Positions 1-64,000 of a DNA stretch of 64,000 bases are shown one piece after another. The translations under genes were made by a program, and so were the position numbers. The stretch comes from Xylogone sp. PMI_703 (taxonomy: Eukaryota; Ascomycota; Leotiomycetes). Every line of letters starts with the position of its first letter. Position 1 is the stretch's first letter. The DNA lies in contig JAJTUQ010000006.1 of NCBI GenBank assembly GCA_021399445.1, positions 2,418,001 to 2,482,000 of the forward strand, written 5' to 3'. Under the pieces are notes generated by a model. It made no database searches. It saw only the letters and a list, made by a program, of their open reading frames with translations, and was not told the DNA's origin.

Positions 1-95
1 TATACTCTTAGTTATCTACCAAAATTCACCAAGAATGGCAAAGTCTGACTAGCCGGACTGAATTCAAATTCTTATAATATATATGCAATCATACA

Positions 96-899
96 ATGGC
101 TCCTGGTATTTCGGGTCTTTCAGAACGCATCAGCACCATGTCAGCTCAAGGAATTGCAATAGTCCCACCAGAAATACTCGGTCTCATCCTTGATTTGCTG
201 CAAACGCAATTCCTCCTAATAACGGCGCCGTTGGTATGTAGATGCTGGCGTGACACAATCAACAATCACCCAACCATCCAACAAAGGCTCTTCTTTCAAC
301 CAATCCTTGAAACCAAGAGCAAGCCTTGTATCAACCCGTTCCTTACTAAAGTTTTCAACGTAAATCATACAGCCCGTGGTCGATATGTCAACGATGATCT
401 GTATTTCGTGTTAGGAACTCGTCATACAGAAGAAGCAGTTATGCGTAAAGAAGCATCATGGCGCAGGATGCTGGTACAGCAACCACCTATTCTAAGAGTG
501 GCGAAGGTATCAGGCTACATGGAATCAGATGGAGCACGATATCATAAATTCCGTTTCAAATTTGATGACCATAGAGGTCTGCTGCTGAATCACCTCTCGC
601 TCGCGATGCGTGACATCATTTTTAAGATGAGGCACTTTGAGGGAACCTTATACTGTCAATTTTCCTCCATTTTTACACGTGAGCCCCGGGATTTGAGCGA
701 TGCACTAAATTGGATGAAAAATGATGTGGGTATCATGATGCATTACTATGAAAATGGCTTCGTAAGAGGGAATATATACTCATGGGTAGAGCGGAGATCG
801 CCAGAGCAAGCGATATATGAGGCTGATGTGAAGCTTTATAAGGAAATGCCACAGGCAACTTTGCATGATGAGGAGGATATGTTCATAAGACATGCTTAG
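96..899 (+). CDS. F-box-like protein, 267 aa
   Basis: Single-exon frame. Residues about 22-65 look like an F-box: a PPEILGLILDLL helix, then APLVCRCWRDTI, the usual spacing of a Skp1-binding F-box. F-box proteins recruit substrates to SCF ubiquitin ligases. No leucine-rich, WD40 or kelch repeats follow; the C-terminal 200 residues resemble the unspecialised tails of the many fungal F-box proteins of unknown substrate. A second in-frame ATG at 138 would also leave the F-box whole, so the start is open. The gene lies in an AT-rich stretch beside duplicated and broken genes, which fits an accessory, fast-changing gene. The F-box call is from motif shape only. Confidence 0.6.
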   Translation: MAPGISGLSERISTMSAQGIAIVPPEILGLILDLLQTQFLLITAPLVCRCWRDTINNHPTIQQRLFFQPILETKSKPCINPFLTKVFNVNHTARGRYVNDDLYFVLGTRHTEEAVMRKEASWRRMLVQQPPILRVAKVSGYMESDGARYHKFRFKFDDHRGLLLNHLSLAMRDIIFKMRHFEGTLYCQFSSIFTREPRDLSDALNWMKNDVGIMMHYYENGFVRGNIYSWVERRSPEQAIYEADVKLYKEMPQATLHDEEDMFIRHA

Positions 900-1245
900 G
901 CTGACGTTGTTATTTGGCGGTTTCTATCATTCGGTTAAACTATTGGGCTTCATTTCTTCTGCCACTCTGTTTAAATTTCGAGTAAGGCTATCAAAATATG
1001 AAGTCTAACAATTCAATTCATGAACCAGAACGCAGCTCCATATCGCCCGTCTAATAGTGTATAGTATTTTACGAAAGAAACCGATCTACCCTGAAGCCCA
1101 TTAAGCCAAAGAAAGAACCTTTGAGACCTGCTAAGCATTTCCTTGGGATCAATGCTATATTTGATTGACATTGTGGTATCAGTAGAAGACTCGAGCACGG
1201 AATAAAGAAATACTAAAAGTTGTGCCACCTTCAAATATATCCTTA
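900..1245. other. Intergenic, convergent 3' ends
   Basis: No convincing coding sequence. Holds the 3' flanks of the F-box-like gene and of the minus-strand gene that ends at 1246. Short frames on the minus strand here have no recognisable features. Confidence 0.5.
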
Positions 1246-2621
1246 TTATACATCCATTTTATAATAGCAGAGCCGGTTAACCTCGTTTGCAAGATCTTGC
1301 GAACTTGACGATGAGTTTTGCAGCTGATCCATGATCCTGTCGAAGGCCGAATTGCTGATATCGGGAAAGTCGTCGTAGTAACTATACCTATACTCCTTAT
1401 CACGGTCATCCTCAGGATAACCGCTGTCTCCAAACGCAGAATCGTCTAGAGGAAGGGGAATACCAGCATTTATTATAAGACGTGCAATACATGCTTGTAA
1501 CACCATAAGCCCTGGGTGTGGCAGAGGATAGTGTGTGGCAAGTTTATTACGCCGGTATATTCTAATTTTAATACCAGGCGCAAGATGTGCAACATTGTCA
1601 GGAATCAACCCACAATCGGCTTCCCCATAAAATATATTGTAGACAGCTTCCGGCCCTTCGATAGGTTCTCCTTCTGAATAACCGTTATTGGATAGCATCC
1701 TTCCGTGTACAGATCTAGGCTCGTATGGTCGATAACATACTAGATAAGTTATTATTTCTCCAGTTTCAGGATCTCGTTGTATCGTTTCTAACATCGGGTC
1801 TAGAACAAAGGCTGCCCTGTTAAATATCTTATTTATACTGAGTCCTAGGCTGATACCATTCTCGAGACTGTCAGTAGAAAGCAACTGATGTACTCTTTTA
1901 TACAGTTTCTTCCCCAGAAATGCTGTCAAGAACATAGCGATAATCTTGCAGGATTGGAAGTTCGGGTCGTTATCCGGGATGTTTTTATTCCTTGGTCTCC
2001 AACTGTAAGCTGCAAGATGTGTAGCCACCGTGTAATTAGGCCCGAGACACCAGTCCGAGAAGAGGCATGTGGTGCTATCTCTGAAAGAAACATCCTCTTT
2101 AAATTCCTTGGATCGGCAAGCCGGTGGTAGAGCATAATGACCTTCTTTGTATCCTTGTAACTCAAATTCTCCTATCCACGCATCTATACTTTCAGCTCTT
2201 ACGTAGTCTGGGTTGTTATTAGTATAACTGAGGTATATTTAGAGGAGACAAATAACGTACAAGAACATAAAGGTGCCGAGTAGTCTTTGAGCTCAACATT
2301 CATACTCCAGAGACGGAGTCTTATAAGGGCGTATCTTATAATTAGACCGAATGTTCCTATGATCTTGCTATCGGATGTAAGCAGTCTTCTCATTTTATCT
2401 CTGAATGATTTAGATGGAGAGTTCTTAATAGCTGCAGATAAGGGGAGGGCGATCCATTTATCCACCCACGAACAGCAGTTCACTTCGAGCTCTATTGAGC
2501 CAATTTCCTCGCAGGTTGCCATTATGAGGTCAGCATCATCAACTTCGAATGCGTTGGCCAGCTTCGCAAACGGATATGGTTGGGGTTGAGGAGCCTCACT
2601 TTCGACTGATGGTGACTCCAT
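1246..2621 (-). CDS. Unknown protein, intact copy of a duplicated pair (436 aa)
   Basis: Not recognised. Model: exon 1 2261-2621, intron 2196-2260 (GTACGT donor, ACTAAT branch, AG end), exon 2 1246-2195; the joined frame is open throughout. The frame extends past the first ATG of the second exon through YALPPACRS, and that segment is shared with a second copy at 3.7-4.3 kb, which is good evidence that it is translated. Exon 1 starts at ATG 2621; the open frame beyond begins at GTG. Shared blocks with the second copy are YALPPACRS, FLGK, DPxLxTIQRDPETxEIITYLVC and FYG. No membrane segment or known catalytic motif was seen. C-terminal part has a serine run and a charged, tyrosine-rich stretch. 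The pairing of an intact and a broken copy argues for a real gene family. Confidence 0.6.
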
Positions 2622-3406
2622 GTTGCGAAACACTTAAGCAAATAGATTTAACTAAAGAGATATCTAGGAGAAAAGTCGATAATAGCTATCCAAAAAAAAT
2701 TTGCTTGGTGAGAAAGCGAGTTGGTTTGGAACTTTTAAGGTGGTAAATGTAACATATTATTAGTATCAGTCCAATTCGAAATGCCATGACGTATTTATTG
2801 CTTTGATGCTTCGAAACACAAAGAATTGATTCACTACCATGCGAATAAAGGATGAGAGAATACGAATGTATATTTGCCCAGCTTTCCCTTCCAGAATGAA
2901 GTAGATGTGCGTAGAACACTTCTTGGTATAAAATATTAGCACGGCGGCACCTATTAATTAACTATTCCTATCCTTTTATAGAAGCAAGTAGAGATAATCT
3001 GAGAAGTAATGAGCGCGTAATATGAGTAAAGTTGAGAAAATGAGCAATTATATTTCTCAATCTAATGTTGAGCAGCTGAATGAAATAAAACCTGAACCTG
3101 ATGGATCCCATATTACTATTTTCTTTAAAGCGGAGCATATAATGAGCAAGCTTCACTATAAAAGTGATCGTGCAGGCAGGAACAATATCTGGGGATTTCA
3201 CCATCAGGTACAATGATATTCATAGATCAGTCTGAGACAATTAATGTATGTGTCTTTGGTCAATACTAGAGTAGATATTAAGTTGGATCATACCAACTGA
3301 GCACAGACTGGACAGCATTGGTTCTTCGCGTTGAAGATACCATACGGATATTTGTTTTCTGGTATGAGAGCCAGAGCTTTTAATAACTACTCCTGGGGGA
3401 AGAAGT
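2622..3406. other. Intergenic, AT-rich
   Basis: AT-rich sequence between the two copies of the duplicated gene. Several short frames on both strands (for example 3022-3216 plus) have no recognisable features. Includes the likely promoter of the minus-strand gene starting at 2621. Confidence 0.4.
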
Positions 3407-3566
3407 TCGCAAATATCTGTGGTCGCAGCTTTCTGGCAATCTTTAGGAGCTCGGTATCACGTTTCTGCCGCTGCTGTTGTTATGTAAACGTTGCACTAAT
3501 CAGCTGGGCATCCTCGCACTGCTTCCGGAACTGTTCGAAGTGGCTGAAATCCATCAAATCCAGAGT
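3407..3566 (-). pseudogene. Peptide remnant, interrupted by a stop
   Basis: On the minus strand a frame starting at ATG 3566 reads a charged, helix-prone peptide (for example FEQFRKQCEDAQLISATF), hits TAA, then continues in the same frame with RDTELLKIARKLRPQIF and ends in TAG. The amphipathic, protein-like composition on both sides of the stop suggests a decayed coding exon, possibly the displaced C-terminal part of the neighbouring broken gene. Weak evidence. Confidence 0.25.
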
Positions 3567-3651
3567 CCCAGACCCGTTGCTTTAGTATAGTTGCTCGTGG
3601 ATGATCCAACTGCAGAGTTATGCAGCACGTGCTCACTGTATCAACGTGCAT

Positions 3652-4340
3652 CTAGAGTCTGAGACCGGCGCTTGATATCTGTGATGTCCACACGGATACA
3701 TTAGCTCTTCCATAAAACGTGTCATAAATCACTTGGGATCCGCCAATTGGATCATGTTCCCGATGGACTGTAAGGACGAGGCCCTCTTCCTCCCACAGTT
3801 GAGCTCTATATACCTGGAAACAGACAAGATACGTAATGATCTCTTTAGTCTCTGGGTCCCGTTGGATAGTATCTAATAGAGGATCTAACACAAAACATGC
3901 CCGGTCGAAAGCGTTATGAAAACCAGGATTGAGACCGATGCTATTTTCAACAGTTTCTCTGGATGGGAGCTGAACAACTTTCTCATATATAGGCTTTCCT
4001 AAAAAATCTGCTAAAAACATTGCCGAGATTTTGCAGGCGTGCAGATTAGGATCATCTTCTGGGAAGTTCTTGTCAGAACACAGATATAAAGGGGCATAAA
4101 CAGCCAGTTCAACTAGGGTTCTCCTTTTATTCTGACGGTTCTCCTTTCGTGGCTTCCAACCATGCCGCAGGGTGAGCCGCCACAGCACCACCTGAACCGA
4201 TGTTTAGTCCTAGGATAGCACATGCTTGATTTTCTCGAAATGAGACTTCCTTAAACTGTGTTGAACGACAAGCTGGTGGGAGAGCATATCTGTCCTCTTT
4301 ATAGCCGTCTAAGTCAAAGTCCCGGCATAAAAGTAGAAAT
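3652..4340 (-). pseudogene. Broken second copy of the 1246-2621 gene
   Basis: Two minus-strand frames together match the intact copy in order. The first carries YALPPACRS and FKE-VSFR (about 4240-4320). The second carries PxDDPNxxxCK, MFLxxFLGK, LDPLLDTIQRDPETKEI and FYGRAN (down to about 3690). Between them, near 4160, a roughly 2-base deletion relative to the intact copy changes frame. An extra stretch absent from the other copy follows. After FYGRAN the similarity stops and the frame ends about 120 residues early. The equivalent of exon 1 of the intact copy was not found upstream. A small unrecognised intron could repair the frame change but would not restore the missing ends, so a pseudogene is most likely. 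Confidence 0.55.
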
Positions 4341-4404
4341 ATTGTGTTGATGAAATTGGTAGACAAAGTTGTGGAATTATCCACTTCTAGTAGCAGCCTT
4401 ATAT

Positions 4405-4680
4405 ATGTCGAGGACGTTAAGTGCCCAAGATAATTTGGAGGTATTTATTGCCAAGGTGAAGAGGTTTTAGGTGTTGTACCTGAAAGAGGAGGCATGCCAC
4501 CGAGTGGTGAAGGTCCTCCGCCAATACCTAGATTGTGTGAGAATACAAGCTATATTTGATAGAAGCGATGTGGAAGAAGGATGGGAAGATATGAACGTTT
4601 ATATACCGCAGGCATTTGATTCACTGGTTGAGATCAGCGAAATTTTATCGAATAAGTATGCCGCGTTCAGCCTTGATTGA
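4405..4680 (+). pseudogene. Small ORF interrupted by one TAG
   Basis: From ATG 4405 the frame reads MSRTLSAQDNLEVFIAKVKRF, meets TAG, then continues in the same frame with a well-formed, charged 72-residue peptide (VVKVLRQYLDCV, WEDMNVYIPQAFDSL) to a stop at 4680. The continuity of protein-like sequence across a single stop suggests a recently disabled small gene, or a 3' exon of a longer gene whose first part lies elsewhere. No family recognised. CAG to TAG would be a single transition. Confidence 0.3.
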
Positions 4681-5531
4681 ATTTAGAGCCTAGAGATTCA
4701 ATTGCATTGGCATATGGTCCTGTGGATCTATATTGAATAATCTACATGAAGGATTTTCAGTAATTCAATGTTAGAAAAGCAATACAACTTACGATATCAG
4801 TAATAAATACCTGAATCCACTGTATTAGGATACTTAGCCACCATACTGTATATTGAATATTGCTACATGGTCAGACTTTTGAGACATTTATCTTGGAGGA
4901 GTCGAGAACTGAAAACTTGAATTGAATCTCATTAGCAGATTCACTTCAATCGACACTCTTGATTATTGAACGTTGTATTATTAAATATTAGCACCATACC
5001 GCATTCAAACTCACTGATTGCCATAACTTATTATCTAAGAAATATAGACTTATCTGATAGAGAGACTGCCTAGCAATTTATATAGCAAGACTGAAAAGCC
5101 TTGTCTAGAGCCCGATGAGCCTCGGTAGATCAGTTCTGGAACCACTTCCGCGCCTTGGCTACTTTGGGAACCACGTGAACATGCGCTCTTTTTTGTTACC
5201 AGATTGAGTTATACGGGGGATAAAAAATTACTTTCATTTGAAATCGAAGGAATCTATATCCTTCATCTGTCTCAAACCAATTGCAGTCTTGCCCATTCCT
5301 AGAATATCGGACCAAGGGAAGTTTGTTGAAGGTTCAAGTTTGAAGCTTCCTTGTGGGGGCCGCAGAGCCACCTAGACGACAGGGAACTTAAGAGTCTTAG
5401 ACTCAGTTATTCATCTCAACAGATGAGAGCTGTGAGATAGTGAAGCTAAAAAAAGATCTCATTATCTGCCTTATGATATAAGAGGGCTTTCTGTTAGTTC
5501 ACTTTCTCTTACATACGACCCAGCTGTCGCT
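4681..5531. other. Intergenic, AT-rich edge of the accessory stretch
   Basis: No coding sequence seen. AT-rich until about 5100, then more balanced and presumably the promoter and leader of the dioxygenase gene at 5532. Confidence 0.4.
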
Positions 5532-6896
5532 ATGTTTCGCTATAGCATACGACCGCTGCGGCAGCTTGGAGTGAATGTAAAGGGAGCTGTCAGATCGAGC
5601 AAAGTTCAGTTCCCACAATTTCCACGCCGAACATATGCGGAGATATCTGAGGTCACCAACGTTCCGGCAGATACTTCTTCTTCAGAAGGAAATCGTCAAC
5701 CGAAAACAAAAACCTATCGTCCATTTAAGCTCTCAAGCTTCCACCCAGTGTGGCTCCGTGATGCCTGTACATGCCCCAGATGCGTGGACCCTTCCTCAAA
5801 ACAGAAGAACTTCCAAACTGCAGAGATTCCCGAAAAAATCTCCATACAGAAAGAAGAGACACTGCCAAATGGAGATGTGAAAATCACGTGGAGCAAGGAT
5901 ATTCCGAGCTGGGGTCCAGACCATACTACAACAATACCACACTCTTTTCTTAGAACACACTCAACCAGGGCCTTAATCAATATTGACCGGAGTCAGCAGC
6001 AAGTTGGGCAGTTCTGGGATGCCGAGAAAATCAGTAATAAGCTTCAATATGTCGATTACCATGACTATCTCACTAACGATGAGACGCTATATACCGCTTT
6101 GTTCCAACTCCGAAGTCACGGATTGCTCCTGGTAAGAGGAGTTCCTGAATCAGAGAAGGCCGTTGAAGAGATCACTGGCAGGATTGGTACTCTACGGGAT
6201 ACTTTCTACGGCCGGACGTGGGATGTAAAATCAGTTCCCAAAGCAAAGAACGTTGCATATACCTCCCAGTTTCTTGGTTTACACATGGACTTATGTTACA
6301 TGGTCAATCCACCTGGGTTCCAATTTCTGCATTGCCTACGCAATACTTGTGAAGGAGGAGCTTCACTATTTTCAGATTCCTTCCAAGCGGCGAATTCTTT
6401 GACCGCGGAGCATTTTACTAACCTCTGTACCTCTTACACTGCATTCCATTACCGTAATGCAGGGGAGCATTACTATCAATACCATAAGGTGATAGACTTG
6501 GCCTCACGCTATCCTCTTGAGATCAAATACGTCAACTGGTCGCCACCGTTTCAGGCACCTTATCCTCTCACGCCTGCTATGCAGAAATCCGGGTTCAGTG
6601 AGCATCTGGAAGCTATTCGGGAATTCAGATCCCGAATAGAGAGCCCTGAAAATCTATTTGAGTACAGGCTTCAGGAGGGCGAGTGTGTTATTTTCAATAA
6701 TCGCAGAGTATTGCATGGAAGGCGAGAGTTTGATACTGAGACAGGTGAAAGGTGGCTCAAGGGTGCATATGTCGACACGGACGTGTTTATGAGCAAATTC
6801 CGGGTGCTCAATGAGAGATATGGAGAGGAGAGGAAGAAAATTAACGAGAAAGCAAAGTATGTCAACTACGATGAATCCCGGGGAGGTACTGCCTAG
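5532..6896 (+). CDS. Gamma-butyrobetaine-type 2-oxoglutarate/Fe(II) dioxygenase, 454 aa
   Basis: Single exon. Members of this family hydroxylate gamma-butyrobetaine (last step of carnitine synthesis) or trimethyllysine, using 2-oxoglutarate, oxygen and Fe(II). The N-terminus is basic and hydroxylated (FRYSIRPLRQLG) as in a mitochondrial presequence. Residues about 75-100 carry WLRDACTCPRCVD, the zinc-binding N-terminal domain typical of GBBH-like proteins. The C-terminal TauD-type fold has the iron ligands HMD near residue 251 and the distal H of RRVLHGR near 394, followed by a 2-oxoglutarate-binding arginine. Length fits the family. Which of the two carnitine-pathway substrates is used cannot be told from motifs alone. 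Confidence 0.8.
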   Translation: MFRYSIRPLRQLGVNVKGAVRSSKVQFPQFPRRTYAEISEVTNVPADTSSSEGNRQPKTKTYRPFKLSSFHPVWLRDACTCPRCVDPSSKQKNFQTAEIPEKISIQKEETLPNGDVKITWSKDIPSWGPDHTTTIPHSFLRTHSTRALINIDRSQQQVGQFWDAEKISNKLQYVDYHDYLTNDETLYTALFQLRSHGLLLVRGVPESEKAVEEITGRIGTLRDTFYGRTWDVKSVPKAKNVAYTSQFLGLHMDLCYMVNPPGFQFLHCLRNTCEGGASLFSDSFQAANSLTAEHFTNLCTSYTAFHYRNAGEHYYQYHKVIDLASRYPLEIKYVNWSPPFQAPYPLTPAMQKSGFSEHLEAIREFRSRIESPENLFEYRLQEGECVIFNNRRVLHGRREFDTETGERWLKGAYVDTDVFMSKFRVLNERYGEERKKINEKAKYVNYDESRGGTA

Positions 6897-7430
6897 GACT
6901 TCGAAAGGTTTCAGAAGGGTCCACGTGATAAAATAAAAATGCAGTAAACACTACAGACATTAGATAAAATGCTGCAAGGGCCACTGCGTACTGTACATAA
7001 GAGCACGACTAGAATCGAGATGTATTTTGAATTGTGGGCTCTTATTCTGAGAGAGATGGGCACAAATATTCTTCTATGATAGGCCACCTAGTCCAACAAT
7101 CCTGCCTAACAGTGAGGCACAAAATTCTGGCCCCTGAGTCTTGCAAGAGCTCAGGAATATGCTTTTTATATCTTTATGTAAGATTCCTGTGCATACAACT
7201 CTTGAAGTATACTACGGAAGAAGTCTGTCAGATTGTAATGAAAATACCCATGATAGGCCTAAAAGCGCCTCAAATAACTCCGAACTCCTTAATGAAAACT
7301 GGCGTCCAGTAGCTTCTTCAAGACTCTAAATCCCTCCGTTTCTCTGATGAGCTATCGATTTGGATAGGGACAGCATTCGCTGTCTTGAGCCACTCGCCAT
7401 TAAAGGCATTAATAAGCCAATTACTTAGTT
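6897..7430. other. Intergenic between convergent genes
   Basis: Holds the 3' flanks of the dioxygenase gene and dapB. The small plus-strand frames have no recognisable features. Confidence 0.5.
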
Positions 7431-10166
7431 CTACAGCACATAGTTAGCTTTATCCTTCTGGAGTCCACGAATGCAAGGGAACTTACTATCATATACTATC
7501 CTGTTTGCATTATGGAAGTAGATGCTGTGATCGCTGTCTGGGAAAACATGCACATCATAATTTTCTACACCTGCTAAGTCGAGCTTATCCAACAATGTCA
7601 ATGTATTCTGCATGTGCACATTATCGTCTGCGACGCCATGCATGATCAGAAAGCGCACATTCTGATGCAGAGCTGTGGTATTACTGATGGCTACATTATC
7701 ATAGCCGCTCGGGTTGTTTTGAGGTGTATGCATGTAACGTTCGGTGTAGATAGAATCATAAAACCGCCAATCGGTGACAGGAGCAACAGCCATTCCATAG
7801 CGGAATGTTTGCCCAGCGTCCATTTCAAGAGTCTTGAGGGTCATGAAGCCACCGTATGACCAGCCCCAGATACACAGTCTTGAAGCATCAACGTATTTCT
7901 TCTGGCCCCAGATTTTGGCTGCCTCAATCTGATCGAGTGCTTCATAGTGGCCAAGATTTCCACGGATGAGAACTCTTGCTTTTCGTCCAATGAAGCCAGT
8001 CCCTCGGCCATCAACGGTTACTACGATATAACCTAGACTGGAGGCCACGTAAGCCTGGAAGTCGACAGTAAATGATTTAGTAACCATTTGCGAACCTGGA
8101 CCACCATACAAGTAGAATAAGACGGGGTACTTCTTCTTAGGATTAAAATGCGGCGGTCTTCGCTCGACGACATTCAAGTCGACTCCATCGATGTTTATGG
8201 TGGAATACACCAAAATTGGTAGCTCATGTTTCTTTGCCGTTTCAGCCAAATCGGAATTAGTTTCCACGGTTTTCTCGAAGTTTGTGTGTGTGCTGGGTGT
8301 GTTGATAACCTTTTGCCACGGGATGCCCGGGCCATTGTAGCTTAGTAGTGCATAGCCCGCACCACTAGAGAAGGAAACATCATAGAAGCCTTCCTTACTC
8401 GTGTCAGTAAGAGATGTGAGGCTAGTTCCGTCTAGCTTGACATAGTAGACATGGCGTTGTATGGACGATTCCTTTGTCGCCTTGAAATAAACCAAGTTAT
8501 TTTTGAGGTCAACGGCCGATGGTGCCGAGTCAACCTCCCAATTTCCCGAAGTCAACAATTTTGGTTCAGAGTTATTCATTGGAGTGAAATAGGCCAGATG
8601 ATCATAGCCTTCATAGACATAGGTCTCAATGTATCCATCGAAAGGCCGGCCATTAGAAGGATCGGCTGGAACGTATTGTGTATTCTCAGAGACCTCAAAC
8701 CATCCACCATCAATCTTTTGAACGTCTGTAGTTCGTATAGTTTGTCCTGTTCGAGCAGTAACATCAACTAGTACGACTCGTAAAACATCGCTTTCTCTGT
8801 TAGTTTCACGAATGAGAGCCTTCCCAGTTGAGCCAGCCCAGATGACCTCAGTTATCAACAGGTCATCTGGTTGAAAGCCGCCAGAAATTTTGACTTCAAA
8901 GACATCACCCTTCTCGATATCATAGAACTGTAGATCAACAGTTGGATTCGGTGCACCAGCCTTGGGATACTTAATTTCGCGGACCTCCGGGTAGTTTTCT
9001 TCTCCTGATGGAGGCGCCTGTCCACTGGGCCTGGAGACGAAGTATTGGACTGGGTACTCCGGGACTAGTGTCTCATTTGTTCGTAGGAATGCTATATACT
9101 TGCCATCTTCCGCCCACCAAGTGGCACTATTACCACCGAAGACTTCCTCCTCATATACCCAATCGGGAACACCGTAAAATAGTTCAGTACCGCCGTCAGT
9201 TGTAATCTGGGTGACCTTAGCGTCAGATAGTTTCCGTAAGAACATGTTATTGTCCCTGGTGAAGACAACAGCATCACTCTGAGGGCTCCAACTGGCAAGC
9301 TGGATTCTCCCTTCCGGATTAGCGGGATCCAAGGCTTCGGCACTCTGCGATTCCACGTCGAATATCCAGTACTTGGCGTAGAATGAGTGTCTCCAATTTG
9401 ATTGTACGTCGGTAGCTATAAGAATCTTCTTGAGATCCTTACTAGGAAATACTCTGCTAGGATACCGTGTAGTGCCTCCAGTGATAAACGAATGCTCTTT
9501 CATCAGTGTCTTCGAAGAAGTGGTGCCTTCTGCAGCGGCATCCTGGCCTCTGACATCCTCTACCACAAGATAATCTTTCCCCGGCACTGATTTCTCAAGC
9601 AGGAGCCCATCCTCACCATTCGCACCCTCAATCCAGTCCATCGATTGATGTTTGACGCGCCATTGGCTGCTGAATATCTCGTCCAACGTAACTTTCTTTC
9701 CGCTACCTCTCGAGACTGTTGCCTGGGGATCGTGTGGTTTTGTTGAACTGTGCTTGTACGATTTTTGACCGATAAATATGACAAGAGCTGCAACCCAAGC
9801 TGCGACGAATAATCCTCCGATTATCCACATCCACCGTTTGTACTTTTTATCCGCCGACTTGCCAACTCTGTTGTGGAGAAATGGGCCTTCTTCGAGGTCG
9901 TCCTCTTCTTCGTCTTCTCGATATTTTTGAGAATGTGGATTATCGGTGTATGCTAACGAGTCACCTCTAGGAGGATATTTCGATCCGTTCTTGCCATTAT
10001 CAGCTGCGCGCCCACCCTTCTTCTCATCGGCTTCCACGCGTTCCCCTATACGATCGAACATTAGGCTTGTAGTCGAGACTGACGAGATCGAATCCTCAGA
10101 TTGCCGTCTGCCATTATCCTCCGCCTCCAGCGGCAGGAGATTGACTTCTTCTGCTTTGCCAGCCAT
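7431..10166 (-). CDS. dapB: Dipeptidyl aminopeptidase B (vacuolar type II membrane serine peptidase), 911 aa
   Basis: Single exon. Removes X-Pro/X-Ala dipeptides from peptide N-termini; the family member DapB sits in the vacuolar membrane. Domains: acidic, serine-rich cytosolic tail (1-110); one hydrophobic helix [20 protein letters not shown] at about 111-131; beta-propeller (about 200-600) with the DWVYEEEVF motif that holds the Glu residues binding the peptide N-terminus; alpha/beta-hydrolase with YGGPGSQ, nucleophile GWSYGG (Ser about 770), Asp in the ADDNVH region (about 846) and His in SDHSIY (about 879). Length and order match the S9B family (DPP4, yeast DAP2). No lesions seen. Confidence 0.95.
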
Positions 10167-10850
10167 GATTATGTCGCTCTCATTTCAAAACGGGTGGATA
10201 ACAGCTGGCTTTCAAATCGTAAGCAGTATGTACCAAGTAGCGAATACCTGTATGCAAGACTAGTAGGGGTCAAAGGGAGGGGTTGCGAATGGAGAAAGAG
10301 AAATGCGAACACCAAGCCCAAAGCTCCTCAGCACAAAGAATTGCTTTTCCTAGATAAGAAATAAAGAATCCATTGACTTCCGAGATTAGATGCTCAGCCG
10401 GTCTATCCTTTGTCTCAGCATTCTTATTGGCTTTAGCGAGATGTTGTCAACCACTGTGGCTGGTGTCTCAGGTAATCAGTCAAGAGTGTGCATCAAAGCT
10501 GACGACTGCAGAAAAGGCATAATGACCCAATAATGAATTGAGTTGTTCTATTATAATGGGTCAGAGTTTTAAGAGCTCTCAGATGAATGTAGCTTTGTCA
10601 TTTCATAAAATGAACCTTTCATGGAGGCCGCGGTAACTACAAACAGCTCTAAAGTGGCTTGAATTGATAACGGAGCTTCAGCCACAGCACCCCACAGTAC
10701 TCCGTATCAATCGATCGATTTATGACCCTGACATCATCGGCGAAGTACAGTATGATGTAGACGCCTAACTTTCTAGTGTAATTACTTCAATTCATTTTTA
10801 TAACACAGTAACACTTTTAATTAGAGCGTAACACATAGACTCCAGTCTCA
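10167..10850. promoter_or_regulatory. Divergent promoter, dapB and NAD(P)HX dehydratase
   Basis: 684 bp between two divergent start codons; must hold both promoters. No specific operator recognised. AT-rich towards 10800. Confidence 0.4.
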
Positions 10851-12029
10851 ATGTCTGGGGAAGCGCCCAAGATGTCTTCTACTACGAAGGACGTATTGCT
10901 GAGAGTCCGGAAGATGATTCCACCAATGTTGGAGAGGTTTCACAAAGGTATTTGTTCAAGCTTGGGGTTGTTGCGATCCAGAAGCCCGAAGTAACAACAT
11001 CACTAATGTTAATTTTCAGGTCAGATGGGAAGAATAGCCGTTATAGGTGGCAGTGAAGATTATACGGGAGCTCCCTATTTCTCTGCAATGGCTAGTGCCA
11101 GGCTGGGCTGTGATATGGTATACCCGTCCTCATGATTTACTGGGAACTCGAGCTGGTTATATCTAACAAATAAAATAGAGCCATGTTATTTGCGAACCTC
11201 AAGCAGCCCAAGTCATTAAGTCATACTCACCGAACCTCATGGTGCACCCTTTAATGCGTCAATCGATGCACGCGGAGACTTCTGATTCGGCTGATACCAT
11301 TGCTTCGTCCATTATCAATATGTTTTCTCGCCTTCATGTTCTTGTTGTTGGCCCTGGTTTAGGACGAGATCCCCTCATGCAGGAAACTTGCATACGAGTG
11401 CTAAAGGCGGCCAGAAAAGAGAATATACCCTTTGTCCTTGACGCGGATGGTCTCTTCCTGGCTCAAACTCACCCGGAAATTGTCCAAGGCTACAGGGAAT
11501 GTATACTGACACCTAATGTCGTTGAGTTTGGCCGGTTATGCAAATCCAAGAACATTGATACCAGCGGGCTCACAGGCTCTCAGGCCGTCGAGAAACTGGC
11601 CAAGGAATTTGGAGGTGTTACCATCATTCAGAAAGGACCCAAGGATTATATCTCGAATGGCGATCGTACATTAGTCGGTGATCTTGAGGGAGGATTAAAG
11701 CGAAGTGGTGGACAGGGTGATACATTGACAGGATCCCTGGCGACATTCTTGGGTTGGAGAAAAGCTTACTTGGATAAGATTTGGGATCACGAAGGAGATT
11801 TGGATAGCGTGGAACTATTGGCATTGGCGGCATTTGGTGGAAGTTCAGTTACAAGAGTGAGTACATTATTCCATCTTAAGAATCAAAGATACTAAACTGT
11901 GTATTCATTTAGGAGTGCTCAAGACTAGCATTTGGAAAGAGAGGCCGAAGTTTACAGGCCAGCGATTTGACGGAGGAGGTTGCAACGGCCTTTACCAATC
12001 TATTCGAGAATTCGGGACCGAAGCTTTAA
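10851..12029 (+). CDS. ATP-dependent (S)-NAD(P)H-hydrate dehydratase, 329 aa
   Basis: Repairs hydrated NADH/NADPH (NAD(P)HX) at the cost of ATP; YjeF_C/CARKD family, ribokinase-like fold. Model: exons 10851-10947, 11020-11117, 11179-11856, 11913-12029, giving one open frame of 330 codons. Motifs: [16 protein letters not shown] near the N-terminus, [28 protein letters not shown] and the nucleotide-binding [17 protein letters not shown] (GSGDxLxG-like). No YjeF_N epimerase domain is fused, as is usual in fungi. Donors are GTATTT, GTATAC and GTGAGT. Cytosolic or mitochondrial location cannot be told. Confidence 0.9.
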
Positions 12030-13543
12030 CTTTGTGTAATCTAAAGCATGGCGGTGAATAGAGCCATGGTTCTTCAGGTATGAAGCAAATCTTAGAACAA
12101 AACTAATATTGAGATGATTCATGATGTTTTCTTTTTTCTTTTTGACTTAGAGCTTGATGATATTCTCTACTCTTTCTGCAAAGACCCAATACTCCCTCAT
12201 CGCCACTAAATGGACCATGCTGTGAGATCCGGCCCTGACTTCTTCAAGACATGCTGTCATCCAATCCGTCCATCTTCTCACGTCCTCGCCGAGGGAAACA
12301 CGTTTCCAGCCCCAATACGCGTTGGAAGGAAGTTGATACCCACGGCGATGCTGATGCGAGGACGAGGAGAGACTGAAGCGGCGCGGGATACCCAGTCCCC
12401 AAGCCTTGGACCTACCCGTCTGTCTCCTAGGAAGAGGATACTGTCCTGTCCTGCTGGTAATCCCTTGGATCTCACAACATCACCTCTTCACCGACAACGT
12501 GCTGATGGAGCAAAATATGGAGTGAAACAGGCGAGACAGGAGAACCAAAAAGACACTGAGGGCGTGTTGCCATCAGGGGAACACCACGTGTATATGTTCC
12601 ACCACTGTAAAGATTGACTAAAGACGTACTTAGACTTAGACGCAGACTTACTGTAGATCTACCACTGTAAAATTCCCGGAAATCGAACCGTTCCGCGGAT
12701 TGAACAACCCATCCTAGAGTACCAAAAAGAGTAGCAGTGATCTTGCTTTTCCTGTCTCACGGATCTTTTTGCGTATTGCGGACCTTCCTTCGGGCTACAT
12801 CCGACAAACTCCCCTTATTCCGCACCCATCACCATATCATACACCCATCCACCTTCCCACGTATCTCTTATCACCCGCCCGGGTCCATTAACCGGATTCC
12901 AAATCACCATGAATAGGTGCCATCAGCCACTCAGAATCTACCTTGCGATGTTGCAAATAGTTTTGTTGCAAGTCGCATACTCCGTCTTTCCGTCCGCGGG
13001 TAAGGTTTCCGGCGGAAATACTCCTGGGTGACGGATCTGGGTGTGTATTCCGCTTCGGTACCCTGATCATCGTACCACATAACGGACCACTTTGCGAAAC
13101 ACACGCAACTTCCTTTTTATCAACAATCGAGCAACTTTTCAGCTTTCGGGAGCGTTCCGAGGGTAATTGTCGGGATGGAATGGCTAGAAAGGGGAATTTT
13201 CACAGCAACGGCGGAATGGGGCATTACTCGGAAAAGGTCTTTGAGTCTTTGGTTCACCGAGTCCATCTAAAATTTTATACTTTGTGCAAATGCTGAGCGC
13301 TCTTCTTCTTTGTTCTGCTTGCTAAGTACTAAGGGGGTATTTACGAGGAGGGGTGAAAACAAATTTATGCAGAACGCGGTTTGATCCCGTTCAAACTCAT
13401 CAAATGCTCATCAGTCCCTTCCAACATGATTCTATGAACAAAATCCCTCCTCGAATGCAAAATTCCAGACAAATTTCATAAAAATCGTAGCTATCCAAAG
13501 CTCGGCTGTCGGCTCGCCATTCTCTAAATGACCTACCGCTATT
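12030..13543. other. Intergenic, 1.5 kb, no gene recognised
   Basis: Between the 3' ends of two convergent genes. A plus-strand frame at 12210-12617 has arginine/proline-rich composition without any recognisable feature and is not called. A 10-base word CCACTGTAAA occurs twice about 60 bases apart (12601 and 12661). The length is unusual for a convergent spacer and could hide a noncoding transcript. Confidence 0.35.
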
Positions 13544-16500
13544 CTACCGTCTTACCGTTGACGTGATCATCTGTCTTTGCTTGTTCAACCAGCCCTTTGG
13601 CGCGTCAGGCCGTCGCTGGAGAACCATAGCATTGCTCTGTAACCGCGACATAACATCGTACCAGGCGCTTGTCATGAGCGAGAGCTCCCGTTTCAGGCCC
13701 TTGTTTTCCGTCTCGAGGGAAGTGAACTTGAAGCACGGGTTTGTTAGCAGGCCATGATTTTGCGGTGCCAAAGTAAGGATCAAGACTACGCAAGAAACCA
13801 TACAAGGCTGGATTAAGAAATTAATACGGATGAGGGTGAATACCTTCTCTCCATCGATCGAATCCTCTTCCGCGGATTTGAGCTTTCGTTGAAGCATTTC
13901 GATAAGTTCTTCCTGTTTCTTGATTTGCTATAGTACCGGTTAGCAGAGTTTACGTACTTGTGAATCCCTACAAGGTATTAAAATAGGAGGAGGGAAGCTA
14001 GGAGACGTGATCGTAATGCTGGGGGCCGGACTTGGCTGCCGAACACTTGGAAGGCGCGGATATTCAGAACCAGGCTCTGTGTCGTCTTCCTCAGCATCTT
14101 GAAACCCTTCGACAGATTTCATGTCATATATCTCCTTTAAGCCCGAGGTAAATTCAACTCCAAATACCCCTAGCTCTCGGGTCAGTTCCAGATTATCTGG
14201 ACTGTCAGAGGGGCTTTTCCATGGTGATGCTGCTATTGTAAGCATCTCATCAGTGCCAGATGCACGCTTGTGCTCGTTATTATCCATCTTAATGGACGGT
14301 GATGAATGTGAATCATGTGCATGAGTTGGCTCATTTCCGGACCCATTCTTGTTGATAATATCTTTGGGAGGTGTGGATTGTATCTCTCCATGGTCCAATG
14401 CATACTTATGCGTAGGGTCGACTTTATTCTCCGATTTGCGCTGGAAAGCAGATTGGACCCTTGACGTGAAATTTGAAAAGCGGGACTTCGTCTCAGGGAG
14501 AGCTTGATCTGCGAACCTTACGGTTTTCGCTGGGGAACTGTCGTTATGCCTTACCTCAGTTAAGCGGTTCTTCTCTGCATCGGTTTTCTCCTCCAGTTGT
14601 TCATCAACTTCCGGCTCCTCGACTTCGGGTTTGGCGGATGCTACGATTTGCTCTTGTAGGGAAGCGACCTGGGCTCGGAATTTATTATTGCCCAGTAACG
14701 CTGTAACTAGATGTCGGTTCTGTTGATCGTAGTCGTTCTGCAAATTTTTGTACTGGCCCTGAAGTAGGAGCAGATCTTTCTCAAGTGAGGACTTGATAAT
14801 CCCGTTGGCTGACTTCAGGTCTTCCAGAGCCTCGAGCTCTAGTTTGCCCATAGAAGCCACTATATAATCAATTAGTATTGCTCGAAAAGAGTGAATAAGT
14901 AGAACTTACAGTCTGTTTTTGCGCTGAGCAACTCACGCTCCTTACTGCTTAGCTCTGTGGTAAGCTCATTAACCTTCGCTTTGGCTGCGGTAAGCTCCTT
15001 GCTTGCTTCGAGGTACAAGTTTCGAGTGTTGATGACGTTTTCATTTCTATATTCTCCTTCAGCACGTAGATTAAGGGGGCCGATGTCCAAAGCGGCTTGG
15101 ATGACATACTTATCGCCAGATGTGGTGTCGACCATCGCTTGCACTTGTTCCTGGGCAATGATATACTTTTCCTCAAGGTCGTTGTAACGGGCCTCGAGCC
15201 GCTTGATCCTTCCGTCGGCTTCCTCCAACTCTACTCGGAGTACAGCATTACTAGTTCCGCCTGCGCTGCTCTTCAAGAGCTGGTTCTCTGTTTTTAGACG
15301 ATTAACTTCAGCATCTGTATTGGTTTCCTCTAGCTCCTGTTCCAATGTTAGAAAGCCCCCTCCTCCCTCATGTTCTGCAGATGAAACCGGCTGCATAGTT
15401 TGGCTGTCGGCTCTAATTTGCTCCTCTAAATCTTGAATATATCTTTCATCTTGGGCTCTCTTGTCTGTAAGACTGGTGATCTGAGCCTCGCGGCGGCGCA
15501 GCTCATCCTCCAGCACCTTCTTCTGATTGCCAAGTTCAACAACATGCAATTCATAGGAGTTAAATCTCCGCTGATACTCTTGGATGGTTGTTAGTAATTT
15601 CTGATTTTCTTCAAAAACCTTATCGTAGTCCTTCTGTATTTCCTCTAGATTTTCTAGTCGTTGTCGTAACCTCGCGTTTTCTTTCTCCACGATGCTCTGT
15701 GCCTCTAGTTTCTTTTGGAAATGATCAACCATGTTAGCCTTTCTTGACAAATTAAGGTTTTCGGTCCTGAGTTCCGATACTTGATCCTCAATTTCGGTCA
15801 GCCTGTCGACTTTAGCACGTAAGTGATCAAGTTCTTTCTGATGCTTATCTCTAGTCGCTTGGTCAAGCTCCATTTGTTGCTCTTGGCTCGCAATGAGATC
15901 ATTAGCTTCCTGAAGTTCTTTTCTTAGCCTCTTAACGTATTCATTCGTCTCGCCATTCTTCGAGTCTTCTAATGTTCTCAGCAAGTGATCCTTCTCTTTG
16001 AATTCTTCAATTAAATGATCATAACTGCTTTGAAGGTCTTCAAATCGGGCCTGGAAATCTGCATGACGTTTCTGCAAGTCTCGATACTCCGCAAGTAAAT
16101 CGGCATGATCCGCTTCCAAAGCAAGGTCGAGATCTTTGGCTAATGTAGAGGATATGGTAGACTCCTGTGCTGGGCTCGTGGGAGCATTCTGGGCGACATT
16201 TTCCATCTGTGATGACGTTAGTGAAAACTTAACTACATTTACAATTTCCCCTACACTTTTAATGATCTCCACGATCTCCGCCTGCGTGGATGGATCTAGT
16301 CGCTCCGTGATGTTTTGGACGAATCTCGTGTTCTCCGATCCTTTCACAGCGGCCATTAGGATAATTGTAAGTAGCTTTAGGACGGCATTAGTCAGGGCGT
16401 TGCGGAATCTAGATACAATGAGAAGCTCACGTACTTTCACGATTTGTTGTTCGTCTTCATGCTCAGCAATTCCGTTGATATCAATCATACTCTCGGAGAA

Positions 16501-16885
16501 TATGGGGCTGAGTTCGTCGCAGTGGTTGTGGACGTACCGCCTGAGGGACTTGTATACCGCCTCGAGGGATCTCTTCCTGCTGAGCCATTTGGACGGACTG
16601 CTGTCCGTGTCGAGATCTCTGATAGCATATGCCGGGTCGATATCGCCTGTGAGATCTGAGATTAGCAGATCAGCGTGCAAAGGGGGAGGGGTACCACTTG
16701 CCTAGCATGTTGGACAGGACCACCCCATCGGTCAACTCTGACAGAGAGCCCACTTCCGCATCCAGTGGGAATGTATTCACCTAAGGACCAGTTAGCAGAA
16801 GCCCCGCCGAACAGCGAGAGGTTGAGAGGAGTGGATAGCGTACCCATTGCAGCAGGGCTCTCTTCACAGGCGGCGTATACGACAT
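13544..16885 (-). CDS. hookA: Hook-family dynein/early-endosome adaptor, 1011 aa
   Basis: Hook proteins link early endosomes to cytoplasmic dynein in hyphae. Model: exons 16844-16885, 16702-16780, 14910-16655, 13958-14859, 13844-13927, 13544-13726. Spliced N-terminus has the Hook calponin-like domain: ALLQWVNTFPLD, LSELTDGVVLSNML, DIDPAYA, then ALTNAVLKLLTIILMAAVKG. Residues about 190-600 are near-continuous coiled coil, followed by a charged, disordered region with SP/TP sites and further coil. Intron 2 (16656-16701) uses a GC-AG border with GCAAGT donor; intron 4 (13928-13957) is only 30 nt but is required because the unspliced frame has stops. The first two exons are too short to show as long frames. 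The C-terminal third is longer than the Hook core alone needs. Confidence 0.8.
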
Positions 16886-17701
16886 GGTGAAGTTCCCCGG
16901 CTTGGGCCTCGACTGGGTTCGCGAGTCGGGCATCCTGGGAATAAGTAGATGTCTTCAGGAGTTTGTTCTGTAGGTTAGCAAATATGATGCTGAGTCTTCA
17001 ATCTCATCGTTGGCCTGCAACCGGATGCCGTCGAGTAATTATGCATAAATGGGTTTCATTGTTTCATGCTTAGCTGGCGGTCGAGATCTAGGAATTCTTG
17101 TGGCGGGAGAAGGTTACTGAGAGCCACAGACAGCACAGCGCGACCCCTGCCTCCCCCTGGCCGCTTTACCGACAATCGCCCAAAAAGGGCTTTTGGGCTT
17201 TGGGCTCTTTGGATCCTCGAGTCTCCTTGGTACCGACGTGCGCTTATGCTGAATGCGCATTGTCGTGTGCTTGCAGGTAGGGTCCGGAAAAACAAAGTCT
17301 TTCACGAGATATCAAAAGCTTCAAGGAGACATGGTCATTGTATCCATCTATATTTGCTATGTCCGTCTATATCTGCTCCCTGCGGGCTTTCTGCGTTGAA
17401 CAAAAGAGGAAGCTATGGAGTCTCCAGCAGTCCCTCCCGCCCAATGGCTGGAGAGCGTTGAATGCCCGCACAAAGCTGCTTGGTCATACCGCGCCCTAGT
17501 TCTGACTTATCTTATCGTCGGGGAAATAATTCCCCAGTCCCAATCTGGCCGCAATAATGGGGTCTTCTTGTTCATAGACGGGCCCGGAGTCTTTGAATCT
17601 CACTCTATCTTCTTTTCTACCTTTTCTCTCTTTCCTTCATCTCCATCTCGTGCCGTCTTTGGGTTGATATCACGGGTGCTCGATCAATCATCTCAGCAAT
17701 C
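16886..17701. promoter_or_regulatory. Divergent promoter, hookA and aminotransferase
   Basis: 816 bp between divergent starts. Pyrimidine-rich leader (TCTTTTCTACCTTTTCTCTCTTT-like) at about 17600-17650 precedes the aminotransferase ATG, typical of fungal core promoters. Overlapping short frames on both strands near 17050-17460 are of shadow type and not called. Confidence 0.4.
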
Positions 17702-19779
17702 ATGGCAGACTTCGAGTATGTCACTCATACTGCAGCCACGCCTCCATACGAGGGCAAGAAGGCTCCATTAGACTTGAGCCATCACTTTTCTCGGGTTACG
17801 AAGAAGCGGATAGAGAGCAGTGTAAAGCAGTTCTACAAATACTTCAGCATCCCGGGAATTGGAAATTTGGCTGGAGGTAAGTCATCACCTTTCTCTCATG
17901 ACGATTGCGTAATCTCTTTGAATACACTCGCGATATTCAGATTAGTCAACATGCCGATGTATCTGGATCTTGAGCTGATTCGACAACAAAGGTCTTCCCA
18001 ATGCCTCTTTCTTCCCGTACGATACCCTCGAGGCGCAAATTGCCCAACCAGAGCGCTTTCAGCCGACTCCCAACGGACCCAGTCTCATCGCCAATGCGAA
18101 GAAGGAGCGCTCACTGAGCAACAAACCAAGCACAGACGCACCATTACATCTTGTTGTTCCACATGCTTCAAGCACAGCAGACCCAATCCAAAAGATTGAT
18201 CTGACCACGGCTCTGCAATATGGCCAAGCTCAAGGTTATCCGCCACTCTATTCGTTCTTGCGCCAATTCGCCCGTGAAAATCTTCACCCGAACGTGCCGT
18301 ATCTCGATGGACCGGAAATCATCCTTACATGCGGCTCGACAGATGGATTTTCCAAGGCGATCGAAGCTCTAAGCAATGTTTGGAGCGAGGAAAGAGATTG
18401 GATTAGAGAGAGAGAAGGCATTCTATGCGAAGAGTTTGCATATATGAATGCCATTCAGACTGCGCGCCCAAGTAGGTTTTGAAGCCATCGTCTATACCTG
18501 TGCAGATCTTCTAATAACCGCCTATAGGAGGTCTGCAGGTTGTACCCGTCAAGATCGATGCAGAGGGGATGGTTGCTTCTGGAAAGGGTGGCCTAGCTGA
18601 CGTCTTGGAGAATTGGGATGATACGAAAGGCAAGCGGCCTCACTTGATGTATACCGTAACGTAAGTTATCTCTTTTAAGATTTGGACTTTACCAGGTAAT
18701 ATGGTAGACTAAAGTTGAACTCTAGTATTGGCCAGAATCCAACCAGTGGAACGCTTTCAGTGCAGCGTCGCAAGGAGCTGTACGCCTTGTGCAGCAAATA
18801 CGATGTGATCATCATTGAAGATGATCCATACTGGTATCTCCAGTTTCCATCTGCGGCAAATCTTGAATCACAAGCTCGTGGCACGTCACTCCCCACATCT
18901 CAGCCTGCGCACACTTTTGAGAAGTCATCGGGCTACGCCTACCTCGATAGCCTCGTACCCTCGTATTTGAACGTGGACACTGACGGCCGCGTTGTACGTC
19001 TTGACACTTTCTCCAAGACTGTTGCCCCTGGCTGTCGTCTTGGCTGGATAACTGCGCAACCGGCAATTGTCGAACGTATCCTTCGTATCACCGAAACTTC
19101 AACTCAACAGCCATCTGGATTTGTGCAATCGATGATCGCGGAGCTAGTTATGGGGCCCCAGCCTGGTGTACAGTTTTCTCCAAAGTCTAAGGCTGAAGCT
19201 TTGACCTTCACAGGATGGCAAACTGGTGGATGGGTCCGATGGTTGGAAGGCCTGAGAGGTTCATATGAGAGACGAATGAATCGGATGTGCTCCATTCTGG
19301 AGGATGGCCGCTTCCAGGTCAAGCAGGGCACTCCTTTGAAAGCATCGGAGCAAGACTGGGCTGTTATCTCGAAGACAGAGCTATATAGCTTCGATTGGCC
19401 TCGCGGAGGAATGTTTGTCTGGATCCGCATTAACTATCCTACTCATCCTCTCTATGGAGAGGTTGGCGGATCCAAGCTTGCGAATGCATTATGGCTCTTC
19501 TTGGCAAACAAACCGTATCTAGCTCTTGTCAGTCCGGGCCAGATCTTTAGCCCGACACCTGAAATTGCGGAAGAGAAAGGTTGGCAGTATTTCAGACTCT
19601 GCTTTGCGGCCGTGTCTGAGGAGGAAATTGAAACTACAAGCCAAAGGTTCGCCGCCGGCTGTGCTGCTTTCTGGAAAATCAAGACCAAGAAGGAATTGGA
19701 TGATATTGATGACGACGCTGCTGCACTTGAGAATATTCAAGATGGCATTACGAATTTGGGATTAAACTGGGTTTGTTAA
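17702..19779 (+). CDS. Aro8-type aromatic/2-aminoadipate aminotransferase (PLP, class I), 613 aa
   Basis: Transfers amino groups between aromatic amino acids, kynurenine or 2-aminoadipate and 2-oxo acids; the fungal Aro8 group serves Tyr/Phe metabolism and lysine synthesis. Exons 17702-17876, 17992-18471, 18528-18660, 18726-19779 give one frame of 614 codons. Order: IDLTTALQYGQAQGYPPL (substrate-pocket loop), TCGSTDG, YTVTIGQNPTSGT (Asn/Pro loop), IIEDDPYWYLQF (Asp contacting the PLP ring), and DTFSKTVAPGCRLGW with the Schiff-base Lys at about residue 360. Arg for the substrate carboxylate lies in FRLCFA near the C-terminus. Exact substrate cannot be fixed from motifs. Confidence 0.9.
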
Positions 19780-20592
19780 AGGAATATATGAGTTTGTGTT
19801 TGGCGTAGTTCCATAGGGTTGTTATTGTTTTGCTGTGGTTGGACAGAGAAATAAATTCGAGCCAACTATTTCTGCAGAAAATCACAGCAGGAAACTAAAC
19901 TAGATCTATTAGATTAGTTGGTCGGTCAATTAATAAAGAAACAAATAAGTAAAAATCAGAGAAACAAATACAGAAGAAGAAAGTTACCAGGATAATCAAG
20001 TCTACTCCATCAATCACAATCTGCAACCATGGCCATCAACTTCTACTCAAATTCCCGAAGTTGCAGTATTATGAGCACCAGGAGCGCTGCAAGCATGGAG
20101 ACGGTTTCGAATAATTTATAACCAACAAAGCATAATACAGTGTTATGTACTGGGTATCTCGAACTGGTATAACGAGTCCGGTTTGCCTCTCAAGCATCTC
20201 GCTCAGGTATGACGTATGTGGGGCCTACATGTACTCGATAAGTATGCCCGCCGAGCCCAATAGACTGTTTTGCTAATATAGCGATCTCAGAAACTGACTA
20301 CGCCTGCTGGTGTATTTACAAGACAACATCAACTTTTATCGGAGATTTATATCTTGAATCTATTTGTCCGTAACAGTGCTTTCAAGGGGGCCTTTCCGAA
20401 TTTCCGCCGCATATATAAGATGGGGAAACCCCACAACTAACCATTTAGTGTGGCCGCAATCGTTCTAGCCATCGTGGGGCACCATTATCTCGGTGCTTAA
20501 ACATCAAAATTTACTTCAATTACAGTCACATCTTCATCGCGCTCCTTTTTCTCCTATTCATAGGAGAAAATCCTTTCCAGGAGCCACCCATC
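19780..20592. promoter_or_regulatory. Intergenic and MTHFR leader
   Basis: 3' flank of the aminotransferase gene, then the promoter of the reductase gene. CATATATAAG at about 20409 is a plausible TATA element. A short ATG-initiated frame beginning at 20493 overlaps the MTHFR start in another frame and could act as an upstream ORF. Confidence 0.35.
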
Positions 20593-22605
20593 ATGGAGAA
20601 AATCACAGACAAGATCGCGGCGCTGCCGCCCGATTCCAACTACTTCTCGCTCGAGTTTTTCCCGCCCAAGACCGCCATGGGTTCGTCCAATCTTCGAGCA
20701 CGACTTGACCGAATGTCCCGAGCGTTGCGGCCGTTGTTTGTTACCGTAACCTGGGGCGCGGGAGGGTCGACGGCTTCAAAATCCTTGGAACTTGCGGAGC
20801 TGTGCCAGAGGGAACTGGGCCTTACCACATGCTTGCATTTGACATGTACGAATATGAGCAAAGCGCTGGTAGATCATGCCTTAGAAGAAGCGAAAGTTCT
20901 GGGAATTCGAAACATATTAGCATTAAGAGGCGATCCACCAAGAGCTGAGGAATATCAAGACCCAAGTGAGAAAGTCGAGGAAGGTCCGGCAGAGTTTGCT
21001 TGGGCGATTGATCTGGTCAAGTATATACGACAGCAATACGGAGATTATTTTTGCGTAGGAGTAGCGGCATACCCAGAAGGACATGCGGACGAGGGCCATC
21101 CTGATGGGCAGAGCCTAGAACATGACTTACCGTACCTGGTGGAAAAGGTACAGGCCGGCGCAGACTTCATTATGACACAGTTATTCTTTGATATTGATGC
21201 ATATGACAAATTTGAGACGAGATTACGAGATCATCCCAGTGGAGCATTCAAGAACATCCCTATCATTCCTGGAATGATGCCGATTCAAGGTTATCAGATG
21301 ATAAGGAGGACATCCAAGCTTAGTCATGCCAAAATTCCACCTCGCATCATGTCCAGATTAGACGACGTTCGAGGAGATGACGAGAAAGTGAAGAATGTGG
21401 GAGTGGATATTATCAGCGAGCTGGTTGAACATCTCAAAGTCCAAAAGGACGCAGCCAGAGGTCCACGAGGGTTCCATTTCTACACTCTCAATCTCGAAAA
21501 GGCCGTTTCCTTCATCTTAGAGAGAACCAAATTGATCCCAGCCTCTACTCCCTCAGAGCCGGATGCTGAGACTGCAGTGATAGACACATTCCTGAAACCA
21601 CCAGCCACAGAAGACCGGCCGAATGGAACACATGTCAATGGGTCCAATAGTTCCAATAGGAGGCTCTCGTCTGCCGGATCAGATCCACGAAACTATCTCA
21701 TCACAAGCTCGAAGGTCTCTAACCCAGAGTTTGAAGTCAGTCAACTAGAAGCATCGATGCCCGCTGGACCTGTGAATACCCGAGCCAATACACTGGCTAT
21801 TTCGGAAGGTGAAGGGTCCTTAGGGAGAGAAGCAACTTGGGACGACTTCCCCAATGGAAGATGGGGAGATGCTCGTTCTCCAGCATATGGTGAAATCGAT
21901 GGTTATGGTGTGAGCCTGCATATGTCGGTCAACCAAGCTATCCAGCTATGGGGATATCCAACAACGGCTGATGACATCACCAACTTATTCATAAAACAGC
22001 TCGAGGGTAGCTTAACAGCCATTCCTTGGAGCGAAGAAGGCCTAAATGAAGAAACTAATACCATAAAGAGCCAGCTGTTGAAGCTCAACCAGAAAGGCTG
22101 GTGGACAGTTGCTTCACAGCCTGCTGTAAATGGTGTCAAATCAACGGATCCAATATTTGGTTGGGGCCCTAAGAACGGGTTCGTTTTTCAAAAGGCGTTT
22201 GTAGAGCTCTTCGTTCCGTCCCGAGACTGGAAGGTCCTACACGAGAAGCTCACGTCGCCGGGTATCCGGGAGCAAGTCTCCTTCTACGCTTGCAATGCTG
22301 CTGGAGAATTCGACTCGAGCGATACTACCTCAAATATTGAAGAAGGCACCAATTCCACAAATGCTGTAACCTGGGGTGCATTCCCGGGGAAAGAAATTAT
22401 CACACCCACAATTATTGAAGAAGTCAGCTTTAAGGCTTGGGCGGAAGAGGCGTTCGGTATCTGGAGGGAATGGAGCCGAGTCTATAGTCCTAAGAGCAAG
22501 AGTAGGGAATTGATTGACGAAATGGCTAACGACCGGTGGTTAATCAATATTATCCATCATGCTTACGTGGAGCGGGAGGCGTTATGGGATCTTTTACTTA
22601 GTTGA
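20593..22605 (+). CDS. met13: Methylenetetrahydrofolate reductase, 670 aa
   Basis: Reduces 5,10-methylene-THF to 5-methyl-THF with FAD and NAD(P)H, feeding methionine synthesis. Single exon, good ATG context (CATCATGG). N-terminal TIM barrel, about 1-310: SLEFFPPKT, TVTWGAGGSTA, HLTCTNM, NILALRGDPPR, VGVAAYPEGH, FIMTQLFFD, PIIPGMMPI, FHFYTLNLEKA. A variable linker (about 320-400) precedes the C-terminal regulatory domain with WDDFPNGRWGDARSPAYGE, LWGYP, FGWGPKNG and TIIEEVSFKAW. The barrel motifs resemble yeast Met13 more than Met12 (SLEFFPPKT rather than SFEYFVPKT), so this is named by that resemblance. Confidence 0.95.
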   Translation: MEKITDKIAALPPDSNYFSLEFFPPKTAMGSSNLRARLDRMSRALRPLFVTVTWGAGGSTASKSLELAELCQRELGLTTCLHLTCTNMSKALVDHALEEAKVLGIRNILALRGDPPRAEEYQDPSEKVEEGPAEFAWAIDLVKYIRQQYGDYFCVGVAAYPEGHADEGHPDGQSLEHDLPYLVEKVQAGADFIMTQLFFDIDAYDKFETRLRDHPSGAFKNIPIIPGMMPIQGYQMIRRTSKLSHAKIPPRIMSRLDDVRGDDEKVKNVGVDIISELVEHLKVQKDAARGPRGFHFYTLNLEKAVSFILERTKLIPASTPSEPDAETAVIDTFLKPPATEDRPNGTHVNGSNSSNRRLSSAGSDPRNYLITSSKVSNPEFEVSQLEASMPAGPVNTRANTLAISEGEGSLGREATWDDFPNGRWGDARSPAYGEIDGYGVSLHMSVNQAIQLWGYPTTADDITNLFIKQLEGSLTAIPWSEEGLNEETNTIKSQLLKLNQKGWWTVASQPAVNGVKSTDPIFGWGPKNGFVFQKAFVELFVPSRDWKVLHEKLTSPGIREQVSFYACNAAGEFDSSDTTSNIEEGTNSTNAVTWGAFPGKEIITPTIIEEVSFKAWAEEAFGIWREWSRVYSPKSKSRELIDEMANDRWLINIIHHAYVEREALWDLLLS

Positions 22606-23425
22606 AAGTGGAAATATTGGATTTATGATGCATATGGAAAAAGGTCATGATGTATACCTCCTCCGGGAGTTATCTTCCCCTTCATAACAAATCTCACGTT
22701 ATGAGAATGCGGCTGTTGAAATCCTCGTATGTCCTAACATGGCTCTAGAGGGGGTAACCCTTTATGCCATTATTTGTTCACTGCTTTCAACAGCCTTGGA
22801 TAAGAGCTGGATCTCTGACTCAATGTTACAACCAACGATGATGGTGTAGGTAATTTTAGGGTATATCACTTAGTCTTCCAATATATAACGGTGGACCACG
22901 ATAGATTATCTAATTGCTATCTTATCTACAGCGTGATCTAACCAAGAGGTAACTTTATTTGGAGATGTAGACTAAGAATATGTTTTTGCCCGTCACTAAC
23001 AGAGGCCGAGTAGCACTACTAGATTGGGTCAATGTAGTATATTATAGGGGATATAGTCCCCGCCATCAGTTTACTCCCAACACACTCACGCCAAAGGGTG
23101 TGAGTGCCACAGAAACCGGTGCCTTCTTGCTCTCTCCCCCTTGAGGAGCACTATGTACTACCTCAATTCCATGACTGCCTTTGTCTCGGAAGTTTGTTTC
23201 CTTGTAGCCTTTCAGATACCATTAAGAAGACTCACTGCCTCGATCAAGAAGACTCATCATGATAGCACACATGCAAGCCTACCATTCAGAAACCTTTTCG
23301 ACCCTGATCTCGAACCCCGCATCCGCAGATATTTCCAGAGGTAGTAGTTATACCGGTTGCTGATACAACTGTGTTCCAGAGCCTCAGAAGTTGACACTAT
23401 CATTCACACTCTTCTAGATGTGCTC
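22606..23425. other. Intergenic between convergent genes
   Basis: No gene seen; short plus-strand frames at 23141-23581 are low-complexity or antisense to the Naa38 gene. Confidence 0.45.
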
Positions 23426-23840
23426 TCAATCGGTGCTTCTCGAAGCATTATTTCGGGCAGCAACCTGACTCTCAAACTCCTCCAACTCGATCTTGACAAT
23501 ATGTTCTCCCGGCACAACCACGAGTCCCATATACCGATTGGTCATATCAATCACAACTTTGTCATTCCCCTGCTCGAGTAATTTGCTAGCTTTGTTCGGA
23601 GGAGGCATGCGATATTCAAAGGTATGTGAAAGAATTACGTTGAGGTCCTGGGAGCGGGATAGTGTTAGCTTTCAGTAGTATATAGTAATTGGGTGGTTGG
23701 TGGATGTTAAAGTAGCGTAAGGAACATACAGTATCGGTGCATTTGAACTGGCCTAGAAACATTCTACTGTCGGTCGTAGTAACCCGGAGGTTCTTGTTTA
23801 AGAGGGAAGTTAGGTAATCTTCTGCGTGGACCTTCTCCAT
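23426..23840 (-). CDS. NatC auxiliary subunit Naa38/LSMD1-like Sm-fold protein, 110 aa
   Basis: Small Sm-like protein of the NatC N-terminal acetyltransferase (yeast Mak31 group). Exon 1 23730-23840, intron 23648-23729 (GTATGT donor, CCAG end), exon 2 23426-23647; the joined frame has 111 codons. Sm1-like motif: LLNKNLRVTTTDSRMFLGQFKCTD, split here as LRVTTTDSRMFLGQF then DLNVIL after the intron; the second motif is YMGLVVVPGEHIVKIEL. Start placed at ATG 23840, giving the short N-terminus usual in the family; an in-frame ATG at 23882 would add 14 residues. Confidence 0.8.
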
Positions 23841-24261
23841 GTTCGTAGGAGTTATTATGGAAAATTGATTGTGATCTAACAACTAAGTAGTGAAATATTG
23901 AAGACAAGATTCCAGGTCGGAAGCGCTAAGCCCCGCTGAATGCCAGTACTTGGATCATTGGAAGGAACGTTCTCTGATTGGTGAATCTTAATTAGACAGC
24001 CTTGAGCTGCTAATAAGATAAGGACGATGGTCACGAGTTTCAAGTGCAGTAATATAAAGGTCCAGATTATTGAAGGATGAAATGGAAAATAAATAACAAA
24101 GTCTAGACAAAGGTATTTCATTTATAATTACTATGAGGTATATCGAGTAAAGCACATCATACAAGGCCAGAAGTTGGTCTCGAAGAGGTATTCGTAAATT
24201 AAATGACAACATATAAGCCCCTTTCCCGAAACATCAAAAGAGACCCATTTCCGCTCTAAAT
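23841..24261. other. Intergenic, Naa38 promoter and lipase 3' flank
   Basis: About 420 AT-rich bases with no recognisable gene. Confidence 0.4.
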
Positions 24262-27200
24262 CTATGTATGATTCTTCCTATTGGTATCATCACCGTCATC
24301 ATCACCATCGCCGACAATGAACTTCGCTACCGTTTCAGCCACACCCCCAATATTGGGAAGTAATGTTCCTAAGCCATCATGGCCTAGGCCAAGCACTGGT
24401 TCTCCACCTACTGTTTCGATATCTTTTGCCTTTGTCTCGGTATGGGCCTCCGATAAGGGCTCCGCCTTAGCAGAAGTAGGGGTCTCAAGGGGCCGAGGAC
24501 TAGTAACAATAGGTTTACCAAGGAAAGCATCTATCTCCTTCTGATTCGTCCCTTTGGGAGAAGTTGCTCTTTTGCCAGCAATAGCTTCCGTCCAGTTCCA
24601 GCCGAAAGGTCCAGCAGCTTTATCCTCCGATTCGTGGTTCTTGGATGTTTCGGCGGTAGGGGTGGCGAGAGTGGAATCAGGGTCATCACTATCAGCTTCA
24701 CTGTCTATCCAGTCTCGGTCGCTCCATGTCATCGAATCGGAGCGCGCTCTCGCTTTGCCCGTCCTAGATATGATACTAGACTGAGGTGTTGGAGTCAAGG
24801 CATGTAGTTTGTCTCTGTCCTCATGAGCTTCAGAAGGTGTTCTTGCCTTATTTCTTTTGTTGGACTCATCATCAGTAAAAGCAGTCTTGTCCCCTTTGGT
24901 TTCATCACCAGTAGTATCTGGGGCTTTTGACATGTCTTTCGCCCGTTCTTGGTTAGTCTCGTATTCATCTCTCATTCTGGCAACTGCAGAATCACTGAAG
25001 TGAGTATCCACGAGATGCTTTACAACAGGCCAGCCATAAGCATTAGCAAACATGCGCCGCACAATCATATTATTATGTGCGTCTGGCTCTAGCCTCACGA
25101 GTACCTTTCTCCATGAAAGGTCACGGTGATAAGCTCGAGCAATCTTCTCCTCAACTTTCATCGAGGACCCATCAACTACCTCATGAGGTTCTTTGCTCGG
25201 GTTGGTGTACTTCGTATCATCGTAATCTTTTATACTGAGATCACTGGGAGGATGGCCGATCCTATGGGACGGAACAGTTTCATCAACCATGGAAGCGGAT
25301 CGTCGACGGTGAAGAAAAGAAGTCGGCCTCTTCTTGAGAGGTGGGGGTGGGATATCCTCAGGATGATAGACGCGATCATGGAAGATCGTTCTGGGTCGAG
25401 AGGAGGGGTTGATGAGATATTCTACGGGGGGAATTGGGGGCTTTAAAAGGTCCCCAGCAGACTCGAAAATTGTAGTCTTCGGTGGTGCTGCTGCCAGTCG
25501 ATTTGGGTCATCTTTTTCATCATCACCTGTAGTAGCTTTGCGCTGCTCACTATTTGATGACTCCGTATTCGATGACGAATCATCACTGAATTTGATGGTT
25601 TGACTTCGCTTATAGATCTTAGGGATGTGAGGTATGGGAGGTTTCAAAGATGTGCTCGGCTTAAAAAACTGTAAGAAGCTCGACATTGCACTGGAACCTG
25701 AACTCGGAGATGCTGGTAGGCTGTGACTTGCACTGGAATCAGCAGACGACTCCTGAGGGCCGGATATTGATGGAGGTAGTTGCGTCATTCGTCTTAGGCT
25801 GCTAACCTCATCATCCCTTGTCGCTTGAGGATCAGGCTGTGGGACATCTCCTCCGTGACCTTGTCTGGTGGGAGTATTACTCCCTGGCTCCTCCCTATCA
25901 CTCAGGTTATCATCTGACCAGGTTAACGTTCTTGGTGACGATGAATTTGCACCGGTAATTTCTCCCCATCCCCACTCAGCTACAGTACCAATTAGTCCAT
26001 TCTCCCTCCTAGCTTTCTCGACGCGGCCCAGGCCTTGCCAATCCAAGAAGAGTAAACAGCTTGTTCTTAGTGGTACAATACCGTCATTAACTACGTTCGA
26101 GTAGACAGTTCTATTGCGGAATTTTCCAAGGGCAGCGTGTGCAGGCCCGGTTGGCAAGATTCTCAGCAAAGGTTTCGATTCGGGTGAACTTTCCTTTTTA
26201 TGTGCGTTCTCACTGATCCCGTTGACAAGTGCTCCCCAACCACTTCTTGCAAGTGTTGGTGCACGCCATGTAAGACCAAGATCCTGGCCAGTCCGTCCGA
26301 CTAAGCCAAAATCTAATGCGAACTTGACGTATAATGGATTCTCGTTACTGAGGCCCAAGAATGGCGTGGCCAGAGCAATAAAGTTTATGGGCTTAATGAG
26401 ATCGAAAAATTGAGGCGAATGCTTCTGAATGTAAGCGATAGCATAAGTCTGAATCAATCCCCCAAGGGAATGTGCAATAAAACTTATGCTGGTAATCTTG
26501 TAAGCACGTTTTCTCCCATGATACTCATCTTCATGAATTGTGCTATTATTATGGCTTGGAGAGCCTGTATTTTCAGATGTTTGAACATTGGGTCTCATAG
26601 CATGAGAAAAGGCACTCCCAGTTGATTTCAAGACTGGGCGATAAGGTTGGTCAGGATATGTCATGTTTAGGACATATCTGGCGAGACGTTTTCCCAGATA
26701 TTTTATTCCTTTTTCAGTGCGTGTCGCGTTCCCAGAGAAGCCCCTGACAATAACTTCTTCGTAGTCATCGTCATCATCATCCTCAGCACCTTCCTTTCCA
26801 CTCTCAAATTCCTCGGAATTTTCTCCATTGCTGTCTCTATCATTCCTTTGCTTGACATCCGTGCTACCTTCCTGGAGGTCTTTCCTTTGTTTTGCTTTCC
26901 TTGCTTTTGCATCTGCTTTAGCCTGTTTCGCTGCAATGTCTATACTCTCCTTCATATATAGCATGTCAGCCCCTAGGTTACTATGTAATCCATGCGTTAA
27001 GACCACTAGATGCACCCTTTTCTGCTTCTTTTGTCTGGTTGGCTTCTCGTCTGCACTGTTTGCATCACCCTTATTTGGCCCAGAAGCGCTCTCCACATAT
27101 GCATCTGTATTCTTCGGTACCACTACATCCTTCTGTTCATCATCCCATTCTGGAAATTTCGGTGTATCCCACAGATTGCCAGTATCTTCGACCTTCAATC

Positions 27201-27840
27201 TAATGCTTCTCGAGTAAACACCCTTAGGTTGCCCATGATGGTGATGATGCGGACCCGTGCCTCTTTGGTTCTGCTGATGATCACTTACCTGTCCCAGAAC
27301 GGGAGCAGACGCGATGCCATTACTAAGTATCGAACCTCCGGATCCCAGGGACAAACTTTTCTCGTCCCGCCCTATATATATTTCGTAATGCACGGCTGCC
27401 GACGCTGAAAAGATGACCTGAGATGCGACTTCAATTATCCAGCTGACACTCTTGATTTCCTCGCCCGCTTCGTTCAGCCCGCCCGGTGCTCCCCAACTGG
27501 ATCTTGCACTGCCAGCCGTCTTCCTCACCTCATCCGGGACAGGTAACTTGCAAGTAAAGGAACCTCCAGCCTTGAGCTGGGGCTCAAATTCTGGCACTCC
27601 ATCGCGTCTTGGATTCTCAAACTTTTTGTTTGGATCGAAAGTCGCTGGGTATGCTGCCACATATAATGTGTAAGGGCCATGGACAAAGGCTGCGCGCAGG
27701 GCGATGGCAGAAGTGTTTTTGATTTTGAGGAAGAGATGAGCTGGAGAAGGCAGGATTCGATCGTTTGCAGGAGTATATGTTACTGTGTATCGAACAACTT
27801 CTCCGACCTTGACACTTCCTCCCTGAGAAACAAGAAGCAT
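24262..27840 (-). CDS. DUF676-type alpha/beta hydrolase (Rog1/YOR059C-like lipase), 1192 aa
   Basis: Putative lipid esterase of the family of yeast Rog1 and Yor059c/Lpl1. Start set at ATG 27840 (LLVSQGGSVKVGEVVRYTVTY); the longer open frame begins at GTG. N-terminal about 200 residues form a beta-rich domain, then a linker with SIRLKVEDTG, then the hydrolase: LVVLTHGLHSNLGADM (oxyanion region) and FIAHSLGGLIQTYA with the nucleophile Ser at about 458. FIALATPFLGLS and NDGIVPLRTSCLLF follow, the latter holding the likely catalytic Asp. An acidic insert (DDDDDYEE) separates the oxyanion loop from the nucleophile. The C-terminal half is largely disordered, with SWRKVLVRLEPDAHNNMIVRR as a conserved-looking island ending in WPVVKHLVDTHF. 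No transmembrane segment is obvious. Confidence 0.8.
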   Translation of the reverse strand: MLLVSQGGSVKVGEVVRYTVTYTPANDRILPSPAHLFLKIKNTSAIALRAAFVHGPYTLYVAAYPATFDPNKKFENPRRDGVPEFEPQLKAGGSFTCKLPVPDEVRKTAGSARSSWGAPGGLNEAGEEIKSVSWIIEVASQVIFSASAAVHYEIYIGRDEKSLSLGSGGSILSNGIASAPVLGQVSDHQQNQRGTGPHHHHHGQPKGVYSRSIRLKVEDTGNLWDTPKFPEWDDEQKDVVVPKNTDAYVESASGPNKGDANSADEKPTRQKKQKRVHLVVLTHGLHSNLGADMLYMKESIDIAAKQAKADAKARKAKQRKDLQEGSTDVKQRNDRDSNGENSEEFESGKEGAEDDDDDDYEEVIVRGFSGNATRTEKGIKYLGKRLARYVLNMTYPDQPYRPVLKSTGSAFSHAMRPNVQTSENTGSPSHNNSTIHEDEYHGRKRAYKITSISFIAHSLGGLIQTYAIAYIQKHSPQFFDLIKPINFIALATPFLGLSNENPLYVKFALDFGLVGRTGQDLGLTWRAPTLARSGWGALVNGISENAHKKESSPESKPLLRILPTGPAHAALGKFRNRTVYSNVVNDGIVPLRTSCLLFLDWQGLGRVEKARRENGLIGTVAEWGWGEITGANSSSPRTLTWSDDNLSDREEPGSNTPTRQGHGGDVPQPDPQATRDDEVSSLRRMTQLPPSISGPQESSADSSASHSLPASPSSGSSAMSSFLQFFKPSTSLKPPIPHIPKIYKRSQTIKFSDDSSSNTESSNSEQRKATTGDDEKDDPNRLAAAPPKTTIFESAGDLLKPPIPPVEYLINPSSRPRTIFHDRVYHPEDIPPPPLKKRPTSFLHRRRSASMVDETVPSHRIGHPPSDLSIKDYDDTKYTNPSKEPHEVVDGSSMKVEEKIARAYHRDLSWRKVLVRLEPDAHNNMIVRRMFANAYGWPVVKHLVDTHFSDSAVARMRDEYETNQERAKDMSKAPDTTGDETKGDKTAFTDDESNKRNKARTPSEAHEDRDKLHALTPTPQSSIISRTGKARARSDSMTWSDRDWIDSEADSDDPDSTLATPTAETSKNHESEDKAAGPFGWNWTEAIAGKRATSPKGTNQKEIDAFLGKPIVTSPRPLETPTSAKAEPLSEAHTETKAKDIETVGGEPVLGLGHDGLGTLLPNIGGVAETVAKFIVGDGDDDGDDTNRKNHT

Positions 27841-28532
27841 ATTGAGTGAGGGGTAGTGAGAAAGGGAGTAATGAGTGTCAGGTACTAGTGAAGATGCGCG
27901 AGAAACCCCGACAAGTGGTGTAAAACCGTAACTGACTGGACATTTCCGATAGGGAGATATGCCGTTGTGCAAAAACACAGCACAGTTGAGATGTTAGCTA
28001 GGAGATCATTGCGCTGAATTGTTGTAGGGTGGGAAAGCTTTTGCTTGGAAAATAGCACACGAGCATCTAAAAGCCCGATTCTCAAGTTGAAGCATCCGAG
28101 AAGCCGATGCGAAATGACGTCGGGCTGACAACCTTGAAGTCTCAAAATAATTCCTCTTTAGGAGATGTACAGAACACTTCAATACCGAGAGATAATCTGC
28201 AATTATCTACATTCATACCTAGAATCTTCCATCCAAATCCACATTAATGCTCATTATGACAGGCGGCGCTAATAGATTAGCTGTACCATGGTAGAAAGGG
28301 GCAGCGCACGTGCAGCAAATAGAGCCTTATCATGTCTTTTTATCACGTGAAGCCCCGAATATTGATATCAAATTGATAAGGCTGCAAGTGTTTGATTGAT
28401 TAGTCAGACGCGCGTCGACCATTTCAACAACGCGTTTTCAATATAGCGGGAACATGGGATTGACTGGGGCAACTCCACGAAAGGCAAAATCCGACGCACA
28501 ATCAGAGCTACAAGTTATTCTGACGGGAAATC
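27841..28532. promoter_or_regulatory. Divergent promoter, lipase and 690-aa protein
   Basis: 692 bp between divergent starts. Contains GACGCGCGTCGAC and ACGCG words at about 28410-28435, which resemble MluI cell-cycle box cores, just upstream of the plus-strand gene. This is a motif resemblance only. Confidence 0.35.
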
Positions 28533-30605
28533 ATGCCCACCAGGCCGAGAGCACAGGCACCGGCAGACCGAGTCTATAGTTCAGAGCCACCACAGCATCA
28601 GGTCACATTCAAGCCCCAGAAGCGCCGCATTAAATCCTACGGCAGACAAAATGGATCTCGGAAGGCGAAACAAGATAATACTCTTACCCAGATGGATTGG
28701 GTGAAGTTGCAAACCTCAAAGCTGGAAGATGAAGATCCAGACGGGTTTATGGAAGAAGAGAAGAAGAGGCCAAAGAAGCGAAGGAAGACAATGAATGATG
28801 AGCACCAATCCAGTTCAAACCAATATCAGCAACAGACTTTGACCCAGATTGAGCGGAGCTTTACATCTACGGCAGGAGATGATGACATTATAGGATCCTC
28901 ACCACCAGTAAGGCAAGCATATAAAGATGAATCAACCGCAAATGAAGCCGTAGAAAATAACATGCTTCCACCTCCAACGCCTCATCGAATACTGAAACTC
29001 GAGATTCCATCCTCTCAGTCCCCAGCAACGCCACCGTCGTTCTCTTTGCGGAGTGCCGGGAGGGGTAGATCCGTACTCAGCGAAGGATCTATCAATACAC
29101 CAATTCCATTTAAATTAGCAGGAAACACAAAATCCCAACCTGGCAGTGCTCGTCCTGTTCCTAAGTTGGAGATCAAGGATACATTTGAGAGCGAAGAAAC
29201 TTTCAATCCATCTTCATCCGCGCCTCAGCGTTCAAGCCCTGCCAAAAATGTTCGATTTGCCGTGCCAGGAGATACAGTCAGTGGGCGAACCTCTTCTCCA
29301 ACAGTCAAGACGGAGAGTGATGCGGCGACAACGACATCAACACTATCGAGTACAGTGCCGTCGTCACAGAGTTTAACAGTAAAACTTGAGATTCTAGACT
29401 CAGATGCTGACAGCGACGAAGAAGATCCGGCTGTGGATCAAGGGACCCCTACAAGGAGTCAAGAAACGGCAGAAGAAGCACTTCATGACACTTGTTATGA
29501 CGAACTTGGTCCTGAGACTCAGGTAGAAGCTGAGAGACTCCTAACATGCTCAGAGGCTAGTGAGAAGCATTCCAGTTTGGAAGATGATACACGCTTGAAC
29601 AATGAAGAAGATACGGCGCAGGAGGAAGTGACGCAAGCTATGGAAAGTCAACGCTTATCTACGCAGTATGTAAATGCTATGGCACCAAGGACTATGAAAT
29701 CAGATATTATTATCTCTATTCACCCACAACACGTCAACAATATAGTCAATCGTTCAAAGGACCACGAATTTCGCAGCTGGCCTGTACCTCAAGGGGTATC
29801 TAGGCTGTGGATCTATGAGACGCGGCCAACATCAGAGCTCAGATATATGGCAGTTATCGGTACAGCCAAAAGGCCGGGAGAGATTACTGATATACGAGGA
29901 TTGGGCAATGCAAGTTTCAATGCCCAAACAGGCAGCCTAATGCGCTATGCATATGAAATTCTCGAGCTCTACGAATTAGCCGATCCTCTCTCTCTAGAGG
30001 AATTAAGAGAGAAAGAATGGATATCATCGCCTCCGCAGAAATATGTTTACGTACGACCAGCCGTCCTGGATCAGCTAATAGCCAATCTGAAGCCCGCATT
30101 ATTCGTCAGCTCTGCGGAATCCGAGGACAATCCGTCATCACCACTAACGGTCTCTCAAGAGGCCGAAGCTCAACTGCTCAGCGATGCATATATGCATGAG
30201 CAAACCCAGCACCAGTCTATTCCCAGTTCACATCACGACGAGAATGGATCGTCTGCTCCGGCGACACCTAGAAAGCTGCCAACTAGTATATCTCAGGCTA
30301 CGACAGTTGATATTACGCCAACTCAATCACCAGCGAAGGTGCTACCCTCGAGTCCTTTTACCGGCGATATCGTCCATGACTCACCCATTCCATCGAGCAT
30401 ACCCATGGAGCTGCCGAAGCTCCGCAAAGACCAAGAATATGATGATGAGGATGCGACTGCAGAGTGCGACACGGAGTCAGTAGTGCCTTTCTCGATGGCA
30501 TCATCACAGCTATTAACGAAGAGCCAAATGCTGCCTGATAGTCTTCTAAATGATAGTGGACCCGAACCTCCAGCCTTTATTGCGGATTCAGACGAGGAGG
30601 ATTAA
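28533..30605 (+). CDS. Unrecognised protein with a PUA/ASCH-like segment, 690 aa
   Basis: Single exon. N-terminal half is disordered and rich in Ser/Thr-Pro, with basic clusters (KKRPKKRRK near 80) that look like a nuclear localisation signal, and a TLTQMDWV motif near 50. Several short sites fit the sumoylation consensus hydrophobic-K-x-E: LKLE, VKTE, and VKLEILDSDADSDEED with an acidic tail. Residues about 390-530 form the one folded-looking domain (SDIIISIHPQHVNNIVNRSKDHEFRSW, LWIYETRP, AVIGTAKRPGEI, YEILELYEL). The pattern of a conserved K-x-H-EFR-W, a GTA strand and a second basic loop resembles ASCH/EVE folds that bind nucleic acid. The C-terminus repeats acidic motifs (DSDEED). No function assigned. 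Confidence 0.6.
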   Translation: MPTRPRAQAPADRVYSSEPPQHQVTFKPQKRRIKSYGRQNGSRKAKQDNTLTQMDWVKLQTSKLEDEDPDGFMEEEKKRPKKRRKTMNDEHQSSSNQYQQQTLTQIERSFTSTAGDDDIIGSSPPVRQAYKDESTANEAVENNMLPPPTPHRILKLEIPSSQSPATPPSFSLRSAGRGRSVLSEGSINTPIPFKLAGNTKSQPGSARPVPKLEIKDTFESEETFNPSSSAPQRSSPAKNVRFAVPGDTVSGRTSSPTVKTESDAATTTSTLSSTVPSSQSLTVKLEILDSDADSDEEDPAVDQGTPTRSQETAEEALHDTCYDELGPETQVEAERLLTCSEASEKHSSLEDDTRLNNEEDTAQEEVTQAMESQRLSTQYVNAMAPRTMKSDIIISIHPQHVNNIVNRSKDHEFRSWPVPQGVSRLWIYETRPTSELRYMAVIGTAKRPGEITDIRGLGNASFNAQTGSLMRYAYEILELYELADPLSLEELREKEWISSPPQKYVYVRPAVLDQLIANLKPALFVSSAESEDNPSSPLTVSQEAEAQLLSDAYMHEQTQHQSIPSSHHDENGSSAPATPRKLPTSISQATTVDITPTQSPAKVLPSSPFTGDIVHDSPIPSSIPMELPKLRKDQEYDDEDATAECDTESVVPFSMASSQLLTKSQMLPDSLLNDSGPEPPAFIADSDEED

Positions 30606-31936
30606 TGTTTTTGCTTATTATGGATATACAGCCCAATGAATAACTTAGAAGCATATGATTAGCGATATAGCAAATAATGTTGTATCAATAAGGACCAGTT
30701 GCCAGTTGCTGATCGTCTAATTCCCCCTATTTCTTTTCTTTTTCTTTTTCCCGTTCTTTGCTTCTTCCGCAATTTATCTACAGCGCAGCGCATTGTTAGC
30801 TTACCAAATCTGGCCCAGCTTCGTTCTAGTTCAACCAGCTAATGGTGACGTGAGCGCACCCGCCTTACAAAGGAGATAGAATTCACGAACACATAGGAAA
30901 CTTTCTGACACCTCGCATACAAAGAGAGAAAATAAAAAGGACAGATAGTTAGAAAGAAGATAGATATGGTCAAATTACCCGAAATGGCAGTATTGCGGAG
31001 GAACATAAATTAAAAATATTAATTAATTACCTAAATTGCGGAAGGAGGGGGAAAAGGGAATAGCGAAGGAGACATGGGGCTGGTTTTAAGCTTAGTCGCC
31101 AAGCAACCAGTCAGCGACTGAATCAGGAGGTGGAGGCGATCCACTCGGCTGCCTGCAGCCCGTAAGGCATCAAGGCCCGTGTGTACCGCACAGCACAACC
31201 CATGGATACGGATGCGCTAACAGTAAGGAAGCAAGCAGATTGATTACTACCGTAGTTTGTTACGGGTACTACGGATAATGGTCGCATGTCAAAAGTTAGA
31301 AGCGATAAGGTGGTGATATCTCCTCGGCTCCTGTTGAAGTTGTGAAAAGGTTTTAGACTTTTGAAGGAGGGATGTTTTCCGCGACGAGACTCACATATTT
31401 ATTGTACACACAGATGGATGCAGGTCTAGATCTCATCGCCTCAGGCACCACAGCACGGAATGGAGAGGCAGCCGCTCGAATTGGGACTAGCGGGCTGCTG
31501 CATTTAGGCATGAGCAGCGTGGCCGAGGAGCCGTCGCGGTGGCACTATTGAAGGGTCCGGGCGCCCAGAGCCAGAGGCGTTATGAACACTTGACCTTTTC
31601 GCCTTTGCACTATTTCGGACCCCCCGTCGCTCGCTGCTCTCATCTCATATATCATCTCATATATCACTGCCTCGCGCCTTCACCCATTCCTTTCCATGAG
31701 GCCGGTGGTTGAGTCCCAGGGTGTTTTTTTACTTACGGTTTTCCGTTGTGCTCGAGTGAGATGATCAACCACGCCTAGATCCTCTTTTCTAGAAGCGCTC
31801 GGTTAAGGAAATTTTCGCAAAGCTCCAAAATAGGGGGTCGTTGCCTCAGCCGCCGCTAGTGAGAGAGAGGAATTGAATGAGTGACACCCGGCCTGCGCGC
31901 AATTCTCCCTCCATCTGAGCAGTGATCAACATCACC
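30606..31936. promoter_or_regulatory. Long intergenic region upstream of mannosyltransferase
   Basis: 1.3 kb without a recognisable gene. Contains a CTTTTTCTTTTTC tract at about 30735 and a near-perfect direct repeat CATCTCATATAT twice at about 31640-31665. The last 200 bases are likely 5' leader. Confidence 0.35.
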
Positions 31937-33925
31937 ATGGCCTCACTTCCCAAGCACGCCTGGAATGCGGCTCCCAAGGAAGGCCGGGGCCACCATTCAC
32001 TCATGTCCAACAGACGCCGCACCGCCATCATGCGCGGGGTCATCATCTTCGCCGTGCTCACCATCATATACCTGACCTTCTCGTCGGGAAGTGGGAAGAC
32101 TGATTTGAGCAACTTTACCCCAGACGGAGATTCTAAGCAATTGCCGGTCAGGGCAAATGACAATAATGACAAGCAGGTTTTTTTGCAGGGTGACCCCATC
32201 AAGACCTCTCCGTCCGAGAAAACCAAAAAGCCTCAGTCCGGCGAGGAAAAGGAGAAAGAATTTCCCAAAATGGACAAGCCGGCTCAGAAGCCCAAGCCCA
32301 AGCCCCAAAACACCGCTGTCACCATTGGTGATGACGATGATGCCGATGAGGACGATGATCATGCAGTCAGTAGCGGTACCAGTATCGGTGAACGTGACCC
32401 TAAGCTGGAGAAGCATCTCACCAAGGTGCTCTCACAGCTTCCAGATGAGATCACCACCCGTGAGCTCCTCCGGCCTGTTCAGGGCACCGGCAAGGAGAAG
32501 CTCCGGGAGATGGGCCTTCGAACGCGGAGCTACAGGACCTATTTCGAGGCCTGGGAGGACCTGCACCTCGTCAACACGCCTGACGGAAACGTCTACATCC
32601 GTGACGATATCATCCAGTACATGCGCAGGCATGAAGACTTTGTTGAAACCCTTGATGTCGGCTTTGCCCAGGCCGTCCGGAACTATGAGACCTACCGCTA
32701 CTTTCTACAGCAGTTCGCAAATCTGTTGTTTCCCTGGACTGCCCCTTACTTTGCTGATCACATGACCCTCCATACGCACTTCAAGAACGGAGGACGAGGA
32801 ATCGTTCTTTCGGCCGGTGATGACCAGGCTCCTTATCTGCTAACTTCTATTACCTCTTTCCGGAACCTGGGATGCACCTTACCCATTGAGATCATGTATC
32901 TGGGTGATAGTGATCTTAGCGAAGACTACCGGGCTGAACTTGAGGCCATTCCTGGTGTCATCACTCGGGATATGGCTCAGATGGTATCGGATGAGGGATG
33001 GGAACTCAAGGGATGGGCTGGAAAGCCTTTTGCCATTCTTCTATCCAGTTTCCGTGAAGTTATTTTCATTGATGCAGACGCGCTCTTCTTCAAGGATCCA
33101 GAGGTGCTTTTCGAAGATCCTCTGTACAAGCAAACCGGAACACTCTTCTTCCGTGATCGTATCATCATGCCCGAGAGCAAGAAGAGGTGGCTCAAGCAGG
33201 TCCTGCCTAATCCAATCTCTTCTAAAGCTAGGCAGAGCCGTTTTTGGACTGGCGTCAGTGGACACATGCAAGAGTCTGGTGTTGTGGTAGTTGATAAGTG
33301 GAAGCATCTCATTGCTATGCTTTTGGTAACGAGAATGAATGGCCCCGATCGGGATGGAGATAGTTCCAGAGCAATTGTTGGAGTGTATGACATGGTTTAT
33401 GGTAAGTTTTGCTTTCCTCGGTTTTCTTTTCGTCTTGCTAATAACCGTCAAGGTGACAAGGAAACCTACTGGCTCGGCTGGGAACTGGTGGGTGATCAAG
33501 ACTACGCCTTCCACGAAGGTGACGCCGGCATCATCGGTACTCTCCAGACTGAGGAGCAGATCGAGGAGCGTCTGCGCCAGAAGGAGCATTTTGCAACCAT
33601 TGACCACAACCGCACTGAATTCAGCGCAAACACCATCTGCGCACCCCAATTGCTGCATCTTGACATGGAGGGCCGCCCACTGTGGTTCAACGGCTGGATT
33701 CTCAACAACAAGTTCGCTGATAAGAAGCAGCGCTCCAGCAGCAATTTTGACGTCTTCTTGATAGAACCCACTGACAAGCGAGAGCCAGATGCATGGCAAC
33801 TCCAGGAGCATAACGAAGCGTGCCTCACGGCCGATGAAGCGAACAAGTTTTCCGAAGAGGAGAAAGAGACATTAGACATGATTATAGCACTTGCAAAGGA
33901 ACAGGACGCATATGGAAAGGAATGA
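31937..33925 (+). CDS. Alpha-1,3-mannosyltransferase, Mnn1 family (GT71), 645 aa
   Basis: Golgi type II membrane enzyme adding mannose to glycans. Start at ATG 31937 (CACCATGG); the open frame upstream begins at GTG. Exon 1 31937-33401, intron 33402-33452 (GTAAGT, GCTAATAAC branch, AAG), exon 2 to 33925. The intron is 51 nt, in frame and free of stops, so a retained form would add 17 residues. N-terminal: basic cytosolic tail, anchor VIIFAVLTIIYLTF at about 36-50, then an acidic lysine/proline-rich stem with DDDDADEDDD. Catalytic part: GIVLSAGDDQAPYLLTSI, EIMYLGDSDL, WAGKPFAILLSSF, FIDADALFFKDP (DxD metal site, about residue 380), FWTGVSGHMQESGVVVVD. Order and length fit GT71. Confidence 0.88.
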   Translation: MASLPKHAWNAAPKEGRGHHSLMSNRRRTAIMRGVIIFAVLTIIYLTFSSGSGKTDLSNFTPDGDSKQLPVRANDNNDKQVFLQGDPIKTSPSEKTKKPQSGEEKEKEFPKMDKPAQKPKPKPQNTAVTIGDDDDADEDDDHAVSSGTSIGERDPKLEKHLTKVLSQLPDEITTRELLRPVQGTGKEKLREMGLRTRSYRTYFEAWEDLHLVNTPDGNVYIRDDIIQYMRRHEDFVETLDVGFAQAVRNYETYRYFLQQFANLLFPWTAPYFADHMTLHTHFKNGGRGIVLSAGDDQAPYLLTSITSFRNLGCTLPIEIMYLGDSDLSEDYRAELEAIPGVITRDMAQMVSDEGWELKGWAGKPFAILLSSFREVIFIDADALFFKDPEVLFEDPLYKQTGTLFFRDRIIMPESKKRWLKQVLPNPISSKARQSRFWTGVSGHMQESGVVVVDKWKHLIAMLLVTRMNGPDRDGDSSRAIVGVYDMVYGKFCFPRFSFRLANNRQGDKETYWLGWELVGDQDYAFHEGDAGIIGTLQTEEQIEERLRQKEHFATIDHNRTEFSANTICAPQLLHLDMEGRPLWFNGWILNNKFADKKQRSSSNFDVFLIEPTDKREPDAWQLQEHNEACLTADEANKFSEEEKETLDMIIALAKEQDAYGKE

Positions 33926-34434
33926 GCGACCCCTCCGTTTTGCTTTTTCGTTTTCTACGTTTTGGTTTTTGCGGGGTTATTAAGCATTAGAAGCACGCTC
34001 TATGATCAATAATTTCCCTTGGTCTATTAATTTGTAGGGTCATCATCTTTCATTATTTTTTTTTTACTAAGGAAAAAAATTCCAGGAAGGGAAGGTAAAG
34101 GGCGAAAGGAAGGAGATTCCAATCTTTTTTGGAGAAATGGTGCTCTTTAAGGTGTTTTTTGTACTTTTACGCATATTACCTATTTTCTTTGCACATGCTT
34201 ATTGGGAATGAGAATGAGAATGAATGGAAATTCAATCAGATCCATTGAGTGAAATGTGGAAATTCAGTGAATGTGAAAATATGGGTGAATCTTGGGTTAA
34301 CCTATGCTTCACTACATGGATAACCAAATATTCTCTTTTCTGGTTCAGGCTCATTCATTCACTCTACTCTACCACTCGGGTATATAAAGGAGCTTCCTCC
34401 TTTGCTTCCCCCCAGATTTTTATTTAAAACACAG
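33926..34434. other. Intergenic
   Basis: 3' flank of the mannosyltransferase gene with a T10 run near 34060 and short GAATGA repeats near 34208. No gene seen. Confidence 0.4.
34381..34388 (+). promoter_or_regulatory. TATA element upstream of the HNH-type gene
   Basis: TATATAAA 47 bases before ATG 34435, followed by a pyrimidine-rich run. Spacing is normal for a fungal core promoter, suggesting the gene was expressed before decay of its 5' half. Confidence 0.4.
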
Positions 34435-35669
34435 ATGTCACGATATCTAGAAGCATCAGATGACCCTGATAGGAATGTTTTGCTTTACGATGACCATGGA
34501 AGGATAGTTGGAGGTTGGTAATGACCACATCTCAAATGCGAATGGGTGAACAAATGACTAAATTGGAGTTTCACAGGGTTGTGGATCAGAGATCATGACT
34601 GGTACATCACATGGAGGATGCTCTACTGGTATTGTGATATGATCTTCATACTCCCTGGTATATGATCAGTGGGCCATATTCAGTCTCGCCAGTGATGGCT
34701 CCACGGATCAAGCGCTTCAGCGAGAGGGTAGTATACTCTTGCCTGGCAACTACATCATTCTAAGACCCGGTAAGTAGTATAAAGCCCACAGCCGATGAGA
34801 CTCCACACGAGTACCAGACTCGAAGCACAGAGGTTGAGTTTGGTGGAGCCCGTCACTACAAAGCGAAAACCGATGGGTATATAAAGTACCGGGAAGATTA
34901 CTCAGAATCTCTAACGGTATAGATCGGAGTACACTCACAGTCAATCTATCCACCGAAAGAGTTCCACGCCGAGTACTCTCAGGCTCAAGTTCCCAAACTC
35001 AAAGCCCCGGAAGAGTGGTAAGTTCGAAATATCAGAGATAAGCACAACCGGGATAACTAAATTTACATAGGAAAAGATGTTCCGGGAAGGACTCAGGGAA
35101 AGAGACCAAGTCTGCGCAATCAGCGGCGAGGACTTCCGCGTACGAGGCAACCGTTTCCATAATCTTGAAGCAGCTCATATATATCCCGTAGCACTTGTAG
35201 AAGAGTGGAATCAACAAGGATATAGGAGATGGATTACGGATACCAGTCCGTCAACTGATATCGGGAAATCGAAGCTGTATTCACTGCAGAATGGTCTTCT
35301 TCTCTCATTGAATATCCACGGTAGCTGGGATATTTTCGCCATTGGGGTTGACCCTGATGTACGTTTTCTCCCCTTTCAGTCTTGATTCTCTCACCTCCTT
35401 GAAAACATACATTCTTTTTTCAGGAATAGATTTCTGAGTACTTACAGGATGGGTTCAAAGTCATCTGCTTCAATGAAGACAGCTCATACGTTGGGAACCG
35501 GCGTCTGGGAAGCACTATTAACTGTAGTGATCCAAACCACAGAGTTAGCCCAGGTGTCCTTCGTTGGCACTTTAGAATGTGCGTACTTCGAAATATGAGA
35601 GGCGACGTATGCACGCCTCCATGGGAATATGATCTGGGACCAGATGATATCGGAGAGATCCCTAATTAA
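34435..35669 (+). pseudogene. HNH-type nuclease-like gene with damaged 5' half
   Basis: Resembles the fungal proteins carrying an HNH_2-type domain. The 3' half reads cleanly: exon from about 35071 with RERDQVCAISGEDF (first Cys of the zinc ribbon), LEAAHIYPVAL (the AH-x-P core of HNH), and LQNGLLLSLNIHGSWDIFAI (LxNGLxL-hxxF signature). A GTACGT...TTACAG intron (35359-35450) joins it to DGFKVICFNEDS and VLRWHFRMCVL, with a stop at 35669. The 5' half, from ATG 34435 (SRYLEASDDPDRNVLLYDD), is legible but in three different frames: VYDQWAIFSLASDGSTDQAL, then HEYQTRSTEVEFGG, then ISNGIDRSTLTVNLS. At least two shifts cannot be mended by introns with good borders. Could be a functional gene if several unusual introns were used; decay is likelier. 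Confidence 0.5.
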
Positions 35670-36540
35670 CCGGACGCTGGGGAGAGAATGGAAGTGGAGC
35701 TGTTTAGTCGTCTGGGCTCTCTGGTTGCATGATATAACTGGTATACCACGCCAGATCATTTTTCAACAACCTCTTAGAACAGATACTGAAGGCTCTGCGT
35801 ACAAGGAGCTGGCCAGGTGTCACCAAGAGAGGGTGGCAGTAGTCTATTGATTTGGCGGCATACATTGGCTCAAGATATAGACATTGTGCATGGCAATTGC
35901 AGTCATGTAGTCCATTGTGATGCCACCGGTAATGATAGTGCTACTGGCAAAATGTTGATCTTGGCACTCTGGATATCGCAGGTGCAGAATACAAATCCTT
36001 AGAGGTGGTGAGAACTCGGTGGTTGCTAGGCGGGATATACCTTTAACATGACGACAGCGACAAGAATAGTCATATGGTATGCGGCAAGAAGATCAACTAG
36101 CTGATTGAGAATCCTTCGACTAGCTGCTGTATACCAAGAATGATGAGAGCTTCTATGCCATCTTAGGGAGTGCCAATGGCGCAAGTTCTATGCGTCTACT
36201 TATAAATCACAAGCAATCTACAAGTTCAACAAAAGGCTTGCGTTTATCCACAACTGATATCTGCTCTGGTATTGACCAAACAGCATCTCACACACCTCTT
36301 TCTTCTATCAGCTGACCGTGGCCTGTTAGTTGTATGGTCCACCGGAGCCTCGGCAACGGGGGCGTCCAGTGTGGAAGATGTATTGGCCTAGGAACAGGAA
36401 CCAGCTGTGCTGGCGTGAGTAGCCCAGGAAGGCGGCGATTCGGGACCTCGAATCTTCATAAACGCCAAAGCGTAGAGGTAGCCACAGGGGAGTTGTAGGC
36501 ACTGCTAAAGTGTATATCGATAGTTTCAGCATCAACATGA
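35670..36540. other. No gene recognised, probable repeat debris
   Basis: No open frame of note. Adjoins the gypsy integrase scrap and may be the rest of that element, degraded beyond recognition. Confidence 0.3.
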
Positions 36541-36790
36541 GTGCTGAATCAGTGGGCGGACAAGATTATGGAGAAGCTTTTAGATCTGGATTGGGGCATA
36601 CAAAGTGATTCTCAGCGACGGAGGTCCCAAATTCGTTTGCGGTGTTTGGAAAAGCGTATTCACGAACATTGGTACTCGACTCTTATCCTCGACAGCTCAC
36701 CACCCATAGACGGATGGACTACGCGAGAGGACAATTCAGACGGTTTAAACGGTATTGAGGTTCACATACGGATCCTAGTGAATGGCGTCC
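36541..36790 (+). mobile_element. Ty3/gypsy integrase remnant
   Basis: Reads QWADKIMEKLLDLDWGI in one frame, then shifts to KVILSDGGPKFVCGVWKSVF and STAHHP*TDGLRERTIQTV in another. This is the order of the gypsy integrase core (IxSDRGxxF...LxxSTAYHPQTDGQxERxNxTV). The expected Gln of HPQTDG is TAG, consistent with C-to-T change. LTRs, reverse transcriptase and gag were not found, so only a fragment remains. Adjacent lysine-rich sequence to about 37050 could be the integrase tail. Confidence 0.6.
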
Positions 36791-38024
36791 TCACGGACTA
36801 AGATTTGATTTACTTTGACTCGGCACCTGCTCTGGCGTCCGCAGACGTATGCGTCTCAGGGGAAGCGAAGGAAAAGACGAAAAAGGAGAGGAAGGTGGGA
36901 AGACTGAAAAAGTGAAGAAGAAGGGATGGTCATGTAAGCCACTTACACGGGACCCGACTAACAGATGGGGGACACTGGCTCAGTATTATCTCACAAATAC
37001 CTCATACAGTCAATACAGTAGTCTGAAGTCAGCATCACACAGAAGAGGCGCCTAACAAAGTGGTGTATGGCTTCACGTCAGATTAACCCACGAGACTCTC
37101 ATAGGAGAACGTCACAATGCGATTCTCAATAAGCCAGAAAGAAGTTTTTCACTCGTACATTTTGGCGATGCAATGATCTGAGGGAGGTAGTTCAGATCCG
37201 TGCGCCAGAAGCGCTGTATCCCAATAAACCTGGAGGAGTTATTCACTAGAGTCAAGACCTTCAATACAGAATCCCGTAACGTCTATAAATTCGCTGATCT
37301 AGATGAACCTCCACGCGATACCAAAACTTTAAGACAAACGTCTGCGCCGAAGACTACTGGTACACTGGAAATTTCGCTCTATATTATCTGGGCCAGGGAC
37401 AGGAATGGCAACAGGAACAATAACAGCAGCAGAAGCAGGAGCGGCAACTGCAACAGGAATGGCAACAACAGCAGGAGCAGTAAATGCCCAGTTCTCTAGA
37501 AATATATTATACGACTGGTTAATTCTGGCTTGCTCTTCTCCTCGGAGGATCATTGGAGTCATGCCCCGTTAATCTTTTAATCGAAGTATTAACTAGTGTA
37601 CTGTGTTCTAAATGCTCAGACTGAGTTCCCTGTTCATGGAATACATTTTCTCGTCACTGGAATAAGTGAATTCATATTGCGCCGATCAAAAGCTATACAG
37701 ATACATTTCTAGTAAAAAGGTAAAACATGTAATTGTGAATAATTCAATACCATGTAGAGAATCCGATTAAATGAAATGAATATCACATAATCCAATATTG
37801 TGAATATATGTAACTATGATTGGTCCGCGATGATCCAGGATCTCCTCGTTCATATACGCTCGAACCACACACATCACTTCTCTACCACGTGATGCCCCAC
37901 GATGTCCACGTAGACTTTGCAATAACACTCTGATAAACCATAAAGGAGAATATACAGAAGAACAGAAAAACAGAATAAAAGAAACCAAAACCAAAAACAA
38001 GACCGGACAAGAGGAGACAAAAAG
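36791..38024. other. No gene recognised; glutamine/alanine-type simple region
   Basis: Degraded sequence. At about 37390-37490 a GCAACAGGA/AGCAG-type imperfect trinucleotide-rich tract (about 100 bases) would code poly-Gln-rich peptide on one strand and Ala/Val-rich on the other. The last 150 bases are the leader of RIB7. Confidence 0.35.
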
Positions 38025-38912
38025 ATGCCCGAATCTCTCCCCCCAGACACCCTCCACTTCCCACCAGCCCAGCAACTCCTCCTAGATCCTCACCTTCCAC
38101 CTCAACCCAAACCCAAATCCCAAGATCAGACTCAAAATCAAGATCAAAATGCAGCATCCAAGACCTCCCCACCAGAATACCCCTTCACAACCCTCACCTT
38201 CGCCACCTCCCTCGACTCCTCCCTCTCCCTCTCGCCCGGAACCCAAACCCTCCTCTCGGGTCCAGCCTCAAAGAGCATGACGCACTACCTCCGCTCCCGC
38301 CACGACGCGATCCTCATCGGCGTCGGCACCGCCGTGGCGGATGATCCGGGGCTGAACTGTCGGATTGCTGGTGTCGCCGGCTACGGCGCTGCTGCTGGAG
38401 ATGAGCTCTTCGGCCAGCCCCGGCCGGTGGTCCTGGATCCACGGGGTCGATGGGGGTTTAGTTCGCGCAGCAGGGTGTTCCGGACCGCTGCGGAGGGGCG
38501 AGGGAGGGGGCCTTGGATCGTGTGCTTTGAGGGGGTGCAGGTAGGGGAGGAGAAGAGGAGGGATTTGGAAGCCGTTGGGGGGAAGGTTATCTTTGTGGAG
38601 AAGAGGGAAGGGAGGGAGAGGATGGAGTGGAGGGATGTGCTCAAGGCGCTGAAGAGGGAAGGGATTCAGAGCGTTATGGTTGAGGGTGGTGGGGAGGTGA
38701 TTAATTCGTTGCTGGGTGAGGAGAATCTGGAGCTTGTGGATTCGGTGATTGTTACGCTTGCGCCTACGTGGTTGGGACGGGGAGGCGTGGTGGTTTCGCC
38801 GCCGAGGAGGACGGATGGGGAGGGGAAGGCTGTTGCGGCGGTGAGGCTTGGGGAGGTGGAGTGGCTTCCTCTGGGGGAGGATGTGGTGCTTTGTGGGAAG
38901 GTTAGGAGGTGA
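38025..38912 (+). CDS. rib7: 2,5-diamino-6-ribosylamino-pyrimidinone phosphate reductase, 295 aa
   Basis: Riboflavin synthesis, NADPH-dependent reduction of the ribosyl side chain (yeast RIB7; RibD C-terminal fold). Single exon. After a Pro/Gln-rich N-terminus, TLTFATSLDSSLSL starts the fold; SMTHYLRSRHDAILIGVGTAVADDPGLNCR is the nucleotide/substrate loop; RPVVLDPRGRWGF and IQSVMVEGGGEVINSLL are family signatures; DSVIVTLAPTWLGRGGVVV closes the domain. Much higher G+C than the flanks, with strong codon bias in the third position, marking it off from the decayed sequence upstream. Confidence 0.9.
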   Translation: MPESLPPDTLHFPPAQQLLLDPHLPPQPKPKSQDQTQNQDQNAASKTSPPEYPFTTLTFATSLDSSLSLSPGTQTLLSGPASKSMTHYLRSRHDAILIGVGTAVADDPGLNCRIAGVAGYGAAAGDELFGQPRPVVLDPRGRWGFSSRSRVFRTAAEGRGRGPWIVCFEGVQVGEEKRRDLEAVGGKVIFVEKREGRERMEWRDVLKALKREGIQSVMVEGGGEVINSLLGEENLELVDSVIVTLAPTWLGRGGVVVSPPRRTDGEGKAVAAVRLGEVEWLPLGEDVVLCGKVRR

Positions 38913-39130
38913 TGCTTTAGGTTTAAATGAAAAGAAAGGGCTTCAAAAGTATATGTCTTTTGCGTTGGGATACTGTGAAAGAGTAAAAGGGGTCATAGAG
39001 GAGTACGAGATCGACTTTAGTTTGCTAGTATTGAGTGCTGAACTTCAGCTGTATTATGCCTCTGGTTCGTTCCATTTCACATCAAGTATGCAGCATAGGG
39101 GACTTAATATGTGTGGAATATATATAATAT

Positions 39131-40751
39131 CTATATGACCTTCTCTCCGCTAACGACAAACACAGCGCTTCCGCTACCAGGTTTGCTAACTACCACAGCT
39201 GCTTCCCTTTGTTGCTCAGTCAAATCCACCTTGCTATAATACTCCTTTTCCCAAGCTTGCTTCACAGCGTCAACCTTATCAGCCGGTACCAAGTGAACAC
39301 TGCAGCCACCCCATCCGGCACCCGTCAAACGGGAACCGTAACTCCCTGCTTTCCGTGCAATTGTACACAGCTCATCCAGTTCAGGGCAGCTGCACTCATA
39401 CAGATCCCTGCAGCTATCCTGGGTGGCATTCATCAAGTCTCCTAAAGCACGGTTGTAGGACTCGGTACTCGAACCCGCATCTTTGTCTAGCTGTGCGGAT
39501 GGATTCTCCAAAAGATCCATAAACTGGAGCACTCGAAGTGCTTCTTCGTAGACATGGAGAGCTCGTTGTCTGAGCTTGAAATGCGTAGCCCGAACCGGGA
39601 AGGTAGATGTAAAGCGCTTATTCAGTTCATCCACTGACAGACCGATCACACCAGCAATCTCCTCACGAGTGTATCCTTCCTCCTTGGTTAGTGTAGATTT
39701 GGTCAGTTCGATCAACTCGCTCAGCTGTTCTGAGAGAGACTTGTTAGATTTGGCAAGATACGAGTTATGGAATCCCCGAAGAGAGACTTTCAATGGACTG
39801 GCATCCGTTTGGAGAGCGCCTGCACTTTTATTTACGGCAGCCTGGAGGTAAGCAGCTGCCAAAGTACATTCTACCACACGAAGATTGTAACAGACTGGTC
39901 CTGTAACCTGCTTATCGGATGCGACGAATGACTGTGCGATGACAAAGGAGAGTTCTGGTTCGGTTTTGGGGAAAGAGACAGAGCGAGCGGTTAAACTAGG
40001 CACAAACGATACGTAGAGTGCGCTGCCACGGAGAGAGAAAACTGATGCAGACTGATCCATTCTACGACATATTAGCACTGATCGCTGGGGACATGGGATT
40101 CTGAACGTACCCTCCGGAATTGACACCGACTGCTCGCTCACTCACGATAGCCAACTCGGTCAATTCGGTCTTGTCCACAACCTCTTCCCCATTGGCGTAC
40201 ATGACGGCCAGCGCGCTTGAGCTGACGAAAGCTGCGCTGCTGCTCAATCCACCACCAGCTGGCACGGTTCCATCCATGAGGATCTCCATGCTCTTGGGCC
40301 TGAAGTCATTGCCATGTTTCTTCCGCAGCAGCTCCAGTGCTCCTCTTAACCCTGACTTGAAATAGTTGGTCCACTCGTGAACGCGAGCATCAATTTCGAC
40401 CTCATCGTACGGGATGTCGAATTCATGGGGAGGGAATCTGTCGCTGATGACGTTTGCAACGCGGATCTTGTATGTTTTAGCCGCAGGATCCTTCTGGGTA
40501 TCAACAGATGTGGAGACTGCCAGCAGTGCATCTGCCGTAATTGCCATGGGAAGGACGGAGTAGAGGGAGTAGTCGATGTGCTCGCCGATGATGTTCACGC
40601 GACCCGGGGATCGGGCGACAAAGTCAGCGTCATGGCCGTAGCGGGCCTTGAATTGCTTCAGGAGGGATTGCCATCTCTCGGTCTGCACTGGGATTGCGTC
40701 TTCGGTGTAGATATCCTTGAGAGAATGGGCAACTGGAACGCTGCCGGCCAT
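39131..40751 (-). CDS. gal1: Galactokinase, 523 aa
   Basis: Phosphorylates galactose (Leloir pathway), GHMP kinase family. Exon 1 40111-40751, intron 40062-40110 (GTACGT...TAG, 49 nt), exon 2 39131-40061; 524 codons in frame. Motifs: galactokinase signature SPGRVNIIGEHIDY near 50, GHMP ATP loop VPAGGGLSSSAAFV near 165, and C-terminal GSRLTGAGWGGCSVHLV. The joined reading across the intron gives VGVNSGGMDQSASV, the conserved GGxMDQ block, which confirms the splice. No yeast Gal3-type deletion in the ATP loop, so enzymatic activity is expected. Confidence 0.95.
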
Positions 40752-41418
40752 GGTGGTGAAGTCGGCCTTCCCTGACGAGCCTGGGTGAAGGTGCGAGCAC
40801 TGAGGGGCTGGCGGGGTACAATTTTATTATGGCTATTGGAGCTTCACTTGTAGCAGAGACTTCTGTACAGAACAATACAAGTAACAGAAGAGGTCTTGAA
40901 AATAAGTAAAAGAAGCAAAGAGAGAAAAGAAAGGCAGATAGAAGGGTAGAAGATCAAAGTAAAAATGTCACGCTCCAAAAAAAAGCTGGTGATGGTCAGG
41001 CACAAGGCCAAGGGGTTCGCAGCTTGCTTTCCAGAGCTGGTTGTGCCCCGCCAAATCCCCCCCCCATTGGGCTGGAGGGCGGGATTGGCGAGTAGTGATT
41101 GGAGCGCATGGCAACAGCAGCTGGTTACTCTGTTCAGACGAGAAACCCCCCGAGATCCGCGCGAGGCAAGAGTCGCCGGATATCGACGCGGAAGCAGCTG
41201 AAGTAGTAGAAAGTGGACAAGGCTTTACTATCTTTGGAAGATAGAAATATCAAATGCGTCCTGAACAGGGAATTATTAAAAAAGCTGTCTCTATAGTATT
41301 GTACTGTACAGAGTACTTTGTAAGAATATTTGCGCTGGGTACAAAGTTTTTGAGGGGGAAGGAGGGGTAAAGCACCCTTATGACTCCAAATAAGCCGCAG
41401 TGGAATCAAACATGCCAA
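40752..41418. other. Intergenic, galactokinase promoter and tRNA upstream flank
   Basis: About 670 bases. Short plus-strand frames 40965-41244 have no features. CCAAA immediately before position 41419 could serve as a Pol III start (CAA). Confidence 0.35.
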
Positions 41419-41425
41419 ACTCCAG

Positions 41426-41492
41426 TGACGCGTAAGTTTCACCCCTTGCAGATTCGTCACTGCCTATGAATGAAAATCAGAGGCTAATCGTT
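41426..41492 (+). other. Insert between acceptor strand and D-arm of the tRNA
   Basis: 67 nt that separate ACTCCAG from TGGCAGAG; TG is present at both edges, so the exact border is ambiguous by 2 nt. It lacks GT-AG borders at the positions needed. It forms a perfect 8-bp inverted repeat using the last exon bases: CAGTGACG (41423-41430) with CGTCACTG (41454-41461), then GCCT/AGGC. Whether it is an intron or a simple disruption is unknown. Confidence 0.35.
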
Positions 41493-41522
41493 TGGCAGAG
41501 TGGTTAGCGTGTCGTTCTTATA

Positions 41523-41569
41523 TTGATTCGGGGCAACCTGATTAATATGAATTCTTTCATCTTCGAGAG
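41523..41569 (+). other. Canonical anticodon-loop intron of tRNA-Ile(UAU)
   Basis: 47 nt inserted after position 37, where all standard eukaryotic nuclear tRNA introns sit. tRNA-Ile(UAU) carries an intron at this site in yeast too. Intron bases AATATG can pair with the TATATT around the anticodon, as expected for the endonuclease substrate. Confidence 0.6.
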
Positions 41570-41584
41570 ATGCGAAAGTCGTGG

Positions 41585-41638
41585 GTACGTTTATACACTT
41601 ACTCTACAATACTTGACACGTACTAACAATCCACTCAG
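41585..41638 (+). other. Spliceosomal-type intron inside a tRNA T-arm
   Basis: 54 nt with donor GTACGT, branch TACTAAC (41621-41627), and acceptor CAG 12 nt after the branch A: a textbook fungal mRNA intron. Exact removal joins GTGG to GTTCGACACCCAC and restores a perfect T-arm. Its last G supplies the first G of the B box, so the internal Pol III promoter survives in the DNA. Confidence 0.6.
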
Positions 41639-41671
41639 GTTCGACACCCACCTGGAGTATAATCCAACCAA

Positions 41672-41679
41672 TTTTTTTT
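41672..41679 (+). terminator. Pol III terminator (T8)
   Basis: Eight T residues 13 bases after the discriminator base, the normal place and form of a Pol III stop. Confidence 0.7.
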
Positions 41680-42141
41680 GCCTTTTCTTTTCTTTTCTTT
41701 AATAGTGAGTCAGGTAAATATCGACAGCAACAATCATTGGGAGTTCAAACAGATTGGTGTTTATTTATTTTTCCTACATGTTTGTCTATATCTGGGACAA
41801 TAGCTATGCCTGTAGAGTTTGGATGAATTGCTCTGCGCCCTAGTCTGGATACTTGATCTCCAGACTTTCATAGGCTCGCTTTCCTTTCCTCTATGTGCTA
41901 GAAATTATAATACTAGTCCGAAACTACGCTCAAGGCTTTCAAAACTCCTCGATGCGCTGGCACATGACTGTTGCGAGGAGCATTGCGATCACTTGGCAGG
42001 TGTCGAGTCCAATCATCAACCGGAGAGATGTGCAAGTCACATTTTGCGGTCTTCCATTGTACGCCTGGATAAGCTTGGAATAATTCGAGTTGTTTTCCGC
42101 TTGGGTGTTGTGCCATGATCCGTAAAGGTTGAACAATATTC
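41680..42141. other. No gene recognised
   Basis: Start of the decayed region beyond the tRNA. Overlapping short frames on both strands, none convincing. Confidence 0.3.
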
Positions 42142-42747
42142 TTATCTCAGTTTAATTTTAGTTTTCAACACCGTTAAGGTGTCCTTCAGTGGAACTATCT
42201 GCTCATTAAAACTTGAGATTCCTTCTGGCAGTTCCTCCGTTATCAGATCCCACTTGTCAAGAACTATGGTCCGCTCAAGGTAACGAGGATCATCCGTAGT
42301 AGCACGGATTATGTGGTGAGTAAATATAACATAGGGTAGTATAGGTCAAAGGGAGCAAGACCATAGTTCAGAAGAGCTGACTATGGTGCCGCTCAACGGG
42401 TGGAATATCGCTCCCGGAGAATCAAAGCTTGCCCACTTTGACTCATGTTTGTTAACCTCGTTGGTAAAGTCCTCTGAACTGCAACCCGAGTTTCTCAGTT
42501 GCGCCTTGAACTTTCGGTATGTATACCTCGTCATCCCCTCTATCCTACGGTTGGTCTTGAAACATAGTATATGGGTGGAGTCTCCATCACTAATAGCAGC
42601 AAGACGGTGTAAGACCCACTGCATTTCTAATAGCTCTCTGCTTGGAAGTGGTCTCTTTTCTGGATCACCCGTGGTACGGTGATTGACGCGCAGAATATGA
42701 TCTCCCGAACACAAGACTTCATTCGAATTTATTGTCAAGTCTGACAT
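42142..42747 (-). pseudogene. Decayed minus-strand gene fragments
   Basis: The minus strand reads a 133-codon frame (42346-42747) with RPLPSRELLEMQWVLHRLAAI, which resembles the C-terminal tail of fungal HNH-type proteins, and YTYRKFKAQLRNSGCSSEDF. A second frame, 42142-42318, reads TTDDPRYLERTIVLDKWDLI with a natural stop. The two are not joined by good splice sites. Both look like once-translated sequence. No function assigned. Confidence 0.35.
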
Positions 42748-43869
42748 TATTCACACCATTAGTGATTGCTGGAAGTTTAAGTATCTACTCTACCAAATCC
42801 CTAAAGGCTAGAACAGACCTCAAGTCTTGTTCATCTGATCTGCTTGGACACGTCCTGTGTTGGGTAACAACATGATGACCATTGCTGTGATTCACACGAA
42901 CCTTGCTTCAGCCAAAAGAGCTGGACCAGAGGGGGAGGAGCTTGGCTTGTCCGCTCCTCACCCTCTGGTCCAGCTCAATGAGCATCGCCCCAAACGTCGA
43001 AATTCCCGGGAACCCCCCAAATAAGTCTTAATAGGTTGCGAAGTTTCATTTTGAAATTGTGGACAGGTATCCGTCATCTTATGCTTATTATCGTCGGACG
43101 GATTGCTAATTCCAGAGAACATTTCGGCTGCTAAAGCTTGCTGTTCGGTGTGATCGTCTTATTTGAGTAGAGAGACTTGTGATGTATTGCAAGCTCATTG
43201 GAGCCGGAGACAGATGTAATGTCCAAAACACTGGATTGCGGCTCGAAGCCTAAGAAGCACCCAAATAAGACCTTTTGTCTTGAATTTTCCTGCTCGATCT
43301 AAGCCGAAATTGATAAAATGGTCCAACAGATTGAGCATACTCTCGGGTTTGTCTGTATTTGCCCCTTTTCGAAGTGGACACGACTGAGCCACTTGATGCT
43401 CGTTCTTGTTTTCACGTTTCCCCGGTAGTATGCTTGAAGGGGGAGGCGTGCCATCGAATGATCACTTCTTGATCACAAAGCGTGCGACTCGGATCAGTGC
43501 CTATAGTTGGGAGAAGTCCAGTTCCAGAGAGATTGGGTACGAGTTGGGCCCACACTGTAACTTTGCTCCTCATATGGCATGGCTTGAGATGAGCGATGTG
43601 AATGCATATTTAGTATCCCGGATTCACCTTCATTTCTGGTGAACCATTCTTTTATACCATACTGCACGTATGCAAGCGTGACTATCAATTGATTTTTCTG
43701 GGTAGATTCCATCTTTCTGAATTCCTCTAGATAAGCTCTAGCTGCTGGCCAGAGGACCACCATTAGCACAAGCATGCTCTAGGCAGCTGTAATTAGTAAG
43801 TATAGGTTCTATATCAGGGACTAGGGCATACAGACGTTGTGTGAATCTAGTATTGGGGTTTCTGTAAGA
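42748..43869. other. No gene recognised
   Basis: Degraded sequence with short frames only (for example 43494-43775 minus and 43406-43642 plus). At 42915-42975 an imperfect inverted repeat (AGCTGGACCAGAGGG ... CCCTCTGGTCCAGCT) forms a long hairpin. Confidence 0.35.
42918..42976. repeat. 15-bp perfect inverted repeat (hairpin)
   Basis: AGCTGGACCAGAGGG at 42918-42932 and its exact reverse complement CCCTCTGGTCCAGCT at 42962-42976, with about 30 bases between. Could be terminal repeats of a very small element, a hairpin RNA, or an accidental inverted duplication. Confidence 0.5.
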
Positions 43870-44639
43870 AACCAGGTTACCAGGGCGTGGGGTTTGGTGG
43901 TATGGTAAATGATGGTCCCAGTCTTAAATCGATGACCTCGCCGGCAATAAAAACTCTGCTAGCCAGACCTTCACGCTGGCTGCGGGGCATAGGATCAATA
44001 CTGGGAGAAAATGGATATATAGCTGCAATCTTTCGAGCCCATGAGGCTTGGATGGCTGACAGTGTCTTGAACGTCTTACCTGTGCCGCAGTCGGGTGAGC
44101 TTTGGTCGAACCAGATTAGTGTTGATGTTAACGTTAGTGGACCTCAGGGAGAAGTTATACAAGTCACCTGGAAGCTCTCGCTGCTTGTAGAATATCCGCA
44201 GATACTAGTTTGGCATCATTGACTTGCTTCCCGGATAGGACGTTCTTTCTATTGAGCCCATTGATATCGGATGTTAACTAGATAAGATTGCTCCTTGACG
44301 GCCGATTCTTCCGTTGGCGTTTTCGTACGGGAACTTATCCAGAACATAAGTAGCTCTATATACTTTGGAGAAGCTATGGATGACACCCTGATCCTGCGAT
44401 TGACCTTCCCAGCTAAACGGTGTGGTCGAAAGAATGACCCGAGCGTAGGGGAAGAACGAGCGTGTAGCCTCGATATTGGAATCCCAGATGAGTACCTGCT
44501 TGCCTCGGCCGTCCGTCATGGGCATAATGGCGGCGAGCCAGGCATGGTCACTCTCTTGCACCTGCTCCTCGAGCTTGCGAGCTGTCCAGAGTTGTCGGTG
44601 CTTTTCATCAGAAATACTGTTTCTTGGTATGTAGTTCAA
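43870..44639 (-). pseudogene. Remnant of a helicase-like (SNF2-type) gene
   Basis: On the minus strand around 44060-44094 reads DCGTGKTFKTLSAIQASWARK, a Walker A (helicase motif I) like that of SNF2-family ATPases (GxGKT followed by TLxxI). Upstream, 44274-44639 reads a coherent peptide with LWTARKLEEQV, GRGKQVLIWDSN and VYRATYVLDKFPYENA. Downstream the frame soon hits stops. The order is compatible with one decayed gene but no continuous frame or further helicase motifs (DExH, VI) could be traced. Confidence 0.35.
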
Positions 44640-44841
44640 AACCGTATTTCACTTTGAATTCTTGCAATATACCGCGCCGGCTGAGCTTCGTGCCCTATGT
44701 TAATAGGATCTCTTCTACTGAACTCCTCGCCTGAGAATTCGTAGCCTGTTGTGAACTTTTCTTAGGTGATGCTGGAGTGTTCACAACTAAGAAGGAGATG
44801 GGAACGTTGAAGCTCTTTTATAGACTGTCATTCGAAGTGGT
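44640..44841. other. Short spacer, nothing recognised
   Basis: No coding sequence or RNA gene seen between the helicase-like remnant and the tandem repeat. Confidence 0.3.
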
Positions 44842-44938
44842 GAATACAGCATCTTGATTGAATACAGCATCTTGATTGAATACAGCATCTTGGTTGAATA
44901 CAGCATCTTGATTGAATACAGCATCTTGATTGAATACA
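44842..44938. repeat. Minisatellite, 18-bp unit, five copies
   Basis: Unit GAATACAGCATCTTGATT, five head-to-tail copies (44842-44931) plus a 7-base start of a sixth. Copy 3 differs by one base (GGTT for GATT); the rest are identical, which implies recent expansion. The 18-base period would keep a reading frame but no long frame runs through it. Confidence 0.9.
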
Positions 44939-45991
44939 ATATTCTCATCCTTCGAATATCATCTTAGGTTCTAAATGAATTATCCACTTCACTACAGAAG
45001 AGTAATTATTCAGAAGCATGCATTTATATGAAACCATGCAAGAAATATGTACTATTCTAGAGTACTACTGTAAGATATTATTGAATGAGGTCTGAGACCC
45101 CTTGATTCAATGCATTTCATATTGAAGTAATAGAACTTACTTCACTAGCACAATTAATTTTTGTAACTAGGATACCGTTCAGGGCCACTATTACTCCATC
45201 TTATTAGTGTGCATATGAGATTAAGTCACTTTGCCATGTCGAAATCCCTATTGAATTCCATTCCTTCTCATCAAAGTTTGACAGATTATCCTAACCTTTG
45301 AATATGGTATCAACAAAGAATTGCCAATGTCCGAGAAAGAATACCAAGCACAACTGGCACTCTATATGGGACAATATTGAAAAGGGGAAGTCAAATTAAA
45401 ACGGGCAGAGTCGTTGGTACAGGAGAGAACCGATCTTCATAACAGTATATTTTTAATTCCGTCCTCACATCCTGTCTTGCATGGAGGGCTTGAGTACGCT
45501 TGTGCTCATATGGCATTTGAAAAAAGTACATGAAGATCAGATAGAATAAATCACCCTAGAAACAGGCAGGAAAATCAACAGACTACGAGAATTAGTATAT
45601 GATTGACACGCACCAGAATGGGATAAATGAATATGATGACAAAGTGGACACAAGAATCTAGATTGTAGCATTACTTGGATTAACTGAATAAAAAAAAGTA
45701 TAAAGATTTTATTAAGAATGGCAAAAGAGTTCGCACCCTACAACTACACTTTGGGAATATATAGAAGCTTGCCAAGACCCCCTGGCAGCCGCTAGGAAAG
45801 GTGAGGGTATACTGTAGCGTGGTGGCCTTGCTCGCGGCCTCCCCCTTGCGGGGATACATCCTGTTTGATGACTGCAAAGAATTTTTTTTCGTAATTTAAC
45901 GAGCATTACCTATGAATTCACCTTATAATCTTTGGTATAAGTCTTTGAAACTTTATCATATTATCATTTTGGCCTTCCATATCCTCCCCCT
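44939..45991. other. AT-rich, no gene recognised
   Basis: About 1 kb of AT-rich sequence. Nothing beyond short frames; probable 3' flank of the rhodopsin-like gene at its end. Confidence 0.35.
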
Positions 45992-47493
45992 TTAGACTGC
46001 AATAGACCCCTTGCGCACCACATACCAGTCATCATTTCTATCATTCAGATCTTTATCGCTCCCTTGGCCGAAAATTACCTGAAGGCTTGGTCCTCTATCT
46101 ACTAGATCCGTCTGATCATTGATCATTCCAGGTGTCGTCCAGCATCCTGCAATCCTCTCCTCGCTCTCTCCAGGTCCACTACGGCTTTCCGAAGCAAGAG
46201 AGAGCCGATCACGCCTTTGTCTTGATGTAGTCAGCCCATACAATCCCGCTGACGAACGTGGTTGGTTATTATAATTTGAATTCGTATTACTCCGAGAGCG
46301 TTTGGAGTCCCTGAATGTTCCCAGTGCAAAGATACGTCGGAGCAATGGCCAACAAAGGGGGATATTGCCTACGAACACGGCTGTTGCGACTTCGCCGACA
46401 TACCAATTGAGGAAGATCAAGCTGTAGTTATTGTGGAAGTTGTAGTATCTGTTGAGAATGGCTGCTAGAATCTATTAGGGGCAGATATATTAGTCGACAC
46501 CCGGTATAAATATTGACAGCAGAACTCACTACAAATATACCCAAACCAAACACACAACACAGGACTAGCTTTCTATGCGATACTTAGTTGTGTTGAAGCA
46601 GTGCTACAGGCGCAGGCCGTACCTTTTGAGAGGCAGTCTAGACGTAATCAATAGAGGAAGAGGTATCAGCAGCATCATCAGATCCGAGGACACATTGAAC
46701 ACTGTAGCAGTGATCATATGGTTGCGATAACTAGCACATTGTTCTAGATGCTTTAGCATGTTTCTTACCGCCTCGAAAGAATGCAGAAACTAACCATCCC
46801 TAACTGGAACGGCCCAATACTGTTGAATAGGCCTGCACCAGACCGCCAAGTACAGCACCTGGACTAGAACGTACCCAAAGGCACAGTACCACCCAACGCA
46901 TTTTACCGCAAAGTGTTGTCCTAGTCCCATGCTGACCACATTTATTAGTACCACAGTTATTCCTGAAGACTCAATCGACAGAATAGGATGCTCACGTCAA
47001 ACGGCTATACATTATCAAAATGCAGGCCTTAATTAGCCAAATTGTTGTTAGTGTAAACTCCTCGAGAACAAGATTCATCTTGCTTCCCCAGATCGCGCTT
47101 TTGACCTCATCAGGCGTGAGCCGTGCAAGTTCTTCAGGAGGAAGATAGTTGCTTTCGTGAGTGGCAACTTCATTGGTGCTAACGACAACTCCGGTAAACG
47201 TCACCTATCGTGAAAGGTCAGAGGTGTCAGTTCTCAATGATTTGGTCTCCGATCATTTCTAAGTGTGGAAAATGAAGAGGTGGATTTACAACGACAAGAA
47301 GCATGAGACCATCATCCAGTTGAAACTTCTTCAGCGAACCCAATTGCACCCATCGTGCTACCCTGAGTGAGAACATATTAGGACTCGGTTTCTAACTTAT
47401 GCTGGATCCATACATTCGGCACCCGATAAGAAACAGACCCAAACCATACAGAGTCCACGACTCAATGGCCAACTTCTGAGAGAAGCTAGACAT
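45992..47493 (-). CDS. Fungal rhodopsin-fold integral membrane protein, 379 aa
   Basis: Seven-helix membrane protein of the fungal 'rhodopsin domain' family (the family of PTH11-like and SAT-cluster proteins); function of most members unknown. Exons by hand: 47414-47493, 47290-47362, 46996-47204, 46805-46931, 46623-46750, 46530-46572, 45992-46471; all phases agree and total 380 codons. Helices: WTLYGLGLFLIGCRM, then LDDGLMLLVV, a family-typical soluble loop (PPEELARLTPDEVKSAIWGSK), FTLTTIWLIKACILIMYSRL, GWYCAFGYVLVQVLYLAVWC, FNVSSDLMMLLIPLPLLI, CCVFGLGIFVILAAIL, GEVATAVFVGNIPLCWPLL. CRPIQQYWAV and NVSSDLMMLLIPLP are hallmark blocks. The intron after YWAVP has a weaker donor (GTTAGG). It appears intact although surrounded by wreckage. 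Confidence 0.7.
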
Positions 47494-48683
47494 CTCCTCT
47501 ATTCAGTTGAAGGTGCTCCACCAGCATATGGTAAACGACAAAAGACAGGATGTAGACATGACAAGGAGAATGAGAGCTGAAGCTGAAATGTATTCACGCC
47601 ATTGATATACAACCATGTTCATTTACTCCAAGATTGGAGGCATATCTATGCCCTCCATCACTTTCACAGATATGCCAAGCCACAATGTAGCAGTCTGAAT
47701 ATAGCTGCTGGAGTAGAGCAATAGATAGCGCAGTCGCATAACGGGTAGCATCAACTTAACTCACAGGGCTTTATGTTCATCTTTGATAAGAACTTGTTAC
47801 TATTTGCTTTTTCTCGGTCTCGTGCTTCTTCCGGTTTACCTGCCTATGAGGTCTCTAAGTTTGAACCCCTTATCACGACGGGTCCATGAGGACGGTCCAT
47901 TCCTACGCCTTCGCGGGGACCTCCGACACGGAGGGCACCAGGGGGCGTTGCAGAAACTGGGGGTGGCTTGTACCTGAGCAGGTGTACCTGCTGTGCCTGG
48001 AAAGATCCCCATCGTCTCACACGGTTTTCTTGAATATATGGTTAGAGCCTCCTTGACGTAGAGATAACGGTCGTCAACACTCTTCTTGTATCTTAGATCT
48101 TGTGTAATTAAATAAACTCTATTAGAGCTCTCACATTAATTATCTGATCATGTTATACTTTAATAACGTGATCAACATTTATAGAAGTAAACATATTGTG
48201 ACTAGACTCCCACCTACTCACGGTACGTATCACGTACGTACGTATGAGATGGTTGTTTGGTAGTTAGATGGTGATTGTATTGAAGTGGGTGCGAGTGGAG
48301 TAGCTTCTCCTTCTAGATTGGGACTAGCGCTAGTTACACGTGACCGAATCTTAACATCTATTTGAGGACTTGATCTCATCTGTATAACTCTTACTTTAAC
48401 TTATAAATACAGGTTCATAGGCCTCACCACGTACAGGTGTTAAGTCTCGAGGCCTTCAAGGGACTTCCTTACTACGCTCAACGAAAGGTAAATAAGTTCT
48501 ATTTTTTTGAATTTTATTTTAAAAGCAATTTTAAAAGTGCATAAGCCAGTAAGGTAAGGGTTGCTAGTGACCGCCTACCGTAATAGGAAAAAGTGCGTGC
48601 CCCTCCACCGAAGATCGGAGGGCGGCAGAATTCTTTTTCTAGTTGTGTTTTACCTTTCTCAATAGACACGACTCTTTTCAGGA
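47494..48683. other. Intergenic; rhodopsin-gene promoter and AT-rich flank
   Basis: No gene seen. A short run of alternating ACGT (CACGTACGTACGTATG) lies at about 48232. An inverted repeat CCTCCACCGAAGATCGGAGGG-like at about 48602 could form a hairpin. Confidence 0.35.
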
Positions 48684-51600
48684 TATTAGCTTGGGCTATA
48701 CTCCAGGGACACATTCGCTACGGGGCACCTTGCTATGTTGCCGCTGCCATGGGACTTCCCGATCCCACTATCGACCTCGACTGGAGCGGCTACATCGGTG
48801 CTATCCACGAGATAATTATTCCATAAGAATGCTTTGAAGAATCCTGACGCGCCGTGCGTCAGGGAAACGGCCTCCTCCACCACGCCTGAGAGGAGATTCA
48901 ACTACAAGCAGATTTACGAGGCGTCCAAAATCTTGGCCAACCAGCTCCATGAAGCTGGCATCACCAATGGCGATGTCGTTATGATCTTTGCCTACCGTTC
49001 CGTCGAACTCGTCATCGCCTTCATGGGAACCCTCGCTGCCGGCGCCACTATTACTGTCCCAGACCCCGCATGCCCCCCGGCGAGACAACAAATCTACCTT
49101 GAAGTCTCACAACCAAAGGTCCTGACCACGATTGGCAGAGCCAGGGACGAGAATGGTACTTTCGCGCCGCGTGTCCAGAGGTACATTGACGAGGAACTAT
49201 CTCTCAAGCTACGAGTACCCGAGCTACGGATGAGCGATGATGGCCACCTTACCGGTGGCGAGGTTGACGGGAAGGAAGTCTTCACCGACACTGAAAGCAA
49301 AGCATCAGCGCCTCCAGATGTTCTGGTGGGGCCGGATTCAATAAGTATCCTGAGCTTTACTAGTCGCACGACATCCACACCCAAGTACGAGATCCAGCAA
49401 CTCTTAAAGTTCGGACATTAGCTGACTATTTTCAGGGGCGTGATGGGCAGACATTACAGCTTAGCCAAGTACTTCCCGTGGATGGCCAAAACTTTCAACT
49501 GGACCTCGGAGACAAAGTTTGCTTGTCTAAGGTAAACCCTATCAAAGATGATATCCGTCACAGCTCTGCTAACCAATAATAGTGGCATAAGCCATGATCC
49601 TATCCAACGAGAACCAAATCTTGTGCGGCGGTGCCAAGGCAGAGTTCCCTTCATTGAAGTGGGTTCTCTACGTTGGTGATATTCTGACCAAGAAGGATTG
49701 CGCTGCGCTCCGCAAGCTGGCGCCTAATGCGGAGATCTGTGCTGCGTATGGTACCACTGAGACGAGCCGCAGCGTATCATACTACCACATCAAGAGCCAC
49801 GCCGAAGATCCGAATGCATTAGATGAATTTGGCGATATTGTTCCTGCCGGAAAGGGCATCGAGAACGTCCAGCTCCTCGTAGTCAACCGGGAGGATCCAA
49901 CCAAGCTTTGCGGCGTCGGTGAGGTTGGTGAGATTATGTTGAGAGCAGCAGGCTTAGCCGAGATAAGTCCCCCCTTTCCTTTTCTGATAGAATCCTGCTA
50001 ATATTCGACTTTACGGATATCTGAATGACCTGGAGAAAACCAAGGAAAAGTTCCTTGACAACTGGTTCGTCGACAACCAGAAGTGGGTTGAGGCTGATAA
50101 CAAAATTGCTGATCACGCCAACGAGCCCTGGAGGAAGTATTACAAAGGCCCGCGAGACAGAATCTACAGGACCGGCAACTTAGGGTATTTTTTGGACGAT
50201 TCTGATAATTGCGCAGTTACAGGCAGAGCTGATGATCAAGTCAAAGTTCGTGGCTTCCGCATCGAGCTCAATGAGATCGCTAGCAACTTGAGAGGACACC
50301 ATTTAGTCCGCGAGTGCAAGACGCTGCTTCGAAGAGATCGGAACGAAGAGCCAACACTGGTCAGCTACATTGTGCCTGAACGTGAAGAGTGGCTCAAGTG
50401 GCTAGCAGAACGCAGCCTGGAAGACACTGAGGAGCAGCAAGGTACCGAGATCGGACCCGTCATCTGTATTCTAAGCGCTACCGGCCAATGCAAACGGAGG
50501 TCCGCGATCATCTCAAGTCTCGATTGCCAGTTCACGCTGTCCCGACTTATTTCATCTTCCTGAATAAGATGCCTTTGAACCCCAACGGCAAAGTTGACAA
50601 CCCAAACCTACCGTTCCCGGATGCAGCCCTGATCTCGGAAGAGGCTTCAGAGGAGGACCTGAAGAGATGGGAAACGCTCAGCAGCACCGAAAAGGAACTG
50701 GCAGGGCAGTGGGCAACACTGGTTAATGGTTTGAATGCCAAGACTCTGCAGCCCGAGTCTGATTTCTTCGAAAGTGGTGGGCACAGTCTGCTGGCCCAGC
50801 AGCTTCTTCTCAATATGCGCAAGAACCTGGGGGCCAACGTGTCCATCAGCTCACTGTACTCGAACTCATCCCTCAGGGCTCTTAGCACACAGATTGACCG
50901 CCAGCGTGAGGGCAAGGACGATTCGGGCGCGACAGAGGACGGCGAGACTGCATATGCCCAGTCGCTCGACAAGCTGCTCGGGAGCCTCGATGCCAAGTAT
51001 CAGACGGCGGACCCTGCGGCACTCTCACCGGCAGGTAAGACGACCGTCTTTGTGACTGGCGCCGCGGGCTTCCTGGGCTCCTACATCGTCAAGGATTTGC
51101 TCGAGCGTGAGAACGTACACGTGATAGCCCATGTCCGTGGAACGAAGGGTGTCCCGGCCGCTCTCGAGCGGCTCCAGAAGTCACTCCGCGGATACAGCGT
51201 ATGGCAGGATTCTTAGGCCACTAGGCTCAGTGCAGTCGTTGGTGACCTGACACAGCCGCGTCTTGGACTTGATGACTACACATGGAAGATGCTTGGCGAC
51301 GCTGTCGATGTGGTTATCCATAACGGTGCCCTCGTCCACTGGGTAAAGCAGTATAAGCATCTCGAGCGTAGCAATGTTCTATCTACAATTGATGCCCTGC
51401 GGCTTTGTAACCAGGGCAAACCTAAGCTTTTCTCATTCATTAGCTCGACGAGCGTTCTAGACACAGATCACTATATTAACCTGTCACAAGAGCAGACCAG
51501 CACTGGACAAGGCGCTGTCATGGAAGCAGATGACATGATGGGCAGTCGCACCGGTCTCGGCACTGGATACGGCCAGTCCAAATGAGTAAGTAGCCTCCAC

Positions 51601-52398
51601 AGACCCCTTTCTGCATTGAGTAATACCCATTCTAATGGACCATAGGTATCTGAACAGCTCGTCCGCGAGGCTGGCAGACGCGGCCTCCTCGGATCTGTCA
51701 TCCGACCTGGCTATATCCTTGGGGACGCTGCCACTGGTGTCTGCAACAGCGACGACTTTCTTATCCGCATGCTCAAGGGCTGTATCCAGCTGTCTAGCCG
51801 TCCGCACATTATCAACACAATCAACGCCGTGCCTGTAGGTCACGTCTCTACTGTCGTCGTCGCAGCCAGCTTGAACCCCATACCGGCCAAACCTGCAAAC
51901 AGCAACAGCGGCAGCGACGATGTCGGTGTCCATGTCATCCACGTCACTGCCCATCCTCGCCTGCGCATGAACGAGTATCTCTCCATCCTGGGCTACTACG
52001 GCTATGATGTTCCCGAGGTGAATTACGACCACTGGAAGGCCCAGCTCGAGACCTTTGTCTCAGCAGGTCCTGTCCAGAAAGACGAGGAACAGAGCGCTCT
52101 AATGCCTCTTTTCCACATGGCGACGAACAATCTCCCCACAACCACTCGCGCGCCGGAACTAGATGATCGCAATGCTGTTGCTGTCCTCAAGGCTGATGCA
52201 GACCGGTGGACAGGTGTCGATGAGAGTGCTGGAGAGGGCATTAGTAGGGAAGCTGTTGGCCGCTTCTTAAGGTACCTCGCCGAAACCAATTTCCTGGCGT
52301 GGCCAACTAGACGGGGTAGGGAGCTGCCGGCTATCAAGGCTGGTGTTGTCGAGGCCCAGGCGAAATGGGGTGTTGGAGGGCGTGGTGGTGGAACGTGA
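48684..52398 (+). pseudogene. lys2: LYS2 (L-2-aminoadipate reductase) pseudogene
   Basis: Intact Lys2 activates and reduces 2-aminoadipate in lysine synthesis through adenylation, carrier and reductase domains (about 1400 aa). Here the domains are in order but broken: GLPDPTIDLDWSGYIGAIHEI (from about 48748) stands after a missing N-terminus; GDVVMIFAYRSVELVIAFMG (48970); motif A3 SFTSGSEGxPKG is ruined to SFTSRTTSTPK (49360) with a frameshift; [13 protein letters not shown] in a new frame; a deletion near 49600 before LKWVLYVGDILTKKDC and YGTTETSRSVSYY; RTGNLG, GRADDQVKVRGFRIELNEI; NPNGKVDNPNL; carrier site ESGGHSLLAQ (50770); reductase VFVTGAAGFLGSYIVKDLL (51045). Two Trp codons are now stops: TAG at 51214 and TGA at 51583, next to a legible intron 51586-51645. 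The 3' end (ELDDRNAVAVL, GVDESAGEG) is preserved. Confidence 0.85.
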
Positions 52399-52800
52399 GG
52401 AGAAGGAATAGGGACAAAATTCAAAGTCTAGATAGTGGAAAACATGTTCTGATAGGTTAAAAGGCTTAGATAAAAGTTAAATAGTAAACATGCAAAACTT
52501 TTTAAATTTATAAGTAAAGTATTTTATTTATATTTATAATTTATTATTATAATCCCTTACCTACCGATTCTAATGATGATCCGCCATGCTACTCTCCTGG
52601 CACGTGCCTGGAGACCCCAGATGCCGTTTGTAGAGAAGAGGATCGACATCAACTGCAAGGGGAAGCTATTATGACGTAGACACGTGCCTGCCACGCGACT
52701 CCCTATATCAACACCATAGCTACTTGGATAGAGCTCCGTACGTAGATAGTTCTATATATCACATCTTCTTTCACTCATCAAAAACATAAACAAATTTACT
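52399..52800. other. Spacer before the transposase
   Basis: Very AT-rich at 52430-52560, then more balanced. May contain the left end of the piggyBac-type element, but no matching terminal inverted repeat was found. Confidence 0.3.
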
Positions 52801-53884
52801 ATGGCAGCTCCTGTAAACGAAGCATCGGAGTCTACAGACCCTGGCACCTTATGGCCCAACTCCAAGCCAGTTACGAAGATTGGAACTATCTTTGTTCCAC
52901 AGGAACGCTCGAAATCGTGTCGTCAAATATATCTACCACCACATGTCAAGTCCAATGACGCTCTAGGCATATTCATGTTATTCTTCAGTCGTCCGGTGGT
53001 TGAAGGATTGGTCGAAAATACTAATAAAAACTACCAGGAGACATTTGAAGAGGGTGCCGTTAACCCTTTGACTGTTGAAGAGCTCTACCTGTACTTTGGA
53101 ATTCGAATATATATGAGCCTTACTGAGCTGAACAAGCTCGAGTACTATTGGAATACTGACCCTGAAAAACACTGTGGAATCCATCATGCAATTACATCTC
53201 ACATGAACAGAAATCGCTTTGAGGCAATCACTCACTGGTTTCGAATCACACCAAAGTCATCAACCGAATCTGTGTCAGAAAAAGTATTAGTATCTTCCCT
53301 AATAATTTACTAGAAAAGTGACTTATTCAATCTTGCAGCTTGAACCTTTGAATGCTCATATTCAAACAGTTTCCCAGCAACTACGGATCCCTAGTCGAGA
53401 TCTTGCTGTAGACGAATGTATGGAACGCTTTCAAGATCCATCTTCTGACATTTTGAAGATACGTTGGGAAGGCTGGCATGCTTTATTCCATTGCTTATTC
53501 CATACAGTACTGGTCAGTTGTTGGCTATTATCGAAGTATGGCGGAGGAGGATTTAAGAATTCTGAAGCATTCAGGGTGGCTTTATATAAAGCTCTATTTG
53601 ATATTGGTGGCAAGACACCGGGCAAAAGGAATATAGCTATTCCACAGCCAACTGTACCATATATACAGGAACCTCCTCCATTTTTGAGGCATACTCTACA
53701 GGCATTGGGTAAGGCCAGAGATTGTAGGGAGTGCTCTATACGCCCCAAAAGAAGGAAGATTCTAGGTGAAACTAGCCAAAATTTTCAAAGGAAGCGCTCT
53801 AGTTATGGCTGTGCACCATGTGGAGCACACCTTTGTAAAGAGGGGCCTTGTTTTGATCGATATCACAGCAAAATTCGTAGCTAG
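52801..53884 (+). mobile_element. Truncated piggyBac-type transposase
   Basis: Resembles DDE_Tnp_1_7 (piggyBac) proteins. Exon 52801-53313 starts AAPVNEASESTDPG and holds IFMLFFSRPVVEGLVENTN, LTVEELYLYFGIRIYMSLT, YYWNTDP and FEAITHWFRI, the usual N-terminal block. It ends at an in-frame stop in what is probably an intron, then LEPLNAHIQTVSQQL and LAVDECMERFQ (first catalytic Asp region) follow. The sequence then jumps directly to the C-terminal part (GKTPGKRNIAIPQP, RDCRECSIRPKRRK, YGCAPCGAHLCKEGPCFDRYH), whose Cys/His pattern is the piggyBac cysteine-rich DNA-binding domain. The segment with the other catalytic Asp residues is missing, so it cannot encode an active transposase. Confidence 0.75.
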
Positions 53885-54565
53885 GTCTTGAATAACTTCA
53901 TATTGGCGGCTCAGAGCGAGTAATCGAAGCCTGTGTTGTTTCCCGAGTGAACAATGGGATATATGCTCTTATTCGAGGTTGAAGCGCAATAAAAAGAATA
54001 CTTCTAGGTATCTTCTTAGGGCCTAAAAGGTGACCAAGAAATAAGTTTGAAGTATGAGATAGCAAACCTTGTTGGCGGCGTAAGCCGTCGGATCTCACCG
54101 ATGCTCCTCGGAGACCGTAATTTCTATGAAGACCCCGGTGGAACTAACTTAAATATGGCTTATTCAAAACAATATTTCTGTGGAATATTGTAGATTATAG
54201 TCTACTGGATATATCATAAAGAAGAGAAAAGAGTGGGTGTTAGTGCGAGAACATGAGGAAAGAGAAGAGTGTCCGAAAACGGCAATTGACTCTTGCGTAA
54301 CGAACTACTTACAGTTTGAGGCCTGTGCATATGAAGCAAGACATCGTTCATATCGATCTGCCCCATACCCATAACGAACTGCAGAGCATGAGCTGCAGGA
54401 AATATGCTGTACACAATGTAATCTAACCATCGCACTTTGTGGGGTTTCGTGCGCGCTGCAGCTTTTGTAGCCGACCCCAGTAACACGCAGCCACATGGCA
54501 GAACAGCATTCTACCACGTCGAACACTTAGACAGTATCAGATCGTTTCAGCTACAAATTTTTTAT
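53885..54565. other. Right flank of the transposase and 3' flank of TCD gene
   Basis: No gene seen. TTAA, the piggyBac target word, occurs at about 54149, but no inverted repeat pairs with the left flank. Confidence 0.3.
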
Positions 54566-56374
54566 TCATCTAAACCTCTCATAAGCCATCTCTTCTTCCA
54601 TCCTCGCCTTGACGAGCTCCACTATCTCCTGACTATAGAACTCCTCAGGCTGCTTGTTGCCCCTCAAGATCTCCCTCTCATGCACAACTGCTTCCTCCTT
54701 AGTCAGGCAGATCAACTCACTCCACTTCAGTTTGCTATGCTTTTGTCCCGGTACACTTCTATCAATCGAGCTGCCCTCTGGCTTTCGCCATCGTATTAAT
54801 GCTAATCTCGTTGAAACTCCACTTAATACACTTCGTCCTCGATAAACCTCCTCCACAAGATATCCCACATCATTGACACTTAACGGCACTTTCAGTCCCT
54901 GTGCATCTTCATTCTCTGTAGTTTGTCGTGCTAACTTCTCTTCCCATCCCTGAAGCTGAGCTAGGATTCCATCGTACATCTTCTCTCTTCCCTTAGCAGG
55001 GATATAGTCAGATGGGTAGCCAGTGATTTTAACGATAACATGATTCGCAACAGCATACCCAAACACAGCCGGCATGGTCCCCAACACTGGTAAAATCCTC
55101 ACACGGAAATCAGGCAGGACGCCCAAATCACCAACGGAACCCTTTGCAAACTCTTCCTCGGGAAGTGGCATTAGTTCTGCTTTTCCGGGTCCTGGCTTTT
55201 CCGTGGAGTACACAACGGGTATGCCAGATGCCACCCCCAGCGCACGTAGCCGTCGTCTTGTGGAGCGAGAAAGTGGATCTTCTGCGCTGGCAGATATGTC
55301 TCCAACAAAAATCCTTGTAGGGTCAGATTTACAGCCAGCACCCATTGACGATATGACAGGCAATTTGTTCTTGTAGCAATACTCCAGTAGCGCAACCTTG
55401 CTGTCAATGTTATCGATAGCATCGACGATGAAGTCTGGCTTCCGACCCTCCCAAGGCGCCAATAAAGCATCTGCGGCATCTATCCGGAATAGCTCGTTTC
55501 GTAGATCAAAACGCACCCAAGGCGTGATCTGTTGTAGTCGCCTTTTCAGGCATTGTACCTTCGGTGTACCGACATCCGCGAGTGTAGCAACCGCATGGCG
55601 GTTTAGAGAAGACAGAGTAACTTGATCGAAGTCTATGAGTCGAATGTATGATACTCCTGAGCGTGTAAGGGCAGCTGTGCAATGTGATCCCACTCCACCA
55701 CAGCCAACTACTATCACAAAGGCGTTTCGTAGTTTCCGTAACCCTTCATCCTTTAAGAATACTCGGTTTCGTGCCAATTGTTCCAGTATAAGCTCTGCAG
55801 TAGGAGATGATACTTAGAATTTTGGAAAATAAAATAACAAAACACTAGCTAGAAATACCATCATCATAATCGCCCTGTTGAGCCCTGGCTGCAAGAACGG
55901 CACTTCTTTCATCTTCCTTCGTCCATCCGAGAGGCGGTGAGGCAATGCCAAATTCCGTGAGCTTTGATTTATGCCGTCAGCACATTTGATCTAAGAGAAG
56001 AATTTTCTTTTCACAATTATATTCCTTGCAGAAGGAACACCACTCACCATCTCAGAACGGTGCCCACGCCCTAACTCTGGAATAGATCTTTTTAAATCTT
56101 CGATTTTTTCTTGACGTCTGATATGTTGGTAGCCTAATATAGCACCCGCAACCACAGCACTGGATATTATTGCCGTAGCAGCAATCTGCACCTCAGATGA
56201 GGTCGCTGAGCGTGAAAGCCAGGACATTATGCTCTCTTGTCGTTGCGTAGTAGGTGGAGTAGATGGTAGAGAGTATGGAGGGGTTAGAGAGCGTGGATTC
56301 GGGAAGTCCTGCCCGAATTCCTGGTTGTAGAAATTTCTGTATCGTGAATATGGTCTGTTAGGACGCCTGTCCAT
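54566..56374 (-). CDS. tRNA threonylcarbamoyladenosine dehydratase (Tcd-type, E1-like), 552 aa
   Basis: Cyclises t6A37 to ct6A in tRNAs reading ANN codons, via ATP-dependent adenylation; yeast Tcd1/Tcd2 are anchored at mitochondria. Exons 56048-56374, 55859-55961, 54566-55794 join into 553 codons. Introns are GTGAGT and GTATTT types. Exon 1 carries a single hydrophobic helix VQIAATAIISSAVVAGAILG, the expected membrane anchor. Exon 3 has the ThiF-like fold: LARNRVFLKDEG, VVGCGGVGSHCTAAL (ATP loop), IRLIDFDQVTLSSLNRHAVA, FIVDAIDNIDSKVALLEYC, SSMGAGCKSDPT, and GIPVVYSTEKPGP. Spliced exon 2 adds LTEFGIASPPLGWTKED. Length fits the fungal homologues. Confidence 0.9.
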
Positions 56375-56684
56375 AGCAGGAGTTGTTCATGTTGTGCAGG
56401 GTATTCATTATTTATTTAGAGTGCGTGACACTAGGAGCTCCATATGCACGTCTGCGAAATTCTATCTGTTGGCGGGCGTCGGTGGCGTCAGCTGCTGCAC
56501 CAGCCCCAGAGAGGCACTAGAGGCTGGTCCCGTCAAGATGCCTCGGCTACACCTGGTTCCCGTACCACAGCACTGTCCCAATCATCACATCCGACGCCCT
56601 TGACATGAAAACAAAACAATCCTCAGTCTCTCCCTAGAGCAATCTTTATGACAAAATATAGGTGGTAGATAGAAATATATCGCC
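56375..56684. promoter_or_regulatory. Divergent promoter, Tcd-type and Pex8-like genes
   Basis: 310 bp between divergent starts; a shared compact promoter. No element recognised. Confidence 0.4.
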
Positions 56685-58751
56685 ATGCCGGCTGATAGAT
56701 TGCTTGCTACCGTTCTGCGCGCATACCAAGATGCGCCTAACCCGCAGCAAACAAACCGAATCCTATCGACTACTACATCTCTCCTCACGACCTTATCGAA
56801 CCCGCTGAATGTCACACTCCTTACATCGCAGTTCCTGACTGCGCGATCAATATGGGGGCAAGTGGATGGGTTGCAGACCAGCTTTCGGGTTATAAGTGTT
56901 TACAATACCGCAGCGATTACTGTCCGAAAACATGAAGTTGAGGCCCAGAATGTGCACCAACCGAGGCAGTTGCAAGGCGGCCGTATTAGCTCTGATGATT
57001 GGGTAAAGGCGGTCCTAAAAGGACTGGATGAGCGGTCGTCGCGGTGGCAGCATGTGTTGGTTATAGCAGGCGTGCTGCTGGGGATGGAGGGACAAGAGAG
57101 GCGAAGTATAACGCGAGGGCTAAGGACCAAACTCGAAGGCGCAATCGTAACAGCTGTGAACTTGGCCTTGGAAGAATTTGGAACCCTCGGGAGTTTAGGA
57201 GCTGGATCTATTGTTCTTGCGCTGAACCACTCCTTTCCGTTATTATCGGACGCTGTTAGGAGCGATTTAAATTACGACGTATTAATTCTCCTCATAATGG
57301 ACTCCATCACCTCTGGTGAAGGCTACCAGGACGGCTACTTCTTACAGGCTATTGACTTTGATGTCAAACCATCACCTAAGAGTACTTTTGATTGGTCATC
57401 AAAGTCTCCATCGTTCCTTCAGATGCAGAGGCTTTCCACCAAACCACTAGTAGCCTCAATGGGGCCTTTATCGAGACTTACAGCTCATGCAATTGAGCAT
57501 CTGAGGGACCCTCGAAGAGTTATAGAGGTCCAAGAACGTCTACTTCAGTTTTCTGGCAGGGTCTTTGAGTCTTGGCAAAGAAATAAATTATCAGAGGTAG
57601 ATCCTTCAGAAGAGAGAACCTTCCTAACTCTGGAAACGGTCGATGTTACATTTCCAGTTTTGTGGCAGATTTTGAAGACCGCAATGTTTGCAACAGTTGT
57701 CATTGAGCAAGCTGTGGTAGGAAGGATGTTAATCGACCCGGCACTGGCAGGATATCCCACTGCACCTACAATATCGTCTCAAGCGCTCAAGATTCTCCAA
57801 AACATCTATTTCGTATCGTCGCGTCTCGGGTCCAACTCCTTTTCTGCTTATACTTTCGTCTTTCTAACATCTATCGATATTCTGTCCCGGTATCCAAGGG
57901 AGGCAAGGAACTTCCTAAGGAGTATCTGCCCCCAGCATGCTGGTCAAATCCCTGAGCACCCTCTCCACCGGAATCTTGACCTGTTTTACCTCAACACGAG
58001 CGAACAATTTCCACTTATCCTGACTCCTGCAGACTGTGAGTCCCTTATCGTGGCTCCAGCATCACCATATCTCGACCCAAAAGCAGACAAACGCCTTGTG
58101 GAGATCTTCGAGGCTGCACATAGTGCCATGCTCGCGGTTCTCGCAGCTCCTCAGAACGCACCGTTAACAGGCAGAGTCCTTCCCTTCTATGCACAATCCC
58201 TCTTTGCTTCATTCCCTGCCAATCTATCACCTCGTCAGTTCCGTTTCGCATTCAAATCTTTGATGCAGATCTGCACACCACCATCTCCGGCCTCTGCATC
58301 AGAACCAATGCTGGCCGAAACGCTCCTCGAATTCCTTCGTGAGCGAGCACTACATGCACCTACGACTCCTCTTCCGCCGTCCGGTCCACCCCAAAGCGAA
58401 GAAGAAAAGAAGGTCGAGGAGAATCTACCACAATTGTCCGAACAGGCCGTCTTAGTTTTAACCCTTCTGGATGCACTCATCACTCTTCCTCCTCCAGTTC
58501 TAGAAGAGTGGCTGAATCTTTCGGCGGAACTTCTTGACAAGATCCAAGATCCAGCCCAGCGCGAGTTCTGCAGAGCCCGATTTTGGGAGCTCTTGGAAAG
58601 TGGCGAGATGGATGTTGAGAGGGCCGCTACGTCTGTGTCTTGGTGGACTACCAAGGGTGGGAGAGACAATGTTTTGAAAGGGAGGCTTCAAGAAGGTACG
58701 GGGCCATTCATGAGTGGTGCATTAACAGGAAGTCGGGAGAGTAGGTTGTGA
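56685..58751 (+). CDS. pex8: Pex8-like intraperoxisomal peroxin, 688 aa
   Basis: Pex8 works on the inner face of the peroxisomal membrane in cargo release and links the docking and RING complexes. Single exon. The protein is almost entirely helical, without transmembrane segments. It starts PADRLLATVLRAYQDA with the block NPLNVTLLTSQFLTARSIW, and ends in the tripeptide SRL, a type 1 peroxisomal targeting signal; Pex8 proteins characteristically carry such a signal. The C-terminal third contains a proline-rich loop (TTPLPPSGPPQSEEEKK). The assignment rests on resemblance of the N-terminal block and on the SRL end; another matrix protein of unknown role is possible. Confidence 0.65.
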   Translation: MPADRLLATVLRAYQDAPNPQQTNRILSTTTSLLTTLSNPLNVTLLTSQFLTARSIWGQVDGLQTSFRVISVYNTAAITVRKHEVEAQNVHQPRQLQGGRISSDDWVKAVLKGLDERSSRWQHVLVIAGVLLGMEGQERRSITRGLRTKLEGAIVTAVNLALEEFGTLGSLGAGSIVLALNHSFPLLSDAVRSDLNYDVLILLIMDSITSGEGYQDGYFLQAIDFDVKPSPKSTFDWSSKSPSFLQMQRLSTKPLVASMGPLSRLTAHAIEHLRDPRRVIEVQERLLQFSGRVFESWQRNKLSEVDPSEERTFLTLETVDVTFPVLWQILKTAMFATVVIEQAVVGRMLIDPALAGYPTAPTISSQALKILQNIYFVSSRLGSNSFSAYTFVFLTSIDILSRYPREARNFLRSICPQHAGQIPEHPLHRNLDLFYLNTSEQFPLILTPADCESLIVAPASPYLDPKADKRLVEIFEAAHSAMLAVLAAPQNAPLTGRVLPFYAQSLFASFPANLSPRQFRFAFKSLMQICTPPSPASASEPMLAETLLEFLRERALHAPTTPLPPSGPPQSEEEKKVEENLPQLSEQAVLVLTLLDALITLPPPVLEEWLNLSAELLDKIQDPAQREFCRARFWELLESGEMDVERAATSVSWWTTKGGRDNVLKGRLQEGTGPFMSGALTGSRESRL

Positions 58752-59106
58752 GGAAGGCCTGAAGTCCCGTATACGGGACAATGGCCCGGGTTATATCCAC
58801 TCTTGACTACTCTGGCTCAATTTCCTTATGTTTTGTAAATGTACTAAGTACTAAAAGGGAAATGCGCTTGTTGTAAACTTTCAAAGTATTTTGTAGATTA
58901 GAGGAAGAAGTTGATATAATGATTAACGGTTAGGATGATTAGTTATAGATATCTCCGATATGAATATGCTATTCTCCTGTTTAAACGATCGGGTATATTG
59001 CATACAATTTAGCTATCCAACCATATTTCCCATACTGTGTGAATGATAACGCCGTTGCTAAAATGGCCTAAAATAATATAAAATATAAAACAGACTACCA
59101 GTCATT
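58752..59106. other. Intergenic between convergent genes
   Basis: AT-rich 3' flanks; nothing recognised. Confidence 0.5.
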
Positions 59107-60771
59107 CTATACTGCTAGATTGAACGCCCGCGCATGCTCTGCCTCCAAATACTTATCCTCATCTAGAACAATTGCTTTGTTCTCTATATGGAACATCTCA
59201 CTGAATAAGAACTTCTCATTCCGGTTCGGCTGTGGGCCCTCTTCTGTGTTTCTTCCGAGTCTCGAATCGTCTCCTCTTGTATCGGTACCGATGGAGTCTA
59301 ACCTCAGTGTAGCTATATGAGATTCGATATCCTGTAGCACGCTGGTGGCATTTGATAACGGGGTATTTGAGGCAGCAGAGCTGGTCCAGGAATCCTCCAT
59401 CTCGGCCGTAGGTCCCATTATAGTGGAGCTGCTTAATCTTGATTCTATTTTGAACCTCCCTCCTGAGATGATTCGCTTCAATAATTGAAGCTCATGGCTC
59501 TTGTACACCCGGTAGAAGATTTTGTTGATCATAGCGGCAGAATATAAGTCATTATAGGTATTAACGAAAGATAGTACTCGCAATGCTATCCTCTCGTCTG
59601 CTAATGCCACTTTTTCTGAATCCCGCTTCTGAAGTAAAGGGGACCATATTTCACGTATCTGATCGGGCATACCTTCCTCATCTCTCCTTGCTCTGTGTTT
59701 CGACAGTGGCCATCCATGTAAGCCTCTTAATTCATAGAGTGTCAGACCGCTGATACTGTTTGATATGTCATTTATTGCACTCCTGAAGATGAACACTGAA
59801 TCACAGATTCCACTGTGACCCTGAGGAACGCTTGGTAAGTATCTCAAGCAGTTAATGAGATCTTTCAAACTACGTCGAGGCGTATCCAAGGGGTCATGGC
59901 CCCGCCCAGGCATCATTATATTTGGTAGAAGCCGCAGTTCGTTGTAGAGAAGTATAAGCCATCCTAGGTTCGTAGCATCACATACGGATGAGCCCCTTGG
60001 ACATCGAGGTACCTTCGTTAGTGTGAGGCCTCCAAATGACGCCGATTGCTGAGAGGTGTCTATAGGGCGAGGACCAAGATATTCCTCGATAGCTTTCATG
60101 CAGCATTCATAGACCTGGGCGAACTTCACTGCCCTGGCATCTTTGATCTTTTCTCGCACCGCTTGCGGCCAGGAGGTCTTGCTGTCTATCTCAGCGTCAT
60201 CAACTGCATTCAGGATGACGGTTTTAGTGACTCTTCCGAAGATAGTTCGCATCCCGAACGCATAGCTAATAAGCACCATCCCATCTGGGTTATCAACACT
60301 GACTTCACTTAACCACTGTGGAAGCCATTCATATTCTACTTGTAGCTCGAGTGGAGAAGGAAGCCGGTACCTCAGGCAAACCTCCGCGATGTCAACGAAG
60401 GTCTGAAAGCTTATTTCTTCAGGAACCTTTGCGTTGCGTAAGTGGGCCGCATGTAGAAGAATAGTCAGTGACTTATTCTTATTAAATTCCATTTGAGGCA
60501 TTTTATACAGATTAACTTCTGTTCCATCCTCGCAGATATGCCTGGAAGGTGGTGGAGGCAGCTCGTTGGCGAGGCTGGCTGGTGGATTCTCCAACTGTGA
60601 CAAAGCATAGTAAAACACGGATGAAGTATCGGCGAGCAGAAAGTGAGATGAGACTCGGAATCTCATAATCGGGTGGCCCTCTGAAGCTGCTTTCGCAAAC
60701 TCCAGAATGGTATCGCCGCCATTTGAGATGATGTACTCGTGAATCGCCATATTTAATGACGCGGCAAACAT
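59107..60771 (-). CDS. BTB/POZ-like fungal protein, 554 aa
   Basis: The start of the N-terminal domain, GGDTILEFAKA then MRFRVSSHFLLADTSSVFYYAL, matches the fungal BTB pattern (DGDxxL ... FRVSSxxLxxxSxVFxxxL), followed by LYKMPQMEFNKNKSLTILLHAAHL, where family members have the LLxxIHxR block. Start set at ATG 60771; the open frame runs further to a TTG and beyond without an ATG, so a short upstream exon is possible, but splice phases from the ATG at 61018 did not fit. C-terminal part is mixed, ending with DEDKYLEAEHARAF. BTB proteins often serve as dimerisation or Cul3 adaptors; no partner can be inferred. Confidence 0.6.
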   Translation of the reverse strand: MFAASLNMAIHEYIISNGGDTILEFAKAASEGHPIMRFRVSSHFLLADTSSVFYYALSQLENPPASLANELPPPPSRHICEDGTEVNLYKMPQMEFNKNKSLTILLHAAHLRNAKVPEEISFQTFVDIAEVCLRYRLPSPLELQVEYEWLPQWLSEVSVDNPDGMVLISYAFGMRTIFGRVTKTVILNAVDDAEIDSKTSWPQAVREKIKDARAVKFAQVYECCMKAIEEYLGPRPIDTSQQSASFGGLTLTKVPRCPRGSSVCDATNLGWLILLYNELRLLPNIMMPGRGHDPLDTPRRSLKDLINCLRYLPSVPQGHSGICDSVFIFRSAINDISNSISGLTLYELRGLHGWPLSKHRARRDEEGMPDQIREIWSPLLQKRDSEKVALADERIALRVLSFVNTYNDLYSAAMINKIFYRVYKSHELQLLKRIISGGRFKIESRLSSSTIMGPTAEMEDSWTSSAASNTPLSNATSVLQDIESHIATLRLDSIGTDTRGDDSRLGRNTEEGPQPNRNEKFLFSEMFHIENKAIVLDEDKYLEAEHARAFNLAV

Positions 60772-61231
60772 CGTGCCGTTTGGACAACTTAACACATCAA
60801 GATCACAAAGTTCCAAGAGACGGCATGAGTAGATGATGATATCCCTTTGTGAGTCTTTGGTCGCAGATGAATAGGGTCTGAAGATAGTAAGTCTGTCTCA
60901 AGTTCGATAGACCAACACTGCTCGCGTGCTCAGCCTTCTCATCCAGGCAGCGGCGTTTAAGGCGATGCAGAGACCGGCCAGTTGAGTCACAGCTACTCTG
61001 ATCAACTAGACCAGACATTCTGAGTATATAATCCGTTTATGATCCTTTCGACTTCTAGAATTATTTCAATTGCAAGTTTAAGCCCTCACTTGGTCAAAAG
61101 TTGGAATCCTTCCGTCCTTCGAGGCTCGTAGAAGGGCTGCTGACTATATCCATAAGCGGACGGCGACTTTACCCTGCACACTCTAGGACCACCATTACAA
61201 CTAGTTAATTTTATAGAAATAATTGACGCTT
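60772..61231. promoter_or_regulatory. Divergent promoter, BTB-like and RNA cyclase genes
   Basis: 460 bp. A 71-codon minus-strand frame (60803-61018) is present but could not be spliced in frame to the BTB gene. Confidence 0.35.
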
Positions 61232-62535
61232 ATGGCGAAGCCTATACAGCGAAACCCAGTCAAATTAGATGGCAGAACCGGTGAGGGAGGTGGTCAACTG
61301 GTCCGAGTAGCCGTGCCATTGGCGGTGCTGACTGGGACACCTATCCAAATCACCAATGTGCGAGGTAACAGGTAAGTGCCCCCTATTCGATATTTATGAG
61401 CAGAAATTAATGGTATATCTAGGAAAGATAAACGTGGTGGTATGCAGTCTTGACCCTCTACGTTCAAGAATCAAATTAACCTGAGATATCTCAAGGCGGC
61501 CTTAAAGCTCAACATGTCACAGGCATATCATGGCTTGTAGATGTCAGTGGATCTGAAGTCAATGGCACCTGTTTTGTCGGCAGCAAGACTCTAGACTTCA
61601 CACCGTCTCCGGTTGTACCAAATTTTGATCTCAGAAATCACCTGGGAGATATTAAGCAGGACTCAGCGGCCGCCAGCATTCTCTTAATCTTCCAGTCCAT
61701 CTTACCCATTCTCCTTTTTTACGGTCAGCCAATAAATACAGTCACAATCCAAGGAGGCACCAATGTGAGCTATTCGCTGTCCTATGAGTATCTAGAGCAG
61801 GTTTTACTGCCCGGTCTTCGAACTTTTGGCATCAAAGTGGAGAGTAGTCTTATTAGTCGCGGCTGGTCTTATGGACAGCTACAACATGGAGCAGCTACAT
61901 TTTCAGTTACTCGAATCCCTCCAGGAGAGACAATCAAGGCCCCCAAATGGCCAACAGAACAAGGGAAAGTCACGAAAATCGACATCTCAATCATTGTTCC
62001 TCGAAGTCTCATCAATCCTTTGAAGACGGCTCTAGCTTTCGAGCTGGACCTGGTATTCCCAGAAGTCGAAACGGAATTTAAGATAGTGGAAGATAGTATG
62101 CATGTTGCTCGTGTATATGCGATGTTAGTTGCCCGTACCTCGAATGGCTTACGGTTTGGATATGACTGGCTCTATGATAAGACAACAAAGAACAAACCAG
62201 CCGATAAATTAGCGACGGAGTTATCCCAGAGGCTGGCAGATGGTTTGGATAATGAGCTGAGGAAAGGCGGCGTGGTTGATGAATACCTTCAAGATCAGTT
62301 GTTGATCTATCAGGCACTTGCAGAGGGAAGGACTTCTATTACGGGGACCTCCGATGCTTTTGATCCTGAGAGCTCTGAACTAGATGACACAGATGAGCCA
62401 TTTGGGGATGGAAGTACGCATGCGCAGACTGTTAGATGGGTGGCAAGTCAACTACTTCCAGGACTTAAATGGAGTGCCGACGGTCGGATATGTGAAGGCA
62501 TAGGTTTTAAGGTCGAAGAGCCTCTGCCAAACTAA
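61232..62535 (+). CDS. RNA 3'-terminal phosphate cyclase (RtcA type), 398 aa
   Basis: Converts RNA 3'-phosphate to 2',3'-cyclic phosphate with ATP. Exons 61232-61371, 61423-61439 and 61496-62535 join into 399 codons. The middle exon is only 17 nt and encodes the KDKRG of the RGNRKDKRGGGLKAQH block, which corresponds to the conserved RxxRxxxGLxxQHL signature. Other motifs: KLDGRTGEGGGQLVRVAVPLA at the start, GGTNVSYSLSYEYLEQVLLP, FSVTRIPPGE, and near the end STHAQTVRWVASQLLPG with the His of the RtcA nucleotidylation site. More like RtcA than the rRNA-processing paralogue Rcl1, since the HxQT-type His is present. Confidence 0.85.
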
Positions 62536-63411
62536 GCCACTTGAAATCCTTTCTCCATCTGGTAAGCCTAGTATAGATGCTGATCAGAAAAGCCAAGTGT
62601 CTGTGGTTACGAAGTGTATCCATGCCGCTTCAGAAAACCTCTCGAAGTTATCGGCCTGTTGTAAAATTTCATTCGGGTTATTTTCCTCCAAATCTAGACA
62701 GGGCCATGCGATTCTATCATGTCGTCCAGGTTCCTATCAGACGTTTCAGCTATAATTAATCTGGATAGATCTGAGGAATTTCCTAATGAAGATGTTGTTG
62801 TCCGGCTATAGAACGAGTGTAGAGAATGTTGGTAAAGCGCGTAGTACATATCAAGTAGCAACTGGGAGTGTGCTCAGACTCAAAATAATATGCGTTACAC
62901 CCGTCCTCCCGCATAATGTTGGAACCAACAATTGCAGGCCATGGCGCGTATTGATGTTGTATTATTCTTTGCTGATGTATGTTGCATCTGACCAGTCAGA
63001 TCGCTTTAGCCGCGCGCCTCCTACGGTTGATGTACAATGCAATTCCGATGCAACAAACACAAAATTTTCATCCTTTGAATATGAGGAATTAATAGAAATT
63101 TCAATTTGCAGCGATGCTAGTTGTGTTGGAATGTTGGAATGTTGGAGCGTTGTGCGAAGCCCTGGGTAGAGCCTTGGGTATATATTTCTTTGTTCTCTTG
63201 AGGTCTTCGTCGCCTTCCAGTCTGCCTTGTTCTTGCAACGAAGATTTCCCATTTTCACCTATTTATATATATAATATAGATTTTGTGTTTGTATATTCTC
63301 TTCAAACAGATTTTATTTGAGATTCTATATATCAAGTTAAAAATGAGTGCGTAGCTTGAAAATCATCACAAGATAATGAATATTTACTTAACGTGGTATA
63401 CGGCTTCCCCA
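62536..63411. other. Intergenic, no gene recognised
   Basis: About 880 bases; short frames only. The TTGGAATG repeats near 63124 and the TATATATATAATATAG stretch near 63264 are AT-rich promoter-like sequence of the last gene. Confidence 0.35.
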
Positions 63412-64000
63412 ATGCATTTCGTTCTTCTGACAACACTTACCTTCATTACTCCGACATTCCAACAGACTACCTACAATACCTCGACATCCTCATGCACCAT
63501 AGTTGGAGATCCGAGCCTCTATGGTGGTGGAATCCGGTCCTCATTCTACTTCCTCTTCTTCTCTGGCATTCTTGCCAGTCTATTAAAATTCGAAGCAGAG
63601 CTTACCTTGGCACGAAGGCTCTATAACCTCATCTCCATTGCCACAATCATAAGTCTCTACGCAAACAGTGCCAAGAATGACACATTCCTCGCCTTTGAAT
63701 GGTTTTTAGTCTTCATCCTCGTCATCCTACCTCTATTCGTCACAGTACCACTTGAAAGATTATTCCAGAGACCGGATAAATTATCTCTAGCACTCTTGTT
63801 CATCTTCTATTCCGTCTTCTTCTTGATCCAGCCTTGGGTTTACTTCTTTCAACTATCCCAAGGTCAAAAGAGCGGCTGTACCGCCACGCTTTGTGTGTTT
63901 TTCTCACAAGTCGACATTCATGATTCTCATTGGATCAGTTTCTTGAAGGCTTCGAGCATCATCGCGGCTTGTGGAGGGTTCGTTTGGATCTGCACTTCTT
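63412..64000 (+). CDS. Multi-pass membrane protein, N-terminal part (cut by window end)
   Basis: From ATG 63412 the frame is open to the window edge (196 codons). It starts with a secretory-type leader HFVLLTTLTFITPTF, then an exposed Cys-containing segment with YNTSTSS and NTS-type glycosylation sites. Membrane segments follow: SFYFLFFSGILASLL, FEWFLVFILVILPLFVTVPL, LALLFIFYSVFFLIQPWVYFF, and ASSIIAACGGFVWI. Several polar Cys pairs (CTATLC) suggest a luminal loop. Resembles fungal plasma-membrane proteins of unknown function; family not identified. Confidence 0.6.
   Translation, partial: MHFVLLTTLTFITPTFQQTTYNTSTSSCTIVGDPSLYGGGIRSSFYFLFFSGILASLLKFEAELTLARRLYNLISIATIISLYANSAKNDTFLAFEWFLVFILVILPLFVTVPLERLFQRPDKLSLALLFIFYSVFFLIQPWVYFFQLSQGQKSGCTATLCVFFSQVDIHDSHWISFLKASSIIAACGGFVWICTS

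Follow-up and report, generated by a model that had tools for sequence, protein, structure and literature searches.

Organisation of the tRNA-Ile(UAU) gene

The 64,000-nucleotide stretch of Xylogone sp. PMI_703 DNA analysed here (the window) contains a tRNA-Ile(UAU) gene on its forward strand, at positions 41419-41658, which is interrupted by two introns of the mRNA type and by one classical tRNA intron (Table 1). The 5' acceptor strand ACTCCAG (41419-41425) is the perfect complement of CTGGAGT at the 3' end of the gene (41652-41658) and is followed by TG and then by ACGC, which pairs with the GCGT of the D-arm. Intron 1 separates this ACGC from the D-loop AGTGGTTA, while intron 2 lies within the T-arm. 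Splice and branch signals were found to be kept in both of these introns, with the branch A of GCTAAT located 11 nt from the 3' end in intron 1 and the ACTAAC of intron 2, part of a TACTAAC at 41621-41627, located at 12 nt. Exact excision of intron 2 gives the T-arm GTGGG-TTCGACA-CCCAC, and after removal of both GT-AG introns the seven acceptor, four D-stem and five T-stem pairs are all intact. The anticodon stem carries one U31-U39 mismatch.

A first-pass annotation, made from the sequence alone, had described the 54-nt insert in the T-arm with its GTACGT start, its TACTAAC and its CAG end, together with the T stem restored by its removal, and both of these observations were borne out by the sequence. 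Its layout of the gene held for the T-arm insert and failed at the 5' end, which lies further upstream than was implied there, so that the intron in the D-arm had been missed. The claim that a spliceosomal-type intron and a classical tRNA intron occur together in one tRNA gene is supported by the sequence and has grown stronger, since this gene has a second such intron and 22 further tRNA genes of the genome together have 24.

Table 1. Coordinates of the tRNA-Ile(UAU) gene and its signals in the window, and of other loci referred to in the text
Feature	Position	Strand	Description
AATAAG, candidate upstream promoter element	41389..41394	+	-30 from mature 5' end
Exon 1	41419..41431	+	Positions 1-13: acceptor 5' strand, positions 8-9, D-stem 5' strand; pairs with 41652-41658 and D-arm GCGT
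mRNA-type intron 1	41432..41498	+	67 nt, position 13/14, D-arm; GTAAGT, GCTAAT, GGCAG
A-box match TGGCAGAGTGG	41493..41503	+	No other A-box match in the gene; spans the intron 1 end, gene position 75
Exon 2a	41499..41522	+	Positions 14-37, anticodon TAT
Classical tRNA intron	41523..41569	+	47 nt at 37/38; ARAGORN i(38,47) on spliced gene
Exon 2b	41570..41584	+	Positions 38-52
mRNA-type intron 2	41585..41638	+	54 nt, position 52/53, T-arm; GTACGT, ACTAAC, CTCAG
B box GGTTCGACACC	41638..41648	+	First G is the last base of the T-arm intron
Exon 3	41639..41658	+	Positions 53-72
T-run, candidate Pol III terminator	41672..41679	+	T-runs lie just 3' of genes
ThiF-family protein (PF00899)	54566..55777	-	About 13 kb from the tRNA gene
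U6 gene L095	G000:C20:2705914-2706024		1 intron
U6 gene L096	G000:C21:3523655-3523760		3 introns
Pro-AGG gene L071	G000:C20:4000570-4000950		2 mRNA-type introns and a classical 19-nt tRNA intron
Arg-UCU relic L103	G000:C21:5038132-5038153		Degraded, without intron
Arg-UCU relic L104	G000:C12:89405-89426		Degraded, without intron

ARAGORN recognised the spliced gene as a full-length tRNA-Ile(tat) with a 47-nt intron in the anticodon loop. The same program called nothing in the unspliced gene and nothing in the whole window, and the Rfam models also left the interrupted gene unrecognised. In a folding calculation on the unmodified mature sequence the cloverleaf (-22.2 kcal/mol) was not the minimum-energy structure, the best fold being at -25.0 kcal/mol.

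The chance of finding such a 5' half was estimated with 60,000 random 399-nt sequences that have the local dinucleotide frequencies; the estimate covers the paired 5' half and the GTRNG that follows it, and takes no account of the branch site, of the 3' splice site or of intron 2. A strict pattern, which asks for all seven acceptor and all four D-stem pairs (G-U allowed), T8 and then GTRNG, occurred in 2 of the 60,000 sequences, and its single site on both strands of the window is the gene itself. A lenient pattern (six of seven and three of four pairs, no T8) occurred in 831 of the 60,000 and at five sites in the window.

A galactokinase gene nearby on the minus strand contains a 49-nt mRNA intron (GTACGT...GCTAAT...GTAG) that was read by eye between the GVNSGG and MDQ motifs and that shows the same signals as the tRNA introns. 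The ThiF-family protein listed in Table 1 may be a TcdA/Tcd1-type tRNA t6A dehydratase.

Candidate transcription signals

In the window gene the A box is interrupted where it would normally stand, and the sole sequence that matches an A box extends across the end of intron 1. The B box is kept because its first letter is supplied by the last G of the T-arm intron. The first-pass annotation had pointed to this G as a reason why transcription need not be lost, and that remark is correct for the B box while it passed over the interrupted A box. Intron ends that supply box letters were observed to recur in the genome; introns that follow G18, as an example, begin with G and thereby preserve the GG of the A box (L080 and L109). 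An A box that is uninterrupted at the usual place was found in 19 of the 23 intron-bearing tRNA genes described below, the exceptions being the window gene, L071, L079 and L106. The B box is intact in all 23, largely by construction because the loci were obtained through B-box patterns or a tRNA model.

An AATAAG element is present upstream of the window gene. The looser motif ATAAG was found between -45 and -18 in 17 of 63 tRNA loci that lack mRNA-type introns, where two background windows gave 1.0 on average (the k-mer was chosen post hoc), and in 6 of 22 intron-bearing genes. In yeast U6, an upstream element plus displaced boxes drive transcription by Pol III. An upstream element together with displaced boxes would most likely drive Pol III at the window gene in a somewhat similar way.

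mRNA-type introns in other tRNA and U6 genes

At least 26 mRNA-type introns were found in at least 23 tRNA genes and at least four in two U6 genes, which gives the 30 introns listed. A further 63 distinct tRNA loci (69 rows of ARAGORN calls) were examined and have no intron of this type. The ratio of 23 to 63 is a biased one, the loci having been taken from selected matches only (40 stretches plus 8, with L111 and L113 left out of the reading). At least 310 and at least 110 candidate tRNA matches lay behind the selection of loci, and the tRNA and intron counts are lower bounds. The gene classes covered by the intron count are tRNA and U6.

Besides the window gene with its two introns, the tRNA genes concerned are those for Arg-UCU (L053 and L054, one intron each), Pro-AGG (L055, L056 and L071, with two in L071), Pro-UGG (L070), Ile-AAU (L065 and L091), Leu-CAA (L067 and L072), Leu-UAA (L083), Leu-AAG (L060, L108 and L109, with two in L109), Thr-AGU and Thr-CGU (both at L075), Thr-UGU (L076), eMet (L079), Phe (L080) and Arg-ACG (L107, L058 and L106). 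The two U6 genes (L095 and L096) have identical listed exons. That mRNA-type introns occur in fungal U6, as stated in the first-pass annotation, is known from the literature (PMC5832005, in the part available), and both U6 genes found here carry them.

Insertion sites in the tRNA genes fall in the stem and the loop of both the D-arm and the anticodon arm, as well as at 25/26 and 26/27, in the variable arm and in the T stem. All 30 introns are between 49 and 67 nt long. GT-AG ends are present in 28 of them, including both window introns, with Arg-ACG L058 (TG) and L106 (CG) as the exceptions. A relaxed branch motif was found in 29 of the 30, and in 27 introns its distance to the 3' end is 9-15 nt; the script that searched for it found none in L053. 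In L055 and L072 the script picked a weaker motif nearer the end although ACTAAC is present further up in both.

The triple layout of the window gene is repeated in the Pro-AGG gene L071, where one of the two mRNA-type introns is located at 32/33 in the anticodon loop. Four Arg-ACG copies (L058, L106, L107 and L110) share an intron at 31/32 which ends in AG only in L107, and no 5' half was seen for L110. On the sequence, the missing 3' AG could reflect either decay or a non-AG acceptor. Two degraded Arg-UCU relics without an intron were also found (L103 and L104), compared with two intact-looking copies which bear one. None of the loci read was recognised as a tRNA-Asp gene, and an anticodon-arm pattern for this tRNA gave six genome matches, none of them a tRNA; Asp genes may be interrupted in ways that escape such searches.

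Sequence evidence for the proposed removal of the inserts

The spliced Thr-AGU gene L075 is identical to the intronless Thr-AGU gene L001 at 71 of 71 nt, and non-identical paralogues of the Ile-AAU, eMet, Phe, Pro-UGG and Leu-AAG (D-loop) genes were observed to be continuous through the splice point. In four pairs of intron-bearing genes the exons are identical and the introns have diverged. The exons of the two Arg-UCU genes are identical (71/71), and their introns, in an alignment of length 65, agree at 39 of 47 aligned columns; the same was observed for Pro-AGG L055/L056 (exons 72/72, same-site introns 39/56), Leu-AAG L060/L108 (98/98 and 37/46) and the U6 pair (82/82 and 40/50). Six other pairs also show differences between their exons: Ile-AAU (72/84), Leu-CAA (90/111), Thr-AGU/UGU (68/71), Thr-CGU/UGU (70/71), Leu-AAG L060/L109 (94/97) and Arg-ACG L107/L058 (69/71). 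Some of the exon strings compared contain a 37/38 intron. The anticodon stem of Arg-ACG covaries across the intron, with CCTGA/TCAGG in L107 and CTTGA/TCAAG in L058.

When spliced, all 23 genes were called as tRNA by ARAGORN and 19 of them with the expected anticodon. When unspliced, 14 of 23 were called as something, with the expected anticodon in five and another anticodon in nine, and nothing was called in the remaining nine. This comparison has to be read with its control, since after a shift of one boundary by 3-8 nt the expected anticodon was still given in 232 of 552 cases. If the boundaries are chosen by cloverleaf fit alone, with about 200-256 end classes to choose from, GT-AG takes or shares first place in 11 of the 17 listed single-intron genes that this run covered, and in the remaining six it ranks 6, 6, 6, 23, 35 and 143, partly through sliding in loops. 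Because positions in loops slide in the cloverleaf fit, the exact boundaries rest on the paralogues and on the splice signals. When the window was searched for a 5' site, branch motif and 3' site, 49 matches were obtained against a shuffle mean of 52.9, which is no excess, so that the reference for mRNA introns consists of the one galactokinase example read by eye and the published consensus (PMC5832005, in its available part).

Copy number and decoding of AUA

The first-pass annotation had raised the case that this might be the only tRNA-Ile(UAU) gene and had proposed a search of the whole genome. The assembly searched comprises 50.1 Mb in 25 contigs, with the window on a contig of 3.95 Mb. 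The MTHFR protein encoded in the window has 75-76% identity to proteins named for Rutstroemia, Sclerotinia trifoliorum and Cadophora, on which basis we place the host within Helotiales or close to it. A D/anticodon pattern with up to two mismatches gave three matches genome-wide, namely the window gene, an unrelated site and an eMet gene. The uninterrupted T-arm-acceptor stretch of the window gene was found nowhere in the genome at up to three mismatches, in a search run without a positive control, and the 321-bp region of the gene has no other DNA match in the genome at E<=1. A spliced 72-nt query gave no candidate in the genome, a search which is uninformative for a gene in short pieces and which had no positive control. 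As far as tested on the sequence, no second tRNA-Ile(UAU) gene was found in the assembly, and the suggestion of a sole gene stands to that extent; a very divergent copy could escape these searches.

AUA forms 66 of the 275 isoleucine codons in eight open reading frames of the window. The dependence of AUA decoding on this gene, which had been proposed on the condition that the gene is single, does not follow in the same way: a tRNA-Ile with inosine-34 might also read AUA, so that the gene may or may not be essential. In the genome-wide pattern search, Ile-UAU and Arg-UCU were represented only by intron-bearing genes or degraded relics, and the same was observed for the examined copies of Pro-AGG, Leu-AAG, Leu-CAA and Arg-ACG.

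Interpretation and alternative explanations

We consider it very probable that the window contains a nuclear tRNA-Ile(UAU) gene with two spliceosomal (U2-type, GT-AG) introns and a classical 37/38 intron, and that it is one of at least 23 such tRNA genes. This reading is built on what can be seen in the sequence, which is the anatomy of the gene, its splice signals, the restored tRNA, a search that found no second copy in the assembly, and, for other tRNA genes, intronless paralogues and exon conservation. We infer from it how the tRNA would be produced and used. Pol III would transcribe the gene from the AATAAG-type upstream element and the internal boxes and would stop at the T-run. The spliceosome would then take out both GT-AG introns, and this step probably comes before the others because the acceptor, D and T helices are far apart, with abnormal loop lengths, until these introns are gone. 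RNase P, tRNase Z, CCA addition and the tRNA endonuclease and ligase would complete the tRNA.

Splicing by the spliceosome is normally tied to Pol II, and this, together with the A box broken at its normal place in the window gene, might suggest that Pol II rather than Pol III transcribes the gene. We regard this as unlikely. T-runs are located just downstream of the genes, AATAAG stands at a distance that other tRNA genes show as well, 19 of the 23 intron-bearing genes have an uninterrupted A box where it is normally located, and U6 and U3 are spliced short structured RNA genes which have introns of this kind (PMC5832005, available part). The broken A box, the U31-U39 mismatch and the lack of an intact paralogue or relative in which selection on the window gene could be seen are also what would be expected if the gene were decaying, its inserts no longer removed and AUA read by a tRNA-Ile(AAU) with inosine-34; the Arg-UCU relics and the 5'-truncated Arg-ACG copy show that tRNA genes do decay in this genome. 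Against this, every acceptor, D-stem and T-stem pair and the splice and branch signals of both introns have been kept, AUA is used in the window in the proportion given above, and the same anatomy is present in other genes that are under evident constraint. Decay of the window gene is therefore quite improbable in our view.

The inserts might also be ectopic introns on which the tRNA endonuclease acts. Introns of that kind are known from Cyanidioschyzon merolae, where the tRNA-Ile(UAU) is interrupted at almost the same three positions (PMC9602550, in the portion available). GT-AG ends and a branch motif are unexpected for endonuclease introns, and the U6 genes contain introns of the same kind as the tRNA genes. 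In addition, the 4-bp central helix of the bulge-helix-bulge, under our own definition and in a test without a positive control, was complete in only one of the 30 introns (L072) and reached two of four pairs in each window intron. We consider removal by the endonuclease to be highly improbable.

Other intron classes were also compared. No Rfam model of group I or II self-splicing introns matched in the window at gathering scores; the region 41300-41800 gave one unrelated snoRNA-like match at E 4.4. When the listed tRNA and U6 introns were compared in pairs, the 99.9% shuffle score was exceeded in none of 379 pairs that combine two families and in 5 of 56 pairs from the same family, and direct repeats at the boundaries have a mean of 1.2 and a maximum of 5 nt. 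The tRNA and U6 introns compared show no sign of a mobile introner because cross-family similarity above shuffle level is lacking and the boundary repeats are short.

Implications

We lean, with some reservation, towards the view that the spliceosome would be an essential enzyme of tRNA maturation in this fungus and that decoding by some isoacceptors would depend on the splicing of Pol III transcripts. As part of this view, the internal promoters would mostly survive because the introns are inserted next to the A box or have ends that put back letters of a box. If it is true, the spliceosome's own RNA would be tied to the tRNA supply, as both U6 copies found carry such introns. A genome in which tRNA genes contain more than two dozen introns of the spliceosomal type would be evidence that the spliceosome can serve tRNA precursors broadly, that genes which lack reading frames can gain and retain introns, and that tRNA folding, the trimming of the ends and splicing can take place in a changed order. 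The Thr-AGU genes with and without an intron, which have an identical mature sequence, form a natural control pair. Furthermore, tRNA finders can miss or mislabel genes of this type, as was observed for unspliced genes in the ARAGORN calls described above.

Comparison with known systems

Nuclear tRNA introns are taught as substrates of a protein endonuclease and spliceosomal introns as belonging to mRNA, with U6, U3 and rDNA as the exceptions. The classical 37/38 intron is present in the window gene and in many tRNA genes of the genome, and differs from the mRNA-type introns described here in its position and in having neither splice-site nor branch signals.

The tRNA-Ile(UAU) of the red alga C. 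merolae has introns at 12/13, 37/38 and 53/54 (PMC9602550, available part). The accessible sections of PMC4090602 treat non-canonical introns in the tRNAs of algae and nucleomorphs as substrates of the endonuclease, and short D- or T-arm insertions elsewhere as probable pseudogenes. The C. merolae and nucleomorph introns resemble the present ones in that several can occur in one tRNA gene, in the D-, anticodon and T-arms (PMC9602550 and PMC4090602, both in part). Those introns are ascribed to the tRNA endonuclease, whereas the introns found here have GT-AG ends and a branch motif and lack the tested helix in 29 of 30 cases.

Spliceosomal introns are also found in the rDNA of ascomycetes and lichens, where a 57-bp lichen intron was spliced in yeast (PMC8527467, as far as available). 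They are likewise spliceosomal and located in a gene that is not an mRNA gene, but the transcript there is a Pol I rRNA and here a tRNA (PMC8527467, same part). There is also a likeness to the introns of fungal U6 snRNA and U3 snoRNA, which share the GT-AG ends, the branch site, the short structured RNA genes and the occurrence of paralogues with and without the intron (PMC5832005, available part). According to the same portion of that paper, frequent interruption by an intron was known at that time from no small structured RNAs other than U3 and U6 (Canzler et al. 2017, PMC5832005).

The first-pass annotation knew of no description of a tRNA that needs the spliceosome besides the endonuclease, and this agrees with our search, in which no report of spliceosomal introns in tRNA genes was found in titles and abstracts of the open literature, a scope outside which most subscription papers and all bioRxiv preprints fall. 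Compared with U6 and U3, the introns described here occur in at least 23 tRNA genes and at many positions, sometimes beside a classical tRNA intron. What appears to be new, judging from the sequence, is therefore the presence of spliceosomal introns outside mRNA in a class of genes for which we found no precedent, and in many genes of a single genome.
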